This document shows positions 1 through 64,000 of a DNA stretch of 64,000 nucleotides, piece after piece. The notes below the pieces were generated by a model. It was given only the letters and a program-made list of their open reading frames with translations, was not told the origin of the DNA and ran no database searches. Positions within the stretch are counted from its first letter, which is position 1. Every line of letters starts with the position of its first letter. This DNA is from Halomicroarcula saliterrae (GTDB taxonomy: Archaea > Halobacteriota > Halobacteria > Halobacteriales > Haloarculaceae): the NCBI RefSeq assembly GCF_031624395.1, contig NZ_JAMQON010000001.1:930001-994000 (forward strand), read 5' to 3'. The position numbers were made by a program, and so were the translations under genes.

Positions 1-82
1 CGAGGGCATCGAAGAGATAACTGTGTGGCGCCTCGCTCCCGACGAGGTCCGGGGGCTGGAAGTGCGGGAAGACGAGAACTGA
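1..82 (+). CDS. 3' end of an unidentified gene (partial)
   Basis: The window opens inside a reading frame whose codons begin at base 2 and which ends at a TGA at 80-82. The visible 26 residues end in LEVREDEN. They are acidic, and G/C-ending codons predominate as in the neighbouring genes, so this is probably a true C-terminus. Too little is present to name a family. Confidence 0.5.
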   Translation, partial: EGIEEITVWRLAPDEVRGLEVREDEN

Positions 83-91
83 AACGCGGTG

Positions 92-107
92 GTCGGTACC
101 CACCGAC
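92..107 (+). terminator. Small hairpin after the first gene
   Basis: GTCGGT and ACCGAC form a perfect 6-bp stem with a 4-base loop, ten bases after the stop of the partial first gene. No T-run follows, so a terminator role is only possible. Confidence 0.2.
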
Positions 108-127
108 AGCGTGGGGCCCCGATGTGA

Positions 128-520
<393 letters not shown>

Positions 521-574
521 TCGCTCGCTCTCTCCGCTCTCCTCGTCCGTTTCGGTACGTAACTCGCATGTAGA

Positions 575-582
575 TTTATTAA
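575..582 (+). promoter_or_regulatory. TATA-like box of the etf operon
   Basis: TTTATTAA stands in GC-rich DNA about 43 bp before the ATG at 622. A transcript starting some 27 bp downstream would carry a leader of roughly 15 bases. It would drive etfB, etfA, fixCX and the small gene at 4773. Confidence 0.5.
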
Positions 583-621
583 CATTACGGGGCGACGTAT
601 CTACCGAGAGGCGTGATATCT

Positions 622-1476
622 ATGCACACGGTAGTTCTGACCAAAGGGGTCCCCGACTTCCGCGAAGGGCAGGTCTCCTTCGACGAGGACGGGCACCTCG
701 AACGCGGCAAGACGCCCACGGTGATGAACCCGAACGACCGACACGCGCTGCGGGCGGCGCTCCAGACGACCGTCCGCAACGGCGGGACCGTCTCGCTGAT
801 GAGCATGGGTCCGCCGGGGTACGAGGACGTGTTGCGGGAGGGAATGCGCGACGTCTACGCCGACGACTGCTATCTCCTCTCCGACCGGGAGATGGGGGCG
901 GCGGACACCTGGGCGACGGCCATGACCGTCGCGACGGGCCTCCAGCATCTGGCGGAACCGCCGGACCTCGTCTTCGCGGGGTTCAAGACCGCCGACGGGG
1001 AGACCGGTCACACCGGGCCCCAGACCGCCTACTGTCTGGACTGGCCGATGGTGACCCACGTCGTCTCGCTGTCGGTGGACGAGGACGCGGGGCGGCTCAC
1101 CGCCGAACGGCTCGTCGACGGCGACGTGACCGAGATAGAGACCGTCGAGGCGCCGCTGCCCTGTTTCGTCATGGCCGACCCCGAGTTCGAGCCCACCTAT
1201 CGCACGGCGGGCCATCGGCTCGAACACAAGGACCGCCGGGCCGCGACACGGGCGCGGGCCGACGAGTTCGAGGACCACCTGACGGTGTGGGACCACGAGG
1301 AGCTGAATCTGGACCCCGACTACATCGGGCTGGACGGCTCCCCGACCATCGTCGCCGGCGTCGACCCAATCCCGAAGGCGCCCGCCGAGCGCGAGGCCAC
1401 GGTGGTCGACGGCGCGGACCCCGGCGCGCTCGAACCGGTCGTGGACGAGCTCCTCCCACACGCGGCGGGTGACTGA
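622..1476 (+). CDS. etfB: Electron transfer flavoprotein beta subunit
   Basis: This is the small subunit of the ETF heterodimer, which binds AMP and takes electrons from flavin dehydrogenases. The 284 residues have the usual family length. The N-terminus MHTVVLTKGVPD and the conserved segment DLVFAGFKTADGETGHTGPQ fit EtfB/FixA. The ATG at 622 is preferred over the GTG at 613 because the family begins directly with this strand. It is the first gene of a tight operon, with the etfA ATG two bases after its stop. Confidence 0.93.
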   Translation: MHTVVLTKGVPDFREGQVSFDEDGHLERGKTPTVMNPNDRHALRAALQTTVRNGGTVSLMSMGPPGYEDVLREGMRDVYADDCYLLSDREMGAADTWATAMTVATGLQHLAEPPDLVFAGFKTADGETGHTGPQTAYCLDWPMVTHVVSLSVDEDAGRLTAERLVDGDVTEIETVEAPLPCFVMADPEFEPTYRTAGHRLEHKDRRAATRARADEFEDHLTVWDHEELNLDPDYIGLDGSPTIVAGVDPIPKAPAEREATVVDGADPGALEPVVDELLPHAAGD

Positions 1477-1478
1477 CG

Positions 1479-3131
1479 ATGCCGGATATCGACCTCTCCG
1501 ACCACGAGATAGCCGAGCTGGGACCGATGCTGAAGGACATCGAAGACCCCGAGGTGCTGCGGGAGCTGCTGGCCGCCGAGGCCGGCGGGCTGGACCGGGC
1601 GCCGGTGATTCGCCTCATCGAGGACCGCATCGAGAAAGCCGAGACCGTCGAGGAGGGCGAGAGCCGCCCCGAAGCGGCCGACCTCACCGAGCTGTCCGTC
1701 GCGGACGTGGCCAACATGGTCCGGGACATCGACGACGCGGAGACGCTGCGGACCCTCCTCGAACGCGAGCGCGAGGGACGGGACCGCGACAGCGCCGTCA
1801 CGCAGATAGCGAACCGAATCGAGTCGGTCGAGGGCAGCGAAGAACGCGACGAACCCGTCGAGACCGTTCCGCCCGAGGAGAAACACCCCGAACTCGACCA
1901 TCCGACCAACGAGAAACAGTGGGTCGAGGGGACCGTCGACGGCGAGTACCGCGACATGTGGGTGTACTGCGAGACGCAGGCCGGCGAACTGGTCGACGTC
2001 TCCCGCGAGATGCTCGGGAAGGCACGCGAACTGATGGACGAGTACAATCGGCGCTACGAGAGCGACGAACGGGTCGTCGCCGTCCTCGTCGGCGCCGACG
2101 CCAGCGACCACGTCGAGGCGGTCGTCGCCCACGGCGCGGACCTCGTGGTCTACCACGAGGACGAGCGGCTGGAGCGGTTCCGCCACACACCGTACACCGA
2201 AATCGTCGTCGACATGATGCGAGCGGGCGGCGGACTCGCGAGCGAAGGCCACGCGTCCGTCGACTGGAAGGCGTACCACGAGCCCCGCTACACGCTGTTC
2301 CCGGCGACGAACAACGGTCGGGACCTCTCGGCGCTGGTCCAGGGCGCGCTCGACTCCGGACTGGCCTCCGACTGCTCGGGGCTGTACATCGAGAGCGAGA
2401 TGATATCGAACCCGGCGAAGGTCGGGACGGCGGGCGACAAGACGGAGTTCGAGCGCGTCATGCACATGAAGCGGCCGGACTTCTCGGGGTTCGAGTACTC
2501 GACTATCCTCTGTATCGACAAGCCCGACCGGGACTTCCACCCGCAGGGCGCGAGCGTCATTCCGGGCAGTTTCGACGTCCCCGAGCCGGAGCCCGGGCGC
2601 GAGGCGGCGGTCGTCGAGTACGAGATGTCGCTGGACGCGGACTGGTTCGAGGTCGAGGTGACGGACGCCGAACGGCTCGACGGCGGCGTCGACCTGTCGG
2701 GCCACGACGTGGTCGTCGCCGTCGGGCGGGGCATCGGTGACGACCCGACCCGTGGTATCGAGCTGGCGCTTGACCTCGTGGACGCCTTCGAGGACGCCGA
2801 CCTGGGCCTCTCGCGGGGCGTCATCACCTCCTCCTATGCCTTCGACAGCCACGTCGAGGACTACGTCGCCGAGGAGCGCCAGATCGGGGAGTCCGGGCAG
2901 GTCGTCGAACCGGAGATATACGTCGCGGCGGGCATCTCCGGAGCCATCCAGCACAAGGTCGGCTGCGACGAGTCGGACACGATAGTCGCGGTCAACACGG
3001 ACCCCGAGGCCGATATCAGGGAGTTCTCGGACTACTTCGTCGAGGGCGACCTCTTCGAGGTGTTGCCGCGGCTGACCGAGGCCGTCGAGGCCGGGCGACT
3101 GGCCCCGGTGGCGGAGGCCAGCGATGACTGA
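1479..3131 (+). CDS. etfA: Electron transfer flavoprotein alpha subunit with long N-terminal extension
   Basis: This is the FAD-binding subunit of ETF. The C-terminal FAD domain is clear, with GRGIGDDPTRGIELA, GESGQVVEPEIYVAAGISG and the following AIQHKVGCDESDTIVAVN. At 550 residues it is much longer than common EtfA (about 310-330). The first 125 or so residues are a charged helical extension made of two similar units (about 3-49 and 69-120), each with a [KR]DI[ED]D motif followed by a Leu-rich helix and an I.[ND]RIE end. The usual alpha-subunit core follows. The end overlaps the fixCX start by 8 bp, which suggests translational coupling. Confidence 0.93.
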   Translation: MPDIDLSDHEIAELGPMLKDIEDPEVLRELLAAEAGGLDRAPVIRLIEDRIEKAETVEEGESRPEAADLTELSVADVANMVRDIDDAETLRTLLEREREGRDRDSAVTQIANRIESVEGSEERDEPVETVPPEEKHPELDHPTNEKQWVEGTVDGEYRDMWVYCETQAGELVDVSREMLGKARELMDEYNRRYESDERVVAVLVGADASDHVEAVVAHGADLVVYHEDERLERFRHTPYTEIVVDMMRAGGGLASEGHASVDWKAYHEPRYTLFPATNNGRDLSALVQGALDSGLASDCSGLYIESEMISNPAKVGTAGDKTEFERVMHMKRPDFSGFEYSTILCIDKPDRDFHPQGASVIPGSFDVPEPEPGREAAVVEYEMSLDADWFEVEVTDAERLDGGVDLSGHDVVVAVGRGIGDDPTRGIELALDLVDAFEDADLGLSRGVITSSYAFDSHVEDYVAEERQIGESGQVVEPEIYVAAGISGAIQHKVGCDESDTIVAVNTDPEADIREFSDYFVEGDLFEVLPRLTEAVEAGRLAPVAEASDD

Positions 3132-4776
3132 GAAGTACGAGGCCGTCGTCGTCGGCTGTGGCCCGGGCGGCGCCGCGGCGGCTGCCGCCCTCGCCCGGAA
3201 CGGCGTCGAGACGCTCGTGCTGGAACGCGGTGTCGACGCCGGCTCGAAGAACGTCTCGGGGGGCGTGCTCTACGCCGAGGCGTCCGCCCCCTACACCATC
3301 GACGGCCTGTTCCCCGGCTTCCGCGAGGCGGCCACCGAGCGGCCCGTCACCGAGAACTACATCCACAACGTCGCCGGCAACCGGGTGAAGACGTTCGACA
3401 TCGGCGACCTCCACCACCACGACACGGCGTGGGCGGATTCGGTGCTCCGCCGGCCGATGGACTCGTGGCTCGCCGACCGGGTCCACGAACTGACCCGCGA
3501 GACCGGCGGCGGACTGCTGACGGAGATACACGTGACGGGGCTGCTCCGCGAGAACGGCGAAATCGTCGGTGTCACCACGGAAGAGCTCGAACCGATAGCG
3601 GCCGACGTCGTCGTCGCGGCCGACGGCGTCAACTCCGAACTCGCCCGCGACGCCGGGCTGATGGACTGGGACGACGCCGAGGAGTGGTTCCAGGGCGTCA
3701 AAGCCGTCGTGGAGATGGAGCCTGACGTCGTCGACGAGCGGTTCGGTATCGACGACGACGAGGGACAGGCCCACCTGTTCTCGGGCGACCTCTTCGACGG
3801 CGTCAGGGGCGGCGGGTTCCTCTACACCAACGAGGCGTCGCTCTCTGTCGGGACGGTGTTCCACCTGGACTCCATCGCCGACGAGCGGGCCGAACCACAG
3901 GAGCTGCTGGACAACCTGTTGACCCACCCGCTGCTCGCCCAGTGGCTCGGCGACGAGTATCACGAGCGCGAGTACAGCGCCAAGCTCGTCCCCGACTCGA
4001 AGAAGGTCGCTCACGAGTCGCCCCACGAAGACCGCCTCGTCCTCGTCGGCGACGCCGCCGGCCAGATGCAGGCCCAGGGCCCCATCATCAAGGGGATGAA
4101 CCACGCCGTCACGGCGGGCGCGCTGGCCGCCGAAGCGTTCGCCGACGCCCGCTCCCGGGGAGACCCCCACCGGGCGGGCGAGCTCTACGAGCGGAAACTC
4201 CGCGAAGAGGGCGTCATGGCGAAGCTGCGGCCGCGCAGCTACGGCGTGGTCGGTCGGCTCGGCGAACTCGACGTGGTAGACGAGGTGGCGACCGCGCTCG
4301 CCGACTCGCCCGTGGGTCGCCTCGGCGTCCGCGCGGCCGGCGGGCTCCTCGAACGGGCCTACAACTCCCCCCGGCTCGTCGCGATGATACCCGACACCGC
4401 ACTGCCCTACGTCACCCTGCCGACGGTCATCGCGGCGGAGCTGGGGGAGGAAATCGACGCCGAGAACCGCGTCGACCCGCCCGGCCTCGACGAGCGCATC
4501 GGTGACCTCACTTACGACGTGGGCGAGCCACACATCCGGCTGGTCGACAACACCTACGCCGCCTCGGGGACGGCGGTCACCGCCTGTCCGGTCAGCGCCG
4601 AGGCCTTCGGCGGCGGCTGCTACCGCGACGAACTGGTCCGGACGAACGGTGAGCAGGAGCGCCTCGTCAGCCTCGACACCCAGCCCTGCGTCGAGTGCGG
4701 GACCTGCGCTATCGTCGCCGACACCGAGTGGGAACACCCCGCCGGCGGGAAGGGCGTCGACTTCGAGCAGGGGTGA
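3124..4776 (+). CDS. fixC: FixC-FixX fusion: flavoprotein dehydrogenase with ferredoxin-like tail
   Basis: An ETF-quinone oxidoreductase-like enzyme that would pass electrons between ETF and quinone or ferredoxin. The N-terminus has the FAD motif GCGPGGAAAAAALARNG. The middle has GDAAGQMQAQGP, another FAD/substrate segment typical of FixC and geranylgeranyl-reductase relatives. The last 90 or so residues match FixX: cysteines at CPVSAEAF and CVECGTC would bind an iron-sulfur cluster. In many bacteria FixC (about 430 aa) and FixX (about 95 aa) are separate, but here they form one 550-residue chain. There is no transmembrane segment, so membrane contact would be peripheral. Confidence 0.9.
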   Translation: MTEKYEAVVVGCGPGGAAAAAALARNGVETLVLERGVDAGSKNVSGGVLYAEASAPYTIDGLFPGFREAATERPVTENYIHNVAGNRVKTFDIGDLHHHDTAWADSVLRRPMDSWLADRVHELTRETGGGLLTEIHVTGLLRENGEIVGVTTEELEPIAADVVVAADGVNSELARDAGLMDWDDAEEWFQGVKAVVEMEPDVVDERFGIDDDEGQAHLFSGDLFDGVRGGGFLYTNEASLSVGTVFHLDSIADERAEPQELLDNLLTHPLLAQWLGDEYHEREYSAKLVPDSKKVAHESPHEDRLVLVGDAAGQMQAQGPIIKGMNHAVTAGALAAEAFADARSRGDPHRAGELYERKLREEGVMAKLRPRSYGVVGRLGELDVVDEVATALADSPVGRLGVRAAGGLLERAYNSPRLVAMIPDTALPYVTLPTVIAAELGEEIDAENRVDPPGLDERIGDLTYDVGEPHIRLVDNTYAASGTAVTACPVSAEAFGGGCYRDELVRTNGEQERLVSLDTQPCVECGTCAIVADTEWEHPAGGKGVDFEQG

Positions 4777-5141
4777 GGCGGGTGGCGAAGAGCTACCCCG
4801 AGCGCATCCGGCGCCTGGAGCGCCGGGCCGAGGCGGTCGCCGACGGCTTCGAACCGGAACCGCCCGACGACTCCCGCGCGCTCGAACTGCTCCGGACCGG
4901 TGTCGGCCCGACGGTGTCGGTCTACTGCGAGGCCCGGACCGGCGGGTCGTGGCACCGGTTCGACGACGCCGAGTTCGAGCGCCTCGAAGCGACGCTGGAC
5001 CGGTGGCTCCGCCTCTACGGGGCCTGCTACGGCGTCGACCTGGAGGGGAGCTACCCGGTGCGCACGGCCGCGGAACTGCTCGTGGACACGCGCGACATCC
5101 GGGACGTGGCGGCGGTGCTTACGGGCGTCCCCGAGCGGTAG
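4773..5141 (+). CDS. Conserved-looking hypothetical protein coupled to fixCX
   Basis: A 122-residue soluble protein of no family I recognise. The GTG start overlaps the fixCX stop in a GTGA arrangement, which argues for a true gene and for translational coupling. The N-terminal third is basic and helical (RRVAKSYPERIRRLERRAEA). The rest holds two cysteines (VSVYCEAR, YGACYGVDL) and an acidic C-terminal part. Its position at the end of the etf operon suggests a role linked to ETF or FixCX, but the sequence shows no catalytic motif. Confidence 0.65.
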   Translation: MRRVAKSYPERIRRLERRAEAVADGFEPEPPDDSRALELLRTGVGPTVSVYCEARTGGSWHRFDDAEFERLEATLDRWLRLYGACYGVDLEGSYPVRTAAELLVDTRDIRDVAAVLTGVPER

Positions 5142-5214
5142 GTCCCCATCTGGAAACCACCTCGAACGCTGTCCGCGACAACCATTGACGTAGTGGGGCG
5201 TGGTACCGAGGGAC

Positions 5215-5946
5215 ATGGAACTCACGGAGCCACTGCAGTTCGACCACGCCGACCGGCGGGACATCTACGAGTACGTCGAGTCGCGCGGGACCGTCTCGGC
5301 CGAGAAGGCCCGCCGGGCCCTCGGCATGGAACCCCGGCCCTTCGGCCACCACCTCGTCATCCTGCAACGCGGCGGGATGATAACTCGGGTCGACGACGAG
5401 CTTCGCATCGCCTACGAGGACACCGAGACGCAGTCCTACGAGGCCGAGGAGGTCGCGGTCATCATCCGACAGGCGCGCCAGGAGGACCTGAAGGGGCTGG
5501 TGGGCGCGATTCGCGCGGCCATCGGCAGCGGGGAGTACGTCGACGCCGAAACGGTCGCGGACGTCATCGACAGCGAGGGGGTCATCCTGCGGCACAACGA
5601 CGTGGAGTCGCGCATCTTCTTCGTCGCCTGCGTGGACGACGACGTGGTCGGCTGGGTCCACCTCAAACACCCCGAGACGGCGAAGCTCAGCCACACCGCC
5701 GAGCTCACCGTCGGCGTCCTCGCGCAGTACCGCGGGCAGGGCATCGGCGGCCGCCTGCTCGAACGGGGGACCGAGTGGGCCGCCGAGAAGGGGTACGAGA
5801 AGCTGTACAACTCCGTTCCCTCGACGAACGAGTCGGCTATCGACTTCCTCGAGGCCCACGGCTGGGAGACCGAGGCCGTCAGGGAGGACCACTACAGGCT
5901 CGGGGACGACTACGCCGACGAGGTGATGCTGGCCCGGGAGCTCTAG
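5215..5946 (+). CDS. HTH domain fused to GNAT acetyltransferase
   Basis: The 243 residues have a winged-helix-like N-terminus (about 1-70, RDIYEYVESRGTVSAEKARRALG) and a C-terminal GNAT domain. The acetyl-CoA loop is seen as QYRGQGIGGRLLERG, followed by the typical NSVPSTNESAIDFLEAHGW segment. It may acetylate a protein or small molecule and respond to or bind DNA; the substrate is unknown. The ATG at 5215 is preferred over an upstream GTG at 5200. Its stop overlaps the stop of the small convergent gene at 5943. Confidence 0.8.
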   Translation: MELTEPLQFDHADRRDIYEYVESRGTVSAEKARRALGMEPRPFGHHLVILQRGGMITRVDDELRIAYEDTETQSYEAEEVAVIIRQARQEDLKGLVGAIRAAIGSGEYVDAETVADVIDSEGVILRHNDVESRIFFVACVDDDVVGWVHLKHPETAKLSHTAELTVGVLAQYRGQGIGGRLLERGTEWAAEKGYEKLYNSVPSTNESAIDFLEAHGWETEAVREDHYRLGDDYADEVMLAREL

Positions 5947-6104
5947 CGCTCCCCGTCGGCGCCGTCGAGCGGCTCCGGAACGACGCCGTCTCTGGCGGCC
6001 CAACCGCGGGCGTGGGCCGGACAGGCGAGCATGTTCTCCCGCCAGGGGATGTGTAGTTCGACCGCCGCGGTCCGCTCGCAGTCGGGCGCCTCACAGGCGG
6101 TCAC
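5943..6104 (-). CDS. Small cysteine-rich protein, putative zinc finger
   Basis: A 53-residue frame that begins with a GTG overlapping the stop of the DUF456 gene (GTGA on the minus strand), a common sign of translational coupling. It carries CEAPDCER near the start and CPAHARGW further on, so four possible zinc ligands (C, C, C, H). The spacing resembles small haloarchaeal zinc-finger proteins. Its function is not known. The frame has the same G/C third-position bias as its neighbours. Confidence 0.6.
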   Translation of the reverse strand: MTACEAPDCERTAAVELHIPWRENMLACPAHARGWAARDGVVPEPLDGADGER

Positions 6105-6589
6105 AACAGTGCGACGCCGAGCATCGCCAGCAGCATCGACCCGGTCAGGACGGCCTGCGCGACGCTGGAGGCCAGCATCCCGGCGGTCGTGACCAGCGCG
6201 GCTTTCAGCCCTTTCCGGGCGTCCTGCTGGCGGTAGAACTCGACTGCGAAGACGGTGCCGGCGACGCCGAGGATGATGCCCAGCGGGCCGGTGAAGAAGA
6301 AAAGCACCAGCCCGACCACGCCCGCGAGGACGGCCGTCGTGGTCGAGGCCCCGCCGGCGCGGGCGGCGATGGCGCCGCCGAAGAAGTCGACGACCCACGT
6401 CAGGACGCCGACGAGCGTGAGTCCGACGAGGAGCCAGATGCCGGGCTCGCCGGTCGCGTACCAGTAGCTGTACACACCGGCGAGCGAGAGGAGCGCGCCG
6501 GGGACCTGCGGGACCAGACTGCCGACGACGCCGCCGACGAGCAGGAGGAAGGCGACGACGACCAGCGCCGAATCGAGCGTGACCAACAT
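6101..6589 (-). CDS. DUF456 family membrane protein
   Basis: The 162 residues contain about four to five hydrophobic segments, with the Gly-rich turns typical of DUF456 (VGSLVPQVPGALLSLAGV, FFTGPLGIILGVAGTVFAVE). It is an integral membrane protein of unknown role. It lies 7 bp behind the stop of tmcA on the same strand and is coupled to the small zinc-finger gene. Confidence 0.8.
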   Translation of the reverse strand: MLVTLDSALVVVAFLLLVGGVVGSLVPQVPGALLSLAGVYSYWYATGEPGIWLLVGLTLVGVLTWVVDFFGGAIAARAGGASTTTAVLAGVVGLVLFFFTGPLGIILGVAGTVFAVEFYRQQDARKGLKAALVTTAGMLASSVAQAVLTGSMLLAMLGVALL

Positions 6590-6596
6590 ACTGAGA

Positions 6597-8873
6597 CTAT
6601 GTCCCCCGTTCGCAGTAGAGCCGTGTCAACGTTTCGACAGCCGAAGCGAACGCCCGTTTGCACTCGCGCTGTGAGACGAACGCCAGCTCGTCGGCCACCT
6701 CGCCCCAGGGGCGGGCCTGCAGCACCTTCCGGACCAGCAGGCGCTCCTCGCGGTCAGACAGGGCGGCCGGGTCCGCGGGCGCGACCAGATGCGCCAGCGT
6801 CAGCCGCCGGAACGGGTCCGGGTCGGTGTCGAGGATGGCCGCGCCGGTGGGGACGCCCGCGACGAGGCGCCGCTCCCACGGCGACAGGTCGGGGTCGGGC
6901 GCGGCGTCGACGGCCCGCAGGACCGCCCGAACGACGTCAGGGTCCGCGTCGGAGAGCGCGTCGGTGAGGGTGGCGACGATACGGTCACAGAACCAGCCGG
7001 TGTGTCGGGTCGCGAGCTCCCGGCCCGCCGCCGAGCAGGGGTCGAGCATGACGGCGGAGTACTCCCCGCTCCGGTCGTTCCGGGAGGTCGAGAGGTGGAG
7101 CGTCCGGTAGCCGTTCCGGCGCCAGAACCGCGCGAGCCGGGGCGTCGCCCCGAACCCGACGCCCAGCCAGTCGACGGCGTCGGCGAACTCCGCGCGGACC
7201 TCGCTCAACAGGTGCGAGCCCAGCCCCCGCGAGCGGACGGCGTCGTGGGTCGCGATACGGAGGACGCGCCGGCCGACCGGCACGCCCGCGGCCTCGTCGC
7301 GCAACTGCGTCGAGAGCACGTCCGGGAGCATGTTCCCGCGGACCCGCTCGCCGTCGTACATCCGGCGGCGCGTCTCGGCGTCGAGAGCGCCCTCGCGGGC
7401 GAGGAGCGCCACCGCGACGACGTGGCCGCCGTCAGAACGAGATTCTGGCGACCATCGCCTCGCGGTGCTCGGCTCGACGTCGTGGGTCAGCGCTCGAACT
7501 TCGAGGTTCGGGGCGTCGAGCAGCCGCGCGAGGTCCGTGGGTTCGGTCCGGTAGTGGGCCAGGACGAGCAGGCCGAAGACCTCCCGTAGCAGGTGCTCGT
7601 CGGCGAGCAGGTCCGTCGCCGAGAGGCGCCGATACGTGACCGACTCGGGCGTCGTGTCGGCGACGAGCGGCTCGACGGGCGGGCGGGCGTCGAGCAGCAG
7701 CGCCCGGAACGCCCACACCTCCACCGGGTCGGCGTCGGCGTACCGTATCGGCGTCGTCATCGTCAGTTCGGTTACGGCGTGGTCGCTCTCGGCGAGGCGG
7801 TCCCGGAAGCGCACCGAGAACCCCCGTCCCGCGCCCTCGTACCCGTGTACGGTGGTGGTAAAGGCCACCGAGGGCGCGTCGAGCATCGCTTCGAGCCGCC
7901 GGACCGGCAGCGCAGCGGCCTCGTCGACCACGACGACGTCGGGCTCGTCCGGGAGGTCCACCGCCCGTCCGGGCGGCAGATACCGGAGCCGCCCACCGCC
8001 CTCGGCCGCGACCGTCAGGCGTTGTGGCTCGGCCGCCGGCTCCGCGTCGACGGCGACACCCCGCGTCTCGAACAGCTCGCTCGCGCGGGCGAACAGCTCG
8101 GCCGCGCTCCGGTACTGGGGCGCGGTCACGAGCACGTCGCGGCCCCGGAGCGCGAGGTTCGCGGCGGCCAGCCCCGCGGCGCTCGACTTCCCGCGGCCGC
8201 GGTCCGCCTCGACGACGACCGCCCGGCCGGGCTCGGTGAGCGCCTCGAAGGCACGGACCGCGTCCCGCTGGTCGTCGGTCCGGCAGGCCTCGTACGTCGC
8301 GGCGTCGAAGGCGTGGTCGGCCGGCGGCCGGGGCGGTGGCCGGGGCAGTCGCGGCGCCGGGTCGGTGAGGCCGCGCTGCTCGACGGTGTCGCCACGGGCG
8401 TCCACGGCGACGATAGCGACGCCGCGATGGGCCCGCAGCGTCTCGACCAGCCGACGGCGGAAGTGTCCGGTCACGTCGTCCCGGTCGAAGGGCGGTACCG
8501 CGAGCGCGCCGTCGAAGGCGTCGCGGCGGTCGGGCCACGCCGACAGCGGCGGCGTCAACAGGACGACCAGCCCGCCGCCGTCGACGGCGCCGACCGCCGT
8601 CCCCAGCGCGTTCGGTCTGAGTTCGGCGTGGGCGTCGAGGACGACGGCGCTCAGGGTCCGGCCCAGCAGCTCGGACGCGCGGGACTGCTCGTGGCGTTCG
8701 CAGTCGAGAAACGACGCCGGGCCGAGCAGTCTCGTCTCGGTCAGCGGGATATCCGTTTCGGCGAGCGCGTCGACGGCCCGGTCGCGCGTCCGCTCTGGCT
8801 CGCCGGCCAGTACGAGCACCCGGCGTTCGCCGGTCCGGCGGGCCTCGGCGCGGAGCTCCCCGGCCAGTTCCAT
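6597..8873 (-). CDS. tmcA: tRNA(Met) cytidine acetyltransferase TmcA
   Basis: Makes N4-acetylcytidine in RNA using acetyl-CoA and ATP. The 758 residues hold the usual order: N-terminal domain, a RecD-like ATPase with Walker A (EADRGRGKSSAAGLAAA) and Walker B (VVVDEAAALPVRRL), a GNAT domain (RSRGLGSHLLSEVRAEF, ARFWRRNGYRTLHL) and a C-terminal tRNA-binding tail. In archaea several related paralogues acetylate rRNA and tRNA, so the exact target is not certain. The start at 8873 (MELAGELRAEARR) is preferred over one 15 codons upstream. Confidence 0.9.
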   Translation of the reverse strand: MELAGELRAEARRTGERRVLVLAGEPERTRDRAVDALAETDIPLTETRLLGPASFLDCERHEQSRASELLGRTLSAVVLDAHAELRPNALGTAVGAVDGGGLVVLLTPPLSAWPDRRDAFDGALAVPPFDRDDVTGHFRRRLVETLRAHRGVAIVAVDARGDTVEQRGLTDPAPRLPRPPPRPPADHAFDAATYEACRTDDQRDAVRAFEALTEPGRAVVVEADRGRGKSSAAGLAAANLALRGRDVLVTAPQYRSAAELFARASELFETRGVAVDAEPAAEPQRLTVAAEGGGRLRYLPPGRAVDLPDEPDVVVVDEAAALPVRRLEAMLDAPSVAFTTTVHGYEGAGRGFSVRFRDRLAESDHAVTELTMTTPIRYADADPVEVWAFRALLLDARPPVEPLVADTTPESVTYRRLSATDLLADEHLLREVFGLLVLAHYRTEPTDLARLLDAPNLEVRALTHDVEPSTARRWSPESRSDGGHVVAVALLAREGALDAETRRRMYDGERVRGNMLPDVLSTQLRDEAAGVPVGRRVLRIATHDAVRSRGLGSHLLSEVRAEFADAVDWLGVGFGATPRLARFWRRNGYRTLHLSTSRNDRSGEYSAVMLDPCSAAGRELATRHTGWFCDRIVATLTDALSDADPDVVRAVLRAVDAAPDPDLSPWERRLVAGVPTGAAILDTDPDPFRRLTLAHLVAPADPAALSDREERLLVRKVLQARPWGEVADELAFVSQRECKRAFASAVETLTRLYCERGT

Positions 8874-8964
8874 ACCGGCTCTCCGCGACGAGTCCGTATG
8901 GAACTGACGGAACCCCACGCCGGGCTCGCGAGCCCGGCGGACCGAGGTTCCTCCTGCCGCTAGG

Positions 8965-8972
8965 GTTTTACC
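8965..8972 (+). promoter_or_regulatory. TATA-like box of the uspA-like gene
   Basis: GTTTTACC is centred about 27 bp before the ATG at 8995, consistent with a leaderless start. Confidence 0.4.
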
Positions 8973-8994
8973 CCCCGATATCGAAGCAAAAGTA

Positions 8995-9438
8995 ATGCCA
9001 CAGGTCGTGGTCCCGGTCCGCTACCCACTGACGAAAGACTCCAGTCGGACGCTGGCCGAGGCAATCAAGCTCGCAGACGAGGAGGACGCCGACCTCACCG
9101 TCCTCCACGTCAATCTCTATCAGAACAGCTCTCGCGTGTCGCGGGCGGCCCTCAAACGGGCCGTCGAGGAGAAGTTCGGTCACGTCCCGCGGAGCCGCTA
9201 CATCGTCCGTTCGGGGATGCTCGTCGAGGAGACTATCCTCGACGAGGTCGCCGCGAGCGGTGCCGACGTGGTCGTCATCGGGACGAAACAGGCCAGCCGC
9301 TGGCGGGAGATGGTCCGCAGACTCGTCGACGACCCAGACATCGAGCACTTCCTGCGGGAGGAACTCGACTGCGACATCGTCACCGTGAGCCCGTCGGGTC
9401 AGCCGGCGCGTCACTCCCCGTCGGCGTCCGAGGACTGA
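8995..9438 (+). CDS. Universal stress protein (UspA family)
   Basis: A single-domain USP of 147 residues, the normal length. It begins with the beta strand PQVVVPVRYP and ends the domain with ADVVVIGTKQASRWREMVRR and LDCDIVTVSP. The usual G-x2-G-x9-G-S/T nucleotide motif is degenerate (GTKQASRWREMVRR), so it may not bind ATP. Its 3' end overlaps the convergent MscS gene by 28 bp. Confidence 0.85.
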   Translation: MPQVVVPVRYPLTKDSSRTLAEAIKLADEEDADLTVLHVNLYQNSSRVSRAALKRAVEEKFGHVPRSRYIVRSGMLVEETILDEVAASGADVVVIGTKQASRWREMVRRLVDDPDIEHFLREELDCDIVTVSPSGQPARHSPSASED

Positions 9439-10457
9439 GGCGACACCGGGCCACGGGCCGGTTCGCCCCGCGGCGCGTCCGCCGTCTGGCCCGCTTGCTC
9501 CGCCATCGACACCTGCATCGACCCGCTGGTGTCGTCGAAGTACAGATGGGAGTGCGGGTACGCGATTTCGACGTCGGCGTCGTCCATCAGCGTCCAGAGG
9601 TTCGTCTGGACCTTCGAGCGTGCGGCCAGCAGCTTGTAGGGCTCGGTGACCCAGTACCGGAGGGTCAACAGGACCCCGTGGTCGGCGTAGTTGTTGATGT
9701 AGGCCGTCGGTGCGGCGGGATAGCGGGCCGCGCCGACGCGGATGTCCGGCCCGCCGCCGATGACGTTGTCGACCTCCCGGGCCGCCCGTTCGACGATGCT
9801 CCGGGCCTCCGCGATGTCGCTCTCGTAGGTGACCAGCACGTCGAGCGAGAGCCGCATCCGCGGGTCCTCCGCGGAGTAGTTGATGACGTCCCGTTCGCGC
9901 ATCGTCCCGTTGGGGATGACCAGAAACGAGTTGTCGAGCGTGAAAATCTTCGTGTGGCGCAGCGTGATATCCTCGACGAACCCGCGCTGGTCCCGGTCGG
10001 CGAGCTCTATCATGTCGCCGATCTCGTAGGGCTGGTCGGCGAGCAGGAACACGCCGGAGATGAAGCTCCCGACGATGGGGGCGACGACGACACCGACCAC
10101 GGCCGAGAAGACGGCCACCGACAGCCCGATGTCGGTGATTTTGACGCCCCAGACGCCCAGTATCGACAGGAACCCGAAGGCGTAGATGGCGACACGGATG
10201 CCCCGAAGCGCCATCCGAGTGAGGCTCGGACGGCGGAACCACTGGGCGATACGCCGCCCGAACAGCTGGACGACGAGGCGGGAGACGCCCCACGCCAGCG
10301 CGACGATGATGGCCGTACTGAGCAGGCGGGCCACCCACAGGTCGACAACAAACGGCAGCCACGACAGGAGCGTCTGGGTCACCTCCGATGTCCGAGCGGC
10401 TCCGGCCGGTGTCGCAGTTGGCGTCGTCTGCAAAAGCAAGACGCGACCGGAATGCAT
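9411..10457 (-). CDS. Small-conductance mechanosensitive channel (MscS family)
   Basis: A pore protein that would release solutes on osmotic down-shock. The 348 residues have hydrophobic segments at about 30-55, 85-110 and the pore-lining TM3 region (SAVVGVVVAPIVGSFISGVF). The beta domain follows with YEIGDMIEL and the signature NSFLVIPNGTMRERDVINYS. The C-terminus is Gln/Gly-rich and probably disordered. It is convergent with the USP gene. Confidence 0.9.
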   Translation of the reverse strand: MHSGRVLLLQTTPTATPAGAARTSEVTQTLLSWLPFVVDLWVARLLSTAIIVALAWGVSRLVVQLFGRRIAQWFRRPSLTRMALRGIRVAIYAFGFLSILGVWGVKITDIGLSVAVFSAVVGVVVAPIVGSFISGVFLLADQPYEIGDMIELADRDQRGFVEDITLRHTKIFTLDNSFLVIPNGTMRERDVINYSAEDPRMRLSLDVLVTYESDIAEARSIVERAAREVDNVIGGGPDIRVGAARYPAAPTAYINNYADHGVLLTLRYWVTEPYKLLAARSKVQTNLWTLMDDADVEIAYPHSHLYFDDTSGSMQVSMAEQAGQTADAPRGEPARGPVSPQSSDADGE

Positions 10458-10534
10458 GGAACACAGTGGTTGGTCACGCGAGAAAAGCGTTCCCCCTCGA
10501 AAAAGGCTTGGCCGCCGGTGGCAAAGTGGTATCC

Positions 10535-11281
10535 ATGACCACTGCTAGCGGTCCGGAACCGCGGTTCGAACTGACCGACGGAACTGCCGATATCGACACG
10601 CTCGTCGTCGGCTTCACCGAGTACGGACTGGCCGGATTGACCGCCGTCGACTACCTCTCGGACCAGCTCTCGATGACGCAGGCGGGCCATCTCGTCGCGT
10701 CCGGGCCGCCGTTCATCACGCCGTTCGAGGCGGGCGTCCCGCGCCACCACACGCGGCTGTACGTGGACGAAGCACGGTCACTGGGCGTCGTGGTCGGCGA
10801 GCGAATCGTCCCCGTCGATTCGGCCGAGACGGTCGCCGACGCCGTCGGAGCGCTGTACGACGCCCTCGGGCCGGAGAGCCTCACCGTGCTCTCGGGCGTT
10901 CCGGTCGCGCACGGGCCGGAGGACCACGTGCCGTTCTACATCGCGACCGAGGACTACCGCGACCGGTATCTCGCCGACAGCGATATCCGCCCGATGGGCA
11001 ACGGCTTTCTCGACGGCGTCACGGCCGAGCTGGTGGCCGACGGCATCGGCGACGACGAACGCCCGGTCGGGGTGTTCACGACGCCGGCCCATCCGCAGGC
11101 GCCCGACGCGGCGGCGGCGATTCGACTGCTGCGGGCGCTGACCGAGACCCACGACATCGACGTCGACACCGGACCCCTGGAGACCTTCGCCGCCACCGTC
11201 GAGGCCCAGTATCGGGCGCTCGCGGAACGCATCGAATCGACGGACGAGCGGGCGATGCCGGACGACCGAATGTACATGTGA
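10535..11281 (+). CDS. PAC2 family (proteasome assembly chaperone-like) protein
   Basis: The 248 residues show the PAC2 fold hallmarks: a TLVVGFTEYGLAGLTAVDYL nucleotide-like loop near residue 20, and TVLSGVPVAHGPEDHVPFYI in the middle. In archaea such proteins are thought to be linked to proteasome assembly or ATP-grasp-like folds, but the role is not settled. The frame is open upstream to 10388. The ATG at 10535 was chosen because the upstream codons overlap the divergent MscS gene and do not resemble the family. Confidence 0.8.
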   Translation: MTTASGPEPRFELTDGTADIDTLVVGFTEYGLAGLTAVDYLSDQLSMTQAGHLVASGPPFITPFEAGVPRHHTRLYVDEARSLGVVVGERIVPVDSAETVADAVGALYDALGPESLTVLSGVPVAHGPEDHVPFYIATEDYRDRYLADSDIRPMGNGFLDGVTAELVADGIGDDERPVGVFTTPAHPQAPDAAAAIRLLRALTETHDIDVDTGPLETFAATVEAQYRALAERIESTDERAMPDDRMYM

Positions 11282-11363
11282 GTACGGTTGTCACTGTATC
11301 TTTACCGATTATTACTGCAAGACGTAGGGGTTGTGCGTGAATAATCAAACAGTTTGCCAACAC

Positions 11364-11371
11364 TTATTTTA
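11364..11371 (+). promoter_or_regulatory. TATA-like box of the zinc-ribbon gene
   Basis: TTATTTTA is centred 29 bp before the ATG at 11396. This supports that start over an in-frame upstream codon at 11354. Confidence 0.45.
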
Positions 11372-11395
11372 CCTTCCGGAACCTCGTTTCGGGTG

Positions 11396-11602
11396 ATGAC
11401 CTCCATCAAGACGCTCCCCGCGCACGCGACTGCCACGACGCCACCCCCGGAAACCCGACAGAAAGCGATGCTCTTCTGCCCGTCCTGTGGGCACGAGAGC
11501 CCGGTCACCGGCGACTGGGACGTCGAACAGACCGACGGTGAGCGCACCTACAGCTGTCCGTGGTGTCACACAGTTATCAGTAGCCGCCCCGACGAGAACT
11601 GA
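11396..11602 (+). CDS. Small zinc-ribbon protein
   Basis: A 68-residue protein with two CPxC knuckles (FCPSCGHESP and YSCPWCHTVI) 26 residues apart, so it very probably binds one zinc ion. The N-terminal 25 residues are Thr/Pro-rich and low in complexity; an alternative ATG at 11468 would start directly at the ribbon. Such small zinc proteins are numerous in haloarchaea and mostly uncharacterised. Confidence 0.7.
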   Translation: MTSIKTLPAHATATTPPPETRQKAMLFCPSCGHESPVTGDWDVEQTDGERTYSCPWCHTVISSRPDEN

Positions 11603-11607
11603 CGTCG

Positions 11608-12459
11608 CTACAGGTCGTGTGTCTCTCTGTCCGTGACTATCGAGTCGAGCAGTGACAGCGGTGTCGCGTCGTAGGCCGGGTTCCCGACCGTGAACTCGTC
11701 GGCCGGTTCGCGGTGGACCTCCGAGGGCGAGCGGACCTCGTTCTCGAAGGCGAAGGCCCCGTCGACGAACTTCGAGTCCGCCCCGATGACCGTCATCGGG
11801 ACGCCCTGGTCGGCCGCCGCCGTCGCGAGCGGATACGTCCCGATTCTGTTGTACAGCGTCTCGTCGACGATACAGTCCATCCCGACGACGACGCGGTCGC
11901 ACTCCTCGAGGTAGTGGCCGGACGCGGCGTCGACGAGTAGCGTCACATCGACGCCGTCGTAGCCGCCGAGCTTTCGCGCCATCTTCCGCCCCAGATAGCG
12001 GGGCCGCGACTCGGAGACGTACACGTCGAAGGTCGCGCCGTCCTCGACTGCCTCCGCTATCGCCGCGAGCACCGTCGAGGAGAAGTCGTGGGTGAAGAGC
12101 ACGTCGTCGTCGGCCAGCTGTCTCGCTCCGCGGGAGGCGGCCCGGTCTTTCGCCGCCTCCACCTCGCTTACCACGCGCTCTATGGCTTCGACGGTCAGCC
12201 CCTTCGCCGCCGAGACGTCCGCCGGGTCGCCGTCGGCGACGGTCTCCACGATTTCCCGCTGTGTGGTGTGTAGCGACGCGTGGGACCGGTTCGCCCGCCG
12301 CAGAGCGCGGCTGTTGCGCTCCAACGTACGGACGTACTCCTCGACGGTGTGGAACTCCCTGTCGGTCAGTTCCCGTAACGCCGTCGCCGCCTTCACCGCG
12401 ACGACAGAGGAACTGTGTGTCTGCATGTCCTCTATCTCCGCGACAGTCTCGTCGATCAT
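11608..12459 (-). CDS. eIF-2B alpha-like / ribose-1,5-bisphosphate isomerase-like protein
   Basis: A member of the IF-2B superfamily, 283 residues. The N-terminal helical domain starts at MIDETVAEIEDMQTHSSSV. The C-terminal Rossmann-like part has DVYVSESRPRYLGRKMARKL, VDAASGHYLEECDRVVVGMD and VIGADSKFVDG. Relatives include sugar-phosphate isomerases that act on ribose-1,5-bisphosphate, so translation is not the likely role. The start at 12459 replaces a longer frame that runs into GC-rich upstream DNA. A sugar kinase and an aldolase lie directly upstream on the same strand. Confidence 0.8.
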   Translation of the reverse strand: MIDETVAEIEDMQTHSSSVVAVKAATALRELTDREFHTVEEYVRTLERNSRALRRANRSHASLHTTQREIVETVADGDPADVSAAKGLTVEAIERVVSEVEAAKDRAASRGARQLADDDVLFTHDFSSTVLAAIAEAVEDGATFDVYVSESRPRYLGRKMARKLGGYDGVDVTLLVDAASGHYLEECDRVVVGMDCIVDETLYNRIGTYPLATAAADQGVPMTVIGADSKFVDGAFAFENEVRSPSEVHREPADEFTVGNPAYDATPLSLLDSIVTDRETHDL

Positions 12460-12625
12460 ACACGAGGCTGGAACGCCGACGGATATGTGTTTTCCCCTCG
12501 TCGGCCGGCAAAATTTAACGCGGTGGGTGACGCGAGCGCGGTCTACCGGCGCGTGACAGCCGACCGGAGTTCCCGCCATCGGCGGCCGGTTACGGTCCGG
12601 CCGAGAGGTGGACCGACGGCCCCGC

Positions 12626-13741
12626 TCAGAACTTCGACAGGTAGTCGCCGACGAAGGCGCTGACCTCGTCGAGGGAGGGCTGGTCGGCGGTGCGGACGAA
12701 GTGGCCGGCGACGCTGTTACCGAGGACGACCGCGGCCGACGGGCCGAGTCCCGAGATGACGCCGAGCGCCAGCCCGGCGTTGAAGTGGTCGCCCGAACTG
12801 GTCGTCATCTCGGGCTCGTCGACGGCGGGCACGGCCACGCTGTCGGTGCCGGCTCCGGTGACGACGACCGAGCGGTCGACGCCGTGGCCGACGAACCACG
12901 TGGGTGCGAGCGCACCGTAGACCTCCTCGGCCGCGGCCTCGAAGGAGCGGTCGGCCGCTTCGTCGTAGGCGTCGGCGAGGACGCCGGTTTCGGCGCGGTT
13001 CGCCGACACCACGACGTCGGTCACCTCGTCCAGTCGGCCGATGGCTTCCCGGCCCGCACGCAGCCGGTCGCGGTCGAGTTTGCGCACGTCGCCGGGATCG
13101 ACGAGCACCGTCTCGGGCGGAGCCTCGATGTCGTCCCAGCGGGCCGCGAGCCCGTCCAGCACGTCCGGGAGGAACGGGGTCTCCGACCAGTAACCGACGC
13201 CCAGCAGCGCCGCGCCCTCCAGTCGGTCGAGCAGTCGCTCGTGGCCCAGACGGTCCGCCAGCCCGGCCCAGTCGAGGGTCATCGTGTCGCCGATTTCGGT
13301 CAGCATCAGCTTCCCGTCGTCGAACTCGACGGCGTCGGTGACGCCGGGTTCGCCCAGCGTCACGAGGTCGTACTCGCCGAACTCGACCTCGAAGCTCTCG
13401 TGGACTGGGTCCCCGTACATGCCGACGAGCGTCGGTTCGAACGCCCACGTTCCGAACGCCCGGGCCAGGTGGCAGGTGTGGCCGCCGGTCCGGCGGCCGT
13501 TTTCCAGCCACTCGAAGGAGAGGGAACTCTCCTCCTCGACGGACCGGTCGACGCGGTCGCGAAAGCCCGACAGCGTCGGCAGTCGCTCGTGGCTGGTCGG
13601 GTCCGTCCGGTCGGCGACGACCTCGCGGACGCGGTCGAGATAGCCGTCGAAGCCGAAGACGACTCTCCCCGTCTCGACCGCCTCGGGCCCCGGGAACTGC
13701 TCGCGGGCGGCGGTTACGGCCCGCCGCGTCGCGTCGTCCAT
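12626..13741 (-). CDS. PfkB-family sugar kinase
   Basis: The 371 residues are longer than usual for PfkB (about 300). The C-terminal anion-hole motif is present as TSSGDHFNAGLALG, and the aspartate of GDH is the likely catalytic base. Near the N-terminus VVFGFDGYLDRV and NGRRTGGHTCHLARAFG are the substrate region. Its ATG directly follows the aldolase stop, so the two are one operon. A ketohexokinase role (fructose to fructose-1-phosphate) or a pentose-1-phosphate kinase role would both fit the context; the sequence alone does not decide. Confidence 0.8.
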   Translation of the reverse strand: MDDATRRAVTAAREQFPGPEAVETGRVVFGFDGYLDRVREVVADRTDPTSHERLPTLSGFRDRVDRSVEEESSLSFEWLENGRRTGGHTCHLARAFGTWAFEPTLVGMYGDPVHESFEVEFGEYDLVTLGEPGVTDAVEFDDGKLMLTEIGDTMTLDWAGLADRLGHERLLDRLEGAALLGVGYWSETPFLPDVLDGLAARWDDIEAPPETVLVDPGDVRKLDRDRLRAGREAIGRLDEVTDVVVSANRAETGVLADAYDEAADRSFEAAAEEVYGALAPTWFVGHGVDRSVVVTGAGTDSVAVPAVDEPEMTTSSGDHFNAGLALGVISGLGPSAAVVLGNSVAGHFVRTADQPSLDEVSAFVGDYLSKF

Positions 13742-14524
13742 CTACAGCACGTCGTCGGCGCTCGCGCCCTCGAAGACGACCGCTTCGAGCATGTCGAGCA
13801 TCTCGTAGGGGTTCTCGCGCTGCCAGACGTTGCGGCCGACGGCGAGGCCGGCGACGCCGACGTCCATGCAGTCCTCGACGAGTTCGAGGAACTCGCGGTC
13901 CGACGCTTTCGACCCGCCCGAAAGCAGCACGCGGTTGTCGGCGGCCGACTTGACGGCGTACTCCATGTTCTCCTTGCTGCGCGGGTACTTCACCTTCGTG
14001 AAGTCAGAGCCCAGTTCGAGGCCGAGTCGGGCGGCGTAGGCGATTATCTCCTTGCTGCGGTGCTCCTTGACCGCCTGCCCGCGCGGGTAGGCCCACAAGG
14101 CGATGGGGAGGTCGTGGTCGCGGGCCGACTCCTGGACCGGGCGGAAGTCCTCGAACATCTCCGGCTCCTTGTTGACGCCGGGGTAGATAGTGTAGCCGAT
14201 GGCGTCGACGTCGAGCTCGGCGGCGTAGTCGACCGTCCAGTTGTGGGCGGAGTACGGGTCGCCCATCCAGAGGTCGGAGCCGCCGTTGAGTTTCGCGAGG
14301 AGGTTCACGTCGTCTTTGTAGCTCGGGTAGTACGTCTCGGTCAGCCCCTTCCCCACTGCGAGCGCGGTGACGGCGTCGTGGGTCGCCATCTCGAATATCG
14401 TGTTGGGGTCCAGTCGCTCCTCGACCCCCGCGAACTGCTTGGGGCCGTGTTCGACTCCGTGGTCGTGTGCCAGAACGAGCGTCTTGTCGTTACGAACGAG
14501 GGGTGAATCTCCAAGAGGTCGCAT
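13742..14524 (-). CDS. Class I fructose-bisphosphate aldolase (archaeal DhnA/FbaB type)
   Basis: Splits or forms a ketose bisphosphate through a Schiff-base lysine. The 260 residues match the archaeal class I family: LVLAHDHGVEHGP at the N-terminus, FTKVKYPRSKENM with the probable catalytic lysine near residue 180, VLLSGGSKASDREFL, and the phosphate-binding end GVAGLAVGRNVWQRENP. It is the first gene of an operon with the sugar kinase. A 2-amino-3,7-dideoxy-heptulosonate synthase role is possible in this family but less likely here. Confidence 0.88.
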   Translation of the reverse strand: MRPLGDSPLVRNDKTLVLAHDHGVEHGPKQFAGVEERLDPNTIFEMATHDAVTALAVGKGLTETYYPSYKDDVNLLAKLNGGSDLWMGDPYSAHNWTVDYAAELDVDAIGYTIYPGVNKEPEMFEDFRPVQESARDHDLPIALWAYPRGQAVKEHRSKEIIAYAARLGLELGSDFTKVKYPRSKENMEYAVKSAADNRVLLSGGSKASDREFLELVEDCMDVGVAGLAVGRNVWQRENPYEMLDMLEAVVFEGASADDVL

Positions 14525-14548
14525 GGGGAGGAACTACCCAGAAGGCAC

Positions 14549-14554
14549 ATTAAC
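14549..14554 (-). promoter_or_regulatory. TATA-like box of the aldolase-kinase operon
   Basis: GTTAAT on the minus strand is centred about 27 bp before the ATG at 14524. It stands at the edge of a T-rich block (14556-14577). Confidence 0.4.
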
Positions 14555-14642
14555 AGATTTCGGTTTTGATTTTTTACTCGCATCCGTGTTCGTTTCTGCC
14601 CGCTCCAGCGGGGTTATGTAGCTGGGGAGCCAAGGTGATTTC

Positions 14643-14792
14643 ATGCCGACAGTAGAACTCGACGAGGAGACTGTTCGCCGTCTCGATGGGCTCCGGGAGG
14701 AAGAGGAGTCCTACGACGAACTCGTCACCGAACTCATCAACATCTACGAGGCCGAGGAGCTGACGCTGTTCCACGGCGGCGACGAGTACTGA
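14643..14792 (+). CDS. Small acidic protein, antitoxin-like
   Basis: A 49-residue frame starting MPTVELDEETVRRLDGL and ending FHGGDEY. The N-terminal strand-helix pattern (VELDEETVRRLDGLREEE, then SYDELVTELINIYEAEEL) is like the small haloarchaeal ribbon-helix-helix or VapB-type family. No toxin gene is adjacent. A TATA-like GGTTATGTA lies near 14611-14620. Codon use matches the surrounding genes. Confidence 0.65.
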   Translation: MPTVELDEETVRRLDGLREEEESYDELVTELINIYEAEELTLFHGGDEY

Positions 14793-14870
14793 CGACGCCG
14801 GCGACCCCGTCTGCACACTCGAACCCCACCGCGAGCGTGCGGTCGGTGTGGTAACCGTTACGACCGGCCG

Positions 14871-15314
14871 TTAGCCGCTCGCCTGTGTGCAGACGCTCTC
14901 CCAGCGCCCGTTCGATTCGAGTTCCGCCTGTAGCTCGTCGGCGTACGCCTGTGCGAGCTGTGCCGCCTCCGCCGTCCGGTCGTCCGACCCGTCACCGCCG
15001 GCCAGCCCCAGCGCCGCTTTCACCCCGTCGAGGAAGCCGCCACTGGACTCCCCGGAGTCGGCCGCGGGCTGGCCGCCCATCGGCGCGCCCTTGCCGACCT
15101 TGTCTAGCTCCGGCATAATCGACGGCAGCTTCGACGTGTCGGCGACCAGCTGTGCCGTCTCGGGGTCGTCCGGCCCGTCTATCTCTAACTCGACGGCGGT
15201 CATTACGAGCCCCCACTGCTGGTTCGAGAAGGAGGAGGCCTCGACACGGTCCGTAAACTGCCTGTCGACCGTCATCCGCTCGCCGGCGATGCGGCCGGTC
15301 CAGTCGTCGGTCAT
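14871..15314 (-). CDS. Conserved haloarchaeal protein (DUF5799-like)
   Basis: A 147-residue soluble protein. The N-terminal half is an alpha/beta segment (MTDDWTGRIAGERMTVDRQF, VEASSFSNQQWGLVMTAVEL). The middle is Gly/Ser-rich, and the C-terminal helix ends in CTQASG. I assign it to the DUF5799 group from the overall pattern; no function is known. The start at 15314 follows the family-like N-terminus rather than the longer frame. Confidence 0.7.
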   Translation of the reverse strand: MTDDWTGRIAGERMTVDRQFTDRVEASSFSNQQWGLVMTAVELEIDGPDDPETAQLVADTSKLPSIMPELDKVGKGAPMGGQPAADSGESSGGFLDGVKAALGLAGGDGSDDRTAEAAQLAQAYADELQAELESNGRWESVCTQASG

Positions 15315-15419
15315 ACGTCGAGTTCGAAGGCCGTGCAAAAGAGCGTTTCCGACCGCAGACACGGGCCTCGGCCACGTCCGTCCCGCCGGCGCCCGGTCCC
15401 ACCGCCACGCAGTAGCCTT

Positions 15420-15815
15420 TCAGACGCCGCTCTCGATGCTGATGTCGGCGTGCAGTTCCTCGGTCAGCGCGGAGTGGACGTGACAGATGTCCTCGGCGAG
15501 TTCGACGATGTCCTGTTCCTCGTCGCCCAGCGACGCCTCGACCTCGACGTCGAAGGCGATACTCTCCAGGTCGTCGTCCTCGTCGAGGTCGGCGGCGACC
15601 TCGATCTCGACCTCGCCGATGTCGTCGTAGTTGTACTTCCCCGCGGCGACGCGCAGCGCCGGAATGTAACAGGAGGCGTAGTCGGCCGCCAGGACCTCGT
15701 TGGGCGAGGGACCGTCGTTGGAGAGCGCGTCCACGATGAGCTCCCACTCGCCGTTGATGACACTCTCGACCGTGTACCCGTCCTCGCACGCGCTGGTGAC
15801 TTCGATGTCTGCCAT
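15420..15815 (-). CDS. OsmC family protein
   Basis: OsmC/Ohr-type proteins reduce organic peroxides by a cysteine pair. The 131 residues show the fold, with GPSPNEVLAADYASCYIPALR holding one cysteine and AEDICHVHSALTEEL holding the second. Both reactive cysteines are therefore present. A TATA-like block on the minus strand lies at 15841-15850, about 31 bp before the start. Confidence 0.85.
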   Translation of the reverse strand: MADIEVTSACEDGYTVESVINGEWELIVDALSNDGPSPNEVLAADYASCYIPALRVAAGKYNYDDIGEVEIEVAADLDEDDDLESIAFDVEVEASLGDEEQDIVELAEDICHVHSALTEELHADISIESGV

Positions 15816-15840
15816 GACGTACAGTGGGTGGATTCCCAGG

Positions 15841-15850
15841 GTATAAACTT
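15841..15850 (-). promoter_or_regulatory. TATA-like box of the osmC gene
   Basis: AAGTTTATAC on the minus strand is centred about 31 bp before the ATG at 15815. Confidence 0.4.
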
Positions 15851-15972
15851 GATTGATACGCGCCCGTCGGGGTTGTGCAAAACCCCCGGGTTCGCGATGT
15901 TCGGCGGGTCAGTCCGTTCGTTCAGTCGGAACTCGCCGGGGATTCAAGACGCTCGCCGACGAACCCAGCGGC

Positions 15973-16863
15973 ATGACGACAGTCGGTTTCATCGGACTGG
16001 GTGCGATGGGAGCACCGATGGCGTGGAACCTCGACGACGCGGGCTTCGACCTCGTCGTCTACAACCGGACGACCGACCGCGAACAGCCCTTCGCCGAGGC
16101 GGGCGTCTCGGTCGCCGACTCGCCGAAACACCTCACCAAACGGGCCGACGTGGTCTGTTGCATCGTCAGCGACGGCGACGCCGTGGCCGAACTGCTCGAA
16201 CGCGACCTCGGCGTGCTCGAAGGGGTAGACCAGGACACCACGGTGGTCCAGATGAGCACCATCGGCTACGCGGAGACGATGGCGGCCGCCGACCTCGTGA
16301 CCGAGGCGGGCGGGCGGTTCGTCGACGCGCCCGTCTCGGGCACCGTGGGGCCCGCCGAGGACGGCACCTTGGTCGGTCTCGCGGGTGGCGAAACGGAGGT
16401 AGTCGAGGACGTTCGCCCGATTCTCGACGCGATGTGTGAGCCGGTCGTCCACTGCGGCGAGGTAGGCCAGGGGACGAACATGAAGCTGTTCGTCAACCTC
16501 CTGCTGGGCGACGCGATGGCCGCGTTCGCGGAGGCGCTCGTCTTCGGCCGGGCCAGCGGGCTCGACGTCGAGACCATGCGAACGGTCGTCTCGAACGGCG
16601 CGCTCGACTGCCCGCTGTTCGATAGCAAGGGCGGGACCATCGCCGACGGCGATTTCGCCCCGCGGTTCCCCGTGGACTACCAGTTCAAGGACCTCTCGCT
16701 GGCCCTCGACCGGGCCGGCGAGGTCGGTGCCCCGCTCTCCCAGACGGCCGCCGCTCGCGAATCGTTCAGCGCGGCGCGCGCCCGCGGCCACGGCGGCGAG
16801 GACATGGCCGCGGTGATACAACCGATGGAAGAGACGGCGGGCGTCGAGGCCCGAGAGGAGTAG
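15973..16863 (+). CDS. 3-hydroxyisobutyrate dehydrogenase-family oxidoreductase
   Basis: An NAD(P)-dependent beta-hydroxyacid dehydrogenase of 296 residues. The Rossmann motif GFIGLGAMGAPMAWNL is at the N-terminus. The substrate motif VDAPVSGTVGPAEDGTL and the catalytic lysine segment GQGTNMKLFVNLLLG are both intact. The substrate could be 3-hydroxyisobutyrate, tartronate semialdehyde or a relative. The ATG at 15973 is the natural N-terminus. The stop abuts the convergent UPF0173 gene. Confidence 0.87.
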   Translation: MTTVGFIGLGAMGAPMAWNLDDAGFDLVVYNRTTDREQPFAEAGVSVADSPKHLTKRADVVCCIVSDGDAVAELLERDLGVLEGVDQDTTVVQMSTIGYAETMAAADLVTEAGGRFVDAPVSGTVGPAEDGTLVGLAGGETEVVEDVRPILDAMCEPVVHCGEVGQGTNMKLFVNLLLGDAMAAFAEALVFGRASGLDVETMRTVVSNGALDCPLFDSKGGTIADGDFAPRFPVDYQFKDLSLALDRAGEVGAPLSQTAAARESFSAARARGHGGEDMAAVIQPMEETAGVEAREE

Positions 16864-17574
16864 TTACAGCTCGAAGGTCTCGTCGCCCTCCAGGACGACG
16901 GCCTCGGCGTCGCTGCCGGTCGCCTTCAGTTCGCGGACGAAGTCGTCCGTGTCGATTTCGATGACCTCCATCGTGTCGTAGTGCATCGGGAAGGCGTAGT
17001 CGACGTCGAGCCAGTCGGCGGCGATGGCCGCCTGCATCGGTCCCATCGTGAAGTGGTCGCCGGCCGGGAGCGCCGCCGCGTCCGGTTCGAGATACGGCCC
17101 GATGACCTCGCGCATCTCGGTCATCAGCCCGGTGTCGCCGGCGTGGTAGAACGTCGTCGACTCCTCGTCGCTGACCTGTGTCGGCTTCGTATCGGAGACG
17201 ACGAAGCCGGCTGGCATCCCGCCGGTGTCCTCGTAGTGGGTGTCCATCCCGTTGGTGTGGTCGGCCCGGTGCATCGTCACGAAGGCGTCGCCGAGTTCGA
17301 CTGTCCCGCCGAGGTTCATACCGATAGTGTCCCCGACGCCGTAGTTGTCCGCGCAGTAGCCGACGACCTCCGGTGTCCCCACGACCGTCGCGTCACCGAA
17401 CTCGCCGACGTCGCCGATGTGGTCGGCGTGCCCGTGTGTCAGCAGGACGTAGTCCGGGTCGAGTTCCCCGGGGTCGGTGTCCGTCTTGGGATTCCCGAAG
17501 AAGGGGTCGATGAGTAGCTCCGTCCCGTCGACGGCGACGTGCCAGGTGGAATGTCCGTGCCAGGTAAGCTCCAT
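16864..17574 (-). CDS. Metal-dependent hydrolase, UPF0173 (MBL fold)
   Basis: The 236 residues carry the metallo-beta-lactamase motif [12 protein letters not shown], with later metal ligands in [22 protein letters not shown] and [11 protein letters not shown]. All ligands look intact. The substrate is unknown. The start at 17574 ([11 protein letters not shown]) is the usual family start. Confidence 0.87.
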
Positions 17575-17627
17575 AGTTCGGTCGAAGCTACTGGGCCCTC
17601 GCACTTAACGACTGTACCGACAGCCCG

Positions 17628-17891
17628 TCAGTCGAACATCCCCAGCGTCGTCGGCTTGCCCTGCGCGTAGCGTATCCACCGGCGGACGTGTCGGTTCACG
17701 GCCCAGAAGAGGACGATGACCATCCCGACCAGCGCAGTCAGCAACACGACCCCGAGAACGAGCGGGTCCTCCGCCGGCAGCCCGACCAGCGCGACGATGG
17801 TTCCGACGAGCGCCATCTCCAGCGCTGTGCGGAGTCCCGGGAGGACGAACCCGGGAGAGGGGAGCGAATCGTCCGACGTATCGCCGGCCAT
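17628..17891 (-). CDS. Small membrane protein
   Basis: An 87-residue protein with two hydrophobic helices (about 25-43 and 48-66) and a basic stretch after the second (NRHVRRWIRYAQGKP). The charge pattern puts the C-terminus in the cytoplasm. I recognise no family. It is divergent from the HtrA gene. Confidence 0.55.
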   Translation of the reverse strand: MAGDTSDDSLPSPGFVLPGLRTALEMALVGTIVALVGLPAEDPLVLGVVLLTALVGMVIVLFWAVNRHVRRWIRYAQGKPTTLGMFD

Positions 17892-17978
17892 GGACACCGT
17901 TTGGCGTCGACGTACTTAGCGATTACCGCCCAACTGGCCGGCCGTGGGTTTATTCGCCCCCTCTCCCTAGCCCGCGAT

Positions 17979-19091
17979 ATGAGTTCAGATGGGCTGTCGC
18001 GTCGTCGGTTGCTGGCCGCGCTCGGCGTCGCAGCGACCGGGACCGCGGGCTGTCAGTCGCTGGTCACGGATTCGCCGCAATCGACCGGGACAGAGTCATC
18101 GGCGGGCCCCCAGTCCGACGGCGCCGTGCCACGGGGCAGCGAGGACAGCGTCTACACCGACGTGTACGAGCAGGTGGCCGACGCCGTCGTCTCCATCCAG
18201 GTCTACCCCGGGACGGGCAGCCCCGCACAGGGCAGCGGCTTCCTGCTCGACGACCGGCACATCGTCACCAACGAGCACGTCGTCGGGACCGGTGAGACCG
18301 TCTACGTCCGCTTTGCCGGCACTGACTGGCGAGAGGTCACCGTCGGCGGGACGGACGTCTACAGCGACCTCGCAGTCATCGACACGGAGAACACCCCGCA
18401 GACGAGCGAGCCGCTGTCTTTCGCCAGTGGCCGCCCGGCTATCGGGACTCGCGTCGTCGCCATCGGCAACCCCTTCGGCCTCTCCGGCTCGGTGTCGGAG
18501 GGTATCGTCAGCGGCGTCGACCGGACGCTGCGGGGCGCGAACAACTTCTCCATCGCCGCCGGCATCCAGACCGACGCGGCGGTCAACCCCGGCAACAGCG
18601 GCGGCCCGCTCGTCGACCTGAACGGCGACGTGCTCGGGGTCATCAACTCCGGCGGGGGTGACAACGTCGGCTTCGCTATCTCGGCACAGCTGGCCCAGCG
18701 CGTGATTCCGGCGCTCATCGCCGACGGCTCCTACGACCACTCCTACATGGGCGTGGGGCTCTCCAGCGTCTCGCCCACTATCGCGGCGGCCAACGACCTC
18801 GAACAGGCCTCCGGCGTCTACATCAACACGGTCGTGCCGGACGGCCCCGCCGACGGCGTTCTCGAAGGGAGTTCGCGCACCGAAGTGGTCGACGGCGTCG
18901 AGGTCGGCGTCGGCGGAGACGTCGTCCGCCGGCTCGACGACACGCCGACGCCGACCAGACAGGACCTGGCGACCTATCTCGCACTGGAAACCAGCCCGGG
19001 CGATGTGCTGACAGTCACTGTCCAGCGAGGGGGCACCACACAGACCGTCGACCTCACCCTCGGCACCCGACCCGCACCCCCCGGGCAGTGA
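17979..19091 (+). CDS. HtrA/DegP-like serine protease, Tat lipoprotein
   Basis: A surface-anchored protease of 370 residues. The signal has the Tat motif SRRRLLAALG and a lipobox ending TAGC, so C25 is the likely lipid anchor. The trypsin-like triad is H100 (IVTNEHVVG), D130 (VYSDLAVI) and S207 (NPGNSGGPLV). A C-terminal PDZ domain follows (about 255-365). It probably degrades or refolds damaged exported proteins. A TATA-like GTTTATTC at 17948-17955 is about 28 bp before the ATG. Confidence 0.92.
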   Translation: MSSDGLSRRRLLAALGVAATGTAGCQSLVTDSPQSTGTESSAGPQSDGAVPRGSEDSVYTDVYEQVADAVVSIQVYPGTGSPAQGSGFLLDDRHIVTNEHVVGTGETVYVRFAGTDWREVTVGGTDVYSDLAVIDTENTPQTSEPLSFASGRPAIGTRVVAIGNPFGLSGSVSEGIVSGVDRTLRGANNFSIAAGIQTDAAVNPGNSGGPLVDLNGDVLGVINSGGGDNVGFAISAQLAQRVIPALIADGSYDHSYMGVGLSSVSPTIAAANDLEQASGVYINTVVPDGPADGVLEGSSRTEVVDGVEVGVGGDVVRRLDDTPTPTRQDLATYLALETSPGDVLTVTVQRGGTTQTVDLTLGTRPAPPGQ

Positions 19092-19103
19092 GCGGGCGCC
19101 GGG

Positions 19104-19589
19104 TCAGTTGACCGCGAGAAAGCGGTAGTTCAACACGGCGGCGAAGGTCACCCAGAGCAGGTACGGTCCCAGCAAGAGGCCGGCTCGGCGGTCGACTCGC
19201 CAGAACGCGACCGCCGTGGGGACGAGAAGCACCAGCAACGTGGCGATGACGCCGAGCGCCAGCGCGAGGTTGCGCGCCCGGAAGAAGACGGGCGTCCAGG
19301 CGACGTTGAAGGCCATCTGGGTGACGAAGAGGCCGAGTGCGAGCCGCCGTCCCGGGTCGTCCGCGCGCCAGACTATATACAGCGCGACGCCCAGCAGCGA
19401 GAACAGCAGCGGCCAGACGACGCCGAAGAGCCACGGCGGCGGGTAGAGAGCGGGCTTGACGAGCGACTGGAACCACGGGCTGTCCGGACCGCCCAGTGCG
19501 GCCGGGGCGCTCCCGACGACGTTGACGAGGACGACGGCGGCGAGGACGCCGGGGAGGGATTCTCTATCGAGTGAAACGGACGCGGTCAT
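19104..19589 (-). CDS. tspO: TspO/MBR family membrane protein
   Basis: The 161 residues span five helices with the family motifs SPWFQSLVKPALYPPPWLFGVVW near the N-terminus, MAFNVAWTPVFF in the middle and YLLWVTFAAVLNY near the end. TspO binds tetrapyrroles and in some microbes responds to light or oxygen. The gene is convergent with htrA, with only 12 bp between stops. Confidence 0.9.
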   Translation of the reverse strand: MTASVSLDRESLPGVLAAVVLVNVVGSAPAALGGPDSPWFQSLVKPALYPPPWLFGVVWPLLFSLLGVALYIVWRADDPGRRLALGLFVTQMAFNVAWTPVFFRARNLALALGVIATLLVLLVPTAVAFWRVDRRAGLLLGPYLLWVTFAAVLNYRFLAVN

Positions 19590-19646
19590 ACCGAGTACTT
19601 GGACCGCTTCCGGGGAATAGCTACGCCCGGTCCCGCCGGCCGGAAC

Positions 19647-19844
19647 TCACAGCCACCGTCGGGCCACGGTGCGTGCGACGGTCATCGGAAGTGTGACCCA
19701 CAGGACGACGAACACGACGGTCCGGGCCGTAAGCGTGGGGCTGACGAGTTCGGCGTAGAACACCAGTGCGCCGACGGCGAGGACACCGACGACAGTGGCG
19801 ACGTACTCCGGGTCTGTCCAGCCGTTGGAGGGGTCGGACGACAT
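19647..19844 (-). CDS. Small two-helix membrane protein
   Basis: A 65-residue protein. It starts MSSDPSNGWTDPEYV and has hydrophobic helices at about 16-35 and 40-58, then a basic end (RTVARRWL). No family is recognised. It lies between tspO and gins on the same strand, with short gaps on both sides. Confidence 0.5.
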   Translation of the reverse strand: MSSDPSNGWTDPEYVATVVGVLAVGALVFYAELVSPTLTARTVVFVVLWVTLPMTVARTVARRWL

Positions 19845-19893
19845 AAAGTGTGGTCAACGTCTGGCGGGAAAAAACCGGCCGTCACGGAGCGAC

Positions 19894-20829
19894 TTACTCC
19901 AGTGGTTCGGCCGCGTCGCGCTCGACCAGCGGGTCGGCGTTGTCGGCCGGCAGCGTCACCACGTCGTCCGCCGAGAGGTCGTACTCACGCTGGTCGACGC
20001 CGAATATCTCGCCGACATCGTCCGTGATACGCACCGTCTTCCGGTCGATCTCCGGGGTCGTCCCCGAATCGTCGGCGGGCGGCCCGTCCGAATCGTCGGC
20101 CGAAAGCGTTTCGTCGGCCGTCCCGTCCGCGTCGACGGCCGAGAGCGCCTCGTCGGCCGGCCGGTCGGGCGACGCCCCGGCGTCGTCATCGGACGGCCCG
20201 GGCGGTGCCGGTGGGGTCTGCTCGTCAGTCCCCGACGGCGACGTGTCGTCGGCCGGTGACGGAGGCGGCTCCTCGCCCGGTGCGGTGGAGCCGTCGCCCC
20301 CGCCCATGATGTCCGCGGCGTCGACTTCCGGCTCTGTCCCCGTCGGTGTCGAAGTGGGGTCCGCCGGTTCGCTCGCCGCGTTGTCGGTCGGTTCCGACGG
20401 CGTCGTCGAGGACTCCCCGCCCCCGACGGCGCCGGTCGGGGCCTCACCGGCGACGACGTCGAGGACGTGCTCGCGGTTCTGTTCGATAGCTTCGACCATC
20501 GTCTCGAAGAGGGTCCGCTCCTCCTGTGTGAGCCCGTCGTCCTCGGTCGGAATGTCGGCGGCCGCGAGCGACGCCATCTTGACGATTTTGCCGACACGGC
20601 GCTCGTAGACGGCCTCGACGGTCTGTTCGGCGGTCTTGATATCGTCGGTCAGCCGGTTGACCTCCGGCGCGTCGAAGGGGTCGTCGGCGCGCTCGGCCGC
20701 GCGCTCGCGCTCCTCGCGAAGCTGGGCGACGAACTGGCCGGCCTCCTCGTAAAACGTCGCGCGCAACTGCTGGAGCTGGTCAGTCTGGCGTTCGCGTGAC
20801 TGGACCGACTGGAGTTCGTCGAGTTTCAT
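19894..20829 (-). CDS. GINS complex subunit (Gins51/Sld5-Psf1 type)
   Basis: Part of the CMG helicase with MCM and the Cdc45/GAN protein. The 311 residues have the helical A domain at the N-terminus (MKLDELQSVQSRERQTDQL to AIEQNREHVLD, about 1-125). An acidic low-complexity linker of about 120 residues rich in D, P, S and T follows. The beta B domain is at the C-terminus (RKTVRITDDVGEIFGVDQREYDLSADDVVTLP). The start overlaps the priS stop by 4 bp, and this pairing with primase is common in archaea. Confidence 0.88.
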   Translation of the reverse strand: MKLDELQSVQSRERQTDQLQQLRATFYEEAGQFVAQLREERERAAERADDPFDAPEVNRLTDDIKTAEQTVEAVYERRVGKIVKMASLAAADIPTEDDGLTQEERTLFETMVEAIEQNREHVLDVVAGEAPTGAVGGGESSTTPSEPTDNAASEPADPTSTPTGTEPEVDAADIMGGGDGSTAPGEEPPPSPADDTSPSGTDEQTPPAPPGPSDDDAGASPDRPADEALSAVDADGTADETLSADDSDGPPADDSGTTPEIDRKTVRITDDVGEIFGVDQREYDLSADDVVTLPADNADPLVERDAAEPLE

Positions 20830-22019
20830 TCCTGTGCCTTCCGTGCGCGCCCGCGGGCCATGAGGAACACGCCCACGTGCTCTGGTACTGTCTGATTACC
20901 CGCCTCCACCGTAAAGCTATCCCCACGGTGTTCCTCGGTGTCGAGCTCCACCAGCCCGCCGTCGGTGACTTCCACGGCAATCTCGTGGCCCCGGAAGGTG
21001 TCCGGGACGGCGTCGGAGAGCGGGTCGAAGTCGGCCAGTTCGTCCCGCTCCAGGCGCTGGACCTCCAGCCCGCTGCCGCCGTGGAGCGACCCCGGCAGCC
21101 TGATGAGCCGGTTCGTGTCCGTCGTCACCGGCTCGTCGATGGGCGCGTTGTCGGCCGCGACGACCTCCTGAGCGAGCACCTGTGCGATCTGGTACACCGC
21201 CGAGTGGACGTCGATGTTGCCCGCTTCGAGCCGGTCGTAGTTGGTCCGCGCGGCGTTCAGCGCCGCGGTCGCTTTGCCCGCACCGATGCGGTCGTACCGC
21301 TGGAGTGCCTCGATGGCGTCGTCCTCCTCCATCGCCAGCCACTCGTCGAACTGCGCCAGAACGTGCCGGTGTGCGCGGGCGCCCCAGCCGCCGTCCGTCG
21401 GCAGCGTCCGCTTCTCGGCGGGGCTGGACCGGCCGGCGGTGCCGGCCACCGTCTCGACTTCGACGAGTTCGTCGAACTCCAGCCCGATGCCGCGAACGTA
21501 GTCGACGACTTCCCGGCGGGCGTCCCGCTCCAGTCCGCGGATGCGCTCGTCGCGGACGTGGACGTGGTACCCCCGGCCCCCGGAGAACACGACCGTCGTG
21601 TCCTCGAAGCCGAAGTCGTCGTCCAGAAAGTCGAGCAGCCGCATGAGGGCGCCCTTGCACTTTTCGAGCATCTCGGCGTAGCTGTCCTCGCCGAGCACGA
21701 CCGACGGGAGGTGGTCGGCGTCCAGGTCGAAGACGAGGTCGGAGCTGCGCCACCCCTTGTCGCTCATCGTCGAGGCGCTGGGGTCGTCGTACCGGCCCGC
21801 CGAGAAGTAGACGTGGCGGGGTTTCTTCCGGCCCAGGAAGTCCTCGATATCGCCCAGGTCCAGCAGCGACCGGTGGCGGACCATCGTCTCACCGGGGCCG
21901 TCGGTCCACGGGATGAAGCCCCATTCGCGTTCGTTCGCGGCGGGTGGCGGCGTTATCGACGACCGGCGGTAGTGGTCGCCAAAGCGTCCGCGCAGATACT
22001 CGCGAGTCCGCTCGTCCAT
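20826..22019 (-). CDS. priS: DNA primase small (catalytic) subunit
   Basis: Makes RNA/DNA primers for replication. The 397 residues include the acidic catalytic motif DLVFDLDADHL and the second motif VVFSGGRGYHVHV; both are intact. The start at 22019 (MDERTREYLRGRFGDHYRR) fits the family. It is followed by gins, and together they form a replication operon about 16 kb from the orc/cdc6 origin in this window. Confidence 0.93.
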   Translation of the reverse strand: MDERTREYLRGRFGDHYRRSSITPPPAANEREWGFIPWTDGPGETMVRHRSLLDLGDIEDFLGRKKPRHVYFSAGRYDDPSASTMSDKGWRSSDLVFDLDADHLPSVVLGEDSYAEMLEKCKGALMRLLDFLDDDFGFEDTTVVFSGGRGYHVHVRDERIRGLERDARREVVDYVRGIGLEFDELVEVETVAGTAGRSSPAEKRTLPTDGGWGARAHRHVLAQFDEWLAMEEDDAIEALQRYDRIGAGKATAALNAARTNYDRLEAGNIDVHSAVYQIAQVLAQEVVAADNAPIDEPVTTDTNRLIRLPGSLHGGSGLEVQRLERDELADFDPLSDAVPDTFRGHEIAVEVTDGGLVELDTEEHRGDSFTVEAGNQTVPEHVGVFLMARGRARKAQE

Positions 22020-22095
22020 CGACTCACTGGTTGGAGAGAGCACCTCAAAAGGGTTCTCGTCTGGCCGCTAGCTGGGGTAGTCGGTACCGTCGGCT

Positions 22096-22575
22096 TTAGC
22101 TCCGCAGAAACTTCGAGAGCTTCTCCGTGATCGACTCGTCGCCCAGTTTGAGGTAGAAGGCGTCGCCGCCGTCCTCGTAGTAGTTGTCGATGCGACGCCG
22201 TATCTCGAAGCCGATGTGCTGGTAGAAGCTGATGGCCGCTTCGTTGGTCGAACGGGCGTGGCAGGTGACGCTGCCGTAGTCCTCGGTGACGCGGGCGATG
22301 AGGCGCTTGCCGAAGCCGTGGCCGCGGTAGTCCGCGTCGACCGCCAGAAAGAGGATGTAGCCGTCGCGCCGGACCGCCGCGAAACCGACGAGTTGCTCGG
22401 CCGCGCGGTCGACGTAGAGATACACCGTCGACCGCCGGTAGGCGCTGCGGAAGAAGCCGCGCCGCTGGCGGAGCACACCCTCGGAGCGGCGGATGTCCTC
22501 CTTGAGTCGCCAAGCCTCGTCGACGTACTCGTCGCTGCCCCGGTCGACGACCGTTGTCTCGATGTGAACGCTCAC
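22096..22575 (-). CDS. GNAT acetyltransferase (RimI-like)
   Basis: The 159 residues start with a GTG. The acetyl-CoA loop is YRGHGFGKRLIARV, followed by VTCHARSTNEAAISFYQHIGF, typical of RimI/ArdA-like N-terminal acetyltransferases. It probably acetylates protein N-termini. A TATA-like box on the minus strand at 22599-22610 is 29 bp before the GTG and supports this start over longer forms. Confidence 0.82.
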   Translation of the reverse strand: MSVHIETTVVDRGSDEYVDEAWRLKEDIRRSEGVLRQRRGFFRSAYRRSTVYLYVDRAAEQLVGFAAVRRDGYILFLAVDADYRGHGFGKRLIARVTEDYGSVTCHARSTNEAAISFYQHIGFEIRRRIDNYYEDGGDAFYLKLGDESITEKLSKFLRS

Positions 22576-22598
22576 TGGCGGAAGAATAACAGGGGCGC

Positions 22599-22610
22599 GA
22601 ATATAATTCC
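22599..22610 (-). promoter_or_regulatory. TATA-like box of the RimI-like gene
   Basis: GGAATTATATTC on the minus strand is centred about 29 bp before the GTG at 22575. Confidence 0.5.
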
Positions 22611-22633
22611 ACCGCCCGCTGGGTCGCCGAGTC

Positions 22634-22642
22634 GTTTTTACA
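22634..22642 (+). promoter_or_regulatory. TATA-like box of the DUF502 gene
   Basis: GTTTTTACA is centred about 27 bp before the ATG at 22665. It is divergent from the GNAT promoter. Confidence 0.4.
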
Positions 22643-22664
22643 GTAGCCTCACGATTACGGGACC

Positions 22665-23756
22665 ATGGTTGAACCGAGCGGGAGCAGGCAGCTGTCACCC
22701 ACCCGGCTCCGGACGACGGTCCGGCAGGCGCTCCTCACGGGGATTGCACTGACGGTCCCGCTGTTCGTGACGCTGCTGGTCATCGGGTTCGTGGTCAACA
22801 CCCTCTCGAACGTACTCGACCCCGTCGTTCTCTTCGCCTTCCGCCTTTCTGGCTCGCGGTTGCAGTCCGGCCAGACGCCGGCCTATCTGGTGAAACTGGT
22901 CGCGGTTGTCGTGTTGCTCTCGGCTATCTTCTGTATCGGCTTCGTCGCCGAGCGGCGGTCGGGACCGGGCCGAATCGAATCGGTGTTCAGCGCGACGATG
23001 GAACGCATCCCCGGCGTCGGCTCTATCTACACCAGCTTCGACGAGATGAGCGAGATGCTGCTCGACAGCGACACGCAGTCCTTTCAGGAGGTCGTTCTCG
23101 TCGAGCATCCGACGGCCGAATCCTACACGGTGGCGTTCGTCACGGCGAGCACGCCCGACTCCATCGAGCGCGCGACCGGCAACGGGGAGATGCTGACGCT
23201 GTTCATGCCGATGGCACCGAACCCGGTGATGGGCGGCCACGTCGTCCACGTCCCGGTCGAACGGGTGTACGACGTCGATATGACCGTCGAGGAAGGCATC
23301 CGCTCTATCGTCACCAGCGGCGTCGCTATCGGTGAGAGCGGCGTCCAGACGACGCTTGCCGAGTCCGGGTCGCCGAGCGGACCGTCCTACCCGCCACAGG
23401 GCGGCCATCAGGCTGGCGGCAGTCACCGCGAGCCGACGCCTCGAACGGGGACCGGGGAGCGGGAGGCGGCCTACAGCGACGACATCGACCCCGAGCACGC
23501 GGAGACACCGGACGCGGTCGCCCGGAGCCGACGGGCGGACACTGTCGCCACCGACGCTGACAGGGTGAACGACCTGAACCAGGCGTCGGGAACCATCGGC
23601 GACGACACCGACCGCCCGGAGGAGTTCGAGCGGTCCGAGGACACTATCGGCGACGACACCGACCGCCCGGAGGAGTTCGACCAGTCCGGGGGGTCGGTCG
23701 GCTCGGAGACCGGGACCCCGTCAGATATCGAAACGGGCGGAGAGGAACAGAATTAG
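22665..23756 (+). CDS. DUF502 family membrane protein with repetitive acidic tail
   Basis: The 363 residues have two transmembrane helices (about 25-50 and 75-97) and the DUF502 core (ERIPGVGSIYTSFDEM, LVEHPTAESYTVAFVT, PMAPNPVMGGHVVHVP). The core ends near residue 230. The remaining 130 residues are acidic and disordered. They include two copies of a 17-residue unit containing IGDDTDRPEEF, and a third partial unit. The function of the family is not known. Confidence 0.82.
   Translation: MVEPSGSRQLSPTRLRTTVRQALLTGIALTVPLFVTLLVIGFVVNTLSNVLDPVVLFAFRLSGSRLQSGQTPAYLVKLVAVVVLLSAIFCIGFVAERRSGPGRIESVFSATMERIPGVGSIYTSFDEMSEMLLDSDTQSFQEVVLVEHPTAESYTVAFVTASTPDSIERATGNGEMLTLFMPMAPNPVMGGHVVHVPVERVYDVDMTVEEGIRSIVTSGVAIGESGVQTTLAESGSPSGPSYPPQGGHQAGGSHREPTPRTGTGEREAAYSDDIDPEHAETPDAVARSRRADTVATDADRVNDLNQASGTIGDDTDRPEEFERSEDTIGDDTDRPEEFDQSGGSVGSETGTPSDIETGGEEQN
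23595..23680 (+). repeat. 51-bp tandem repeat in the DUF502 tail
   Basis: A 35-base identical block at 23595-23629 recurs at 23646-23680, a period of 51 bp or 17 codons. It codes for the repeated acidic unit, so copy changes would keep the frame. Confidence 0.8.
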
Positions 23757-23780
23757 TAGCCCTCGCCAGTATATTCAGGT

Positions 23781-24872
23781 ATGACTTCCCGACCGGCCGT
23801 CGCGGCGCTGTTCGCTCTCCTCGTGGCCGTCGCCACTCGCCCGGTGAGTGCACACGTCGACTACGTCACCGACGGTCCCGGCGAACCTATGGACGCCGTC
23901 GCGTTCACGGTAGATGTGCTGTCGGACCCGTTTAACGCCGCGCTCTTTGGCGTTTCCGGGCTCCTCGTCGGCGTCGGCGTCGCGGGCTATCTCCGGGTCC
24001 GACCGACCATCACCGATATCGTCATTCTGCGCGAGAAGCTCGCCAGCTACGGCGACCTCGTCCCGTGGATGCTCAGACTCGCCGCCGGGCTCCCGCTCAT
24101 CGGGGCGGGCTTCGAGGGCTATCTGTTCGCGCCGACGGTGACGTTCAACGTGGGAGCGAACCCGTTCCTCCGGGTGCTGTTCATCGGCCTCGGCTTCTTC
24201 GTCCTGTTCGGGCTGGCGACGCGCATCGTCGCCACGCTCGGCCTGCTGACCTACGTGTGGGCGCTGGCGACCGACCCCAGCGTCTTCCTCGCCATCGAGT
24301 ACGTCCCCATCTTTCTCGCGCTGTTCCTCCTGGGCGGTGGCCGCCCCAGCGCCGACGACATGCTGCTCGAAGTCGCGAGCACCGATGGCACGTACTACGG
24401 GCGCGTCGACCCGGTCCACCTCCTCAAGAGCTATCTGGACGACCGGACGCGGCCGCTCCGTCAGTACGTCCCGGTGATTCTCCGCGTCGGGATGGGTGCC
24501 TCGTTCATCTATCTCGGTCTCATCCAGAAGCTGGCCCAGCCCGGCAGCGGACTCCTCGTCGTCGAGAAGTACAACCTCACCGCCGTCGTCCCCGTCGACC
24601 CCGGCCTGTGGGTGGTCGGCGCCGGCGTCACGGAAATCGCCGTCGGTGTCGCGCTCATCGCCGGCTTCTTCACCCGCGGCGCGGCCGCAACCTCGTTTCT
24701 CCTGTTTACCGTGACGCTCTTCGGGCTGCCGGACGACCCGGTGCTGGCCCACGTCACCCTGTTCGGGATGGCCTCCGCCGTCTTCACGCTCGGTTCCGGC
24801 CCGCTCTCGTTCGACCGCTGGTTCGGTCGCCCCGCCGTCGGCGAGGACGAGTCGGTCGTCCCCGCGGACTGA
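23781..24872 (+). CDS. DoxX-like multi-spanning membrane protein
   Basis: A 363-residue integral membrane protein. It starts with a cleavable-looking signal (ALLVAVATRPVSAHVDYVTD). About eight to nine hydrophobic helices follow, including the DoxX-type segment RVGMGASFIYLGLIQKL and VGAGVTEIAVGVALIAGFFTRG. Two similar halves (first helix block at about 45-170, second at about 225-345) suggest a duplicated four-helix DoxX unit. The role is unknown; relatives act in thiosulfate or redox metabolism. Confidence 0.75.
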   Translation: MTSRPAVAALFALLVAVATRPVSAHVDYVTDGPGEPMDAVAFTVDVLSDPFNAALFGVSGLLVGVGVAGYLRVRPTITDIVILREKLASYGDLVPWMLRLAAGLPLIGAGFEGYLFAPTVTFNVGANPFLRVLFIGLGFFVLFGLATRIVATLGLLTYVWALATDPSVFLAIEYVPIFLALFLLGGGRPSADDMLLEVASTDGTYYGRVDPVHLLKSYLDDRTRPLRQYVPVILRVGMGASFIYLGLIQKLAQPGSGLLVVEKYNLTAVVPVDPGLWVVGAGVTEIAVGVALIAGFFTRGAAATSFLLFTVTLFGLPDDPVLAHVTLFGMASAVFTLGSGPLSFDRWFGRPAVGEDESVVPAD

Positions 24873-24902
24873 GCCGTCCCGGAACCGGCGCTCCCGCCGT
24901 TT

Positions 24903-25346
24903 TCAGGCACCCGGCCACTGGTCCAGCTGGGTTCGATTACCACTCTCGTTGTAGTAGACGGTGATGGCGTCGCCCGAGCCGACTCGCTGCCCGTAGGCGT
25001 TGTTCTGGCTCAGCTGTGCGATATCGCCGTTCTCGACCATCTCGGTCCGGTTCTTGTTCGCCAGCTGCGACCAGTTCGCTTTCGCGTCGCCTCTGGGCCC
25101 CTCGAACTCCAGGCGACCGGCCTGAATCGGGTCGCCGCGGCTGTGGGTCACCAGTAACAGGCTGCTGTCCTCGGCGTAGTCGTAGGTGAAGTTCGCCTGC
25201 GGGACTCCGCCGGCGCGGTCCTCGGTGACGACCATGACGTTCAGGCCGACGATGGCCGTGACGACGACTGTCATTCCAACGAGCAGCCCGATACCGATGG
25301 ATTCGGACATCGCGACCGTGTCGTCGTCGAGGCTGGGAGCGCCCAT
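24903..25346 (-). CDS. Type IV pilin-like protein
   Basis: The 147 residues have a short acidic N-terminus, then SESIGIGLLVGMTVVVTAIVGLNVMVV, the hydrophobic helix of archaeal pilins (DUF1628 type). The extracellular part follows with N-glycosylation sequons (NFT, NWS, NRT, NES). A prepilin peptidase would cut before the hydrophobic helix. No pilus assembly genes are near, so it is probably a dispersed adhesion pilin or a minor pilin. Confidence 0.75.
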   Translation of the reverse strand: MGAPSLDDDTVAMSESIGIGLLVGMTVVVTAIVGLNVMVVTEDRAGGVPQANFTYDYAEDSSLLLVTHSRGDPIQAGRLEFEGPRGDAKANWSQLANKNRTEMVENGDIAQLSQNNAYGQRVGSGDAITVYYNESGNRTQLDQWPGA

Positions 25347-25391
25347 CAGTGTCCACACAAGGGTAGATGAATATAAAGGCTGTTCGGCCGG

Positions 25392-26324
25392 CTACCCGCT
25401 GTGACCCGGCTCGACGGTCAGTTCCCGTACGGCGACGCCGCTCCGGAGTTCGTCGAGCCCGGCCATCGAGGGCGGGGCAGTACCCGGTCGCTCGACCATT
25501 CGGGTCGCGACGGCGACGCCGGTGCGCAGCGCCGTCTCGTCGTCGGCCCCGTCGGCCCACGCGCCCAGCGCCCCGGCGAGGAGCCCGTCTCCGGCGCCGA
25601 CCGTGTCCACCACGTCGGCGTCGAGCGCGTCGGCGTGCAGGGCCGTCGACCCGGTGACCAGCACGACGCCGTCGCCGCCCAGCGAGGCGAGCACGCGGTC
25701 GAACCCGCGCTCGCGGAACGCCGCCGCCGCGCGGGCACACCCTTCGACGGTCGAGACGTCCGCCCCGGTCGCCGCGCCGAGCTCCGGACGGTTCGGTTTA
25801 CAGAGCGCGTACTGCGCGTCGAGCGCCTGCAGCGCGTCGCCGCCCATGTCGACGACGGTGTCCCACGCACCGGCGGTCGCGAGCTCGTCGACGGTCTCCG
25901 TCGTCACCCCCGGCGGCAGGCTCCCGCTGACCACGACGGTGTCGGGCTCGCGCTCGCGGACGGCATCGAGGATGGCATCGACGGCGTCGGCGTCGACCGT
26001 CGGCCCGTCGTGGTTGAGTTTGTACTCGCCGTCGGCCGCCAGCGCGGTCGTGTTCAGCCGGGTCGGCTCGGGCGCCTCGACGAACGCCGTCGCGACGCCG
26101 TCCGCGGTCAGCCGCTCCCGGATGAACTGGCCGGTGAACCCGCCCAGCACGCCGGTCGCGACGGCGTCTCGACCCATCGCGGCGAGGAACTGGGCCACGT
26201 TGATTCCCTTGCCGGCGGCGTCGAAGCGGGCCGACGAGGCGCGCATGACCCGGTCGGGGGCCATCGGCTCGTCGAACGCCAGCGTCTGGTCGACCGCCGG
26301 GTTGAACGTCACGGTGACGTGCAT
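25392..26324 (-). CDS. pfkB: 1-phosphofructokinase (PfkB family)
   Basis: Phosphorylates fructose-1-phosphate to fructose-1,6-bisphosphate. The 310 residues show the FruK/LacC type: MHVTVTFNPAVDQTL, GGKG-like AAGKGINVAQFLAAMG, VVVSGSLPPGV and the catalytic DTVGAGDGLLAGALG. The ATG overlaps the glpR stop by one base. Established work on Haloferax volcanii links glpR and pfkB in one operon for fructose use, and the same pairing is seen here. Confidence 0.9.
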   Translation of the reverse strand: MHVTVTFNPAVDQTLAFDEPMAPDRVMRASSARFDAAGKGINVAQFLAAMGRDAVATGVLGGFTGQFIRERLTADGVATAFVEAPEPTRLNTTALAADGEYKLNHDGPTVDADAVDAILDAVREREPDTVVVSGSLPPGVTTETVDELATAGAWDTVVDMGGDALQALDAQYALCKPNRPELGAATGADVSTVEGCARAAAAFRERGFDRVLASLGGDGVVLVTGSTALHADALDADVVDTVGAGDGLLAGALGAWADGADDETALRTGVAVATRMVERPGTAPPSMAGLDELRSGVAVRELTVEPGHSG

Positions 26325-27082
26325 CAGTCGGCCCCCGTCACGACCACGTCCGTCTCGGCGAAGGCGTCCGCGAGTTCGCCCGGTAGCGGGACGTCGGTGA
26401 CGAACAGGTCGATTTCGGTCGGGTCGGCGACCGAGACGAAACTCCGTTCACCGAACTTCGAGCTGTCGGCGACGAGCACGACACGGGTCGCGTTCGCGAC
26501 CATCCGCCGCTTGACGGCCGCCTCGTCCTCGTCGGGGGTCGTCAGTCCCGTATCGGCCGTGACGCCGTTGGTCCCCAGAAAGAGCAGGTCGAAGTGACGC
26601 TGGTCCAGGAACGACTCGGCGGCGGGGCCCACCAGCGCGTGACTCCGCGGGCGCATCGTCCCACCGGTCATCTTCACATCGACCTCGCTGTCGGCCAGTT
26701 CCAGCGCGAGTTCGGGCATGTTCGTCACGCCGATGTAGCCGCTGTCGGGCGCGGCCCGCGCGACCTCCGTCGTGGTCGTCCCGGCGTCGAAACAGACGAC
26801 GTGTCCGTCGCGGACCTCCTCGCTCGCCCGGCCGGCGATGGCCTGTTTGGCCGCCAGTCGGTCGACCTCCCGCTGGTCGTAGGACCGCTCGTGGCCGACC
26901 GACGAGACAGGCACCGCACCGCCGTGGGACCGTTCGATACGGCCCTCCGTCTCCAGGTCCTGCAGGTCGCGGCGTATCGTCGCTTTCGAGAAGTTAAGTT
27001 CGTCGGCCAGCGTGGCGACCGAACAGCCGTCCTGTTCGGTCACTAGCTGAACGATTGTGCGTTTTCGCTCTGCGGGGAGCAT
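26324..27082 (-). CDS. glpR: DeoR-family transcriptional repressor GlpR
   Basis: The 252 residues have an N-terminal HTH (MLPAERKRTIVQLVTEQDG, VATLADELNFSKATIRRDL) and the DeoR effector domain (VVCFDAGTTTTEVARA, LLFLGTNGVTADTGLTTP, VVLVADSSKFGERSF). In haloarchaea GlpR represses sugar kinase genes when glycerol is the carbon source. It precedes pfkB in an overlapping pair. The start at 27082 is the family-like Met, not the one 7 codons upstream. Confidence 0.9.
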   Translation of the reverse strand: MLPAERKRTIVQLVTEQDGCSVATLADELNFSKATIRRDLQDLETEGRIERSHGGAVPVSSVGHERSYDQREVDRLAAKQAIAGRASEEVRDGHVVCFDAGTTTTEVARAAPDSGYIGVTNMPELALELADSEVDVKMTGGTMRPRSHALVGPAAESFLDQRHFDLLFLGTNGVTADTGLTTPDEDEAAVKRRMVANATRVVLVADSSKFGERSFVSVADPTEIDLFVTDVPLPGELADAFAETDVVVTGAD

Positions 27083-27144
27083 CTGTCCCCACTTTTCGCG
27101 CACCGGGCTTAGCAGTTCCTATCGCTTCTGCGCGTTTCTGTGTG

Positions 27145-28128
27145 CTACAGCTCGTCGACGATAGCGGCGGTGACGGCCTCGGTGCCCGCGTCGCCGCCCA
27201 GGTCGGGCGTCTTCGGGCCGGATTCGAGGACCGATTCGACGGCCGTCCGGACCCGGTCGCCCTCCTCGTCGTAGTCCAGGTGGTCGAGCAACATGGCCGC
27301 GGAGAGAACCATCGCCGAGGGGTTCGCGATGCCCTCGCCGGCGATATCCGGCGCGGAGCCGTGCACCGGCTCGAACAGCGCGTTCTCCTCGCCGACGTTC
27401 GCCGACGGGAGCAGGCCCAGCCCGCCGACGAGCCCGGCGGCGAGGTCCGAGAGCACGTCGCCGGCGAGGTTCGGGCAGATGATGACGTCGTACTGCTCAG
27501 GGGTCATCACGAGATGCATCGCCAGCGCGTCCATCAGCGCGGTGTCGTAGTCCGCGCCGCGACTGTCACCGACCGCCGACACCGCATCGAGGAACATCCC
27601 GTCGGTCTCGCGCATGACGTTGGCCTTGTGCGCGATGGTGATATCGTCGTAGTCGTTCTGTTTCGCGTAGTCGAAGCCGAACTCGGCGATTTCTCGCGAG
27701 GCGGACTCCGTGATGACGCGGGTCAGCGTCGTCACGCCCTCGGTTACCTCGCTCTCGATGCCCGAGTAGACCCCCTCCGTGTTCTCCCGGATGAAGACGA
27801 TATCGGTGTCGGGCTGGACGGCGTCGAGCCCGGGGTACGAGCGGGCCGGCCGGACGTTGGCGAAGGAGCCGACGACCTCCCGCAGCGGGAGGATGACGTC
27901 TGCGGCCGTCTCGCCGGCCGCGCCAAAGAGCGTCGCGTCGGCGTCGGCGGCAATCGACCGGGTCTCCTGTGGGAGCGCCTCGCCGGTCGCTTCGAGCACT
28001 GCGTCGCCGGCGTCGGCCTCGACGAACTCGAAGTCGACGCTGTCTATGGCCTCCAGCACCTCGACGGCGGCGGGCGTGACCTCCTGTCCGATGCCGTCAC
28101 CGGGGATGACCGCGATCTCGTGTGTCAT
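27145..28128 (-). CDS. leuB: 3-isopropylmalate dehydrogenase
   Basis: Oxidises and decarboxylates 3-isopropylmalate in leucine synthesis. The 327 residues contain [21 protein letters not shown], the substrate motif [26 protein letters not shown], and the metal/NAD part [20 protein letters not shown] and [19 protein letters not shown]. Homoisocitrate or tartrate dehydrogenase relatives look alike, but the leu/ilv genes nearby favour LeuB. It is cut off from leuD by two unrelated genes. Confidence 0.85.
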
Positions 28129-28192
28129 GTGCGCGGAGATGCGGGCGTCCGGTGAAAGTGGTTCGGTTCGGTGTCGGCCCCCAGTGTCCCGG

Positions 28193-29440
28193 TCACTCCA
28201 GCGCGACGACGCGGCGCTGGAGGGTCGCGTACACCCGGTCACCGACCGGACAGACGCCGAGGACGCCGGGGTCACCGTCGGTCCCGAAGCTGGTCGACCA
28301 GCGCCGCTCGCCCGTCTCCCGGTCGACGGCCACGGCCGTGTCCCCGTCGGCCATGTAGACGGAGTGTCCGTCGACGCGGGGCTGGCCCGTGATTGACGAA
28401 TCGGCGGCGTAGGGCTCGTCCCAGGCCGGGCTCCCGTCGGCTGTCTCGAACGCCCGAACGCCCTCGGTCGTCGCGACGTACAGCGTCTCGCCGGTGGCGG
28501 CGGGCGCGCCGACGATTTCGTCGGTAACGACGTCGGACACCCACTCGGCGGTGCCGTCGACCGACGAGAGCGCGACGACGACGGCCCCGTACCGGTCCGG
28601 GCGGATGCAGTAGACGGTCCCGTCGGCGGCCACGGGGGCCGAACTGCTGTCGAAGTCGCTGTTCGTCCAGCGGACGCCGCCGTCGGCCGTACTGCGTGCG
28701 ACCACCTGCGTCTCGTCGAACTCCCGCTCCCGGTAGTGGTAGAACGTCGACCCGTCGACGGCCGGGGCCGACAGCGCCTCTTCGGCGGGTAGCTCGAACC
28801 GTTTCCCGCCGTCGTGGTCGTAGGCGACGATGGTGTACTCCTCCCCCTCGGTCAGGAGATACACCCCGTCGGCCGTCACTATCGGGCTCGACGCTGGCTG
28901 TCCCGGGAGGTCGGTCGACCACTCGCCACCCCCGTCCGTGACGGCGACGAGCGCGTCCGTCGTCGGAAAGTACACCGTCCCGTCCCGGAGTGCCGGCGTC
29001 GGCGGGGGCGACTGGTCGCCGCCCCAGCCGAACTGCCAGCGCTGGTCGCCGGACAGCGACACCGCCCTGATGGCGGACTCGTCGAGGAACGCCACCGTCT
29101 CGCCCGCCACGACGGGCGCGGTCAGGATGTTCTCGACAGTGGTCTGCTCGTAGACGGTCCCGAGCGTCGGACTGCGTTCCGGGCCCGACGCGTCCGGGTT
29201 CGAGCTGGTGTTGCCCGCGTCGGCGTCGAGCGACCGCCACGTGCCCGGTGAGCCGGCGCTCCCGTCCCCGTCTTCGGTTGTTTCTCCCGGCGTCGAACCG
29301 TCAGTCGGTGTCGAACTCTCAGTCGGCGTCGAACCGTTAGTCGGCGACCCGCCGTCGGTCGAGTCGCCCCCACTACAGCCCGCCAGGCCCACGACAGTGA
29401 CGCCGCCGACCGTTCGCAATAGACTCCGTCTCGTTCGCAT
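28193..29440 (-). CDS. PQQ-like beta-propeller lipoprotein
   Basis: A secreted, lipid-anchored protein of 415 residues. The N-terminus has [11 protein letters not shown] (Tat-like) and a lipobox ending GLAGC. A Thr/Ser/Pro-rich spacer follows with repeats of the type STPTDGS. The rest is a seven- or eight-bladed propeller with blades marked by [14 protein letters not shown] and [15 protein letters not shown] patterns. No quinone ligands can be assigned. It sits between leuD and leuB and has its own TATA-like box near 29463-29473. Confidence 0.82.
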
Positions 29441-29613
29441 AGCTGGCATCAATGACCCGCGGTGTCAAATACCTTGGTAGCCGAAAATGCAAGCGAATGT
29501 ACAGTTATGGCCCGCTCTAGGCGATTTCGCCGTCGCCGACGAGGACCGAATCTGCCGCGGTGAGGGTCGCGGCGAGACGCCGTCCGACAGTGCGTGAGGA
29601 ACGCCGGTCGGTC

Positions 29614-30258
29614 CTACCCCTTTCTCGCCAGCGCGACGCCGATATCGTGTTCGATGAAGAGAACGACTGCCAGCGCCCCCAGGCCGACGGCCGCCGGGTC
29701 GACCCCGCCCAGCCCCACCGTCGCGAGCGGCCCGGCGAACTGGCCGCCCTCGAAGACCAGCAGGAGCCACACCGTCGCGCCAGCGGCCTCGACGACGCTG
29801 AACCCGACTGTGCCGAGGTCGACGACGGACTGGAGCGGGTCGACGTCGCGCAGGACGTTGTCCTCGACGGTGTGCTGGGGCACCAGCAACACCGCGAGCA
29901 GCCCCCCGGCGACGAGGACGCCGTCGACGCCGCCGACTCGCTCGGCCACGCCGAGCCACAGCACCCACAGCAGCGCTTCGGAGACGCTGACACCGACGAC
30001 CTGCCCGTCCGGCAGGACCGACGCGGAGACCCCGTTGACCGTCGCGTCGGTGAGCACGTGTTCGAGCACGAGCCCGAGAGAGAGCACGCCCAGACCGATA
30101 GCCGAAGTCGCGGATATCACCGGGGCGCTCTCGACGAGCGTCAGCCAGAGCCCGAGCGCGAGCGTCTCGACAAGCGTGAACGCGAGCATCAGCAGTGTCT
30201 GTCCCGTCACCCGCAACCCCGCGAGCGACGAGCGCTCGCCGGAGTCGATAGTGGCCAT
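29614..30258 (-). CDS. Membrane protein of unknown function
   Basis: A 214-residue protein with about six hydrophobic helices and short loops. The helices end in IEHDIGVALARKG at the C-terminus. No family is recognised. It follows the leuD region and shares the strand of the leu genes, but its function shows no tie to leucine synthesis. Confidence 0.6.
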   Translation of the reverse strand: MATIDSGERSSLAGLRVTGQTLLMLAFTLVETLALGLWLTLVESAPVISATSAIGLGVLSLGLVLEHVLTDATVNGVSASVLPDGQVVGVSVSEALLWVLWLGVAERVGGVDGVLVAGGLLAVLLVPQHTVEDNVLRDVDPLQSVVDLGTVGFSVVEAAGATVWLLLVFEGGQFAGPLATVGLGGVDPAAVGLGALAVVLFIEHDIGVALARKG

Positions 30259-30411
30259 GGTCGCGCTGGCGGCTCCCGGGCGTTAGTTACGCTGTGATTA
30301 CTCCGGCCGGGGGGCTCCGGTCTGCGGTCGCTCGGTATCGACTGTGCAACGCGGCGAACTCCGTCCAGGGAAAAGACGTCTCGCGATCACTCGTCTGCGA
30401 GCCGGCCGCGT

Positions 30412-30508
30412 ACTGCTCAGCGATGAAACGCCTCGCGGCTAATCGTCCGCCTCTGCGAAGCGCACGCTCACTGCTCAGCGATGAAACGCCTCGCGGCTAA
30501 TCGTCCGC
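30412..30508. repeat. Two 39-bp direct repeats over the leuD stop
   Basis: A 39-base block at 30412-30450 recurs without mismatch at 30470-30508, a period of 58 bp. The second copy holds the last codons and the TAG of leuD (minus strand); the first is an isolated duplicate of that gene end. The 19 bases between them are unlike the flanks. The rest of the 238-bp gap to the next gene shows no frame I trust. Confidence 0.85.
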
Positions 30509-31141
30509 TTCGACGTCCGACCGCGTCTGGTCCAGATACGGGAGGTTCGCGGCCGTCTCCTCGATGGCGTTGCGGTTCGCCTTCATCAGCGCCGTCGTGT
30601 CCCAGATGCCCTCGACGAGGGCCTTCCGCTGGGCGTCGTCGACGGAGACGCTGATCTCCTGCCCGCCGTAGCGGACCGTTTCGGCGGCCACGTCGACCTC
30701 GATGTCGCCGTCGGGGTTGTCGTCGACCCACTGCTGGAGCGCGTTGATGGTCTCGTGGTCGGCGGTCAGCGTCGGGATGCCGAGCGCGAGGCAGTTCCCC
30801 GCGAAAATCTCGGCGAAGCCCTCGCCGATGATGGCGTCGATGCCCCAGCGCATCAGCGCCTGCGGGGCGTGCTCGCGGGAGGAGCCACAGCCGAAGTTGT
30901 TGTTGACGACCATGACGTTGGCGTCCTGGAAGCGCGCCTCGTTGAGCGGGTGCTCCTTCTCGTTGTCGTCGTCGTCGAACCGCAGGTCGAAGAAGGCGAA
31001 CTCGCCCAGCCCATCGAAGGTGACGACCTTCATGAACCGCGCCGGGATAATCTGGTCCGTGTCGATGTCGTTACCGCGGATGGGCACACCGGTGCCCTCG
31101 ACGTAGTCGACCTCCGGGATGTCCTCGGTCGCGTCGGTCAC
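30497..31141 (-). CDS. leuD: 3-isopropylmalate dehydratase small subunit
   Basis: Forms the isomerase with LeuC. The 214 residues contain [16 protein letters not shown] at the N-terminus, and [21 protein letters not shown], which binds the substrate. Its start overlaps the leuC stop by 4 bp (30 nt after the leuC Ala end). The last codons lie inside a duplicated 39-bp block. Confidence 0.93.
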
Positions 31142-32559
31142 GCCAAGGTCACCTCCTTGATGTCGCGCACGTCAGACACCGTCCCGTTGATGGCCGCGGC
31201 GGCGACCATTCGGGGGTTCATCAGCACGGTGCGGCCGTCCTTGCTGCCCTGGCGGCCGACGAAGTTCCGGTTCGAGGAGCTGGCACAGGCCTCGTCGCCC
31301 TCCAGCTGGTCCTCGTTCATGCCCAGACACATCGAACAGCCGGCGTTGCGCCACTCGAAGCCGGCCTCCTCGAAGATGTCTTTGAGCCCTTCTTCCTCGG
31401 CGGCGTGCTGGACGCGCTGGCTGCCGGGGACGACGAAGGCACGGACGCTGTCGTCGACCTGCCGCCCCTTCACGATGCGGGCGGCCCGTCGGAGGTCCGG
31501 CAGTCGGGCGTTGGTACAGGAACCCAGGAAAGCGACGTCGATGTCGTACCCCTCCATGGACTGGCCGGGCTCGACGCGCATGTGCTTCTGGGCGCGCCGG
31601 GCCGTGTCCACCTTGTCGTCGGCCAGCGATTCGGGCTCCGGAATCGGGTCGTCGATGCCGATACCCTGACCCGGAGTGGTCCCCCAGGTGACGACCGGGT
31701 CCAGCTCGCCGGCGTCGATTTCGACGACGTCGTCGTACTCGGCGTCCGCGTCGCTGCGGATGGACTCCCAGTACGGCTTCAGTTCCTCGAACTTCCCGGG
31801 GTGCTCCTGGAAGTAGTCCGTCTGTTCCAGCCACTCGTAGGTGGTCTCGTCGGGGTTGACGTAGCCCGCGCGAGCGCCGCCCTCGATGGACATGTTACAG
31901 ATGGACATCCGCCCCTCCATGTCGAGGTTCTCGATGGTCTCGCCGGCGTACTCGTAGACGTAGCCGACACCGCCCTCGGTGCCCAGACGGCGGATGATTT
32001 CGAGGATGATGTCCTTGGCCTCGACGCCCTCGTCTAGCTCGCCGGTGACCTCGATCTTGCGGACCTTCTGTTTCTCCATCGCGATGGTCTGGGTCGCCAG
32101 CACGTCGCGAATCTGGCTGGTCCCGATACCGAACGCCAGGGCGCCGAAGGCGCCGTGCGTGGAAGTGTGGCTGTCGCCACAGACGATGGTCTTGCCGGGC
32201 TGGGTGATGCCCTGCTCCGGACCGATGACGTGGACGATACCCTGGTCCCCCGTCGTCGGGTCGGAGAACTGGATGCCCGCGTCGCGGACGTTCTCCTCAA
32301 GTTCGGCCATCATCCGCTCGGCCGCGTCGTCGGAGTAGGGCCGGTCCTGGTTCGCCGTCGGGACGATGTGGTCGACCGTGGCGTGGGTCAGGTCGGGGCG
32401 GGCGACTTCGAGGCCGCGCTCCTGAAGCATCCCGAACGCCTGCGGGCTGGTGACCTCGTGGATGAGGTGGAGCCCGACGAACAGCTGGTCCTGCCCGTTC
32501 GGCAGCGTCGTTACCTTGTGCTGGTCCCATACCTTGTCGTACAGCGTGTTCTTGCTCAT
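31138..32559 (-). CDS. leuC: 3-isopropylmalate dehydratase large subunit
   Basis: The aconitase-like subunit with a 4Fe-4S cluster, 473 residues. The cluster cysteines are in [13 protein letters not shown] and [32 protein letters not shown] is the substrate motif. It overlaps the small gene upstream by 4 bp and leuD downstream by 4 bp, so translation of the group is probably coupled. Confidence 0.95.
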
Positions 32560-32771
32560 ACTGTATCCGTCCGTCCTTCGGTGCCGCGCTCGTAGGCGCG
32601 GTCGACGCCTTCGTCCGCCGACTCGTGGTCGACGTCCGCCATCGTCTCCGTCGTCTCGTCGGCATCCTGTCCTCCGTCGGCCGCGACTGCCGGGCCCCGC
32701 GCGAAGGCGTCGCCGAACGTGTCGTTCGTGTGTGGATGCGTGTGATCCACGTCTTTCATCTGCTCTGTCAT
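32556..32771 (-). CDS. Small acidic protein in the ilvC-leuC interval
   Basis: A 71-residue, highly acidic and His-containing protein ([21 protein letters not shown] at the N-terminus). It overlaps the leuC start by 4 bp and lies 4 bp behind the ilvC stop, so it is part of the operon. No domain is recognised. A small protein at this place occurs in other haloarchaeal ilv-leu operons as far as I recall. It may be structural or a regulator. Confidence 0.7.
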
Positions 32772-32775
32772 ACTC

Positions 32776-33798
32776 TCAGTCGTCCGCTGGTGCCTCGGCT
32801 TCTTCCTGTTCGCCCCACGAGAACAGCGAGCGCAGCTCGTTACCGACCTGCTCTATCTCGTGGTCCTGTTCGGCCTGTCGGTACTGCCGGTAGCTCGGCC
32901 GGCCGGCCTGGTTCTCGAGAATCCACTCGCGAGTGAACTCGCCGTTCTGAATCTCCTCGAGGATCTTCTCCATCCCCTCGCGGTTGATGACTTCCTCACC
33001 GCGGGTGAGACCGCCGTACTCGGCGGTGTCCGAGACCGAGTTCCACATCTCCATGTGGCCGCCCTCGTACATCAGGTCGACGATGAGCTTGAGCTCGTTC
33101 AGACACTCGAAGTAGGCCATCTCCGGGGAGTAACCCGCGTCGACGAGCGTCTCGAAGCCGACCTTCACCATCTCGGTGACGCCGCCACAGAGGACGGCCT
33201 GCTCGCCGAAGAGGTCCGTCTCGACCTCTTCCTTGAAGGTCGTCTCGATGACGCCCGCTCGCGTGCAGCCGATGGCCTTCGCGTAGGAGAGCGCGCCCGC
33301 CTTGGCGTCGCCGCTCGCGTCCTGGTAGACGGCGATCAGTCCGGGAGTCCCCTCGCCGCGGTCGTAGGTCCGGCGGACGAGGTGGCCGGGCGACTTCGGC
33401 GCGACCATGGTCACGTCGACGCCCTCTTGGGGCTCTATCTGGCCGTAGTGGATGTTCAGCCCGTGGGCGAACTGCAGCGTGTCACCGGGCTCCAGTCCGT
33501 CCTGAATGGCCTCGTAGACGGCCGGCTGGACCGTGTCGGGGACCAGCATGACAACGCGGTCGGCCTCGGCGGCCGCCACGTCGGGCGTCTCGACCGTCAG
33601 GCCCGAGGCCTCGGCGTCGTCGCGGGAGGACGACCCCTCGCGGAGGCCGACGATGACGTCGACACCGGAGTCGTGGAGATTCAGGGCGTGAGCGTGGCCC
33701 TGCGAGCCGTATCCGAGTACGGCAACTGTCTCGTCGGTCACGTGCGATACGTCGGCGTCGTCGTCGTAGTAGACTGTTGTGTTGAGTTCGTCAGTCAT
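32776..33798 (-). CDS. ilvC: Ketol-acid reductoisomerase
   Basis: Second step of valine and isoleucine synthesis. The 340 residues have the NAD(P) loop [21 protein letters not shown], then [29 protein letters not shown], and the metal-binding C-terminal part ([21 protein letters not shown]). It is the class I (short) form. The start overlaps the ilvN stop by 8 bp. Confidence 0.95.
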
Positions 33799-34390
33799 GT
33801 TTGTTCAGTGTCGTCGGGCCTCGTTCCAGCGCGGCGGCCCCCGTCCGCACGACTTCCTGCACGTCGAACTGTTTGAACGCCTCGACGGCAGCGTCGATTT
33901 TCTGTTTGCTGCCCGTTATCTCGACGGTCACGGAGTCCGTGGAGGCGTCGACGGCCTGTCCGTCGTACATCTCCGCCACGGCGTTCACGTCGTCCGGTTT
34001 CTCCCCACCGACCTTGATCAAGGCGAGCTCCCGGCGGACCGCAGTCGGGTCCAGCTCCGTCACCTCGATGACGGGGACCAGCTTCCGGAGCTGCTTTTTC
34101 GCCTGGTCGATGCCGGGCTCGGGCTCCTCGATGAGGATGGTCATCCGGGCCGTATCCGAATCGACCGTCGGGCCGACGGTCAGGCTTTCGATGTTGAACT
34201 GCCGGCGCGAGAAGAGGGCCGAGACCTCCGAGAGCACGCCGGGCTTGTGTTTGACGAGCGCCGACAGGACAGCCTGTCGGGGCTCGTGGGTCACTTCGGC
34301 CTCGGGGTCGACGCGGATTCCCTGCGAGTTGCGTCGGCCTTTCGGGCGCATCCGTTCCGGCGGCGCGGGTCCGGGCATTCCTCCAGTCAT
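33791..34390 (-). CDS. ilvN: Acetolactate synthase small (regulatory) subunit
   Basis: Regulatory partner of IlvB. The 199 residues have an ACT domain ([30 protein letters not shown]) and a C-terminal ALS_ss domain. The frame is open much further upstream, but the ATG at 34390 lies just past the ilvB stop and begins the natural protein ([14 protein letters not shown]). Valine would be the expected feedback ligand. Confidence 0.92.
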
Positions 34391-34392
34391 GA

Positions 34393-36156
34393 TTAGAGCA
34401 TCTCCAGGTGGTCTTCTTCCAGTGCGAACTGGCCGTTGTCGCCGCCGCTTGGCACCATCGGGAAGACGTTCTCCCCGGGGTCGATGTGCGCGTCGATGAC
34501 CGACGGGCCATCGTACTCGCGAGCGGCCTGAATCGTCTCCTCGACGTCTTCCTGTGCCTCCAGTCGGAACCCGCGGGCCCCGAAGGCCTCGGCGAGCTTG
34601 TCGAACTGGGGTATCCACGGGTACTCCGAGGCCATCCGTCGGCCCTCGTAGAAGCCGTCCTGCCACTGGCGGACCATCCCGACCGCCTCGTTGTTCAGGA
34701 CGACGTAGGTGATATCGAGCTGTTCGCGGACCGCGACGGAGAGGCCCTGAACCGTCATCAGGAACGAGCCGTCGCCGTCGAAGCAGACGACCTCCTGGTC
34801 CGGGGCGGCGAGCTTTGCGCCGATGGCGGCGGGGACGCCGTAGCCCATCGTCCCCAGCCCGTGGGAAGAGACCCAGGTCCGGGGCTCGGTGTACTCCCAG
34901 AACTGGGAGGCCCACATCTGGTGTTGCCCGACGCCGGTACAGACGATGGTGTCGTCCGGCGTCAGGTCGCTGAACGTCTCGACGACGTACTGGGGCTTCA
35001 GCGGCTCGTCGTCGGGCGTTTCGTAGGTCATCGGGTACTCCGACTTCCAGGTCTGGCACTGCTCGCGCCACTCGTCCACGTCGGGGACCCGCGGCATCGC
35101 GTCGAACAGCTGGCGCAGGACCTTCCGCGCGTCGCCGATGAGCGGATACTCCGCGAAGATGTTCTTCGATATCTCGGCGGGGTCGATGTCGACGTGGATG
35201 ACCTCGGCGTCCGGGGCAAAGGAGTCGACGCCGCCGGTCAGGCGGTCGTCGAAGCGGGTCCCGATTGCCAGCAGGCAATCCGTGTTCGAGATGGCCATGT
35301 TGGCGTAACCGGTGCCGTGCATCCCGGCCCATTCCAGCGAGAGCTCGTGGTCCTCCGGGAAGGAGCCGATACCGGGCATCGTCGTGATGACCGGGATCTC
35401 GTACTCGATGGCGAACTCCCGCAGCGCCGACGAGGCGTCGGCCTTGATGACGCCGCCACCGGAGAGGATGACCGGCCGGTCCGCGGCCGCGAGCGCCTCG
35501 GCGGCTTCCTGAACGGCCGCGTCGTCGGCCTCTTCCTGCACGTCGTAGGTGTCCGGCGTCTTCGGTGCGGCGGGCTCGATGTCGGTCTCGCCCTGCGTGA
35601 CGTCTTTCGGGAGGTCGACGAGCGTCGGCCCCTGTCGGCCGGCGTCGGCGAGGGCGAAGGCCTCGCTGACGTTGTCACCGACGGTGTCCGAGTCCGCGGC
35701 GAAGTAGCTCTCCTTGGTGACCGGCTGGGTGATGCCGACGGTGTCGGTCTCCTGGAAGGCGTCGTTGCCGACGAACTCCGTCGGGACCTGACCCGTCAGC
35801 GCTATCATCGGGTCCGAGTCCATGTTGGCGTCGGCGATGCCGGTCACGAGGTTCGTCGCGCCCGGCCCCGAGGTAGCGAAACAGACGCCGGGGTCGCCGG
35901 TGACGATGCCGTAGGCGTCGGCGGCGTGTGAGGCCCCCTGCTCGTGGGCCATCGTCACGTGGTTGATATCGGAGTCGTACAGCGCGTCGTAGACGGGCAT
36001 GATAGCGCCGCCCTGAACGCCGAAAATGTACTCCGCGCCGGCGTTTTCGAGCGCGCGGACGACGGACTGGGCGCCGGTGGTGACCGGCGCCTGGTCGCTC
36101 GTCTCCGTCTGTTCGTCGCCCTCCTCGTCGGCGGGGACTGATGCGCGTTCGCTCAT
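34393..36156 (-). CDS. ilvB: Acetolactate synthase large (catalytic) subunit
   Basis: Thiamine-diphosphate enzyme for the first common step. The 587 residues hold the catalytic glutamate region (MAHEQGASHAADAYG) and the ThDP motif GDGSFLMTVQGLSVAVREQ with VVLNN. An unusual acidic N-terminal stretch of about 25 residues precedes the core. A strong Shine-Dalgarno-like GGAGGGGAG lies just before the ATG, which fits a non-leaderless gene with a long leader. It is the first gene of the ilvB-ilvN-ilvC-small gene-leuC-leuD operon. Confidence 0.95.
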   Translation of the reverse strand: MSERASVPADEEGDEQTETSDQAPVTTGAQSVVRALENAGAEYIFGVQGGAIMPVYDALYDSDINHVTMAHEQGASHAADAYGIVTGDPGVCFATSGPGATNLVTGIADANMDSDPMIALTGQVPTEFVGNDAFQETDTVGITQPVTKESYFAADSDTVGDNVSEAFALADAGRQGPTLVDLPKDVTQGETDIEPAAPKTPDTYDVQEEADDAAVQEAAEALAAADRPVILSGGGVIKADASSALREFAIEYEIPVITTMPGIGSFPEDHELSLEWAGMHGTGYANMAISNTDCLLAIGTRFDDRLTGGVDSFAPDAEVIHVDIDPAEISKNIFAEYPLIGDARKVLRQLFDAMPRVPDVDEWREQCQTWKSEYPMTYETPDDEPLKPQYVVETFSDLTPDDTIVCTGVGQHQMWASQFWEYTEPRTWVSSHGLGTMGYGVPAAIGAKLAAPDQEVVCFDGDGSFLMTVQGLSVAVREQLDITYVVLNNEAVGMVRQWQDGFYEGRRMASEYPWIPQFDKLAEAFGARGFRLEAQEDVEETIQAAREYDGPSVIDAHIDPGENVFPMVPSGGDNGQFALEEDHLEML

Positions 36157-36212
36157 CTCTCCCCTCCGCTGGTGGTCGGTCGATACGGTCGTCGTGTGTG
36201 TGGTGTGTGCAT
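36153..36212 (-). CDS. Second short leader frame, overlapping the ilvB start
   Basis: A 19-codon frame (MHTPHTRRPYRP...) whose TGA overlaps the ilvB ATG as ATGA. The arrangement would couple its translation to ilvB. It contains the Shine-Dalgarno-like GGAGGGGAG within its last codons. It holds no branched-chain residues, and I cannot tell if it is translated. Confidence 0.3.
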   Translation of the reverse strand: MHTPHTRRPYRPTTSGGER

Positions 36213-36270
36213 GACTGGAGTTGGTCGTGAATGGTCGGTGAACGGTACGGGTCGGGACGAAGGTGGATAG

Positions 36271-36345
36271 TGTGGGGCTAGACGGCCCCTACAATACCCA
36301 GGTCGCGAAGAAGGAGCGCGTCGCTGGCGGCCGGTCGAGCCCCAC
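36271..36345 (-). promoter_or_regulatory. Candidate attenuator: alternative RNA pairings in the ilvB leader
   Basis: On the minus-strand transcript three short elements compete. Element 1 (36345-36338, GTGGGGCT) lies over codons 7-9 of the leader frame. Element 2 (36293-36285, TGTAGGGGC) lies over its codons 24-27. Element 3 (36279-36271, AGCCCCACA) starts within the stop codon. Element 3 can pair with element 1 over 8 perfect bases, or with element 2 over 8 pairs with one bulged A. A ribosome stalled at the Leu codons would leave 2 and 3 free; one at the stop would cover them. No T-run follows, so the output could be termination or ilvB start access. Confidence 0.4.
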
Positions 36346-36364
36346 TGCCAGTGCGCGCTGTCAT
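36278..36364 (-). CDS. Candidate branched-chain leader peptide of the ilv-leu operon
   Basis: A 28-residue frame that begins 30 bp after a TATA-like box and would be nearly leaderless. The first half is Ala/Gly/Arg-rich. The end is ALLLRDLGIVGAV: seven of the last twelve residues are Leu, Ile or Val, the end products of the operon. Their codons are CTC CTT CTT, CTG, ATT GTA and GTC; CTT, ATT and GTA look uncommon in this G/C-biased window. Bacterial ilv and leu operons use such leader peptides for attenuation. Translation is not shown, so this stays an inference. Confidence 0.6.
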   Translation of the reverse strand: MTARTGSGARPAASDALLLRDLGIVGAV

Positions 36365-36366
36365 CA

Positions 36367-36382
36367 CGTGGATTCTTCCACG
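36367..36382 (-). promoter_or_regulatory. Perfect 6-bp inverted repeat at the ilvB transcription start region
   Basis: CGTGGA and TCCACG flank a 4-base loop between the TATA-like box and the leader ATG. It could be an operator at the transcription start, or a 5'-terminal RNA hairpin if initiation lies a little upstream. Confidence 0.4.
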
Positions 36383-36390
36383 TTGCTGGA

Positions 36391-36398
36391 TAATAAAC
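36391..36398 (-). promoter_or_regulatory. TATA-like box of the ilvB operon
   Basis: GTTTATTA on the minus strand is the only A/T-rich box in the 339-bp ilvB-leuA gap. It is centred 30 bp before the leader-peptide ATG at 36364, and gives an mRNA leader of about 210 bases before ilvB. The part of the gap from 36399 to 36495 shows nothing further. Confidence 0.5.
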
Positions 36399-36495
36399 GT
36401 TCTGTGATAGACGCTGGCGAACGGGGCCGTTCCCGCCGCGCGAGACTGCGCACGGCTGGTGGCGAGTCGTCGCGACCGAAGCCGGCGTCATCGGC

Positions 36496-37707
36496 CTACG
36501 CCCGGACCTCCTCGCTCTCCTCGTCGACGCCGACCTCCTGAGCGAACCGCTCCAGTTCGCTCATCGTGACCTGCTGTTTCTCCGCGCCGAACTCCTTGAC
36601 GCGGCGGGTCACTTCGCGGACTTCGGCGTCCGTCGGGGCGTACCCCGAATCGACCAGACGCTCCCGCACCGAGTGTGCGCCGGTGTGTTTGCCCAGCACG
36701 AGCTCGCGCTCGGCGCCGACCATCTCGGGGGTCATGACGCCGGGCTCGAACGTGTCGGAGTTCTCGATGACGCCCGCGGCGTGGATGCCGCTCTCGTGGG
36801 AGAAGGCGTTGCGCCCGACGATGGGCTTGTTCGCCGGGACCGGGATGTCGGATTTCTCCTCGACCAGTCGCGACAGCTCCGTGATACGGGTCGTGTCGAT
36901 ACCCGTGTTCACGTCGTACAGCGCCTCCAGCGCCATCACGACCTCTTCGTAGGCCGCGTTGCCCGCCCGCTCGCCGATGCCGTTGACCGACACCTGGGCC
37001 TGGCTCGCGCCGGCCTCGAACCCGGAGACGGCGTTCGCCGAAGCGAACCCGAAGTCGTCGTGGGTGTGGACGTCGATTCTCGCGTCCGTGTGCGAGTCGA
37101 CGATTTCGATGAGGTCGTAGAACCGACGCGGCGTCGCGACCCCGCAGGTGTCGGGGATGTTGATCCAATCGGCGCCCGCGTCCGATGTCGCCTCGATGAC
37201 TTCGATGAGGAAGTCCTCCGACGTTCGGGTGGCGTCCATCGGCGAGAACATGCACTCGGCGCCCGCCTCCGTGATGCGCTCTACCGACTCGACGGCCGAG
37301 TCGAGCGCCTCTTGGCGGGTCGCGTGCATGGAGTCTTGTAACTGTACGTCGGACGTCGAGACGAAGGTGTGGACCATGTCCACACCCGAATCCAGGGCTG
37401 CCTCGATATCCTTCTCGACCACACGCGCCAGTCCGCACGTCGTCACGTGGGTGGACTCGGCGATGTCGCGGACCGCCTCGAACTCCGCGTCGGAGTTGAC
37501 GGGGAACCCGGCCTCGATGACGTGGGTCCCCATCTCGTCGAGTACGGCCGCTATCTCGCGTTTGTCCTCGTAGTTGAACGACGTGCGTGGCGACTGCTCA
37601 CCGTCGCGCAGTGTGGTGTCGAAAATACGTGCGTCTGTTATCTCAGACGTGGAATCCAGTGTGCCCTGGAAGAACTCGATCCGCCGGGGATCCCGACGTG
37701 CCCTCAT
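36496..37707 (-). CDS. leuA: 2-isopropylmalate synthase / citramalate synthase, short form
   Basis: Condenses acetyl-CoA with 2-oxoisovalerate (or pyruvate). The 403 residues show FDTTLRDGEQSPRTSF, VHTFVSTSDVQLQDSM and HTHDDFGFASANAVSG with the metal histidines. The C-terminal allosteric LeuA dimer domain of the long form (about 510 aa) is absent. It may thus be insensitive to leucine, or act as a citramalate synthase. It has its own TATA-like box and is separate from the ilvB transcript. Confidence 0.85.
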   Translation of the reverse strand: MRARRDPRRIEFFQGTLDSTSEITDARIFDTTLRDGEQSPRTSFNYEDKREIAAVLDEMGTHVIEAGFPVNSDAEFEAVRDIAESTHVTTCGLARVVEKDIEAALDSGVDMVHTFVSTSDVQLQDSMHATRQEALDSAVESVERITEAGAECMFSPMDATRTSEDFLIEVIEATSDAGADWINIPDTCGVATPRRFYDLIEIVDSHTDARIDVHTHDDFGFASANAVSGFEAGASQAQVSVNGIGERAGNAAYEEVVMALEALYDVNTGIDTTRITELSRLVEEKSDIPVPANKPIVGRNAFSHESGIHAAGVIENSDTFEPGVMTPEMVGAERELVLGKHTGAHSVRERLVDSGYAPTDAEVREVTRRVKEFGAEKQQVTMSELERFAQEVGVDEESEEVRA

Positions 37708-37745
37708 TGTTGGACATAAGCAGGTGATACTGGTCACTTCCGGTA

Positions 37746-37751
37746 CTTATA
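37746..37751 (-). promoter_or_regulatory. TATA-like box of leuA
   Basis: TATAAG on the minus strand is centred about 41 bp before the leuA ATG, which predicts a 5' leader of some 10-15 bases. Confidence 0.4.
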
Positions 37752-37851
37752 GTTGTTCATCGGCACGGCGTGGCGGCAGCGACCCGTGACAAGGCGATAC
37801 AGCGCTGGGCCCCGGAGTGTGGACGATTCGTCGGGCGCTGTTCGGGAGACA

Positions 37852-37982
37852 CACCCCACGTTTCCGACGTTTGGGGCTATCCGTAGCCGGCCCTACGTTT
37901 GCGCTGGTCTCGGATATCTGTAGCCCACCCCACGTTTCCGACGTTGCGAACAGGTCGCACACCCACCCCACGTTTCCGTCGT
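37852..37982. repeat. Origin-box-like array downstream of orc/cdc6
   Basis: Four boxes, all in the same direction, fill the gap between leuA and the orc stop. CACCCCACGTTTCCGACGT is exact at 37852-37870 and 37926-37944, has one change at 37964-37982 (TCGT for ACGT), and is degenerate near 37888-37905. The same 19-base word recurs in the upstream origin region. The rest of the 325-bp gap holds only the leuA promoter and a GCCCC/GGGGC palindrome near 37994-38005. In Haloarcula hispanica an ORB-rich region behind oriC2-cdc6E limits initiation, probably by titrating Cdc6E. Confidence 0.8.
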
Positions 37983-38032
37983 AGTTCCCAGTGCCCCGTG
38001 GGGCTACTCAATGGTCCCGATGCTGGGTAGGG

Positions 38033-39265
38033 TTACTCCGTGGACCACTCCTGCATGCGAGTGTCTTCGAGGATAGTCTCCCGGACGATATGTGCGTCCT
38101 CGATGAGACGGTTCTGCAGATGGATGCCACCCGCGCTGCCCTTGTTGATCTTCTCGATTTCGACGATACCGAGAAACGCCTGCTCTTTCAGCAGATCACG
38201 GAACCGGCGGACCGACAGAATATCTAGCTCGACGTGTGCACAGATGCGCTCGTACTGGTCGTACACCTGGCTCGTCAGGAACGAGTCCTCGGCGGAGTTG
38301 AGGCTGAGTTCGGTCAGTGCCAGCAGCGCGGTCTTCGCCTGTGTCGGCGACCCGCTGACGAGCTCCCGGAACCGGTCCTTCTCGGCGTGTTGCTGTGCCT
38401 GTCGGACGTGCGCTTCACGGACAGTATCGGCGTCACTCTCACTCGCGACCTCACCAGCGTGACGGAGGATATCGATCGCCTTCCGAGCGTCGCCGTGTTC
38501 CTGGGCGGCAAACGCGGCAGCCAGCGGGATGACGTCGTCCGTCAACACGTCGTCTTGAAACGCGTCCGTCCGATTGTGCATGATTTCGCGGAGCTGGTTC
38601 GCATCGTAGGGTTTGAAGAAGAGCTCCTTGTGCTGAAAGCTGCTTTTGACCCGCTCGTTGAGCTGGTCGATGTACTGGACTTTGTTGCTGATAGCGATGA
38701 TGCCGATGCTACACGTTATCTTTCCGGCTTCTTCCGCACGGGAGAGCTTCATCAGCAGACTGTCTTCGTCCATCAGGTCGATCTCGTCGAGGATGACGAT
38801 GACCGAATCGAACCGCATGTCCAGAATCCGCCAGAGCAGTTTGTAGTACTTCGAGGTACTGAGACCGGTGTGTGGCACCGCGATATCCGTGACGCCCTCG
38901 TCGTTCAGTTTCATCGCGAGCGACGAGACGACCTGTGTTTCCGTCGTGTCCTCGGCGCAGTCGATATACGCCGTTCCGATATCCACGTCGTCGCCGGCAG
39001 CGTTCTTCGCTCGCTGACAGAGGTGTCTCGAAACGAGTGACTTCCCCGCACCCGTCTTTCCGTAGATCATCACGTTCTCGGGGGAGTAGCCGTGAACGGC
39101 CCCGTTCAAGCGCTTTGCCAGCTTCGAGATCTCCTCGTCGCGCCCGACGATACGGTCCGCCTCCGGGACGTGCCCGATTTTCAGGAGGTCTTTGTTCTTG
39201 AAAATCCGGTGTCCGGAGGTAAAGAGCGGGTCGTCGATAGGGCCTGACGAGGAATCGGATGTCAT
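38033..39265 (-). CDS. Orc1/Cdc6 replication initiator
   Basis: Binds origin boxes and loads MCM. The 410 residues have an AAA+ domain with Walker A GKTGAGKS (69-76), Walker B VIVILDEIDLMD, sensor-1 IIAISNKVQYID, and a C-terminal winged helix (about 320-410). It is one of several Orc paralogues expected in a haloarchaeon. The matching boxes in front of and behind the gene suggest it acts on this origin. Its closest type is probably Cdc6E (inference from the box layout, not from comparison). Confidence 0.93.
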   Translation of the reverse strand: MTSDSSSGPIDDPLFTSGHRIFKNKDLLKIGHVPEADRIVGRDEEISKLAKRLNGAVHGYSPENVMIYGKTGAGKSLVSRHLCQRAKNAAGDDVDIGTAYIDCAEDTTETQVVSSLAMKLNDEGVTDIAVPHTGLSTSKYYKLLWRILDMRFDSVIVILDEIDLMDEDSLLMKLSRAEEAGKITCSIGIIAISNKVQYIDQLNERVKSSFQHKELFFKPYDANQLREIMHNRTDAFQDDVLTDDVIPLAAAFAAQEHGDARKAIDILRHAGEVASESDADTVREAHVRQAQQHAEKDRFRELVSGSPTQAKTALLALTELSLNSAEDSFLTSQVYDQYERICAHVELDILSVRRFRDLLKEQAFLGIVEIEKINKGSAGGIHLQNRLIEDAHIVRETILEDTRMQEWSTE

Positions 39266-39294
39266 CTAGCGTCGAGACGTGTGGGAACAGGGGA

Positions 39295-39303
39295 CATAAA
39301 ACC
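39295..39303 (-). promoter_or_regulatory. TATA-like box of orc/cdc6
   Basis: GGTTTTATG on the minus strand is centred about 34 bp before the ATG at 39265. Initiator binding to the close box at 39318 could affect this promoter. Confidence 0.45.
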
Positions 39304-39365
39304 CGCGGATTTCAAGTCACCGTCTTTCCGACGTTAGAGTCGATATTACGGGCCCCAAAAGGCGT

Positions 39366-39396
39366 GAAATCCTAATATACTTATTCTTATACTTTT
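39366..39396. other. A/T-rich tract, candidate duplex unwinding element
   Basis: About thirty bases, nearly all A or T apart from a few C, stand out sharply in GC-rich DNA. It lies between a partial origin box (39318) and the box-like palindrome (39398). Confidence 0.6.
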
Positions 39397-39469
39397 GCCG
39401 TGTTTCCGACGTAGCTGGCCGGAAACACGGTACCGCGATACGATGCCGACCCGTCGGAGAGAGATGGCG

Positions 39470-39488
39470 CACCCCACGTTTCCGACGT
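39470..39488 (+). repeat. Origin box, left arm of the inverted pair
   Basis: CACCCCACGTTTCCGACGT, identical to the boxes at 37852 and 37926. Confidence 0.8.
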
Positions 39489-39574
39489 ATTTTTCCCCTC
39501 CCTGTCGGCTCACAGCTCGGTGACTACTCCACGGGCGGACTCCACGTGAGTATCTCCCCGTTCCCTCTGTCTCT

Positions 39575-39593
39575 ACGTCGGAAACGTGGGGTG
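39575..39593 (-). repeat. Origin box, right arm of the inverted pair
   Basis: The exact reverse complement of the 19-base box at 39470; the two are 86 bp apart. Confidence 0.8.
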
Positions 39594-39703
39594 GGTGGCT
39601 GCGGGTATCCCCACAGCGTCCCTCTCGACGGTACTGCATCGCGCACGCCAGGCGTCAGACGCGGGGAGCAGATTTTTGCTGGTCGCACGCGTGCGTATCC
39701 ACC

Positions 39704-40009
39704 ATGAGTGATTTCGAGGGGCTGGACCTGCAGGCGGTCGAGGACCAGATGGCGGCCGACGAGGAGACCGGCGGGAGCCACCGGGTCGTCCTCGGGGTAC
39801 TGGACGGAACGACCGACGACGCGGAGTGGGTCGAGGCCATCGAGGAGGGCGCCGTCCTCGTGTTGAACGTCGACGGCGACATGAACGCGCTCGCCTCGGG
39901 CTTTGCGCGGCCGGTGAAAGACGCCGGCGGCGACCTGATGCACTTCCGGGGCTTTCTCATCGTCACCCCCGCGGGCGTCACTATCGACAAGAACCGACTG
40001 GACACCTGA
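39704..40009 (+). CDS. Conserved haloarchaeal protein (DUF5779-like)
   Basis: A 101-residue soluble acidic protein. It starts MSDFEGLDLQAVEDQMAADE and has a beta-rich middle (AVLVLNVDGDMNALASGF, LIVTPAGVTIDKNRL). The pattern fits DUF5779; no activity is known. A TATA-like GATTTTTGC at 39669-39677 precedes the ATG by about 31 bp. It is the first gene beyond the origin. Confidence 0.75.
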   Translation: MSDFEGLDLQAVEDQMAADEETGGSHRVVLGVLDGTTDDAEWVEAIEEGAVLVLNVDGDMNALASGFARPVKDAGGDLMHFRGFLIVTPAGVTIDKNRLDT

Positions 40010-40059
40010 GGAGAACTGAGTAGCCAACGAACAGCGACTGACTGGACACCCGAGCGATA

Positions 40060-40746
40060 TCACTCGCTGACGAGCGTCACGTAGTGACCGTCGGGGTCCC
40101 GAATGCGGACGCCCTCCTCGACTGACGTGACTGCCAGGGCGTCGTCGGCCACCTCGCGGGCGACGTCGCTCGGGTCGTCGGCCACGACGCCGAAATCGAC
40201 GTGGACGCCGCCGCGGGCGTCGGCGATACCCAGCCGGGGCGACCAGAGTTCGAGGTCGAACTCGCCGGTGGTGAGGCGAACGCGCCCCTCCTCGCGGCCG
40301 TCGTCGACGGTCTCGAAGCCGAGCCGTTCGTACAGGTCGACTGCGGCGTCGAGCTCCTCGACCTCCAGCACGAACTCGAACAGCCCGGTGACGCCGCTGC
40401 CGTCGACGTCCCGCTCGCCCAGTTCGACGCAGTTGCCCGCCGGGTCGTAGAAGTACAGCGAGCGGGCCTCGCCGAAGGTCTGCTCGACGAGGTCGAAGCG
40501 CTCCCCCAGCCGGTCGTACCAGTCGTCGTACTCGCGCTCGGGCACCGTGAGCGCGTAGTGGGTGTGGAGTCCGCCCCGGGGGACCGCTCCGGGCGCGCGG
40601 AGTCGGAGTTCGGTGTCACCGGCCGCGAGAACGGCCTCGGACTCGCCTTCCTCGACGATGTCGAGTTCGAGGAAGGCGTCGTAGAAGACGGTCATACGGT
40701 CGACGTCTTTCACCTCCAGCGTGAGCCACTCGGGGGCAGAGAGCAT
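40060..40746 (-). CDS. VOC superfamily protein with two glyoxalase-like modules
   Basis: The 228 residues contain two VOC units: 1-115 (LTLEVKDVDRMTVFYDAFLELD to SLYFYDPAGNCVELGE) and 125-228 (FEFVLEVEELDAAVDLYERLGF to GVRIRDPDGHYVTLVSE). The metal ligand positions include H and E residues (HTHYAL, NCVELGE), so a metal site is possible. Substrate unknown; ring-cleaving dioxygenase or glyoxalase relatives look alike. Confidence 0.78.
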   Translation of the reverse strand: MLSAPEWLTLEVKDVDRMTVFYDAFLELDIVEEGESEAVLAAGDTELRLRAPGAVPRGGLHTHYALTVPEREYDDWYDRLGERFDLVEQTFGEARSLYFYDPAGNCVELGERDVDGSGVTGLFEFVLEVEELDAAVDLYERLGFETVDDGREEGRVRLTTGEFDLELWSPRLGIADARGGVHVDFGVVADDPSDVAREVADDALAVTSVEEGVRIRDPDGHYVTLVSE

Positions 40747-40901
40747 ACCGAAGCTTGGTCGGCGGGAGTGAAAACTGTCGGCCCGAGCGGAACCCGTTCC
40801 AGCGGAGCTCGTGACCGAGCCCATGAATATTCCAATAAGAACAGAACAGTATTAACACGTTGTGTACTCGTTTTTTGTGACAGTCGGTGTGAATATAATG
40901 C

Positions 40902-43109
40902 GTGTTCAGACACACCCGACGTGAAGCACTGTCCGCGATCGGCACAGTTGGCCTGTGGACGACGCTCGGTTCGGGGCTCGCACTGGGCTCGACGACCGAG
41001 TTCACTCGAACGGAGTCTCCGATTCAGAAATCCATCTACGACGTGACCCAGTCCCGCGAGGGGCCGTATATGGTCGCCGCGAACGGGGACGTGCTCGCGC
41101 GTCGGGCGACCACGGACTCCGACGACACCGACTACGAACAGGTCCTCGACGCGGGACTGCGGGCCGGGGACAAGACCTTCTACGGAACCGACTCGACGGC
41201 CGACGGTCGGAACGTCTGGCTCGCCGGCGAAAGCGGCCGGGTCGGCTACTACGACGCGGTCGACGAGCAGTTCGTCGACTACTCGAACCCCAACGGCCGC
41301 TCGACCACCTGGCGCGACGTGGTCGTCGGCGAAGCGGCCGGCGACGACCGGGTCTACCTCTTTGGCAGCGGTGGCGAAGTCATCGTGGGGACACGCGACG
41401 GCCCAGGGATGGACTGGACGGACGCCGTCGTGTTCAACGGCGGGAACACAATCTACGGCGCCGCGCTGGTCGAGGAGAACGAGGGGTACTGCTGTGACTC
41501 GACGGGGTCGGTGTACGAGACTGTCGACGGCGGGTCGACCTGGAGCGAAATCGGTATCGACGATGTCAGCGTGCCGCTGTACGACGTCGCTGCCTCCGCC
41601 CGTGACGCCGTCACCGCCGTCGGTAGCGACGGCGTCGTCTACGAGTACGACGGCGGGAGCTGGACCGAGTACACCCCGGGCTCCAGCGCGATCCGGGGCG
41701 TCGACCGCACGACCGACCACCAGGTCGCGGTCGGCGCCGGCGGCGTCGTCTACACCCGGACATCGAGCGGATGGAGCGCCACGGACCTCGACAGCTCGAA
41801 GACGCTCCGCGGGGTCGCACTCGACACCACCGGCGACTACCCCGACTCGGTCGGGGGCAACAGCGGTCGGATACTCGAACGCGGTGGCTACAGCGCCTAT
41901 CCCGACGAGCTTCGGCTCGACGTCGCCGACGGTCGCTCGCTCGACTACGCGTTCGAGGTCTCCGGCCCGACGACGGGCACGAACCGGAACGAACCCGACG
42001 ACGACGTGACGGAGACCACGACGGGGTTCACGGTCGATGGTACACTGCGGGGCGGTGACTCGGTCGATAACTTCCTGAGAGACGGTGACTCGACCGACCG
42101 CTACCGGTACGGCGGGAACGTCTCGGGACTGGCGGTGACCGACGGCTCCGTGGCCGACCTGACGACCGTTCGCAGCGGTACCGAGGTCTCCGTCGAACGG
42201 CTGACCGACCGGACATGGGAGCGCGTGTCGACTCCCGTGGACGTGACGCTGTACGAGATAGTCGAGACGAGCGATGGGTTCTACGCCGCCGGTGAGAGCG
42301 GTCGCATGGTCAGGACAGGCTCGGATGGAACGTGGCGTATCGTCACGAAAACCGGCGTCAGAGGCGGGGGGAACACCCTCTATGGCGCGGGGGTCACCGA
42401 CGACCGGGCGGCTGTGTGGGTCGCCGGCGGCAGCGGTGTCGTCGGCCGGATAGACCCGGCGACCGAGGAGGTAACCGACTACTCGAAACCGAACGTCTAC
42501 ACCACGACCTGGACCGACGTCGCCGTCGCCGGTTCCGCGGGCGCCGAGTCGGTGTACCTCGTCAACGGTTCGGGCGAGGTCGTCACGGGGGAGTACGACG
42601 ACGGAACGCTGACCCTAAACGACCCCGTCAAACCGGGCAACGGCTCCTCTATCCGTGGTGTCACGACTATCGACGAATCGGTCGCCTACGTCTGTGATGG
42701 CAACTCGACTGTGTACGAGACCCGCGACGGCGGTGCGAGCTGGACCGACATCGGCGTCGACTGGGCCGGTGTGACACTCTACGACGTGGCCGCGGTCGCG
42801 CGTGACGATATCACGGTCGTCGGCGGCAGCGGCCGGCTCTTCCGGTACAACGGTGCGGTCTGGACGCTGACGAAGCTCGGCGGCAACAGCCGCGTCGCCG
42901 TCGACCGGCTGGCCGACCGCGGCGTCGCCGTCGGCGGGAGCACGGAGCTGTTCGAGCGTGAAATCGAGGGGTGGACCGAGACCTACGACGGCCGCTCCGA
43001 CGTGACGCTGTACAGCACCATCGTCGTCCGTACCGACGGCGGGACCGGCAAGTATGCCGTCGGCGGTAACGGTACCGCCCTCAGACAGACGTTCGACGAC
43101 CCGCTATAG
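40902..43109 (+). CDS. Large secreted beta-propeller protein with internal duplication
   Basis: The 735 residues begin with a GTG and a Tat-like signal (TRREALSAIGTVGLWTTLGSG). Two similar propeller halves lie at about 35-320 and 430-735. Equivalent blades read PLYDVAASARDAVTAVG and TLYDVAAVARDDITVVG, and both halves have VYET.DGG.SW repeats of the BNR/YCF48 kind. A beta-rich insert (about 325-390) separates them. It is probably an extracellular binding protein; its partner is unknown. An ATG at 40898 is out of frame. Confidence 0.75.
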   Translation: MFRHTRREALSAIGTVGLWTTLGSGLALGSTTEFTRTESPIQKSIYDVTQSREGPYMVAANGDVLARRATTDSDDTDYEQVLDAGLRAGDKTFYGTDSTADGRNVWLAGESGRVGYYDAVDEQFVDYSNPNGRSTTWRDVVVGEAAGDDRVYLFGSGGEVIVGTRDGPGMDWTDAVVFNGGNTIYGAALVEENEGYCCDSTGSVYETVDGGSTWSEIGIDDVSVPLYDVAASARDAVTAVGSDGVVYEYDGGSWTEYTPGSSAIRGVDRTTDHQVAVGAGGVVYTRTSSGWSATDLDSSKTLRGVALDTTGDYPDSVGGNSGRILERGGYSAYPDELRLDVADGRSLDYAFEVSGPTTGTNRNEPDDDVTETTTGFTVDGTLRGGDSVDNFLRDGDSTDRYRYGGNVSGLAVTDGSVADLTTVRSGTEVSVERLTDRTWERVSTPVDVTLYEIVETSDGFYAAGESGRMVRTGSDGTWRIVTKTGVRGGGNTLYGAGVTDDRAAVWVAGGSGVVGRIDPATEEVTDYSKPNVYTTTWTDVAVAGSAGAESVYLVNGSGEVVTGEYDDGTLTLNDPVKPGNGSSIRGVTTIDESVAYVCDGNSTVYETRDGGASWTDIGVDWAGVTLYDVAAVARDDITVVGGSGRLFRYNGAVWTLTKLGGNSRVAVDRLADRGVAVGGSTELFEREIEGWTETYDGRSDVTLYSTIVVRTDGGTGKYAVGGNGTALRQTFDDPL

Positions 43110-43191
43110 GTCGGCGACCCCACCGGTCCGGGACCGTCGCCTGTTCGTCCGAGTTGGACCATTTATCCACGCCGAGTCCCTACGACCGACC

Positions 43192-43872
43192 ATGCCGATG
43201 AAAGAAACCGGGACGGCGACGGGCTGGTCGGAGACGAACCGCTGGGACCGTGGCGCCAGCTGGCTCGCCTACCCCGACGAGACGATGCAGCGGGCGAGCC
43301 ACGTGCTGGGGACGGACGCCGGTGCCATCGTGGTCGACCCGGTCGACGCCGAGGGCATCGACGACCTCTTCACCGAGTTCGGGGAGGTCGCCGGCGTCAT
43401 CGTTCTGCTGAACCGCCACAAGCGCGACTGCGCCGAAATCGCGACGCGCCACGACGTGCCGGTGTACGTCCCCGACGCCCTCGCCGGCGTCGAGGACGAC
43501 ATCGACGCGCCGACAGAACGAGTCCGTCGACAGATTCCCGGTACGGACTACGGGATTCACGAGCTCACCAGCAACCCGGCGTGGAAGGAAGCGGCGCTGT
43601 ATGGCGACGAAGACGACACGCTGGTCGTCCCGGAAGCCGTCGGGACGGCCGACTACTTCCTGGCGGGCGACGAGCGGCTCGGCGTCCACCCGATGTTGCG
43701 GTTGACGCCGCCGAGGAAGCTACAGCGGCTGGAGCCCGAGCGACTGCTTGTGGGGCACGGCCACGGTATCATGGACGGCGCCAGCGCGGCCCTGTCTGAC
43801 GCGGTCAGGGGCTCTCGTGGGCGCATGCCCGGGCTGTACGTCAAAAACCTCAAATCGTTCGTGCTGGGCTGA
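43192..43872 (+). CDS. Metallo-beta-lactamase-fold-like protein lacking the metal motif
   Basis: The 226 residues follow an MBL-fold layout (GAIVVDPVDAEGIDDLF, IVLLNRHKRDCAEIATRH, LLVGHGHGIMDGA), but the HxHxDH motif is replaced by NRHKRDC. The protein may have lost hydrolase activity or use fewer metals. The ATG at 43192 is chosen over a longer frame that runs through the end of the propeller gene. Confidence 0.7.
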   Translation: MPMKETGTATGWSETNRWDRGASWLAYPDETMQRASHVLGTDAGAIVVDPVDAEGIDDLFTEFGEVAGVIVLLNRHKRDCAEIATRHDVPVYVPDALAGVEDDIDAPTERVRRQIPGTDYGIHELTSNPAWKEAALYGDEDDTLVVPEAVGTADYFLAGDERLGVHPMLRLTPPRKLQRLEPERLLVGHGHGIMDGASAALSDAVRGSRGRMPGLYVKNLKSFVLG

Positions 43873-43912
43873 CCGGCGACGGGATTATACGGCCACCCTG
43901 CGAACGTCAGTC

Positions 43913-44323
43913 GTGGTGTACGTTACACGCGGTCTCGTCGAGACGTTGCTGCGGATGGCCCGGGAAGCCGAGCCCGACGACGTGACCATCTCGCTCGCTG
44001 TCACCCCGGCCGAGGAGCTCCCAGAAGCGGACTTAGAGCCCGAGACGCCGGTGTTCACGGACTTCTATCTCCCCTCGGCCGGCGGCTCGGTCAACGCCGT
44101 CTTCGGGATGGACCTGGGGACGCCGGCCGGCCAGACACACGGTCGCTTCGTCTCCCACTCCGACGGCTACATGGGCGTCAGCGAACTCGACGACCTCCAC
44201 GAGGTCGTCTTCGTCGCCATCCCGCCCTGGGACACGGACTCCTTCGGCGCCTTCGACCGCTCCGGGCGGAAACAGGAGGTGACGGTGCTGGACATCGAAC
44301 CGCCCGAGGAGTCTATCGCGTAG
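43913..44323 (+). CDS. Uncharacterised protein, possibly MPN-like
   Basis: A 136-residue protein starting at one of two adjacent GTGs (43913 or 43916). It has VTRGLVETLLRMAREAEPDD, then FVSHSDGYMGVSELDDLHEV and VAIPPWDTDSFGAFDRSGR. The spacing recalls JAB/MPN metalloprotease folds, but the HxH pair is not intact, so at most a catalytically dead relative. I am not sure of the family. It ends 14 bp before the convergent RHH gene. Confidence 0.6.
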   Translation: MVYVTRGLVETLLRMAREAEPDDVTISLAVTPAEELPEADLEPETPVFTDFYLPSAGGSVNAVFGMDLGTPAGQTHGRFVSHSDGYMGVSELDDLHEVVFVAIPPWDTDSFGAFDRSGRKQEVTVLDIEPPEESIA

Positions 44324-44337
44324 CTACCGTTCCGTAA

Positions 44338-44547
44338 CTACTCCAGATAGCCGAGGTCACGGAGCTGGTCCGTGATGTCCTGGAACTGGGCCTCAGTCAG
44401 CTCCCCCTCTCGCTGGTGCTCGACGACGATACTCCGCAACAGGAACCGGACGAGGTCCGACGTGCTCGAAAAGCTGGTCCCCTCGATGGTCTCCTCGACG
44501 CGTTCGGCGAGGTCTTTCGGTATCGAGACCGTGGTGTAATCGGCCAT
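44338..44547 (-). CDS. Ribbon-helix-helix (CopG/MetJ-like) regulator
   Basis: The 69 residues fit the RHH fold: strand YTTVSIPKDLAERVEETI, then SFSSTSDLVRFLLRSIVVEH. A C-terminal helical tail ends in DLGYLE. It should bind DNA as a dimer. No toxin partner is adjacent. Its targets are unknown. Confidence 0.8.
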   Translation of the reverse strand: MADYTTVSIPKDLAERVEETIEGTSFSSTSDLVRFLLRSIVVEHQREGELTEAQFQDITDQLRDLGYLE

Positions 44548-44618
44548 ATCTGAGGCATGCCTCGGGCGCGGAAAACGATTGTGTCACGGCGGCAGCGACA
44601 GCGCCGCTGGTGACTCCC

Positions 44619-44774
44619 TCAGCGAGGCCGGTCGGCCTCGGTGTCGAACTGGCCGGCGGTCGCCGTGCTCGTCGGTGAGAACATCAGCGGCGCGCCGGTG
44701 TTTCGCGAGTGCGCTTCGAAATCCGGTGTCGGATACGATTCGTCGTCAGCGGGTGTCGTGATTGTGGTTGTCAT
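44619..44774 (-). CDS. Possible small Thr/Ser-rich protein
   Basis: A 51-codon frame starting MTTTITTPADDESYPTPDF and ending EADRPR. It fills the otherwise gene-free 389 bp between the RHH gene and the peptidase gene. A TATA-like block lies at 44881-44889 on the minus strand, which would leave a leader of about 80 bases. The rest of the gap shows nothing else. I do not recognise it. Confidence 0.35.
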   Translation of the reverse strand: MTTTITTPADDESYPTPDFEAHSRNTGAPLMFSPTSTATAGQFDTEADRPR

Positions 44775-44936
44775 CCGGGGGTCGTGTGGGTGTGCTGCGG
44801 TGGTCGTCGGTCGAGTCGTCGGGTCGTGGCGAGTGAAGCACGCGTACAAGCATCGGATACCACCTGCTTTCACCCCATCTATAATAAAAGTTCATGATTT
44901 ACTCGGAAACGAACGCCGATGCCGGTCACGCCCGTC

Positions 44937-46112
44937 TCAGACGACCAGACTGACCTCGTAGTCCGTGAGGTTCTCGTAGCCGTCTTCGGTGACGACGGCG
45001 ATGTCCTCGATTCGGATGCCGCCGACCTCGGGGTCGTACAGTCCCGGCTCGATGGTGACGACGTGGCCCGGTTCGAGTTCCCCGCCCGACGGCGAGAGCC
45101 GCGGGAGCTCGTGGACGTCGAGGCCGACCCCGTGGCCCGTCGAGTGGATGAAGCCCGTCTCGGCGCGGTCGTCGCTCCGGAGCGTCGGCTCGCCGGCCGC
45201 CTCGTACACGTCACAGACCGCGTCGTGGACGTCCTCGCCCGTCGCACCGGGTTCCAGCGCCTCGAAGGCCGCATCCATCGCCCGCTCGGTCAGATCGTAC
45301 CACTCCGCGACGGTCTCCGTCGGTTCACCCTTGCAGAAGGTCCGGGTCATGTCCGCGTGGTACTTCGTCGTCTTGTCCCGCGGGAAGATATCGACGATGA
45401 CGGGCTCGCCGGCGGTCAGCGGGCCGCTCCCGCGGTCGTGCGGGTCGGCGGCGTCGCTCCCGCACGCGACGATCGTCTCGTCCAGCGAGCAGCCGTGACG
45501 CAGGAGCGTCACCTCTATCTCCTCCTTGACGCGCTCGCTGGTCAGCGGCGCCGCGTCGAACCACAGGTGGCCCTCGTCGGCGACCGAGGCCGTCCGGAGC
45601 AGTTCTTCGGCGGCGGCCATCGCCGCCTCGTTCGCCCGCTGGGCGGCCCGCACGTGCTCGATTTCCTCGTCCGTCTTCGTCGCGCGAATCTCGGTGATGA
45701 CGCCGTCGGTGTCGGGCGTCACCTCGACGCCGCGGTCGCGGAGGCCGTCGGCGGTCCGCAACGGAAACCGCGGCGGAACCGCCACGCTATGGACGCCGTA
45801 GGAGTCGAGAAAGCCGGCGAGGACGTGCGAGACTGCTCCCTCGGTCCCGTGCTCTTCGACGAGTTCGGCGTGGTCGAAATCGACGTAGCGCTCGACGCTG
45901 TCGGCGCGGGACTCGCGCTTTGCCCGCCCGAACTCCAGACTCCGGGGGAAGAGGAGGTGGGTCTCCCCGTCGTACAGCGTCAGGAACGGGTCGGGCGCGT
46001 CGAAGCCCGCGAGGTAGTACTGGTCCGAATCCGTCGAGTCGGCGTCGATGAGGTAGCCGTCGGCGTCCGTCTCGTCGAGATAGGCGTCGAGTTTCGCGAA
46101 ATCGGGGTCCAT
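44937..46112 (-). CDS. M24 family peptidase (Xaa-Pro aminopeptidase-like)
   Basis: The 391 residues have the creatinase N domain and the pita-bread metal domain. The dinuclear ligands are in VIVDIFPRD, HADMTRTF, IHSTGHGVGLDVHELP, TIEPGLYDP and GIRIEDIAVV, so all five are present. It should cleave X-Pro dipeptides or peptides. The ATG at 46112 (MDPDFAKLDAYLDE) is preferred. Confidence 0.9.
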   Translation of the reverse strand: MDPDFAKLDAYLDETDADGYLIDADSTDSDQYYLAGFDAPDPFLTLYDGETHLLFPRSLEFGRAKRESRADSVERYVDFDHAELVEEHGTEGAVSHVLAGFLDSYGVHSVAVPPRFPLRTADGLRDRGVEVTPDTDGVITEIRATKTDEEIEHVRAAQRANEAAMAAAEELLRTASVADEGHLWFDAAPLTSERVKEEIEVTLLRHGCSLDETIVACGSDAADPHDRGSGPLTAGEPVIVDIFPRDKTTKYHADMTRTFCKGEPTETVAEWYDLTERAMDAAFEALEPGATGEDVHDAVCDVYEAAGEPTLRSDDRAETGFIHSTGHGVGLDVHELPRLSPSGGELEPGHVVTIEPGLYDPEVGGIRIEDIAVVTEDGYENLTDYEVSLVV

Positions 46113-46166
46113 GGCTGGCAATCGGGGCGGCGGCGGCAAAGGGCTACCGCTGGTGGCTGAGCTCCG

Positions 46167-46898
46167 TCAGGACGCGTCCCGGGCCGTCCCGTCGCCGAGG
46201 AAGAACGCCGCGGACTGTGCCAGCAGCCACGCCGCCGCGTTGACGAGGTTCAGGGTCAGAACCAGCCCGACCAGCCCGAGCAGCGAGAACAGGAGCGCGT
46301 CCGCGAAGGAATCGACGGCCCACTGGCTGACCGTGGTCACGACGTCGACACCGACCAGCAGGTCACCCCACGGAACGGACAGGGACTGCGAGACCGTGAC
46401 CGACCCCCCGGGGAAGAAACCGATGCGGACGCCCGGCGCGTCGTATAGCAGCGGTGTGGCGACGAGGGTCAGCGCGACCGTCAGCCCCGTGGTGAGGAAC
46501 GTAAACGCCACGATGCCGACCGGGAAATGCAACAGTAGATACAGGCACTCGCGCCAGGTGGTCCCGTCCAACAGCAGCGCTTTCGTCCGCTCGACGGGGC
46601 TCCCGTCCAGAAACGGGTACGACGGATCGGCGAGGTCGGCGTCGAGCAGGTAGCCGGTGAGCCGTCGTTCGACCGCGGCGAACCCGCGTGCCACCAGGAG
46701 CGTCAGCAGGAACAGCGGCACACCGACGAGCATGACGGAGAGCGGTATCGCGAGCGAGAAACCGGTCACGAGGACGTTGAAGTAGATGAATCCGAGCGGA
46801 AACACCAGCGCCAGATAACAGAGGTGGCGGTAGGTCTGCAGACGGACGGGTGCAGCGCAAACCGACCGGACGGACGGTCGAGGCGGGAGGGAGGACAT
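46167..46898 (-). CDS. Multi-spanning sensor-domain-like membrane protein, copy A
   Basis: The 243 residues open with PVRLQTYRHLCYLALVFPLG. Two helix pairs and a cytoplasmic middle follow; the second pair begins LLLHFPVGIVAFTFLTTGL. This is the layout of the 'putative sensor' membrane domain found beside or fused to regulators. Its paralogue (copy B, 48061) has the same opening and layout. It is divergent from the winged-helix gene at 47008. The ligand is unknown. Confidence 0.75.
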   Translation of the reverse strand: MSSLPPRPSVRSVCAAPVRLQTYRHLCYLALVFPLGFIYFNVLVTGFSLAIPLSVMLVGVPLFLLTLLVARGFAAVERRLTGYLLDADLADPSYPFLDGSPVERTKALLLDGTTWRECLYLLLHFPVGIVAFTFLTTGLTVALTLVATPLLYDAPGVRIGFFPGGSVTVSQSLSVPWGDLLVGVDVVTTVSQWAVDSFADALLFSLLGLVGLVLTLNLVNAAAWLLAQSAAFFLGDGTARDAS

Positions 46899-46972
46899 AC
46901 CGTCTACCCGTTGTGTCTCGACCCCGACCCGTAAAACTGCTGTCGGACTGCGGAGCCGGAGACACGGGGCCG

Positions 46973-46985
46973 TAATTAATATACC
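46973..46985 (+). promoter_or_regulatory. TATA-like box of the copy A winged-helix operon
   Basis: TAATTAATATACC is centred about 29 bp before the ATG at 47008, and is one of the clearest in the window. Confidence 0.5.
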
Positions 46986-47007
46986 AGTCGGCGCAACTGC
47001 CGGGCAG

Positions 47008-47358
47008 ATGCAGTCGGCCGGCGACGTGGACGAGGAGCTGCTCACGTTGCTCGACGACGAGAACGCCCGGACGATACTCGTGGAGACCCGCGAGCAGGCG
47101 CGGTCCGTCGACAGCCTGAGCGACCGCTGTGGCGCCGACGACTCGACCATCTACCGCCTCGTCGACCGGCTGCAGGACCGGGAGCTGCTGACCGAACACC
47201 AGGAGCTCGACCCCGACGGGAACCACTACAAGACCTACGCCGCGCGACTGGAGCGCGTCGAGATCCAGTTCACCGACGACGGCGTCCGTATCGAGGTCGA
47301 CAGACGCGAACCGCCCGCCGACCGATTCACCCGACTGTACGAGGAGTTCACCGGATGA
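47008..47358 (+). CDS. Winged-helix transcriptional regulator, copy A
   Basis: The 116 residues form an ArsR-like HTH (LLDDENARTILVETREQARSV, DSTIYRLVDRLQDRELLTEHQ) and a short beta end (VEIQFTDDGVRIEVDRR). A closely similar protein is at 48720. The stop overlaps the next gene by 4 bp. It probably controls the divergent membrane gene and its own operon. Confidence 0.8.
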   Translation: MQSAGDVDEELLTLLDDENARTILVETREQARSVDSLSDRCGADDSTIYRLVDRLQDRELLTEHQELDPDGNHYKTYAARLERVEIQFTDDGVRIEVDRREPPADRFTRLYEEFTG

Positions 47359-47708
47359 GACCACCCCAGCCGTTCCGGACGAGCCTGCCCGGCCCGGAAG
47401 CGATGCAGGTGTCCGTCGAGGGCGGGACCACAGTCACCGGGCTGCTCGCCGTGGTAACGTTTTTCGCCGCGCTGACACTGTCCGTCCTCGTTACCTACCG
47501 GTTCGTCCGCGGCTACCTGCGCTCGCGGTCGAAACCGATACTGGGGCTCGCCGTCGGGATGTTCCTGCTGGCGCCGGCGCCGATGTTCGTCCGCATCGTC
47601 GCCGGGAACCTCCCGGTGGCCGGGCCGGTCAGAATCGTCGCGGCGACCGCGGTCGAGGCCGCCGGGCTGCTCGTCATCCTCGCCGTCGTCTACAGGGGGC
47701 GACCATGA
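47355..47708 (+). CDS. Small membrane protein (DUF7521-like), first copy
   Basis: A 117-residue protein with three hydrophobic helices (about 27-47, 62-80, 92-112). It overlaps the regulator upstream and the next gene downstream by 4 bp each, so it is part of a coupled operon. The three-helix layout YRFVRGYLRSRSKPILGLAVG repeats in the next protein (FRGYRRNDSTVMRGLALG), so the two are related. Confidence 0.7.
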   Translation: MRPPQPFRTSLPGPEAMQVSVEGGTTVTGLLAVVTFFAALTLSVLVTYRFVRGYLRSRSKPILGLAVGMFLLAPAPMFVRIVAGNLPVAGPVRIVAATAVEAAGLLVILAVVYRGRP

Positions 47709-47983
47709 CGACGGTGGAACTGGTCGCGACCGTCGGGGCGGCACTCACGGCGACCCTGGGGGCGCTCGTCGCGTGGCTCGCTTTCCGGGGCTACCGGCGC
47801 AACGACAGCACGGTGATGCGAGGGCTGGCGCTGGGTGTCGTCGCCATCGCCGTCGTCCCGTTCCTCCTCACCGAGCTCGTCGGGCCCGCGCTCTCGCTTT
47901 CGGACGCACAGACGCTGCTCGGTGTGACGCTCTCCCACACTTTCGGACTGCTCGCTATCTACCGGACGTTCCGTTCCGGTTGA
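47705..47983 (+). CDS. Small membrane protein (DUF7521-like), second copy
   Basis: A 92-residue three-helix protein. It shares the middle motif (FRGYRRN... GLALGVVAIAVVPF) with its upstream neighbour. It is the last gene of the copy A operon. No function is known. Confidence 0.7.
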   Translation: MTTVELVATVGAALTATLGALVAWLAFRGYRRNDSTVMRGLALGVVAIAVVPFLLTELVGPALSLSDAQTLLGVTLSHTFGLLAIYRTFRSG

Positions 47984-48060
47984 TAAAATTTTCCCTCAGC
48001 TGTGTCGTTCACAAGCGCTGGTCTATGTATACCGTCTCCGGGCGACTCACTCCGACTGTG

Positions 48061-48723
48061 ATGGAGACAACGACTCCAGGTGACGGCCTGCGACGGTTCG
48101 TCACCGCCCCGCTGCGCGTCCAGACCTACAAGCGATTCCTCTACCTCCTGCTCGCCTTCCCGCTCGGGATGCTGTATTTCGTCGGGTTCACCGTGGGCTC
48201 CTCGACGGGGGTCTCGCTGCTGGTCACGCTGGTCGGGGTACCGATACTGCTGGCGACCCTCGCAGCGACGACGGCAGCGGCGGGCCTCGAAGCGAAGCTC
48301 TCGCGGGTACTGCTCGACCGGGAGACGCCCGTACCACCGCTGCTCTCCCTGCCCAGCGAGTGGGACACCGTCGACAGCTACGTCGCCAGCGTGCGGCAGT
48401 TCGTCGCGGAGCCGACGACGTGGACGAGCGTCGCAGTCGTGCTGGTGAAGTTCGTCTTCGGCCAGATAGCGTTCTTCGTGCTGACGGCGGGCGGGGTGAC
48501 CGTGGTCGCGCTCCTCTCCGCGCCGCTGCTGTACGACGACCCCGAGTTCAGTTACCGGGCCGGGAGCTACGTCGTCACCAGCCTGCCCGAGGCGCTGGCG
48601 CTCGCGGGGCTGGGGCTGGTCGGTCTCCTGGTCGTCTGCAACGTCTGGAACGCGCTGGCGACGGCCGGCGGCGTCGTGACGGACGCGCTGTTGTCGGTCG
48701 GTCGGGAGCGTGAGACGACGTGA
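48061..48723 (+). CDS. Multi-spanning sensor-domain-like membrane protein, copy B
   Basis: A 220-residue paralogue of the protein at 46167. It starts PLRVQTYKRFLYLLLAFPLG after the same 16-residue lead, and that match favours the ATG at 48061 over the in-frame ATG at 48025. Helix pairs lie at about 27-70 and 130-210, with a middle soluble part. The stop overlaps the next regulator as GTGA. Confidence 0.75.
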   Translation: METTTPGDGLRRFVTAPLRVQTYKRFLYLLLAFPLGMLYFVGFTVGSSTGVSLLVTLVGVPILLATLAATTAAAGLEAKLSRVLLDRETPVPPLLSLPSEWDTVDSYVASVRQFVAEPTTWTSVAVVLVKFVFGQIAFFVLTAGGVTVVALLSAPLLYDDPEFSYRAGSYVVTSLPEALALAGLGLVGLLVVCNVWNALATAGGVVTDALLSVGRERETT

Positions 48724-49085
48724 CTGCGAGCGCCGAGGCGGGCAGCGGACCGTCCGGCTCAGCCGACAGCGGGAACGCCGCGCTCACCGAGACTACGACG
48801 GCCGACCTGCTCGACCTGCTCGACGACGCCCACGCTCGTGAGATACTCGTCGCGCTCGTCGGCGAGCCGAAGTCGGCTCGCGACATCGTGAGCGCCTGTA
48901 GCTGCTCACGGCCGACGGTGTACCGCCGGCTGGAACGGCTGAACGACGCCGGGCTGGTCGATAGCTCGATGCAGTACGACGAAGACGGGCACCACCGCAA
49001 GCTGTTCCGCCGCCGGCTGGACAGCGTCGCCGTCGAGCTCTCCGACGGCGGGTGGTCGGTCAGGGTCGACACGGTCGGTCGGTGA
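48720..49085 (+). CDS. Winged-helix transcriptional regulator, copy B
   Basis: The 121 residues form a HTH regulator like the one at 47008 (LLDDAHAREILVALVGEPKSA, RPTVYRRLERLNDAGLVDSSM, then VAVELSDGGWSVRVDTV). A Ser/Gly-rich N-terminus of about 25 residues precedes it. The GTG overlaps the stop of the copy B membrane gene. It is followed 49 bp later by the ABC exporter genes. Confidence 0.8.
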   Translation: MTASAEAGSGPSGSADSGNAALTETTTADLLDLLDDAHAREILVALVGEPKSARDIVSACSCSRPTVYRRLERLNDAGLVDSSMQYDEDGHHRKLFRRRLDSVAVELSDGGWSVRVDTVGR

Positions 49086-49134
49086 CGGGGTCGAGAGACT
49101 GGCATATATGCTGCTGGCGCCCCTCCCTCCGACC

Positions 49135-50199
49135 GTGACAGACGACGCAATCGACGCCTCGGGTGTGGAGCTCACCTACGCGGACGGGACACAGGCGGTC
49201 CGGGGTATCGACCTGACGGTCCCGCGCGGGGAGTTCTTCGGTTTCCTCGGTCCGAACGGGGCCGGGAAGACGACGACTATCAAGACGCTCGTGACGCTGC
49301 TTCGCCCGACGGCCGGTGAGATTCGGGTCAACGGCTTCGACGCGCTCAGCGAGGGGCGCGCGGTCCGCGAGACGGTCGGCTACATGGCCCAGGAGACCAG
49401 TATCGACCCCGAGCTCACCGCCCGCGAGAACCTGCGGTTCGCCTGTGACTCCTACGGCGTCCCGCGGAGCGAACGGGCCGAGCGAATCGACGAACTGCTG
49501 GACCTCGTCGACCTCGCCGACGTGGCCGGCAAACGGGCCGACGATTTCTCGGGCGGGATGAAGAAGCGCCTCGACGCCGCGACGGCGCTGGTCCACCGCC
49601 CGCCGCTGGTCTTTCTCGACGAACCGACGACCGGGCTGGACCCCAAGGCCCGCAACCGCCTCTGGGAGTACTTCCGGCGGATAAACGAGCGGGGCACGAC
49701 CATCTTTCTGACGACGCAGTATCTGGAAGAGGCCGACGCCCTCTGTGAGCGACTGGCGGTCATCCTCGACGGCGAAATCGTCTCCGAGGGCTCGCCGGCG
49801 GAACTCAAACGCGAGGTCGGCGGCGAGATACTGGACGTGAACGTCGAGGGCGACGAGTCGACCAGAGCCGGGGCCGCCGACATCGCCCGGTCGACCGACC
49901 TCTTCGAGGAAAGCGCCACGGTGGAGGTCACGCCGGACGGTATCACTGTGACCTCCGAACGCGCCCGCTCTCGGGGGACCGACCTCCTCGTGGCGCTCCG
50001 GGACGCCGACATCACCGTGACCGGGTTCAACGTCCGCGCGCCCACGCTGGACGACGTGTTCCTCGCCATCACGGGCGAACACGTCGACACCGACGAGGGT
50101 CCCGAACCGACGGACAGCCTCGCCGCCGATGGGGGCGGGCAGTCCGGGAGAGGGCAAGCCCCGTCGGGCCACCACTCCGAGGGAAGTGAGGACGCATGA
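49135..50199 (+). CDS. ABC transporter ATP-binding protein (DrrA/ABC-2 type)
   Basis: The 354 residues carry Walker A GPNGAGKTTTIK, signature DFSGGMKKRLD, Walker B LVFLDEPTTGLD and the C-terminal domain of drug-export ATPases (about 245-330). A low-complexity Gly/Ser-rich tail ends the chain. The GTG at 49135 (VTDDAIDASGVELTYADG) is chosen over an ATG nine codons upstream. The stop overlaps the permease start by 4 bp. Confidence 0.92.
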   Translation: MTDDAIDASGVELTYADGTQAVRGIDLTVPRGEFFGFLGPNGAGKTTTIKTLVTLLRPTAGEIRVNGFDALSEGRAVRETVGYMAQETSIDPELTARENLRFACDSYGVPRSERAERIDELLDLVDLADVAGKRADDFSGGMKKRLDAATALVHRPPLVFLDEPTTGLDPKARNRLWEYFRRINERGTTIFLTTQYLEEADALCERLAVILDGEIVSEGSPAELKREVGGEILDVNVEGDESTRAGAADIARSTDLFEESATVEVTPDGITVTSERARSRGTDLLVALRDADITVTGFNVRAPTLDDVFLAITGEHVDTDEGPEPTDSLAADGGGQSGRGQAPSGHHSEGSEDA

Positions 50200-51074
50200 G
50201 TTCCGGGCCCGGCGACTCGGCGACGACCGAGGGCGTCTCGCGGTCGGGCAACTCCTTCGTGGGCGACCTCTGGGTGAACTTCGTCCGCTGGAACATCAAA
50301 GCGGTCCGGAACCCGTTCGTGCTGGTCGTCTCCCTGGTCCAGCCCATCATCTTCCTCGTCCTGTTCACGCAGGTTTTCGGGCAGGTGGCGACCGGCGCGG
50401 TGAATCAGGGGGCCGCCGACATCAGCTACGAGACCTACCTCGTGCCCGCTATCTGTATGCAGGTGGCGCTGGCGGCCGCGGCGACCAGCGGCGTCGGCCT
50501 CGTCAACGACATCGAGAACGGGATGTTCGAGAAGGTGCTCGTCAGTCCGATGAACCGGACCGCGGTCTTTCTGGGCAAGACCGCCGCCGAGGTGGTCCGC
50601 ATCGCAGCCCAGATCGGCATCATCATCGGACTGGGTGTCCTGCTGGGCGCCGAAGTCGCGACCGGTGTCGCGGGCGCGCTGGGCATCATGGCCGTCGGGA
50701 TTCTCTTTTCGTTCTGGTTCACCGCACTCTCGAACACCATCGCCGTCCTCACGAAAGACCAGGAGTCGACCATCATCGGCGCGAACCTGCTGCAGTTCCC
50801 GCTTCTCTTCGTCTCGACGGCCTTCCTCCCGCTCTCGGTCCTGCCGGGGTGGATTCAGGTCGTCGCCCGGTTCAACCCGGTCACCTACGGCGTCGACGCC
50901 GCCCGGGCCATCATGCTCGGCCGCGACGTGATGACCGTCGTCGAGGTTACCGCCTTCGGCGGTATCTACGATACGCTCGTGCCCGCTATCGCTGTGTTGC
51001 TGGCACTCGCCGTCGCCTTCGGGAGCGTCGCCGTCTACATGCTCCAGCGGGCCTCCAGCGCGAACGTGCAGTAG
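50196..51074 (+). CDS. ABC-2 type permease
   Basis: The 292-residue membrane partner of the ATPase, with about six helices. The core segment SLVQPIIFLVLFTQVFGQVA, the middle ENGMFEKVLVSPMNRTAVFLG and the end PLSVLPGWIQVVARFNPVTYG match ABC-2 exporters of the DrrB kind. The substrate is unknown. Confidence 0.92.
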   Translation: MSSGPGDSATTEGVSRSGNSFVGDLWVNFVRWNIKAVRNPFVLVVSLVQPIIFLVLFTQVFGQVATGAVNQGAADISYETYLVPAICMQVALAAAATSGVGLVNDIENGMFEKVLVSPMNRTAVFLGKTAAEVVRIAAQIGIIIGLGVLLGAEVATGVAGALGIMAVGILFSFWFTALSNTIAVLTKDQESTIIGANLLQFPLLFVSTAFLPLSVLPGWIQVVARFNPVTYGVDAARAIMLGRDVMTVVEVTAFGGIYDTLVPAIAVLLALAVAFGSVAVYMLQRASSANVQ

Positions 51075-51194
51075 GAACGGCTCGCGCGGGGCCACGCTCT
51101 CGGACGGGAGCTGCTCGACGTCGTCTCCCGCCGCCGCTCCGAACCGTTCTCGTCGGCCACGGCGCTGCGAGCGGGTCTGACACCGGTACTACTG

Positions 51195-51203
51195 CTTTAT
51201 ACC
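51195..51203 (+). promoter_or_regulatory. TATA-like box of the gene at 51226
   Basis: CTTTATACC is centred about 27 bp before the ATG, a leaderless spacing. Confidence 0.45.
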
Positions 51204-51225
51204 CTCTGCGCCCGTAGCTACGGCT

Positions 51226-51654
51226 ATGTCAACTGTAACGTCACGCTATCCAGTCGCGACCAGCGGCGGCGAACTCGCCCGTAGAACGGCCGGCGGTGTG
51301 CTCGTCGCCGTCGTCTCGGCTCTCGTCGTCGCGGGTATCGCCGGTGCTCTCGGACTCGAACTCGGCGTCAGCGGCCCCGCGAGCCCGTTCGGCGCCGTCC
51401 CCATCGTCACGTCGACCGTCGTCGCCGGCGTCGGCGCCGCCGTGGTCTATGCGGCCACGGCCCGTTTCACTGACCGGCCCGTCCGCAACTTCACCGCGCT
51501 CGCGGTGGCCGTCTTCGTCGTGATGCTCGTTCCCGTCTTCGCCGCCGCGCCCTCCCTGGGTCTAAGCGCCGTCGGCCAGCTCACCCTCGTCGTGATACAC
51601 GCCGTCGTCGCGGTGCCCCTGGTGGCCTTCGTCGTCGGTGCGGTCCAGCTGTAG
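51226..51654 (+). CDS. Four-helix membrane protein (DUF6069-like)
   Basis: A 142-residue protein with four hydrophobic helices, including TAGGVLVAVVSALVVAGIAG and FTALAVAVFVVMLVPVFAAA. The pattern resembles DUF6069. The function is unknown. It lies between the ABC exporter and aroA, with separate promoters. Confidence 0.65.
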   Translation: MSTVTSRYPVATSGGELARRTAGGVLVAVVSALVVAGIAGALGLELGVSGPASPFGAVPIVTSTVVAGVGAAVVYAATARFTDRPVRNFTALAVAVFVVMLVPVFAAAPSLGLSAVGQLTLVVIHAVVAVPLVAFVVGAVQL

Positions 51655-51720
51655 ACACCGTTTTTCCCGTCGACTTCCGAGAGCGGTAGCCTCTTGTCGC
51701 CCGCCCGCAATCGCCCGACC

Positions 51721-53007
51721 ATGGATATCACCATCGGCAACTCGACGGTCGAGGGCCGCGCGCAGGCCCCGCCGTCGAAGAGCTACACCCACCGGGCCGT
51801 CCTCGCGGCCGGCTACGCCGACGGCGCGACCGTCCGGGCGCCGCTCGTGAGCGCCGACACGAAGGCGACGATGCGCGCTGTCGACGCCTACGGCGGCAGC
51901 GTCGACCGCAGCGACGAGTCGGCCATCGAGGTCTCCGGCTTCGACGGCCGCCCCGAGACACCGGACACCGTCATCGACTGTGCCAACAGCGGCACGACGA
52001 TGCGGCTGGTGACGGCGACGGCCGCCCTGCAGGACAAACTGACGGTCCTGACGGGCGACGACTCGCTACGCTCACGACCGCAGGGGCCGCTGCTGGACGC
52101 CGTCGGCCAGCTCGGCGGCCGCGCCGAGAGCACGCGCGAGAACGGACAGGCCCCGCTGGTCGTCGGCGGCGGCATCGAGGGCGGTACCGTGGCTATCCCC
52201 GGCGACGTGTCCTCACAGTACATCACCGCCTTGCTGATGGCCGGTGCGGTGACCGACGGGGGCGTCGACATCGAGCTGACGACCGAACTCAAGTCCTCGC
52301 CGTACGTCGATATCACGCTGGAAGTGCTCGCCGAGTTCGGCGTCACGGCCGAGCGGACCGCCGACGGGTTCACCGTCGCCGGCGGGCAGTCCTACGAGCC
52401 GTCGGGCGGGAGCTACCACGTCCCCGGCGACTTCTCCTCTATCAGCTACCTGCTGGCGATGGGGGCGCTGGCCGCCCCAGAAGGGATGACCGTCACCTCG
52501 GCCGTTCCGAGCGCACAGGGCGACACCGCCATCGTCGACATCCTCGACCGGATGGGCGCGACGCTCTCCTGGGACCGCGAAGACGGCGAGATTACCGTCG
52601 AGCAGAGCGAGCTCTCCGGCATCGAGGTCGCCGTTGAGGACACTCCCGACCTCCTGCCGACCATCGCGACGCTCGGCGCGGCCGCCGACGGCGTCACCCG
52701 AATCACCGACGCCGAACACGTCCGGTACAAGGAGACCGACCGCGTCAGCGCGATGGCCGAGGAGCTGACGAAGCTGGGCGCCAGAGTCGAGGAGAAGCAG
52801 GACGAACTCGTCGTCTACGGCGAGGACTCCGAGCTACGCGGCGCCACTGTCGACGGCAAGGCCGACCACCGCATCATCATGTCCCTAGCGGTCGCGGGCC
52901 TCGTCGCCGACGGCGAGACCACGGTCACCGGCGCCGAACACGTCGACGTCTCCTTCCCGAACTTCTTCGACCTGCTCGAATCGCTCGGTGCCTCGGTGAG
53001 CCGGTAG
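51721..53007 (+). CDS. aroA: 3-phosphoshikimate 1-carboxyvinyltransferase (EPSP synthase)
   Basis: Sixth step of the shikimate pathway. The 428 residues contain [37 protein letters not shown] (PEP/phosphate binding), [28 protein letters not shown] and the end [11 protein letters not shown]. The ATG at 51721 ([12 protein letters not shown]) is chosen over one 9 codons upstream. aroC follows after 203 bp. Confidence 0.95.
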
Positions 53008-53056
53008 ATTCCCGTCTGGCCGTTCCTCGCAACCGCTCGCGTGCAGTGGCTAGCAG

Positions 53057-53110
53057 GCAACACAGACCGCCGATGCACCGCTGTGTTGCACTCCCGCGGG
53101 ACGGTGCATC
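53057..53110 (+). repeat. Interleaved inverted repeats between aroA and aroC
   Basis: Two perfect 9-bp inverted repeats are interlocked. GCAACACAG (53057-53065) pairs with CTGTGTTGC (53081-53089), and GATGCACCG (53072-53080) pairs with CGGTGCATC (53102-53110). A TCCCGCGGGA palindrome (53092-53101) lies between the last two. The order A-B-A'-B' fits an H-type pseudoknot or two exclusive hairpins. It lies 50 bp behind the aroA stop and about 100 bp before aroC. Confidence 0.75.
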
Positions 53111-53210
53111 GTGGTGTATCAGCGCACGACCGGGTCTGCCCGCGTGTCGCTATTTGAACCCACGGTCCCGACTGTAAGCTTGAAATGCCCCGGACCCCCA
53201 GACGTGCGTA

Positions 53211-54410
53211 ATGAACGGCAACGAGTTCGGTCGGCTCTTCCGGTTGACCACCTACGGCGAATCCCACGGGGAGGCGATGGGCTGTACGGTGTCGGGCGTC
53301 CCCGCGGGCGTCGAACTCTCCGAGGAGGAGATACAGAAAGACCTCGACCGGCGCAAACCCGGCCAGTCGATGATAACCACTTCCCGCGGCGAACCGGACA
53401 AGGTGAAGCTCAACTCGGGGATTCAGGACGGCTACACCACGGGGACGCCTATCGGGATGGTCATCCAGAACAAGGACGCCCGCTCGGGGAAGTACGAGCC
53501 CTTCATCACTGCCCCGCGGCCCTCGCACGGCGATTTCACCTACTCGGCGAAGTTCGGGACCCGCAACTGGGGCGGCGGCGGCCGCTCCTCGGCCCGGGAG
53601 ACAGTCAACTGGGTGGCCGCCGGCGGCGTCGCCAAGCAAGTGCTGGAACAGTCCGACTACGACGTGCGTATCAAGGCCCACGTCTGCCAGATCGGCGACG
53701 TGGTCGCCGACGACGTGAGCTTCGAGGAGATGCTCGAACACAGCGAGGCCAACGAGGTCCGCTGTGGCGACCCGGAGAAAGCCGAGGAGATGCGCGACCT
53801 GGCCGACAAATACCAGAAAGAGGGCGACTCCATCGGCGGCGGCATCTACTTCGAGTGTCGCGGCGTCCCCCGCGGTCTCGGTGCGCCGCGGTTCGACTCA
53901 GTCCCCTCCCGCCTCGGACAAGCGATGTACTCCATCCCCGCCGTGACGGACTTCGAGCTCGGCCTCGGCCGGGAGGCCCGGACGGCGAGAGGGTCGGACT
54001 ACACCGAAGACTGGGAGTTCGACGGCGACGGCGAGCCGGTGCCGACCGGCAACGACCACGGCGGCCTGCAGGGCGGTATCACCACCGGCGACCCCATCTA
54101 CGGCGAGGTCTCCTGGCACGCGCCCGTCTCCTTCCCGAAGACACAGAAGACCGTCGACTGGGAGACCGGCGAGGAGAAAGAAATCACGGTCACGGGCCGC
54201 CACGACCCCGTACTCCCGCCGCGGGCCGTCCCGGTCGTCGAGGCCATGCTCTACTGCACCGTGCTGGACTTCATGCTGCTTGGCGGGCGTATCAACCCCG
54301 ACCGGCTCGACGGTCGGACGGGCGCATACGAGACCGAGTACCATCCGTCGAGTCCACAGAACGACCCGGAGGACGCCGGTACCCACGCACGGACCATCGA
54401 CGAGGACTAG
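53211..54410 (+). CDS. aroC: Chorismate synthase
   Basis: Last step of the shikimate pathway, with reduced FMN. The 399 residues have the family motifs GRLFRLTTYGESHGEAMGC, RPSHGDFTYSAKFG, GRSSARETVNWVAAGGVAK, and the arginine-rich FMN site ending in LGGRINPDRLDG-type residues. It ends one base before the start of the next gene. Confidence 0.95.
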   Translation: MNGNEFGRLFRLTTYGESHGEAMGCTVSGVPAGVELSEEEIQKDLDRRKPGQSMITTSRGEPDKVKLNSGIQDGYTTGTPIGMVIQNKDARSGKYEPFITAPRPSHGDFTYSAKFGTRNWGGGGRSSARETVNWVAAGGVAKQVLEQSDYDVRIKAHVCQIGDVVADDVSFEEMLEHSEANEVRCGDPEKAEEMRDLADKYQKEGDSIGGGIYFECRGVPRGLGAPRFDSVPSRLGQAMYSIPAVTDFELGLGREARTARGSDYTEDWEFDGDGEPVPTGNDHGGLQGGITTGDPIYGEVSWHAPVSFPKTQKTVDWETGEEKEITVTGRHDPVLPPRAVPVVEAMLYCTVLDFMLLGGRINPDRLDGRTGAYETEYHPSSPQNDPEDAGTHARTIDED

Positions 54411-54411
54411 T

Positions 54412-55038
54412 ATGGACGCCAATCAGGAGTCGAAGCAGAACCCGTTCGGCATGGACGAACAGTGCCAGAACTGCCCCGAGCTGTGTGACACGCGCGAGAA
54501 CGTCGTCCACGGCTACGGGGACGTCGGCGCGGAGTTCATCGTGCTGGGCGAGTCGCCCGGGGCCGGCTCCGACGAGTCCGGGCTCCCTTTCACCGACGAG
54601 CGCGAGCGGGAACTGCTCGACATCCTCGCGGCCGTCGACATGGTAGAGGACCCCGACGCCGACCGACCGGAGCTGAAAAACACCTTCCTCACGTACGTCA
54701 CCCGCTGTCGCCACCCCGACCGAGCGGCGACGGAGGAGGAAGTGATGAACTGCGAACCGTACCTCAACAGCGAGATACGGATGATAAACCCCGAGATTCT
54801 GCTGCCGGTCGGCCAGCGCTCCCTCGAAGAACTGGCCTTCGAGTACACAACGCTCAGTGAGGACGACTTGGACATCGAGGAGCGCCACGCCACCACCATC
54901 CGCGGACGTGGCTTCGAGATTCTGCCGATGATTCCGCCGGCCGAACAGACCGACGACGAACGGACGGCGTTTCTCGACCACTTCAGCGACGTGCTGGGAC
55001 AGGACTACCGCCAGACGAAGGGTCGACGGGGTCGTTGA
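54412..55038 (+). CDS. Uracil-DNA glycosylase superfamily protein (Fe-S type)
   Basis: A 208-residue member of the UDG fold. The N-terminal CQNCPELCDTR holds three cysteines, with others later (VTRCRHPDR, NCEPYL), as in Fe-S UDG families 4 and 5. The active-site motif 1 reads LGESPGAGSDESGLPF, and motif 2 is degenerate near ILPMIPPAEQ. It may remove uracil or be a non-catalytic relative. The stop lies in the first copy of a 37-bp tandem repeat. Confidence 0.78.
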   Translation: MDANQESKQNPFGMDEQCQNCPELCDTRENVVHGYGDVGAEFIVLGESPGAGSDESGLPFTDERERELLDILAAVDMVEDPDADRPELKNTFLTYVTRCRHPDRAATEEEVMNCEPYLNSEIRMINPEILLPVGQRSLEELAFEYTTLSEDDLDIEERHATTIRGRGFEILPMIPPAEQTDDERTAFLDHFSDVLGQDYRQTKGRRGR

Positions 55039-55166
55039 GGACCGACGGCAGCGGTGCAGGCGTCGGGGTCGTTGAGGACCGACGGCAGCGGTGCAGGCGT
55101 CGGGGTCGTTGAGGACCGACGGCAGCGGTGCAGGCGTCGGGGTCGTTGAGGACCGACGGCAGCGGT
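55028..55166. repeat. 37-bp tandem repeat, 3.75 copies, over the UDG stop
   Basis: Copies start at 55028, 55065, 55102 and 55139 with an exact 37-bp period; the last is cut after 28 bases. I see no mismatches. The first copy contains the last codons and TGA of the UDG-like gene. The repeat begins GGGGTCGTTGAGGACCGACG. Having no spacers, it is not a CRISPR array. Confidence 0.92.
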
Positions 55167-55188
55167 CAGACCGTTTGGCGGACTCAGT

Positions 55189-55701
55189 TCAGTCGAGCAG
55201 CGCCTCGGGGTCGGGGAGGTCGCCGTACTCCTTCGCGGACCGCAATCGCTGCTGGGCGTCGTTCCGGTACTGGGTCGCTCGTGTCATATCCCCCTGCTCG
55301 CTGGCGTAGGTCGACCCGCCGAGCCACTCGACGGCCTGCCAGAGACACGTCGCCTTCTTTCTGGCCCGCTCGCAGGCGTCGGCAACGCCGTCGCCTTCGG
55401 CCCGTTTCACGGCCGTCGTGAAGTGGTCCACGCTGGTCTCGAACTCACCCGCGGCGTCGTTGAAGCCGCCTCGTGCGAGCGTCAGATGGCCGGACTCGAA
55501 CCGACCCAGTGCCTCGGTCGTCCGTCGGCGGCCTTCGAGATAGGTCACGTGTCCGACGCGGTACTCCCGCACTGCGACGGGGTCGCCACGCGGCGACGCG
55601 ACCTGCTTGCACTCCGAACACAGCACTGTCGGACGCCCGTCCCCGGCGACGCGGTACTCCGTCCCACACCCATCACAGCGGTATATTTCGTCCGTTTGCA
55701 T
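55189..55701 (-). CDS. Zinc-ribbon protein with helical C-terminus
   Basis: The 170 residues have an N-terminal zinc ribbon (YRCDGCGTEYRV and VLCSECKQVA) and a long helical part (about 55-150, with EGRRRTTEALGRFESGHLTLA). The helical part is rich in A, E and R and may be coiled. No family is named with certainty. The start at 55701 is the Met just before the ribbon; a TATA-like box on the minus strand is at 55746-55752. Confidence 0.65.
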   Translation of the reverse strand: MQTDEIYRCDGCGTEYRVAGDGRPTVLCSECKQVASPRGDPVAVREYRVGHVTYLEGRRRTTEALGRFESGHLTLARGGFNDAAGEFETSVDHFTTAVKRAEGDGVADACERARKKATCLWQAVEWLGGSTYASEQGDMTRATQYRNDAQQRLRSAKEYGDLPDPEALLD

Positions 55702-56028
55702 TGGTCCCCACCAAGCGTTGGTTACACTGAACTCGACGTACAATCTATAAATCAGTTTTGTCACTAGCTCCCACGACCTCGCTCAGTTGGCACACTGGGA
55801 CCGACTGCCGGGAGTCAACGGGACTTCTCGACGCCCTCGACGGTCATCGGCCGGGTAAAAGTCCTGACTGCGGTCGATGGCCCCGCCGTGACCACCGAGC
55901 TGTGACCGGTGTCGGTCGACATTAGTTCCGAGCTTCCATACGGGACCCGCGACAGCCACGACAGCGAGTGGCATAGTTCGCCCGGCGAGTCCGGAACCGA
56001 CTAACCGTCGTCGCCCCGAAGGTACCGT
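55702..56028. other. Gene-free stretch with divergent promoters
   Basis: 327 bp. The left side has TTTATAG on the minus strand (55746-55752) for the zinc-ribbon gene. The right side has a weak GACTAACC near 56000 for the DUF2064 gene. I see no other gene or clear RNA in it. Confidence 0.5.
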
Positions 56029-56760
56029 ATGACAACGGTTGCTGTGGTGGCGGACCCGCCGGTAGACGGGTTCGTCCTCCCGGAGCTTTCCGGCGGTCCG
56101 CTCGAAGAATCGGAGGCGACGGCCCTCTACACGGCGATGCTCACAGACGTCTGTCGCGCCGTCGAGGCGAGCGGCGCGGAGCTGCTCGTCAACTACCGAC
56201 CCGCCGACCAGGTCCCCGACGGCGTGGACCCGGAGGCGGAAATCAGGGAGCCCCTGGAGGCGGCCCTCGACGCCCCCGCGGACGCCCGGTACGAGGTACA
56301 GGTCGGCTCTTCGCTGTCCGCCCGCGTCGGCAACACTGTCACCCATCTACTGGAGCGGGAGGGCGTCAAGACCGCCGCGGCCGTCGAACCGACCGCCGGG
56401 CTCCTGACCCGACAGCTCATCGACAGCGCCGCGATGAAACTGCGCTCCTCCGGCGTGGTGCTCGGCCCGGCGAGCGAGGGGCGCGTGTTCTACGCCGGCT
56501 TCGCCGAGCCAGTGGATTTCGAGGACGCCTACGCGACGCCGACGGTCGAGACGCTCACGGACCGGGCGATGGACGCCGACCTCGGGGTCGATTTCCTGCC
56601 GTCGGTGCCGGTCGTCGAGACGCCCGCGGACCTCCGCACTGTCGTCCCGATACTTCGCGCACGCCACCAGGCCGAACGGGTAGTGCCACCCCGCACGACC
56701 ACGCTCCTCAACGAGTTCGGACTCCGCGTGACGACCGACAACGAACTGGTCCGGGAGTAA
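56029..56760 (+). CDS. DUF2064-like glycosyltransferase-fold protein
   Basis: A 243-residue GT-A-like protein (TTVAVVADPPVDGFVLPEL at the N-terminus, RVGNTVTHLLEREGVKTAAAV, VVLGPASEGRVFYAGF). DUF2064 proteins are related to nucleotide-sugar and CofC-like transferases. The acidic metal motif is not clear, so the activity is uncertain. It precedes tRNA-Ser. Confidence 0.65.
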   Translation: MTTVAVVADPPVDGFVLPELSGGPLEESEATALYTAMLTDVCRAVEASGAELLVNYRPADQVPDGVDPEAEIREPLEAALDAPADARYEVQVGSSLSARVGNTVTHLLEREGVKTAAAVEPTAGLLTRQLIDSAAMKLRSSGVVLGPASEGRVFYAGFAEPVDFEDAYATPTVETLTDRAMDADLGVDFLPSVPVVETPADLRTVVPILRARHQAERVVPPRTTTLLNEFGLRVTTDNELVRE

Positions 56761-56800
56761 TCGACAGGCCTTAGGGGAAACCGCCGCTACCCACTCGTGC

Positions 56801-56884
56801 GGTGGGGTGGCAGAGCGGCCTATTGCGCCTGCCTTGAAAGCAGGTATCCTCACGGATTCCTGGGTTCAAATCCCAGCCCCACCG
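56801..56884 (+). tRNA. tRNA-Ser (UGA anticodon)
   Basis: An 84-base cloverleaf with a long variable arm. The acceptor GGTGGGG pairs with CCCCACC, the anticodon stem is CCTGC/GCAGG with loop CTTGAAA (anticodon TGA), and the T arm is CTGGG-TTCAAAT-CCCAG. The CCA end is not encoded. A T-run follows directly at 56886-56890. Confidence 0.93.
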
Positions 56885-57043
56885 CTTTTTACGACAAACA
56901 GCTTCCAGTGTGGTGATTTTCGGTAGGTCAGGAGCTTCGACACCGATATCTACGCCCAATTCACTCGGCTCGATGTCTCGAAACTCCCGCGAGATAGCCT
57001 CGGGGCTAATCCGGGCTGACTTGATTACTAACGCTCGCCAATT
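56885..57043 (-). pseudogene. Possible gene remnant directly behind tRNA-Ser
   Basis: On the minus strand the 159 bases read as a 53-residue open stretch (WRALVIKSARISPEAISREF, then RDIEPSELGVDIGVEAPDLP) that looks protein-like but has no start, and runs into the tRNA. It may be a broken mobile-element or accessory gene. The rest of the gap to 57194 is A/T-richer than the neighbours and has no gene that I can see. Confidence 0.3.
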
Positions 57044-57194
57044 TTAAGTCATCGAACATATAGATTGAGGAGAGTGAGTTTCAGAGAAAGGGTCAAAATT
57101 ATCCCGTTCGTCCCGATCGGGTTGAAAAAGCCGCTCGATACGAACGCGAACGTAACGGGAAACCAGTTACCACACGGCGAGAGGAGACTACGAG

Positions 57195-57404
57195 ATGTCG
57201 CCGAACGATTCTAATACGGAAAGACCGAGTTTTTCGCTCCGCAATGTGGTTTTAGTTGTCCTTTCCCTGCTACTTTTTCATCTCGGAAGGGGGTTGGCGC
57301 GGGGACTTGTGGAGGGGAACTACGTGATCGGCATATTGGGCCTAATACTCGCGCTCGTACCGACAGTCTGGCTCCTGTTTGTGATTCGAGAGGCGTATTT
57401 TTGA
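57195..57404 (+). CDS. Small membrane protein in an A/T-richer patch
   Basis: A 69-residue protein with two hydrophobic helices (about 17-35 and 45-64) and a Shine-Dalgarno-like GAGAGGAG just upstream, unlike the leaderless genes around it. Its codons are less G/C-biased (TTTTTCGCTC, GTTTTAGTTG), which suggests recent arrival. No family is recognised. Confidence 0.5.
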   Translation: MSPNDSNTERPSFSLRNVVLVVLSLLLFHLGRGLARGLVEGNYVIGILGLILALVPTVWLLFVIREAYF

Positions 57405-57462
57405 AACCCCATCAGATATTGTCCCCTGTCAGATAAGGTACTACTTTCCACGTACCGGGAGG

Positions 57463-57472
57463 TTTTATATTA
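57463..57472 (+). promoter_or_regulatory. TATA-like box of the surface-protein gene
   Basis: TTTTATATTA is centred about 28 bp before the ATG at 57496, giving a leaderless transcript. Confidence 0.5.
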
Positions 57473-57495
57473 CTGGTCCGGTTCAGCACAATCAG

Positions 57496-58893
57496 ATGCA
57501 GCTAACTAACGGGTCACAGAACGAATGGGGGAGTCGCATCATAGCCCTCGGTCTCGTCGTTCTCGTCGTCGGGTCGATGTTCGCTTCGGTGGCGGCAGCG
57601 GTCCCCGCGATGGGATTTCGGGGTGCAGACGTCTCGGCGACGACGGTCGCCGTGGGAGAGAACGTAACCGTGAGCGGGACAGTCGTGAACGTCGGTAGCT
57701 CCGGTGGCGGTTACACCATGGAGTTCACGAGAAATCGGACCCCGTTCGCCGAGCGACGGGTGAAGGTCCCCTCCAACGAGGACCGGACGGTCAACGTCAG
57801 CGTCCAGTTCGACCAACCGGGAACGTACAAGATAAGCGTCAACGACAACCGGGCCGGCTACGTGACGGTGAAACGCGCCAGAGCCCGCGTCACCTCGGAA
57901 AGCGATTCGCAGCGCCGAGTCAATATCAGAGCGAACAGCGTCTCGGACAGCGCGCCGACCGAGCTAGCTATCCCGGCGTCGAACCGGAGCTTCGCGCTCG
58001 AACGGTGGTCGACGACGACCGGCCAGTCCGCGTTCCAGCAGAACCTCACCGAGTACACGAACCGCTCGGCCGTGCCCGGAGAGTTACCGACCACCGAACA
58101 GTCGTCGTTACTCGGCGTCGTGACCTACGAGAGCAACAGTTCCTTCGAGCAGACCACGATGCGGTTCGCGGTCAACAAGTCCGCAATCGCGAACACGTCG
58201 CTGCGGCAGGACCAGGTGGCGGTGTACCAGCGCAACGAGTCCTCCTGGGACGCACTCGAGACGACCGTCGTCGAGGAGCGGACGGACCGGATGGTCTACG
58301 AGGCGACTGCGACGCGGGGGTCGACCTACGCCGTGGGGCTGATCAACCCCTCGATATCCGTCGCGAGCACGACCATACAGACAGAGTCGATAGCGTCGGG
58401 GGAGCGGGTGATTCTCAACGCCGTCGTCGAGAACACGGGCCCGGTCACTGGAACGTACACCGGTGCTTTGCGAGTCAACGGTGAGACGGTGAACGAGACG
58501 ACGCTGACGGTTGCCGGGGGCGGGGAAACCGGCCTCAGGCTCACGCACGACATCACCGAGTCCGGGACCTACGACTTCGCGCTCAACAACGAGAGCGCCG
58601 GCCGGCTAATTCTCTCCCCGGGAGACGTCGCGTCCTCGCAATCGGACTCGGAGTCGGCCGATGCGGAACCGACTGCGGCGCCTACGGCGACCCCGACCGA
58701 GATGTCGGGCGGTGACGGCGGGGGAGCGCTGACAGGGGCCATCCCGGCGACGGTGTTTGGCATCAAGACCCTGTACCTCGGTGGCGGCATCGCTATCGCG
58801 CTGGGTGCGTTCATCGCAATTCTGGCAGTGTTGCGCCGGAACGGCGGCGGCGGCGGTGGTGGCGGCAGGCCCGACAGCTTCGACCAGTTCTAG
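57496..58893 (+). CDS. Secreted surface protein with CARDB-like domains
   Basis: The 465 residues have a signal peptide (IIALGLVVLVVGSMFASVAAA), a CARDB-like beta domain (about 40-125, VGENVTVSGTVVNVGSSGGGY), a middle with many N-glycosylation sites, a second CARDB-like domain (about 290-375, ERVILNAVVENTGPV) and a Thr/Ser/Pro spacer. One C-terminal membrane helix and a nine-glycine run follow. It is exposed outside and anchored at the C-terminus. Its partner is unknown. Confidence 0.75.
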   Translation: MQLTNGSQNEWGSRIIALGLVVLVVGSMFASVAAAVPAMGFRGADVSATTVAVGENVTVSGTVVNVGSSGGGYTMEFTRNRTPFAERRVKVPSNEDRTVNVSVQFDQPGTYKISVNDNRAGYVTVKRARARVTSESDSQRRVNIRANSVSDSAPTELAIPASNRSFALERWSTTTGQSAFQQNLTEYTNRSAVPGELPTTEQSSLLGVVTYESNSSFEQTTMRFAVNKSAIANTSLRQDQVAVYQRNESSWDALETTVVEERTDRMVYEATATRGSTYAVGLINPSISVASTTIQTESIASGERVILNAVVENTGPVTGTYTGALRVNGETVNETTLTVAGGGETGLRLTHDITESGTYDFALNNESAGRLILSPGDVASSQSDSESADAEPTAAPTATPTEMSGGDGGGALTGAIPATVFGIKTLYLGGGIAIALGAFIAILAVLRRNGGGGGGGGRPDSFDQF

Positions 58894-58944
58894 CCGCGGC
58901 CGCGGAGAGCAACCCTTTTTGTGTCGGTGTCCCGAGGGGCGGAT

Positions 58945-59244
58945 ATGGAGTGGCCACACGACCCGGATGGTGAAGAGGGAAGCGAGGGCCGGCGCAAGTA
59001 CGGACACGCCGTCCTCGCGAAGAAAATCGACGAGGGCGAGGACTTTCCGCTGACGGCCGAGGAGTACGTCTCGGCGTACGGGGACCATCCCGTCCGAATC
59101 GACTACGAGACAGTCGTCAGCGTCGCGGATATCTTCGAGCACGTCGAAGAGTCGGAGTTCGCCGATTTCCCCGAGTTCCACAAGGCCCTGGGTGAGGCCC
59201 TTCGAGGCGAGGACCTCTGGCCGTACCGGCTTGAACACGCCTGA
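58945..59244 (+). CDS. Conserved haloarchaeal protein (DUF5785-like)
   Basis: A 99-residue soluble protein. The N-terminus MEWPHDPDGEEGSEGRRKYG and the middle DFPLTAEEYVSAYGDHPVRI fit DUF5785. The function is unknown. The start at 58945 is preferred over an in-frame codon at 58921. Confidence 0.7.
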   Translation: MEWPHDPDGEEGSEGRRKYGHAVLAKKIDEGEDFPLTAEEYVSAYGDHPVRIDYETVVSVADIFEHVEESEFADFPEFHKALGEALRGEDLWPYRLEHA

Positions 59245-59312
59245 GCGTCCGCGGCAGGCGTGGTGCGTGTGTGCACGACACATACTTGTGGTGGGCCGTC
59301 GTATCTCCCACC

Positions 59313-59648
59313 ATGGCGACACGGAACGCTGACACCGACAGGGGAGGCGGGCTGCCAGACGCCGTCGTCGAGGACCTGCTGTCAGTCGACAGTCGCCGCC
59401 GAGCGCTCTCGATTCTCGCGGCCAGTGACGAACCGATGATCGTCGAGGACCTCGCGGCGGCCGTCGTCGCGGACCGGGAAGGCTGTGCGGCGTCGACGGT
59501 CCCGGCGTCCGAACGGGCGGCCATGGTGGACGAACTGTTCACCGAACACCTACCGAAGCTGACCGCGACCGACGTCCTCTCATACAACTCGATGCTCGGA
59601 ACGGTCGAACTCGAACGGGAGGGTATCGCGCCGACTGATTCGACCTGA
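59313..59648 (+). CDS. HTH-like protein (DUF7344-like)
   Basis: The 111 residues hold a DUF7344-type winged helix (VVEDLLSVDSRRRALSILAA, SDEPMIVEDLAAAVVADREG, HLPKLTATDVLSYNSMLGTV). Such proteins are haloarchaeal regulators with unknown targets. The ATG at 59313 was chosen. Confidence 0.7.
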   Translation: MATRNADTDRGGGLPDAVVEDLLSVDSRRRALSILAASDEPMIVEDLAAAVVADREGCAASTVPASERAAMVDELFTEHLPKLTATDVLSYNSMLGTVELEREGIAPTDST

Positions 59649-59693
59649 CCGGCTTCCGATAAATCAATATCCGTCGACGCCGAACCGCCGGTA

Positions 59694-60455
59694 GTGACGA
59701 ACACGCAGGTTACCCACATCCAGATCGACAACTACGGGCCGTGGACGGTCACCCCGGAGCCACGCCGCGAAGTCGACCTCCAGACGCTCCAGTCCCGTCT
59801 GTACGCCGACCTCGCACAGCTGTTTGGCAACCGCGACGGCTACATCTTCTTCTCGCGGTTCGACAACATGATCGCCGTGACGAACGGCCTCGACGAGGCG
59901 GACCACGCGCTCATCCAGGAGTCCGTGGGGAACCGTTACCCGGTGACGATGAGCCTCTCGGTCGCCACGGGCACCACGCCCGTCTCGGCGCTGGGGACGG
60001 CCACCGAGCAACTCCAGGAGGCCGGGAGCGCGCAGGACGACGGCCGACGCGAGGTGTTGCGCGGGCAGACCATCGAGGAGTCCTTCCGGACCCCCGCCGA
60101 CGTACAGCTGGCGCATTTCGACGTCGACGACGCGACCGGGAAGTACACCGACCAGTTGAACGAGTTCGACACGTTCATCCGGATCGAACAGGGGTACGCG
60201 GCGCTGATGAAGTACATGCGCGAGGCCCACGACTCGCTGTCGTTCTTCGTCGGCGGCGACAACGTCATCGCCGTCTGTCCCGACCTCGACGAAGCGGCCT
60301 ACCGCGACGCCTGTGACCACGTTCGCGAGGCCGTGGACGTCGAACTCAAGGTCGGCGTCGGTCGCGGACGGACGCCCGCGGACGCCGGGATGGACGCCAA
60401 GCACGCACTGGAACACTGCCGTGCGGACGGTGCGACGGTCAGGTTCGAGGAGTAG
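59694..60455 (+). CDS. GTP cyclohydrolase III
   Basis: Opens GTP to the formylamino-pyrimidine at the start of archaeal riboflavin and F420 synthesis. The 253 residues have two GGDEF-like halves; HIQIDNYGPWTVTPEPRREV opens the first and LSFFVGGDNVIAVCPD lies in the second, and GVGRGRTPADAGMDAKHALE is near the end. The GTG at 59694 is the family start. The length matches the family closely. Confidence 0.9.
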   Translation: MTNTQVTHIQIDNYGPWTVTPEPRREVDLQTLQSRLYADLAQLFGNRDGYIFFSRFDNMIAVTNGLDEADHALIQESVGNRYPVTMSLSVATGTTPVSALGTATEQLQEAGSAQDDGRREVLRGQTIEESFRTPADVQLAHFDVDDATGKYTDQLNEFDTFIRIEQGYAALMKYMREAHDSLSFFVGGDNVIAVCPDLDEAAYRDACDHVREAVDVELKVGVGRGRTPADAGMDAKHALEHCRADGATVRFEE

Positions 60456-60607
60456 CGGGACTCCTCCCTGCGGTCGGACTCCCGGAAAAGGCGAACGGAG
60501 ACCGAAGCGGTGGCCACCGCGGCGAAAGTCGCCTTTGTGATTGGGTACCACTGGACATAAGCGTAGTGGAGGTAGCTTTTAGACCGAGACGTGTGATACG
60601 TTCACAC

Positions 60608-61183
60608 ATGAGAGACCCGGTGTCCGTTCGGGAGGTGATGAACCGTGAGTACGTGGGTGCCAGCGCGTCGGACGACCTGCTCGAGACGACCGAACTGCTC
60701 GTTCGCGAAGGGGAACCGACGGCGCTGGTCCTGCAGGGCAACGAACCGGTCGGTGTCGTCACGAGAGCTGATATCCTCGGCCATCTCGTCTCGGAGGGGG
60801 CCCCCGACACCGCGACAGTGGGGGACGTGATGACCGATTCCTTCCCGTCGATATCGCCCGACGCGCGGTTGCCCGAAGCGCGCGACCGGATGGCGGCCTA
60901 CTCGACAGAGTGGGTGCTCGTCGTCGAGGACGGCCAGCCGCTGGGCACGCTGACCGGCCACGACATCCTCTCGACGGTCCGGCTGGAGAGCGAGGTGACG
61001 GCTGCGGTCGACGACGGTACCGAGATGGCGACGACGGGACAGGCCGCAACGACCGACGGGACGACGACGGCGGCGGAGGACTCCTTCGAGGAACAGGGGA
61101 TCTGCTCGGCCTGCGGGACGCTCACGCGGTCGCTGGCCTCGCTGAACGGCCAGTTGCTCTGTGCCGACTGCCGGGACGTGTGA
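60608..61183 (+). CDS. CBS-domain protein with C-terminal zinc ribbon
   Basis: The 191 residues have a pair of CBS motifs (about 3-120, VREVMNREYVGASASDDLLE and VGDVMTDSFPSISPDARLPE), a Thr-rich linker, and a zinc ribbon (ICSACGTLTRS, LLCADCRDV). It probably senses adenine nucleotides and regulates a partner by the ribbon. The ATG at 60608 is preferred over an upstream codon at 60566. Confidence 0.82.
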   Translation: MRDPVSVREVMNREYVGASASDDLLETTELLVREGEPTALVLQGNEPVGVVTRADILGHLVSEGAPDTATVGDVMTDSFPSISPDARLPEARDRMAAYSTEWVLVVEDGQPLGTLTGHDILSTVRLESEVTAAVDDGTEMATTGQAATTDGTTTAAEDSFEEQGICSACGTLTRSLASLNGQLLCADCRDV

Positions 61184-61414
61184 CCCTACTCGACGACGTA
61201 CACCGCGCCCGACCCCTCGCGGTCGCCGTCTGCCTCGACCGCTGCGCCAGCGACTGCGCGTAGCCCGTCGCCCGACAGTTCGGCACCGTTCCCGAACGCG
61301 TCCGTATCGTCTCCGACTCCGGGACTGCGCTGCGCTGTTCCCGTCGAAACCGACGCTGCGTGGGACACTGTCACAAGGGCCAACAGTTTTGCGCCCGTGG
61401 GACGCATTTCGGCC

Positions 61415-61882
61415 GTGGAACTCACGACCCCGTCGACGGAGCTGACCGACCGGCTCACCGACATGTGGGTCGAACTCGCCCGCGACCAGCGGACGTACGG
61501 CTCACACCTCCTGGGGCCCGAAAACCGGGCCGCAATCCGTGAGACGGTCGTCCAGCGGATCATCACCGAGAACCTCCTCGTCGCCCGCCGAAACGGGGCC
61601 CTTGTGGGCTTTGTCATGTTCACGGTCGAACACGGCCGCTACGAACAGGACATCTCTCCCGGGCTCGTGGAGAACCTCTACGTAGTGCCGGCTGCTCGCC
61701 GGGCCGGTATCGGTAGCGCGCTACTGCGAGCCGCCGAGGAGCGACTCGCCGCCGACGGTGCGACGGTAATCCAGCTCGAAGCGATGGCCGACAACGACGC
61801 TGCCCGGCAGTTCTACGCCGCCCACGGCTACACCCCCCACCGACTCGAACTCGAGAAGTCGACGGAAAACGACACCGCTTAA
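61415..61882 (+). CDS. GNAT acetyltransferase
   Basis: The 155 residues show a clear GNAT domain with the acetyl-CoA loop VPAARRAGIGSALLRAAEER and the end MADNDAARQFYAAHGYTPH. The start is either this GTG or a GTG six codons upstream (61397). The substrate is unknown. It is followed by tRNA-Thr. The 231-bp gap before it holds only a doubtful minus-strand frame. Confidence 0.8.
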   Translation: MELTTPSTELTDRLTDMWVELARDQRTYGSHLLGPENRAAIRETVVQRIITENLLVARRNGALVGFVMFTVEHGRYEQDISPGLVENLYVVPAARRAGIGSALLRAAEERLAADGATVIQLEAMADNDAARQFYAAHGYTPHRLELEKSTENDTA

Positions 61883-61910
61883 AACGTCCCCCCACAACTG
61901 ACGGACGCGT

Positions 61911-61984
61911 GCCAGGGGAGCTTGGGTGGTCCAAGCACTCGACTTGTAATCGAGAGTTCGTGGGTTCAAATCCCACCCCTGGCT
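61911..61984 (+). tRNA. tRNA-Thr (UGU anticodon)
   Basis: A 74-base cloverleaf. The acceptor GCCAGGG pairs with CCCTGGC, the anticodon arm is CTCGA-CTTGTAA-TCGAG with anticodon TGT, and the T arm is GTGGG-TTCAAAT-CCCAC. CCA is not encoded. The 228 bp behind it up to the next gene show nothing I can name. Confidence 0.93.
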
Positions 61985-62212
61985 TGCGCTGTTCTGGCGG
62001 CTGTGAACGCAGTGTAGAGCTCTGAGCCGAATAGCCCAGCGTCGCTGTCGGGTACTATCGGTCGAGCGTCACCGGTGGCGGACGTTCCTGCTGTTGTACC
62101 CTGTCTGGAACTCGGTTACGGGATACCGGCCACGTCGTTACCAGTTCGAGCAGTCCACGTGCGACCTGTTACGATGTCTATACTCTTCATACGGCACTTG
62201 CAGTTCATTCGC

Positions 62213-63256
62213 ATGGACCGACGAACCTATCTCGGCGTCGTCGCCTCGGCACTGTTCGCTGGATGCGGTGGCTCCGGAACGGGGCCGACGGCCACGCCGC
62301 CTGCGTCAGCGATGGAATCCACCGCTCCGTCCACACCGTCGACGCCGACTGGGAAACGGGGGGAGACTGCACGGCAGACCGAGAGTCAACCACAGCCTAC
62401 CGAATCGGAACGACAGACCGATGCGATAGACGAGCCCAATCCGGCGCTCGCGGCCATCGCGGCCGACGTGGCTGCGGCCATCGACAGCTACACCGAGGCC
62501 GGGGATGGCGATGTGCCGACGGACGTGATGCCGGACGACCTCGTCAACAGGAGTACCGTGCACGCTAGCCTGTACGGCGCGCGTGAGACCCGCACCGACG
62601 TTCGCCGCGAGGCGTTGCCCGCGGCGGAACGGACGAGGTACGACCAGTTAGAGGGCGCGTTCTGGTTCGCCTGGTGGCTCCCGTCGGTACAGCTAGCGCT
62701 GTACAACGCCCACAGTCGGCTCCAGAAGGGGTGGGACAGCCTCCTCGCCCAAGACTGGGACAGCGCCCTGTCAGACTGGAGGGCAGTGAGCGGTAAGACG
62801 AGCGACGGCGACGACGCCCTCTCGAAGCTCCGAAACGATTCCGAGGCGACAGATATGAACGGTCTCGACCGTCTCGACCCCTCGGACTACCGGGAGACGG
62901 TCCACCAGTTGGAGGGGCTCTTGGCCGATAGTGAGGACCTCGGGGCGGCGCTGACGACGATGGCCGATGCGTTTCGGCGCTACGACGCGGGTGGGGAACA
63001 CGACTATCTCCGGGCCGAACAGCAGTTTCAGGACTCGGCGGAACAACTGCAGGCAACCGACTGGCGACCGTTCTACGACAGGCTCGCTGCGGACGCCCTC
63101 TGTGCCTCGAAAGCGATGGCGGAGGGCTGTGCACTGCTCGATGAGGCCCAGCAGACAACCGACACCGAGCGGACGGAAATCCTCCGTGAAGAGGCCCAGG
63201 AGGAGTTCGACCGCTGCAAAGTCGTCGACGACGCGATTTACATCGAGATCGTCTGA
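62213..63256 (+). CDS. Putative lipoprotein of unknown function
   Basis: The 347 residues start MDRRTYLGVVASALFAGCGG, a lipobox with C18 as likely anchor, preceded by RR (Tat-like). A Thr/Ser/Pro/Gln spacer follows to about residue 75. The rest is helical and acidic, with Trp-rich FWFAWWLPSVQLALYNAHSR and QDWDSALSDWRAVSG. No family is recognised. Confidence 0.7.
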   Translation: MDRRTYLGVVASALFAGCGGSGTGPTATPPASAMESTAPSTPSTPTGKRGETARQTESQPQPTESERQTDAIDEPNPALAAIAADVAAAIDSYTEAGDGDVPTDVMPDDLVNRSTVHASLYGARETRTDVRREALPAAERTRYDQLEGAFWFAWWLPSVQLALYNAHSRLQKGWDSLLAQDWDSALSDWRAVSGKTSDGDDALSKLRNDSEATDMNGLDRLDPSDYRETVHQLEGLLADSEDLGAALTTMADAFRRYDAGGEHDYLRAEQQFQDSAEQLQATDWRPFYDRLAADALCASKAMAEGCALLDEAQQTTDTERTEILREEAQEEFDRCKVVDDAIYIEIV

Positions 63257-63460
63257 GTTCGGCCGTGCCGGGACCGATTCCGCAGCTGGGGGTTCGGTTC
63301 AGTCAATCAGGGCTCTTCGGTATCCGGTCTCAGCGTCACCAGAGCGGTTGTCGCCGAAACCAGGAGTGTGAACGCGACCCGAGCCCGTGGAGCCACGTCG
63401 GACGGAACGCGCGAGCACGACGGCGCCACTGTCGCGACCATCGACGGTTCCGGGACGACA

Positions 63461-64000
63461 TCAGCCGTTCTCGAACGGCGTCACGGGTTTCGCCTCGCCG
63501 TGGACCTCGAACCGAGCGCCTCGCTGGACGCTCTCGCCGGCCGTGATATCCCACCCGTGGGCGTCCACGATGCGCTGGACGATGGCGAGCCCGAGGCCGG
63601 TGCCCGCCGTCGAGTGGCCGGACTCGAACACCACCGACTGGTCGGTGTCGGGGATGCCGGGGCCGTCGTCGGCGACGTAGAACCCGTCGCTGTACTCCGC
63701 CGCGGAGACGCGTGTCGAGGTGTGCAGCGATTCGAGCGGGCCGAGCGTATCGTCACGTCGCTGTCGGCGTGTTCGCCGGTGTCCCCGGCTTCCGGCCGGC
63801 CGTTCGTCGGCCCGTGCGTGACGGCGTCGTCGGCGTCCGGCCGAGTGTCCGTCGTCCCGTGCTCGACGCTGTTCCGAAAGAGGTTCTCGAACACCTGAAG
63901 CAGCCGCGACTCGTCGCCGAAGATATCGACCGTCCCGTCGGTCTGCAGCGTCGCGTCCGGCGTGTGGACGTTCGACCAAGCCGTCTCGGCGAGGCTCCGG
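63461..64000 (-). pseudogene. Histidine kinase, 5' end outside the window, with a frameshift
   Basis: The C-terminal kinase part is read in two frames. Upstream of about 63748 it has the N box SRLLQVFENLFRNSVEHG and ends DVTIR; downstream it needs the other frame, LGPLESLHTSTRVSAAEYSD, then the G1 box VADDGPGIP and G2 box AGTGLGLAIVQRIVDAHGWD. One missing base near 63744-63748 explains it. Either the gene is broken or the sequence has an error. The usual order of an HATPase domain is otherwise complete. Confidence 0.75.

Follow-up and report, generated by a model that had tools for sequence, protein, structure and literature searches.

The window analysed here, a stretch of 64,000 nucleotides from Halomicroarcula saliterrae, carries on its minus strand an ilv-leu operon, whose features are listed in Table 1. 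The gap between the end of leuA at 36496 and the start of ilvB at 36156 (minus strand) contains the whole leader region. A family search for ilvN with the coordinates used gave no match, and this gene was placed by its position and translation only.

Table 1. Window coordinates of the ilvB leader elements and of the operon genes
Feature	Position	Strand	Evidence
Leader TATA box TTTATTA	36391..36398 (bases 36397-36391)	minus	Kept in every Haloarcula-group locus
Leader ORF (uORF1) MTARTGSGARPAASDALLLRDLGIVGAV then stop, 28 codons, predicted leaderless	36278..36364	minus	In-frame ORF at some 90 distinct loci of haloarchaea, plus further families
Hairpin P1, within leader ORF	36318..36358; arms 36358-36348 and 36327-36318	minus	Covariation
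Hairpin P2, UGU-A-GGGGC / GCCCC-ACA	36271..36293; core 36289-36285 with 36278-36274	minus	Stem of 5 bp or more in 91/91
G-free tract 3' of P2, containing CCTTC	36259..36273	minus	G-free run length and T peak
CGYAYCG element 3' of P2	36243..36249	minus	Excess over shuffles
uORF2 MHTPHTRRPYRPTTSGGER then stop	36153..36212	minus	Frame conservation; stop overlaps ilvB start as ATGA
ilvB, acetolactate synthase large subunit	34393..36156	minus	TIGR00118, 707 bits, above cut-off
ilvC, ketol-acid reductoisomerase	32776..33798	minus	TIGR00465, above cut-off
leuC	31138..32559	minus	TIGR00170, above cut-off
leuD	30497..31141	minus	TIGR00171, above cut-off

A preliminary description of this DNA had placed a TATA-like box in the gap and, behind it, a 28-codon ORF ending in a run of Leu, Ile and Val, and we found both as described: the ORF closes with a TAG codon (36280-36278, minus strand), and 7 of its 12 C-terminal residues are Leu, Ile or Val. 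Its ATG at 36364 lies about 33 nt past the TATA box and is immediately preceded by an in-frame GTG at 36367. The spacing from TATA box to leader ATG is 30-33 nt in the Haloarcula group and 28-33 nt across all loci, which is the geometry of a leaderless mRNA, and transcription of the leader is predicted to start at, or within a few nt of, this ATG.

For comparison, ilvB upstream regions were collected from 80 loci of the genome collection and 30 of relatives and duplicates were removed; the 91 distinct leaders considered below are those with the motif (A/G)T(T/C/A)-GTA-GGG. An ATG or GTG start was found automatically in 90 of them, and the 91st reads from a GTG. Without preselection of frames, there were 85 distinct loci in which an ATG existed 26-36 nt after a TATA-like box, and in 80 of these the first such ATG shares the frame of the Val codon in hairpin P2. 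All 80 stay open as far as the stop codon of the hairpin, although openness alone is weak evidence, since half of the other frames across the same span are also open. The ORF occurs in 15 different lengths, from 16 to 41 codons, with its frame preserved. Its stop codon, always in or beside P2, varies among TAG (59), TAA (18) and TGA (14), whereas P2 persists. The C-terminus reads (I)VG(A)x before the stop, Ile-Val-Gly at the hairpin being near-invariant. Further families, including Natrialbaceae-like ones, possess the same leader.

The nine reading frames of the window, treated as genes, served as the codon baseline, in which CTT makes up 1.3% of the Leu codons, ATT 8.4% of the Ile codons, and GTA and GTT 2.5% and 3%, respectively, of the Val codons; the earlier impression, gained by eye, that CTT, ATT and GTA are uncommon here was therefore correct. 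In the part of the leaders upstream of P2 the corresponding fractions are 37.5% for CTT, 55% for ATT and 24.5% for GTT. All 91 ilvB leaders use GTA for the Val residue at P2, but the Halorubrum group pairs GUA with UAC, and such pairing may partly maintain this codon. Leu, Ile and Val account for 46% of the final 12 residues of 90 leaders and for 8% of the preceding part. Thus a short ORF rich in the end products precedes the operon, as it does in attenuators.

Hairpin P1 spans codons 3-16 and shows compensatory changes. Among 30 Haloarcula-group leaders, 25 compensatory cells were counted, the covariation score was matched by none of 500 shuffles, and in slid controls the paired fraction fell from 97% to 55% or less. 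Hairpin P2, which contains Val codon 25 (GTA 36292-36290) and the TAG stop, is the local element noticed earlier over codons 24-27 and the stop; it is real, with a free energy of -11.5 kcal/mol including flanks. P2 is invariant within groups and variable between them: besides GGGGC/GCCCC we found GGGCC/GGCCC (L068, L159), GGGGCC/GGCCCC (L046), GTAGGGG/CCCCTAC in the Halorubrum group, and GGCCCC/GGGGCC before one valS gene (L217). For these variants the MAFFT alignment, in which one sequence was misplaced, was set aside.

The preliminary description had read the leader as a classical two-state attenuator, in which an antiterminator pairing excludes P2. GTGGGGCT in codons 7-9 indeed perfectly matches AGCCCCAC in this genome, and at some valS leaders possible pairings with the region past P2 were seen by eye. 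However, the pairing proposed is unique to this genome. In every other relative the longest match elsewhere is 2-5 nt, except in one with 7 nt, and across relatives the pair counts are no better than those of shuffles. We also paired each leader (90 ilvB, 20 valS) with its right and with wrong partner regions, and observed no species-specific complementarity of the leader with P2 (p = 0.99) or with the downstream region (p = 0.41). P1, the positive control in the same method, gave p < 0.0005, a signal that is non-significant within the Haloarcula group alone. A covarying long-range pairing of the leader start with the region past P2, suggested by inspection of valS leaders, likewise gained no support from this comparison. 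Hence no conserved pairing exclusive with the terminator, as in a trp-type antiterminator, was found among these leaders, and we consider the two-state arrangement very unlikely. Comparison of the ilvB upstream regions thus upheld the conserved ORF with its Leu/Ile/Val run but not the pairing; from the attenuator reading there remain an end-product-specific ORF and a stop-codon hairpin, which together support the view that the sensor is likely to be a stalling ribosome.

Sensing is best supported by something that the preliminary description had missed, namely that the leader type is shared with valS and that other leaders precede a bacterial-type valS and trpS. The P2 pattern with its ORF was also found before valS (valyl-tRNA synthetase) in Halorhabdus-like and other genomes; in this genome that leader is on contig C2 at about 160.4 kb, and its hairpin is GTAGTAGGGGTCTCCACGCCCCACTAA. 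The valS leaders end in VVGAx, VVVGAA, RVGAx or FVGAx, the residue preceding V being V, R, F, L or P, whereas it is I at ilvB. Ile occurs within the last 12 residues in 90/90 ilvB leaders and in 0/21 valS leaders; the contrast in I:V gives P = 7e-13, a value that is too small because the sequences are related. In one valS leader, L205, the reading frame continues beyond the hairpin; this leader was trimmed manually, which does not affect the Ile count.

The bacterial-type valS (37% identical) has its own, unrelated tiny ORF of 8-13 codons with tandem GTA GTA (L191-L199), encoding MALMSSVVR, MYRSPVVRV and others (SVVR), each followed by a stop. By eye, no P2-like hairpin was seen in these leaders; several of the tiny ORFs are followed by TTTTC or CTTCTC. 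A Trp-rich ORF (WRW or WRWW) lies before some trpS genes of both types, in 8 of 20 trpS loci (L317, L318, L319, L320, L321, L322, L323 and L326). The one of this genome (L322, contig C3, about 10 kb) is MVSTPADGWRWHVRRVDSFAVPVRRA. Where the sequence downstream of these trpS leaders was read, it is CTC(A/C)CTC..TTCT-like. At ileS, leuS, ilvD, thrS and hisS, no comparable leader was seen by eye in loci with a judgeable start and orientation, and where the start could be judged a TATA box stands directly before the gene.

The amino acid of the leader therefore matches the gene behind it, Ile at ilvB, Val at the bacterial-type valS and Trp at some trpS, as is expected of attenuators. It is difficult to account for two independent Val leaders and for the Ile/Val contrast unless the cognate amino acid is sensed. 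We consider it highly probable that the leader ORF is translated and acts in cis as an amino-acid sensor, and the tiny ORF before haloarchaeal Val/Leu/Ile genes is very probably the place where a lack of amino acids is sensed through a stalled ribosome. The same data bear on two other explanations. P2 could be a DNA palindrome downstream of the promoter to which a repressor (e.g. an Lrp/AsnC-type protein) binds, with the ORF incidental, and GTAGGGGTATAACCCCCTAC-like sites are in fact near-palindromic and stand before two related genes. Nevertheless, the frame is strict, the stop is always in or beside the palindrome, rare cognate codons lie upstream of it, Ile is present at ilvB and absent at valS, and the bacterial-type valS and trpS leaders carry cognate codons without this palindrome; we judged an operator quite unlikely. 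An arrest peptide, in which the nascent (I)VGA in the exit tunnel would respond to a small molecule itself, an amino acid or another one, rather than to tRNA charging, would account for the almost invariant C-terminal VG(A)x. Yet VGA is dictated by the P2 nucleotides GTAGGGGC and the residue before V differs by gene as cognate sensing predicts, so that we hold an arrest peptide to be highly improbable.

Behind P2 the leaders show a G-free run with a median of 17 nt (3.3 expected), and the T content climbs to 42% at 10-15 nt past the hairpin. Scanning the leader with a terminator pattern revealed no strong U-run behind P2, a sigma-70 pattern scan returned nothing useful for an archaeon, and an Rfam scan of the leader region gave only chance-level matches far below the gathering scores, with no T-box and no credible family. 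The CGYAYCG element, 20-30 nt past P2 at ilvB and valS (e.g. valS leaders L203, L205, L207 and L216), occurs in 55/91 ilvB and 10/22 valS leaders, compared with about 3 and 1 in shuffles. An ORF in the frame of uORF2 is present in 66/91 loci, as against 3 and 7 for the two other frames, and uORF2 is probably a translational-coupling ORF. Its product (MHT...) is rich in His, Thr, Arg and Pro.

As to how the sensor acts, the position of the stop codon within P2 and the invariant GTA at the base of this hairpin point to a ribosome that would occupy the 5' arm of P2 while awaiting Val-tRNA or the preceding Ile-tRNA. Intergenic terminators of Hfx. volcanii consist of a T stretch ending at C, with a hairpin upstream in a subset; at one such hairpin, 59% of transcripts were terminated (PMC7237163). 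Taken together with the stalling position, the G-free tract and the T peak, this pattern leads to a model in which P2 and the tract terminate transcription unless a stalled ribosome covers P2. We consider it probable, though by a lesser degree than sensing itself, that the ilvB leader is a ribosome-mediated attenuator of this occlusion type, whose output is mainly transcription attenuation. P2 in 91/91 leaders, the tract and the T peak agree with termination, while the U-run not found by the scan is the weak point. A further point against the model is that a ribosome which has arrived at the stop codon would likewise mask P2; timing or release must then decide.

The main competing explanation keeps the sensor and changes the output: leader ribosome and P2 would control uORF2 and then ilvB through the ATGA overlap, or mRNA stability, without premature termination. 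It accords with the frequency of uORF2 with its ATGA overlap (66/91 loci), with coupling at short spacing as demonstrated in Hfx. volcanii (PMC12548453) and with the lack of a classical U-tract terminator in the scan. It agrees less well with the distance of more than 50 nt between P2 and uORF2 in this genome, with the valS leaders, which share P2 and the G-free tract and many of which have no obvious uORF2 (by eye), and with the tract and T peak, which fit termination. We regard this alternative as rather unlikely.

The occlusion model draws on features conserved by comparison: the reading frame with its cognate codons, both hairpins, the position of the stop within P2, the tract behind it, the ATGA overlap and the matching leaders at valS. 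From these we infer that the ORF is translated, that ribosomes stall on it, that transcription terminates, and in which direction the system responds. Transcription would begin at or beside the leader ATG, and a ribosome would enter the leader ORF on the leaderless end. P1 may slow RNA polymerase and let the ribosome keep pace; transcription-translation coupling has been reported in haloarchaea (PMC8576121). This ribosome would then meet the rare Leu and Ile codons and the invariant GTA, which lie immediately ahead of the 5' arm of P2 or within it, the stop being located in the loop or the 3' arm of the hairpin. A shortage of Val-, Ile- or Leu-tRNA would stall the ribosome there and mask the 5' arm, P2 and the tract could not end transcription, and ilvB would be made. 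With charged tRNAs the ribosome would instead finish and depart, P2 would fold, and transcription would terminate in the G-free pyrimidine tract, perhaps with the involvement of aCPSF1/FttA. On transcripts that continue, uORF2 and the ATGA overlap may help load ribosomes on ilvB.

Leader-peptide attenuation is a textbook bacterial mechanism. We know of no archaeal case, and a literature search that covered only a minority of subscription journals returned bacterial cases only. In the enterobacterial trp, ilv and leu attenuators, end-product codons stall a ribosome and so decide the folding of the RNA ahead; the stall codons are alike, but there the stalled ribosome frees an antiterminator, whereas the haloarchaeal one would instead cover the terminating hairpin. 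Masking by the ribosome resembles the tna operon of E. coli, where the ribosome, detained as it completes the leader ORF, masks RNA required for termination. The tna operon is, however, induced by free tryptophan via an arrest peptide and uses Rho, a factor that archaea are not known to have. T-box riboswitches control aminoacyl-tRNA synthetase and biosynthesis genes in response to tRNA charging, and thus share target genes and signal with the leaders described here, but they bind tRNA directly and have no ORF. The closest known case is the Corynebacterium ilvB-II motif, an attenuator with a uORF before ilvBNC (PMC10272879). It likewise has a short ORF rich in Leu, Ile and Val before ilvB, with a length that is always a multiple of three, and stems P1 and P2, of which P2 is read as a terminator (PMC10272879). 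It differs in being bacterial and in having named terminator and antiterminator pairings and a U run behind P2 (PMC10272879), while the haloarchaeal ORF is predicted to be leaderless, has its stop inside P2, yielded no conserved antiterminator in our comparisons and has a P2 that recurs at valS.

If a conserved archaeal version is real, ribosomes would steer expression through transcription-translation coupling in archaea too, and the leader would be a small natural reporter of the response that a ribosome elicits from the RNA polymerase and the termination factor of archaea. A broader proposal, over which our confidence is evenly balanced, is that these leaders form a general haloarchaeal class of leader-peptide attenuators, adapted to leaderless mRNAs and to the way in which archaea terminate transcription. 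Under starvation for Val, Ile/Leu or Trp, ribosomes would mask an RNA signal where the leader ORF ends and thereby turn on ilvB, trpS and valS, the last in two unrelated kinds. The cognate pattern across three amino acids makes this readily testable in laboratory haloarchaea.

A loose form of the leader pattern is present in 286 of 292 haloarchaeal genomes, a figure that includes chance matches. In the lineages f9 and f11, ilvB lies close behind an upstream gene and the leader is absent. Outside Halobacteria the P2 pattern occurred at background rate only, and the single look-alike with a stop there (L297; G329:C9, about 4.2 kb, in another family of the phylum) was rejected as a U-rich structure after another gene. 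It reads GGGGCTTGCTAGCCCC and then TTTTCTCTTTTTTTT, its P2 sequence sitting in an apparent plain terminator.

Some minor features were observed at the other end of leuA. The start of this gene is ambiguous (37760-37690, minus strand), two ATGs lying 11 nt apart in different frames behind ACTATAAG; the first opens a short ORF, and the second is in the leuA frame (MRARRDPRRIEFFQGTL). Upstream of leuA, at 38000-37850, AACGTCGGAAACGTGGGGTG units occur in repeat.

Follow-up and report, generated by a model that had tools for sequence, protein, structure and literature searches.

The orc locus and its boxes

The 64-kb stretch of DNA analysed here, hereafter the window, carries an intact minus-strand orc gene whose product retains both its AAA+ and its winged-helix domain (Table 1). 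Five copies of the 19-base word CACCCCACGTTTCCGACGT, four of them perfect, flank this gene. As described in the initial annotation, two of them (39470, plus strand; 39575, minus strand) form an inverted pair upstream of orc. Three or four same-direction copies had also been reported behind the stop codon; three of these, at 37852, 37926 and 37964 (all plus strand, the last with one mismatch), were recovered, whereas the fourth (37891-37909) scored below 10 bits with a weight matrix from relatives and was rejected. Two incomplete boxes, at 39398-39412 and 39320-39334, were found beyond those originally listed.

Table 1 Coordinates of genes, boxes and other features at the orc locus (window positions).
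Feature	Position	Strand	Basis or remark
leuA-type gene (HMGL-like), left neighbour of insertion site	36496..37737	-	
orc cassette, absent from the leuA-DUF5779 gap of congeners	37781..39635	.	Empty-site comparison with G009, G017 and G022; neighbours in 29 further loci of the genus
Downstream box 3, gene-oriented '-'	37852..37870	+	CACCCCACGTTTCCGACGT match
Downstream box 2, gene-oriented '-'	37926..37944	+	CACCCCACGTTTCCGACGT match
Downstream box 1, gene-oriented '-', one mismatch	37964..37982	+	50 nt past orc stop
orc, 410 aa, Orc4-type Orc1/Cdc6 initiator	38033..39265	-	AAA+ domain, Cdc6 lid, C-terminal winged helix
TATA-like element (TTTTAT), orc promoter	39296..39301	-	Position conserved in Orc4-type family
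Damaged form of the box found at -69 in relatives	39320..39334	+	Sequence comparison with relatives
30-bp stretch, 83% AT, remaining candidate melting element	39367..39396	.	Top 0.014% of 30-bp windows of the contig
Incomplete box with the TTTCCGACGT part but no full G-string	39398..39412	+	Gene-oriented at about -147; half box kept in relatives
Upstream box, gene-oriented '-' at -223	39470..39488	+	Place shared with nearly all relatives (about -222)
Spacer between inverted boxes, 86 bp, GC-rich	39489..39574	.	252-394 bp AT-rich core there in relatives
Upstream box, gene-oriented '+' at -328	39575..39593	-	Inverted partner of the box at 39470..39488
DUF5779 gene, right neighbour of insertion site	39704..40009	+	

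The boxes proved to be specific to this locus. Shuffles of the window yielded 0.05 matches to CACCCCACGTTTCCGACGT at up to three mismatches, and at the same threshold the whole genome (4.195 Mb) contained no match besides the five at orc and none at all to a reversed control pattern. The weight matrix, built from 228 sites of relatives with the window locus left out, assigned 31-38 bits to the five window boxes; in the 1.45-Mb contig, no other site exceeded 11.6 bits. Shuffles, genome-wide search and weight matrix thus rule out a chance scatter of boxes, which are confined to the orc locus and not spread elsewhere in the genome. In a separate observation, a different Orc, approximately 52% identical to that of the window, was found in another genome (G019:C37, locus L149, gene at 9571-10851) with three boxes of the same core downstream of its gene, one of them identical to the 19-base word; to judge from this locus, sister Orc families may share one recognition word.

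Assignment of the initiator to the Orc4-type family

The window Orc was 81.7-84.1% identical to members of an Orc4-type family, which occurs on plasmids and chromosomes across many haloarchaeal genera and includes the protein annotated as Orc4 on pNRC200 of Halobacterium NRC-1. It therefore lies above the cut-off of at least 80% Orc identity used for origin families (PMC3528665) when compared with Orc4-type replicators. The orc4 gene of pNRC200 could be deleted (PMC1906834). Phylogenetic analysis placed the window Orc inside the Orc4-type clade with 100/100 support, divided from Cdc6E by a 97/95 branch, and its identity was 32% to Haloarcula Cdc6E and 36% to Cdc6A. When compared to its relatives, the orc gene had a dN/dS of 0.05-0.09 (dS above 1.2), and 267 of 278 residues invariant among the relatives were retained; judged from these comparisons, the protein is under strong purifying selection.

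An oriC2-type origin had originally been proposed for this locus. Cdc6E was located in congeners by the published marks of its locus, i.e., an rRNA operon approximately 20 kb away and an 11-copy array directly downstream (PMC4441112, PMC3936714). The gene was present in 16 of the 32 genomes of the genus and absent from this one. The arrangement of Cdc6A, rRNA operon and Cdc6E agrees with published descriptions, which, together with an Orc on contig C4 of G015 whose coordinates equal those on the Haloarcula pelagica plasmid NZ_CP126164.1, suggests that the genus is Haloarcula. Each of five Cdc6E loci carried 10-12 downstream boxes of a different sequence, CACCACCCTGCAAGTGTTC, to which this genome offered only two matches with three mismatches, corresponding to chance level. 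No rRNA operon was found near orc within the 64-kb window, which reaches at least 24 kb to either side. The low identity to Cdc6E, the separate clade, the different box and the lack of Cdc6E in this genome together rule out membership of the oriC2/Cdc6E group, and the oriC2-type label cannot be upheld. Read literally, the initial annotation describes a homologue of oriC2-cdc6E; equal box polarity on both sides of orc speaks for such a homologue, but given the divergent Orc and box, the missing rRNA operon and a Cdc6E gene found in half of the congeners and not here, this reading has a negligible probability and is, by sequence comparison, already refuted as to descent. The annotation had set against itself an Orc outside the Cdc6E group combined with boxes scattered at random; the Orc does lie outside that group, and the boxes are not scattered.

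An Orc group approximately 44% identical (L130-L136) was also considered as a Cdc6E candidate and rejected, as it has neither an rRNA operon within 10 kb nor an 11-box array. In a congener without Cdc6E (L159, G013:C1 near 2288150), another Orc, 41% identical to Cdc6E, has an rRNA operon about 28 kb away and is possibly a replacement at a place similar to that of Cdc6E.

Chromosomal insertion, box layout and the missing core

In most congeners, leuA and the DUF5779 gene lie side by side and point away from each other, their start codons roughly 110-490 bp apart, and in none of the congeners was an orc gene found in this gap. Homology to the empty sites of G009, G017 and G022 ends at 37763-37780 on the left and resumes at 39636-39642 on the right, which places the cassette edges at 37764-37781 and 39635-39641 and therefore gives a cassette of about 1.87 kb. 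Plasmid relatives are often flanked by a type B DNA polymerase gene, which directly follows the array, and by a small gene ahead of the origin; both are missing here, and orc is the sole gene of the cassette. Approximately 20 of 38 relatives (L016-L050) have the polymerase gene after the Orc4-type array, and the pairing suggests that replicator and polymerase gene form a mobile replication module. In two close relatives, G017 and G022 (L102, L103), the leuA-DUF5779 gap contains a different small ORF of around 80 codons, and the gap may be a favoured insertion place. The window contig is collinear with the complete G017 chromosome, on which the corresponding site lies 49% of the circle from oriC1. 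A second Orc4-type locus was not found in this genome. For comparison, the Haloarcula chromosome of G027 (L137, G027:C1:1737501-1757500) has, in addition to Cdc6A and Cdc6E, an Orc4-type replicator whose core is intact, and provides a natural counterpart to the window copy.

Read in gene orientation, Orc4-type relatives typically have '+' boxes at about -608 and -542 and '-' boxes at about -222 and -69, with 3-10 downstream boxes in all loci but one; these were '-' in 156 of 156 cases, a set that includes the window copy. The Cdc6E loci have a '+' box at -454 and '-' boxes at -102 and -56, and here too all downstream boxes (57/57) were '-'. This polarity rule spans loci L150-L154 (Cdc6E) as well as L016-L050 and L137-L139 (Orc4-type). 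The window, with '+' at -328, '-' at -223 and three '-' boxes downstream, has boxes of the family polarity on both sides of orc. A box family of its own around orc and a one-direction downstream array, both noted at the outset, are thus present and arranged as at oriC2, with equal polarity and three boxes directly downstream of orc versus 10-12 at Cdc6E loci. Because its box polarity matches that of Cdc6E and Orc4-type loci alike, the window locus follows, or once followed, the oriC2 plan without being a member.

Among the closest known systems, the orc4 locus of pNRC200 (Halobacterium NRC-1) has an Orc approximately 82% identical to that of the window, the same box and polarity, and the -222, -147 and -69 places. 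In contrast to such plasmid replicators, the window copy is chromosomal, has no adjoining polB, carries one '+' box instead of two and lacks the AT-rich core. The oriC2-cdc6E-oriC2D locus of Haloarcula hispanica (PMC3936714) shares inverted boxes upstream, a one-direction array downstream and identical polarity with the window, but differs in having an unrelated Orc family (32%), another box, about 11 boxes instead of three, a 333-bp core and an rRNA operon close by.

Where the inverted pair could be made out, in 54 relatives, the inner box edges are 252-394 bp apart, and oriC2 loci have approximately 333 bp between their inverted boxes. The cores of the relatives contain 60-bp stretches at 62-78% AT, and most share a TAGATTRAAG motif. 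The window core comprises 86 bp at 41% AT, and the motif was not found in this spacer. Over the softest 40 bp, its computed duplex energy was -55.0 kcal/mol versus a mean of -45.1 (sd 2.3) for the relatives, i.e., the duplex is about 10 kcal/mol more stable. The approximately 300 bp of AT-rich DNA that lies between the inverted boxes of Orc4-type replicators is therefore missing; the boxes are near perfect, and the DNA between them can no longer be aligned with that of the relatives. Given the 86-bp length, the 41% AT and the absent motif, we regard the window copy, from sequence comparison, as a truncated member of the Orc4-type replicators, which puts in doubt the original claim of an origin.

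None of the other copies among the 60 is as AT-rich at that position as the 30-bp stretch at 39367-39396, which lies outside the inverted pair, between the two incomplete same-direction boxes. This stretch is unlikely to be the orc promoter, as a TATA-like element is found at about -33 across the family. The main rival to a dormant replicator is an active second chromosomal origin, oriC2-like with an Orc4-type initiator, in which Orc on the upstream boxes would melt this stretch and the downstream array would limit firing by titration. Such an origin, which we consider possible though clearly the less probable reading, would agree with the polar box layout identical to that of active oriC2, with the AT-richness of the stretch, with selection on Orc and boxes, with the absence of Cdc6E, and with a site about opposite oriC1 (by collinearity with G017), where a second origin would help most. 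It is difficult to reconcile with the loss of the AT-rich core seen within the inverted boxes of the 54 relatives and of oriC2, and with incomplete, one-direction boxes on either side of the remaining stretch. GC skew, suggested earlier as a check, does not change at the site, a point against an active second origin; taken by itself, the contig-wide analysis, with no extremum at orc, neither supports nor refutes an origin. The strongest skew changes on the contig lie at 483 kb and at 846 kb, the latter inside an AT-rich island left of the window (G000:C1:800000-900000; 59-61% GC versus approximately 67% for the contig), which accounts for the minimum of the cumulative GC skew on this contig.

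A probable captured replicator and its boxes

We favour, with a probability of roughly 0.55, a captured Orc4-type replicator that sits in the chromosome between leuA and the DUF5779 gene and is dormant or weak, with putative binding of Orc to both groups of boxes. Locus-specific boxes, a constrained Orc4-type Orc, an empty site in congeners and a missing AT-rich core were observed directly, and boxes that occupy the -222, -147 and -69 places of the family, with the same box in all relatives, are consistent with such a capture. Initiator gene and boxes would have entered the main chromosome together from the plasmid pool. Orc would then bind all five boxes, upstream and downstream; the upstream boxes would serve initiation and autoregulation, and the three downstream boxes would draw Orc away from them, as has been proposed for oriC2D and Cdc6E (PMC3936714). 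Titration control like that of oriC2 is plausible by analogy because the box layouts match. With the core gone, initiation would probably be weak or nil today, and selection would have retained the interaction between Orc and its boxes. Two points weigh against dormancy: the 30-bp stretch upstream could replace the lost core, and strong constraint on Orc together with perfect boxes is equally expected of an active origin.

There are precedents for both capture and decay. Captured haloarchaeal origins can be dormant, and the dormant oriC4-cdc6H of Haloferax mediterranei is likewise an orc-adjacent replicator that a chromosome has recently acquired (PMC4595724); it replicates a plasmid autonomously, whereas the window copy lacks its core. 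Genes for Orc beside deficient origins also exist, e.g., oriC3-cdc6D of H. hispanica, where orc is similarly retained beside a defective origin part (PMC3528665). There, too few boxes remain, whereas in the window copy the boxes were kept and the core was lost.

Low dN/dS, retention of invariant residues and near perfect boxes show that Orc and boxes have long been under selection. Because the core may have been lost recently or long ago, this selection fits a recently broken origin as well as a box locus maintained without one. One form of the latter would be a decoy, in which the chromosomal Orc and boxes are kept to limit the establishment of Orc4-type plasmids by incompatibility. In H. hispanica, a plasmid with oriC2 is incompatible with the chromosome bearing the same origin (PMC3936714), plasmids with Orc4-type replicators are common among haloarchaea, and a decoy would fit a genome with a single Orc4-type locus in which Orc and boxes were kept and the core was lost. 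However, two Orc4-type loci coexist in another genome (G288), so exclusion is not strict, and the idea rests on one genome; we consider it improbable.

Overall, Cdc6E and Orc4-type initiators, although 32% identical and using different boxes, share one polar layout with distal '+', proximal '-' and exclusively '-' downstream boxes. Because two distant initiator families have the same layout, the downstream array and its direction suggest a general restraint on haloarchaeal replicators and no peculiarity of oriC2. The core-less copy represents a natural case of separation of function, with Orc and boxes present and the melting core absent, and would allow titration to be tested apart from firing.
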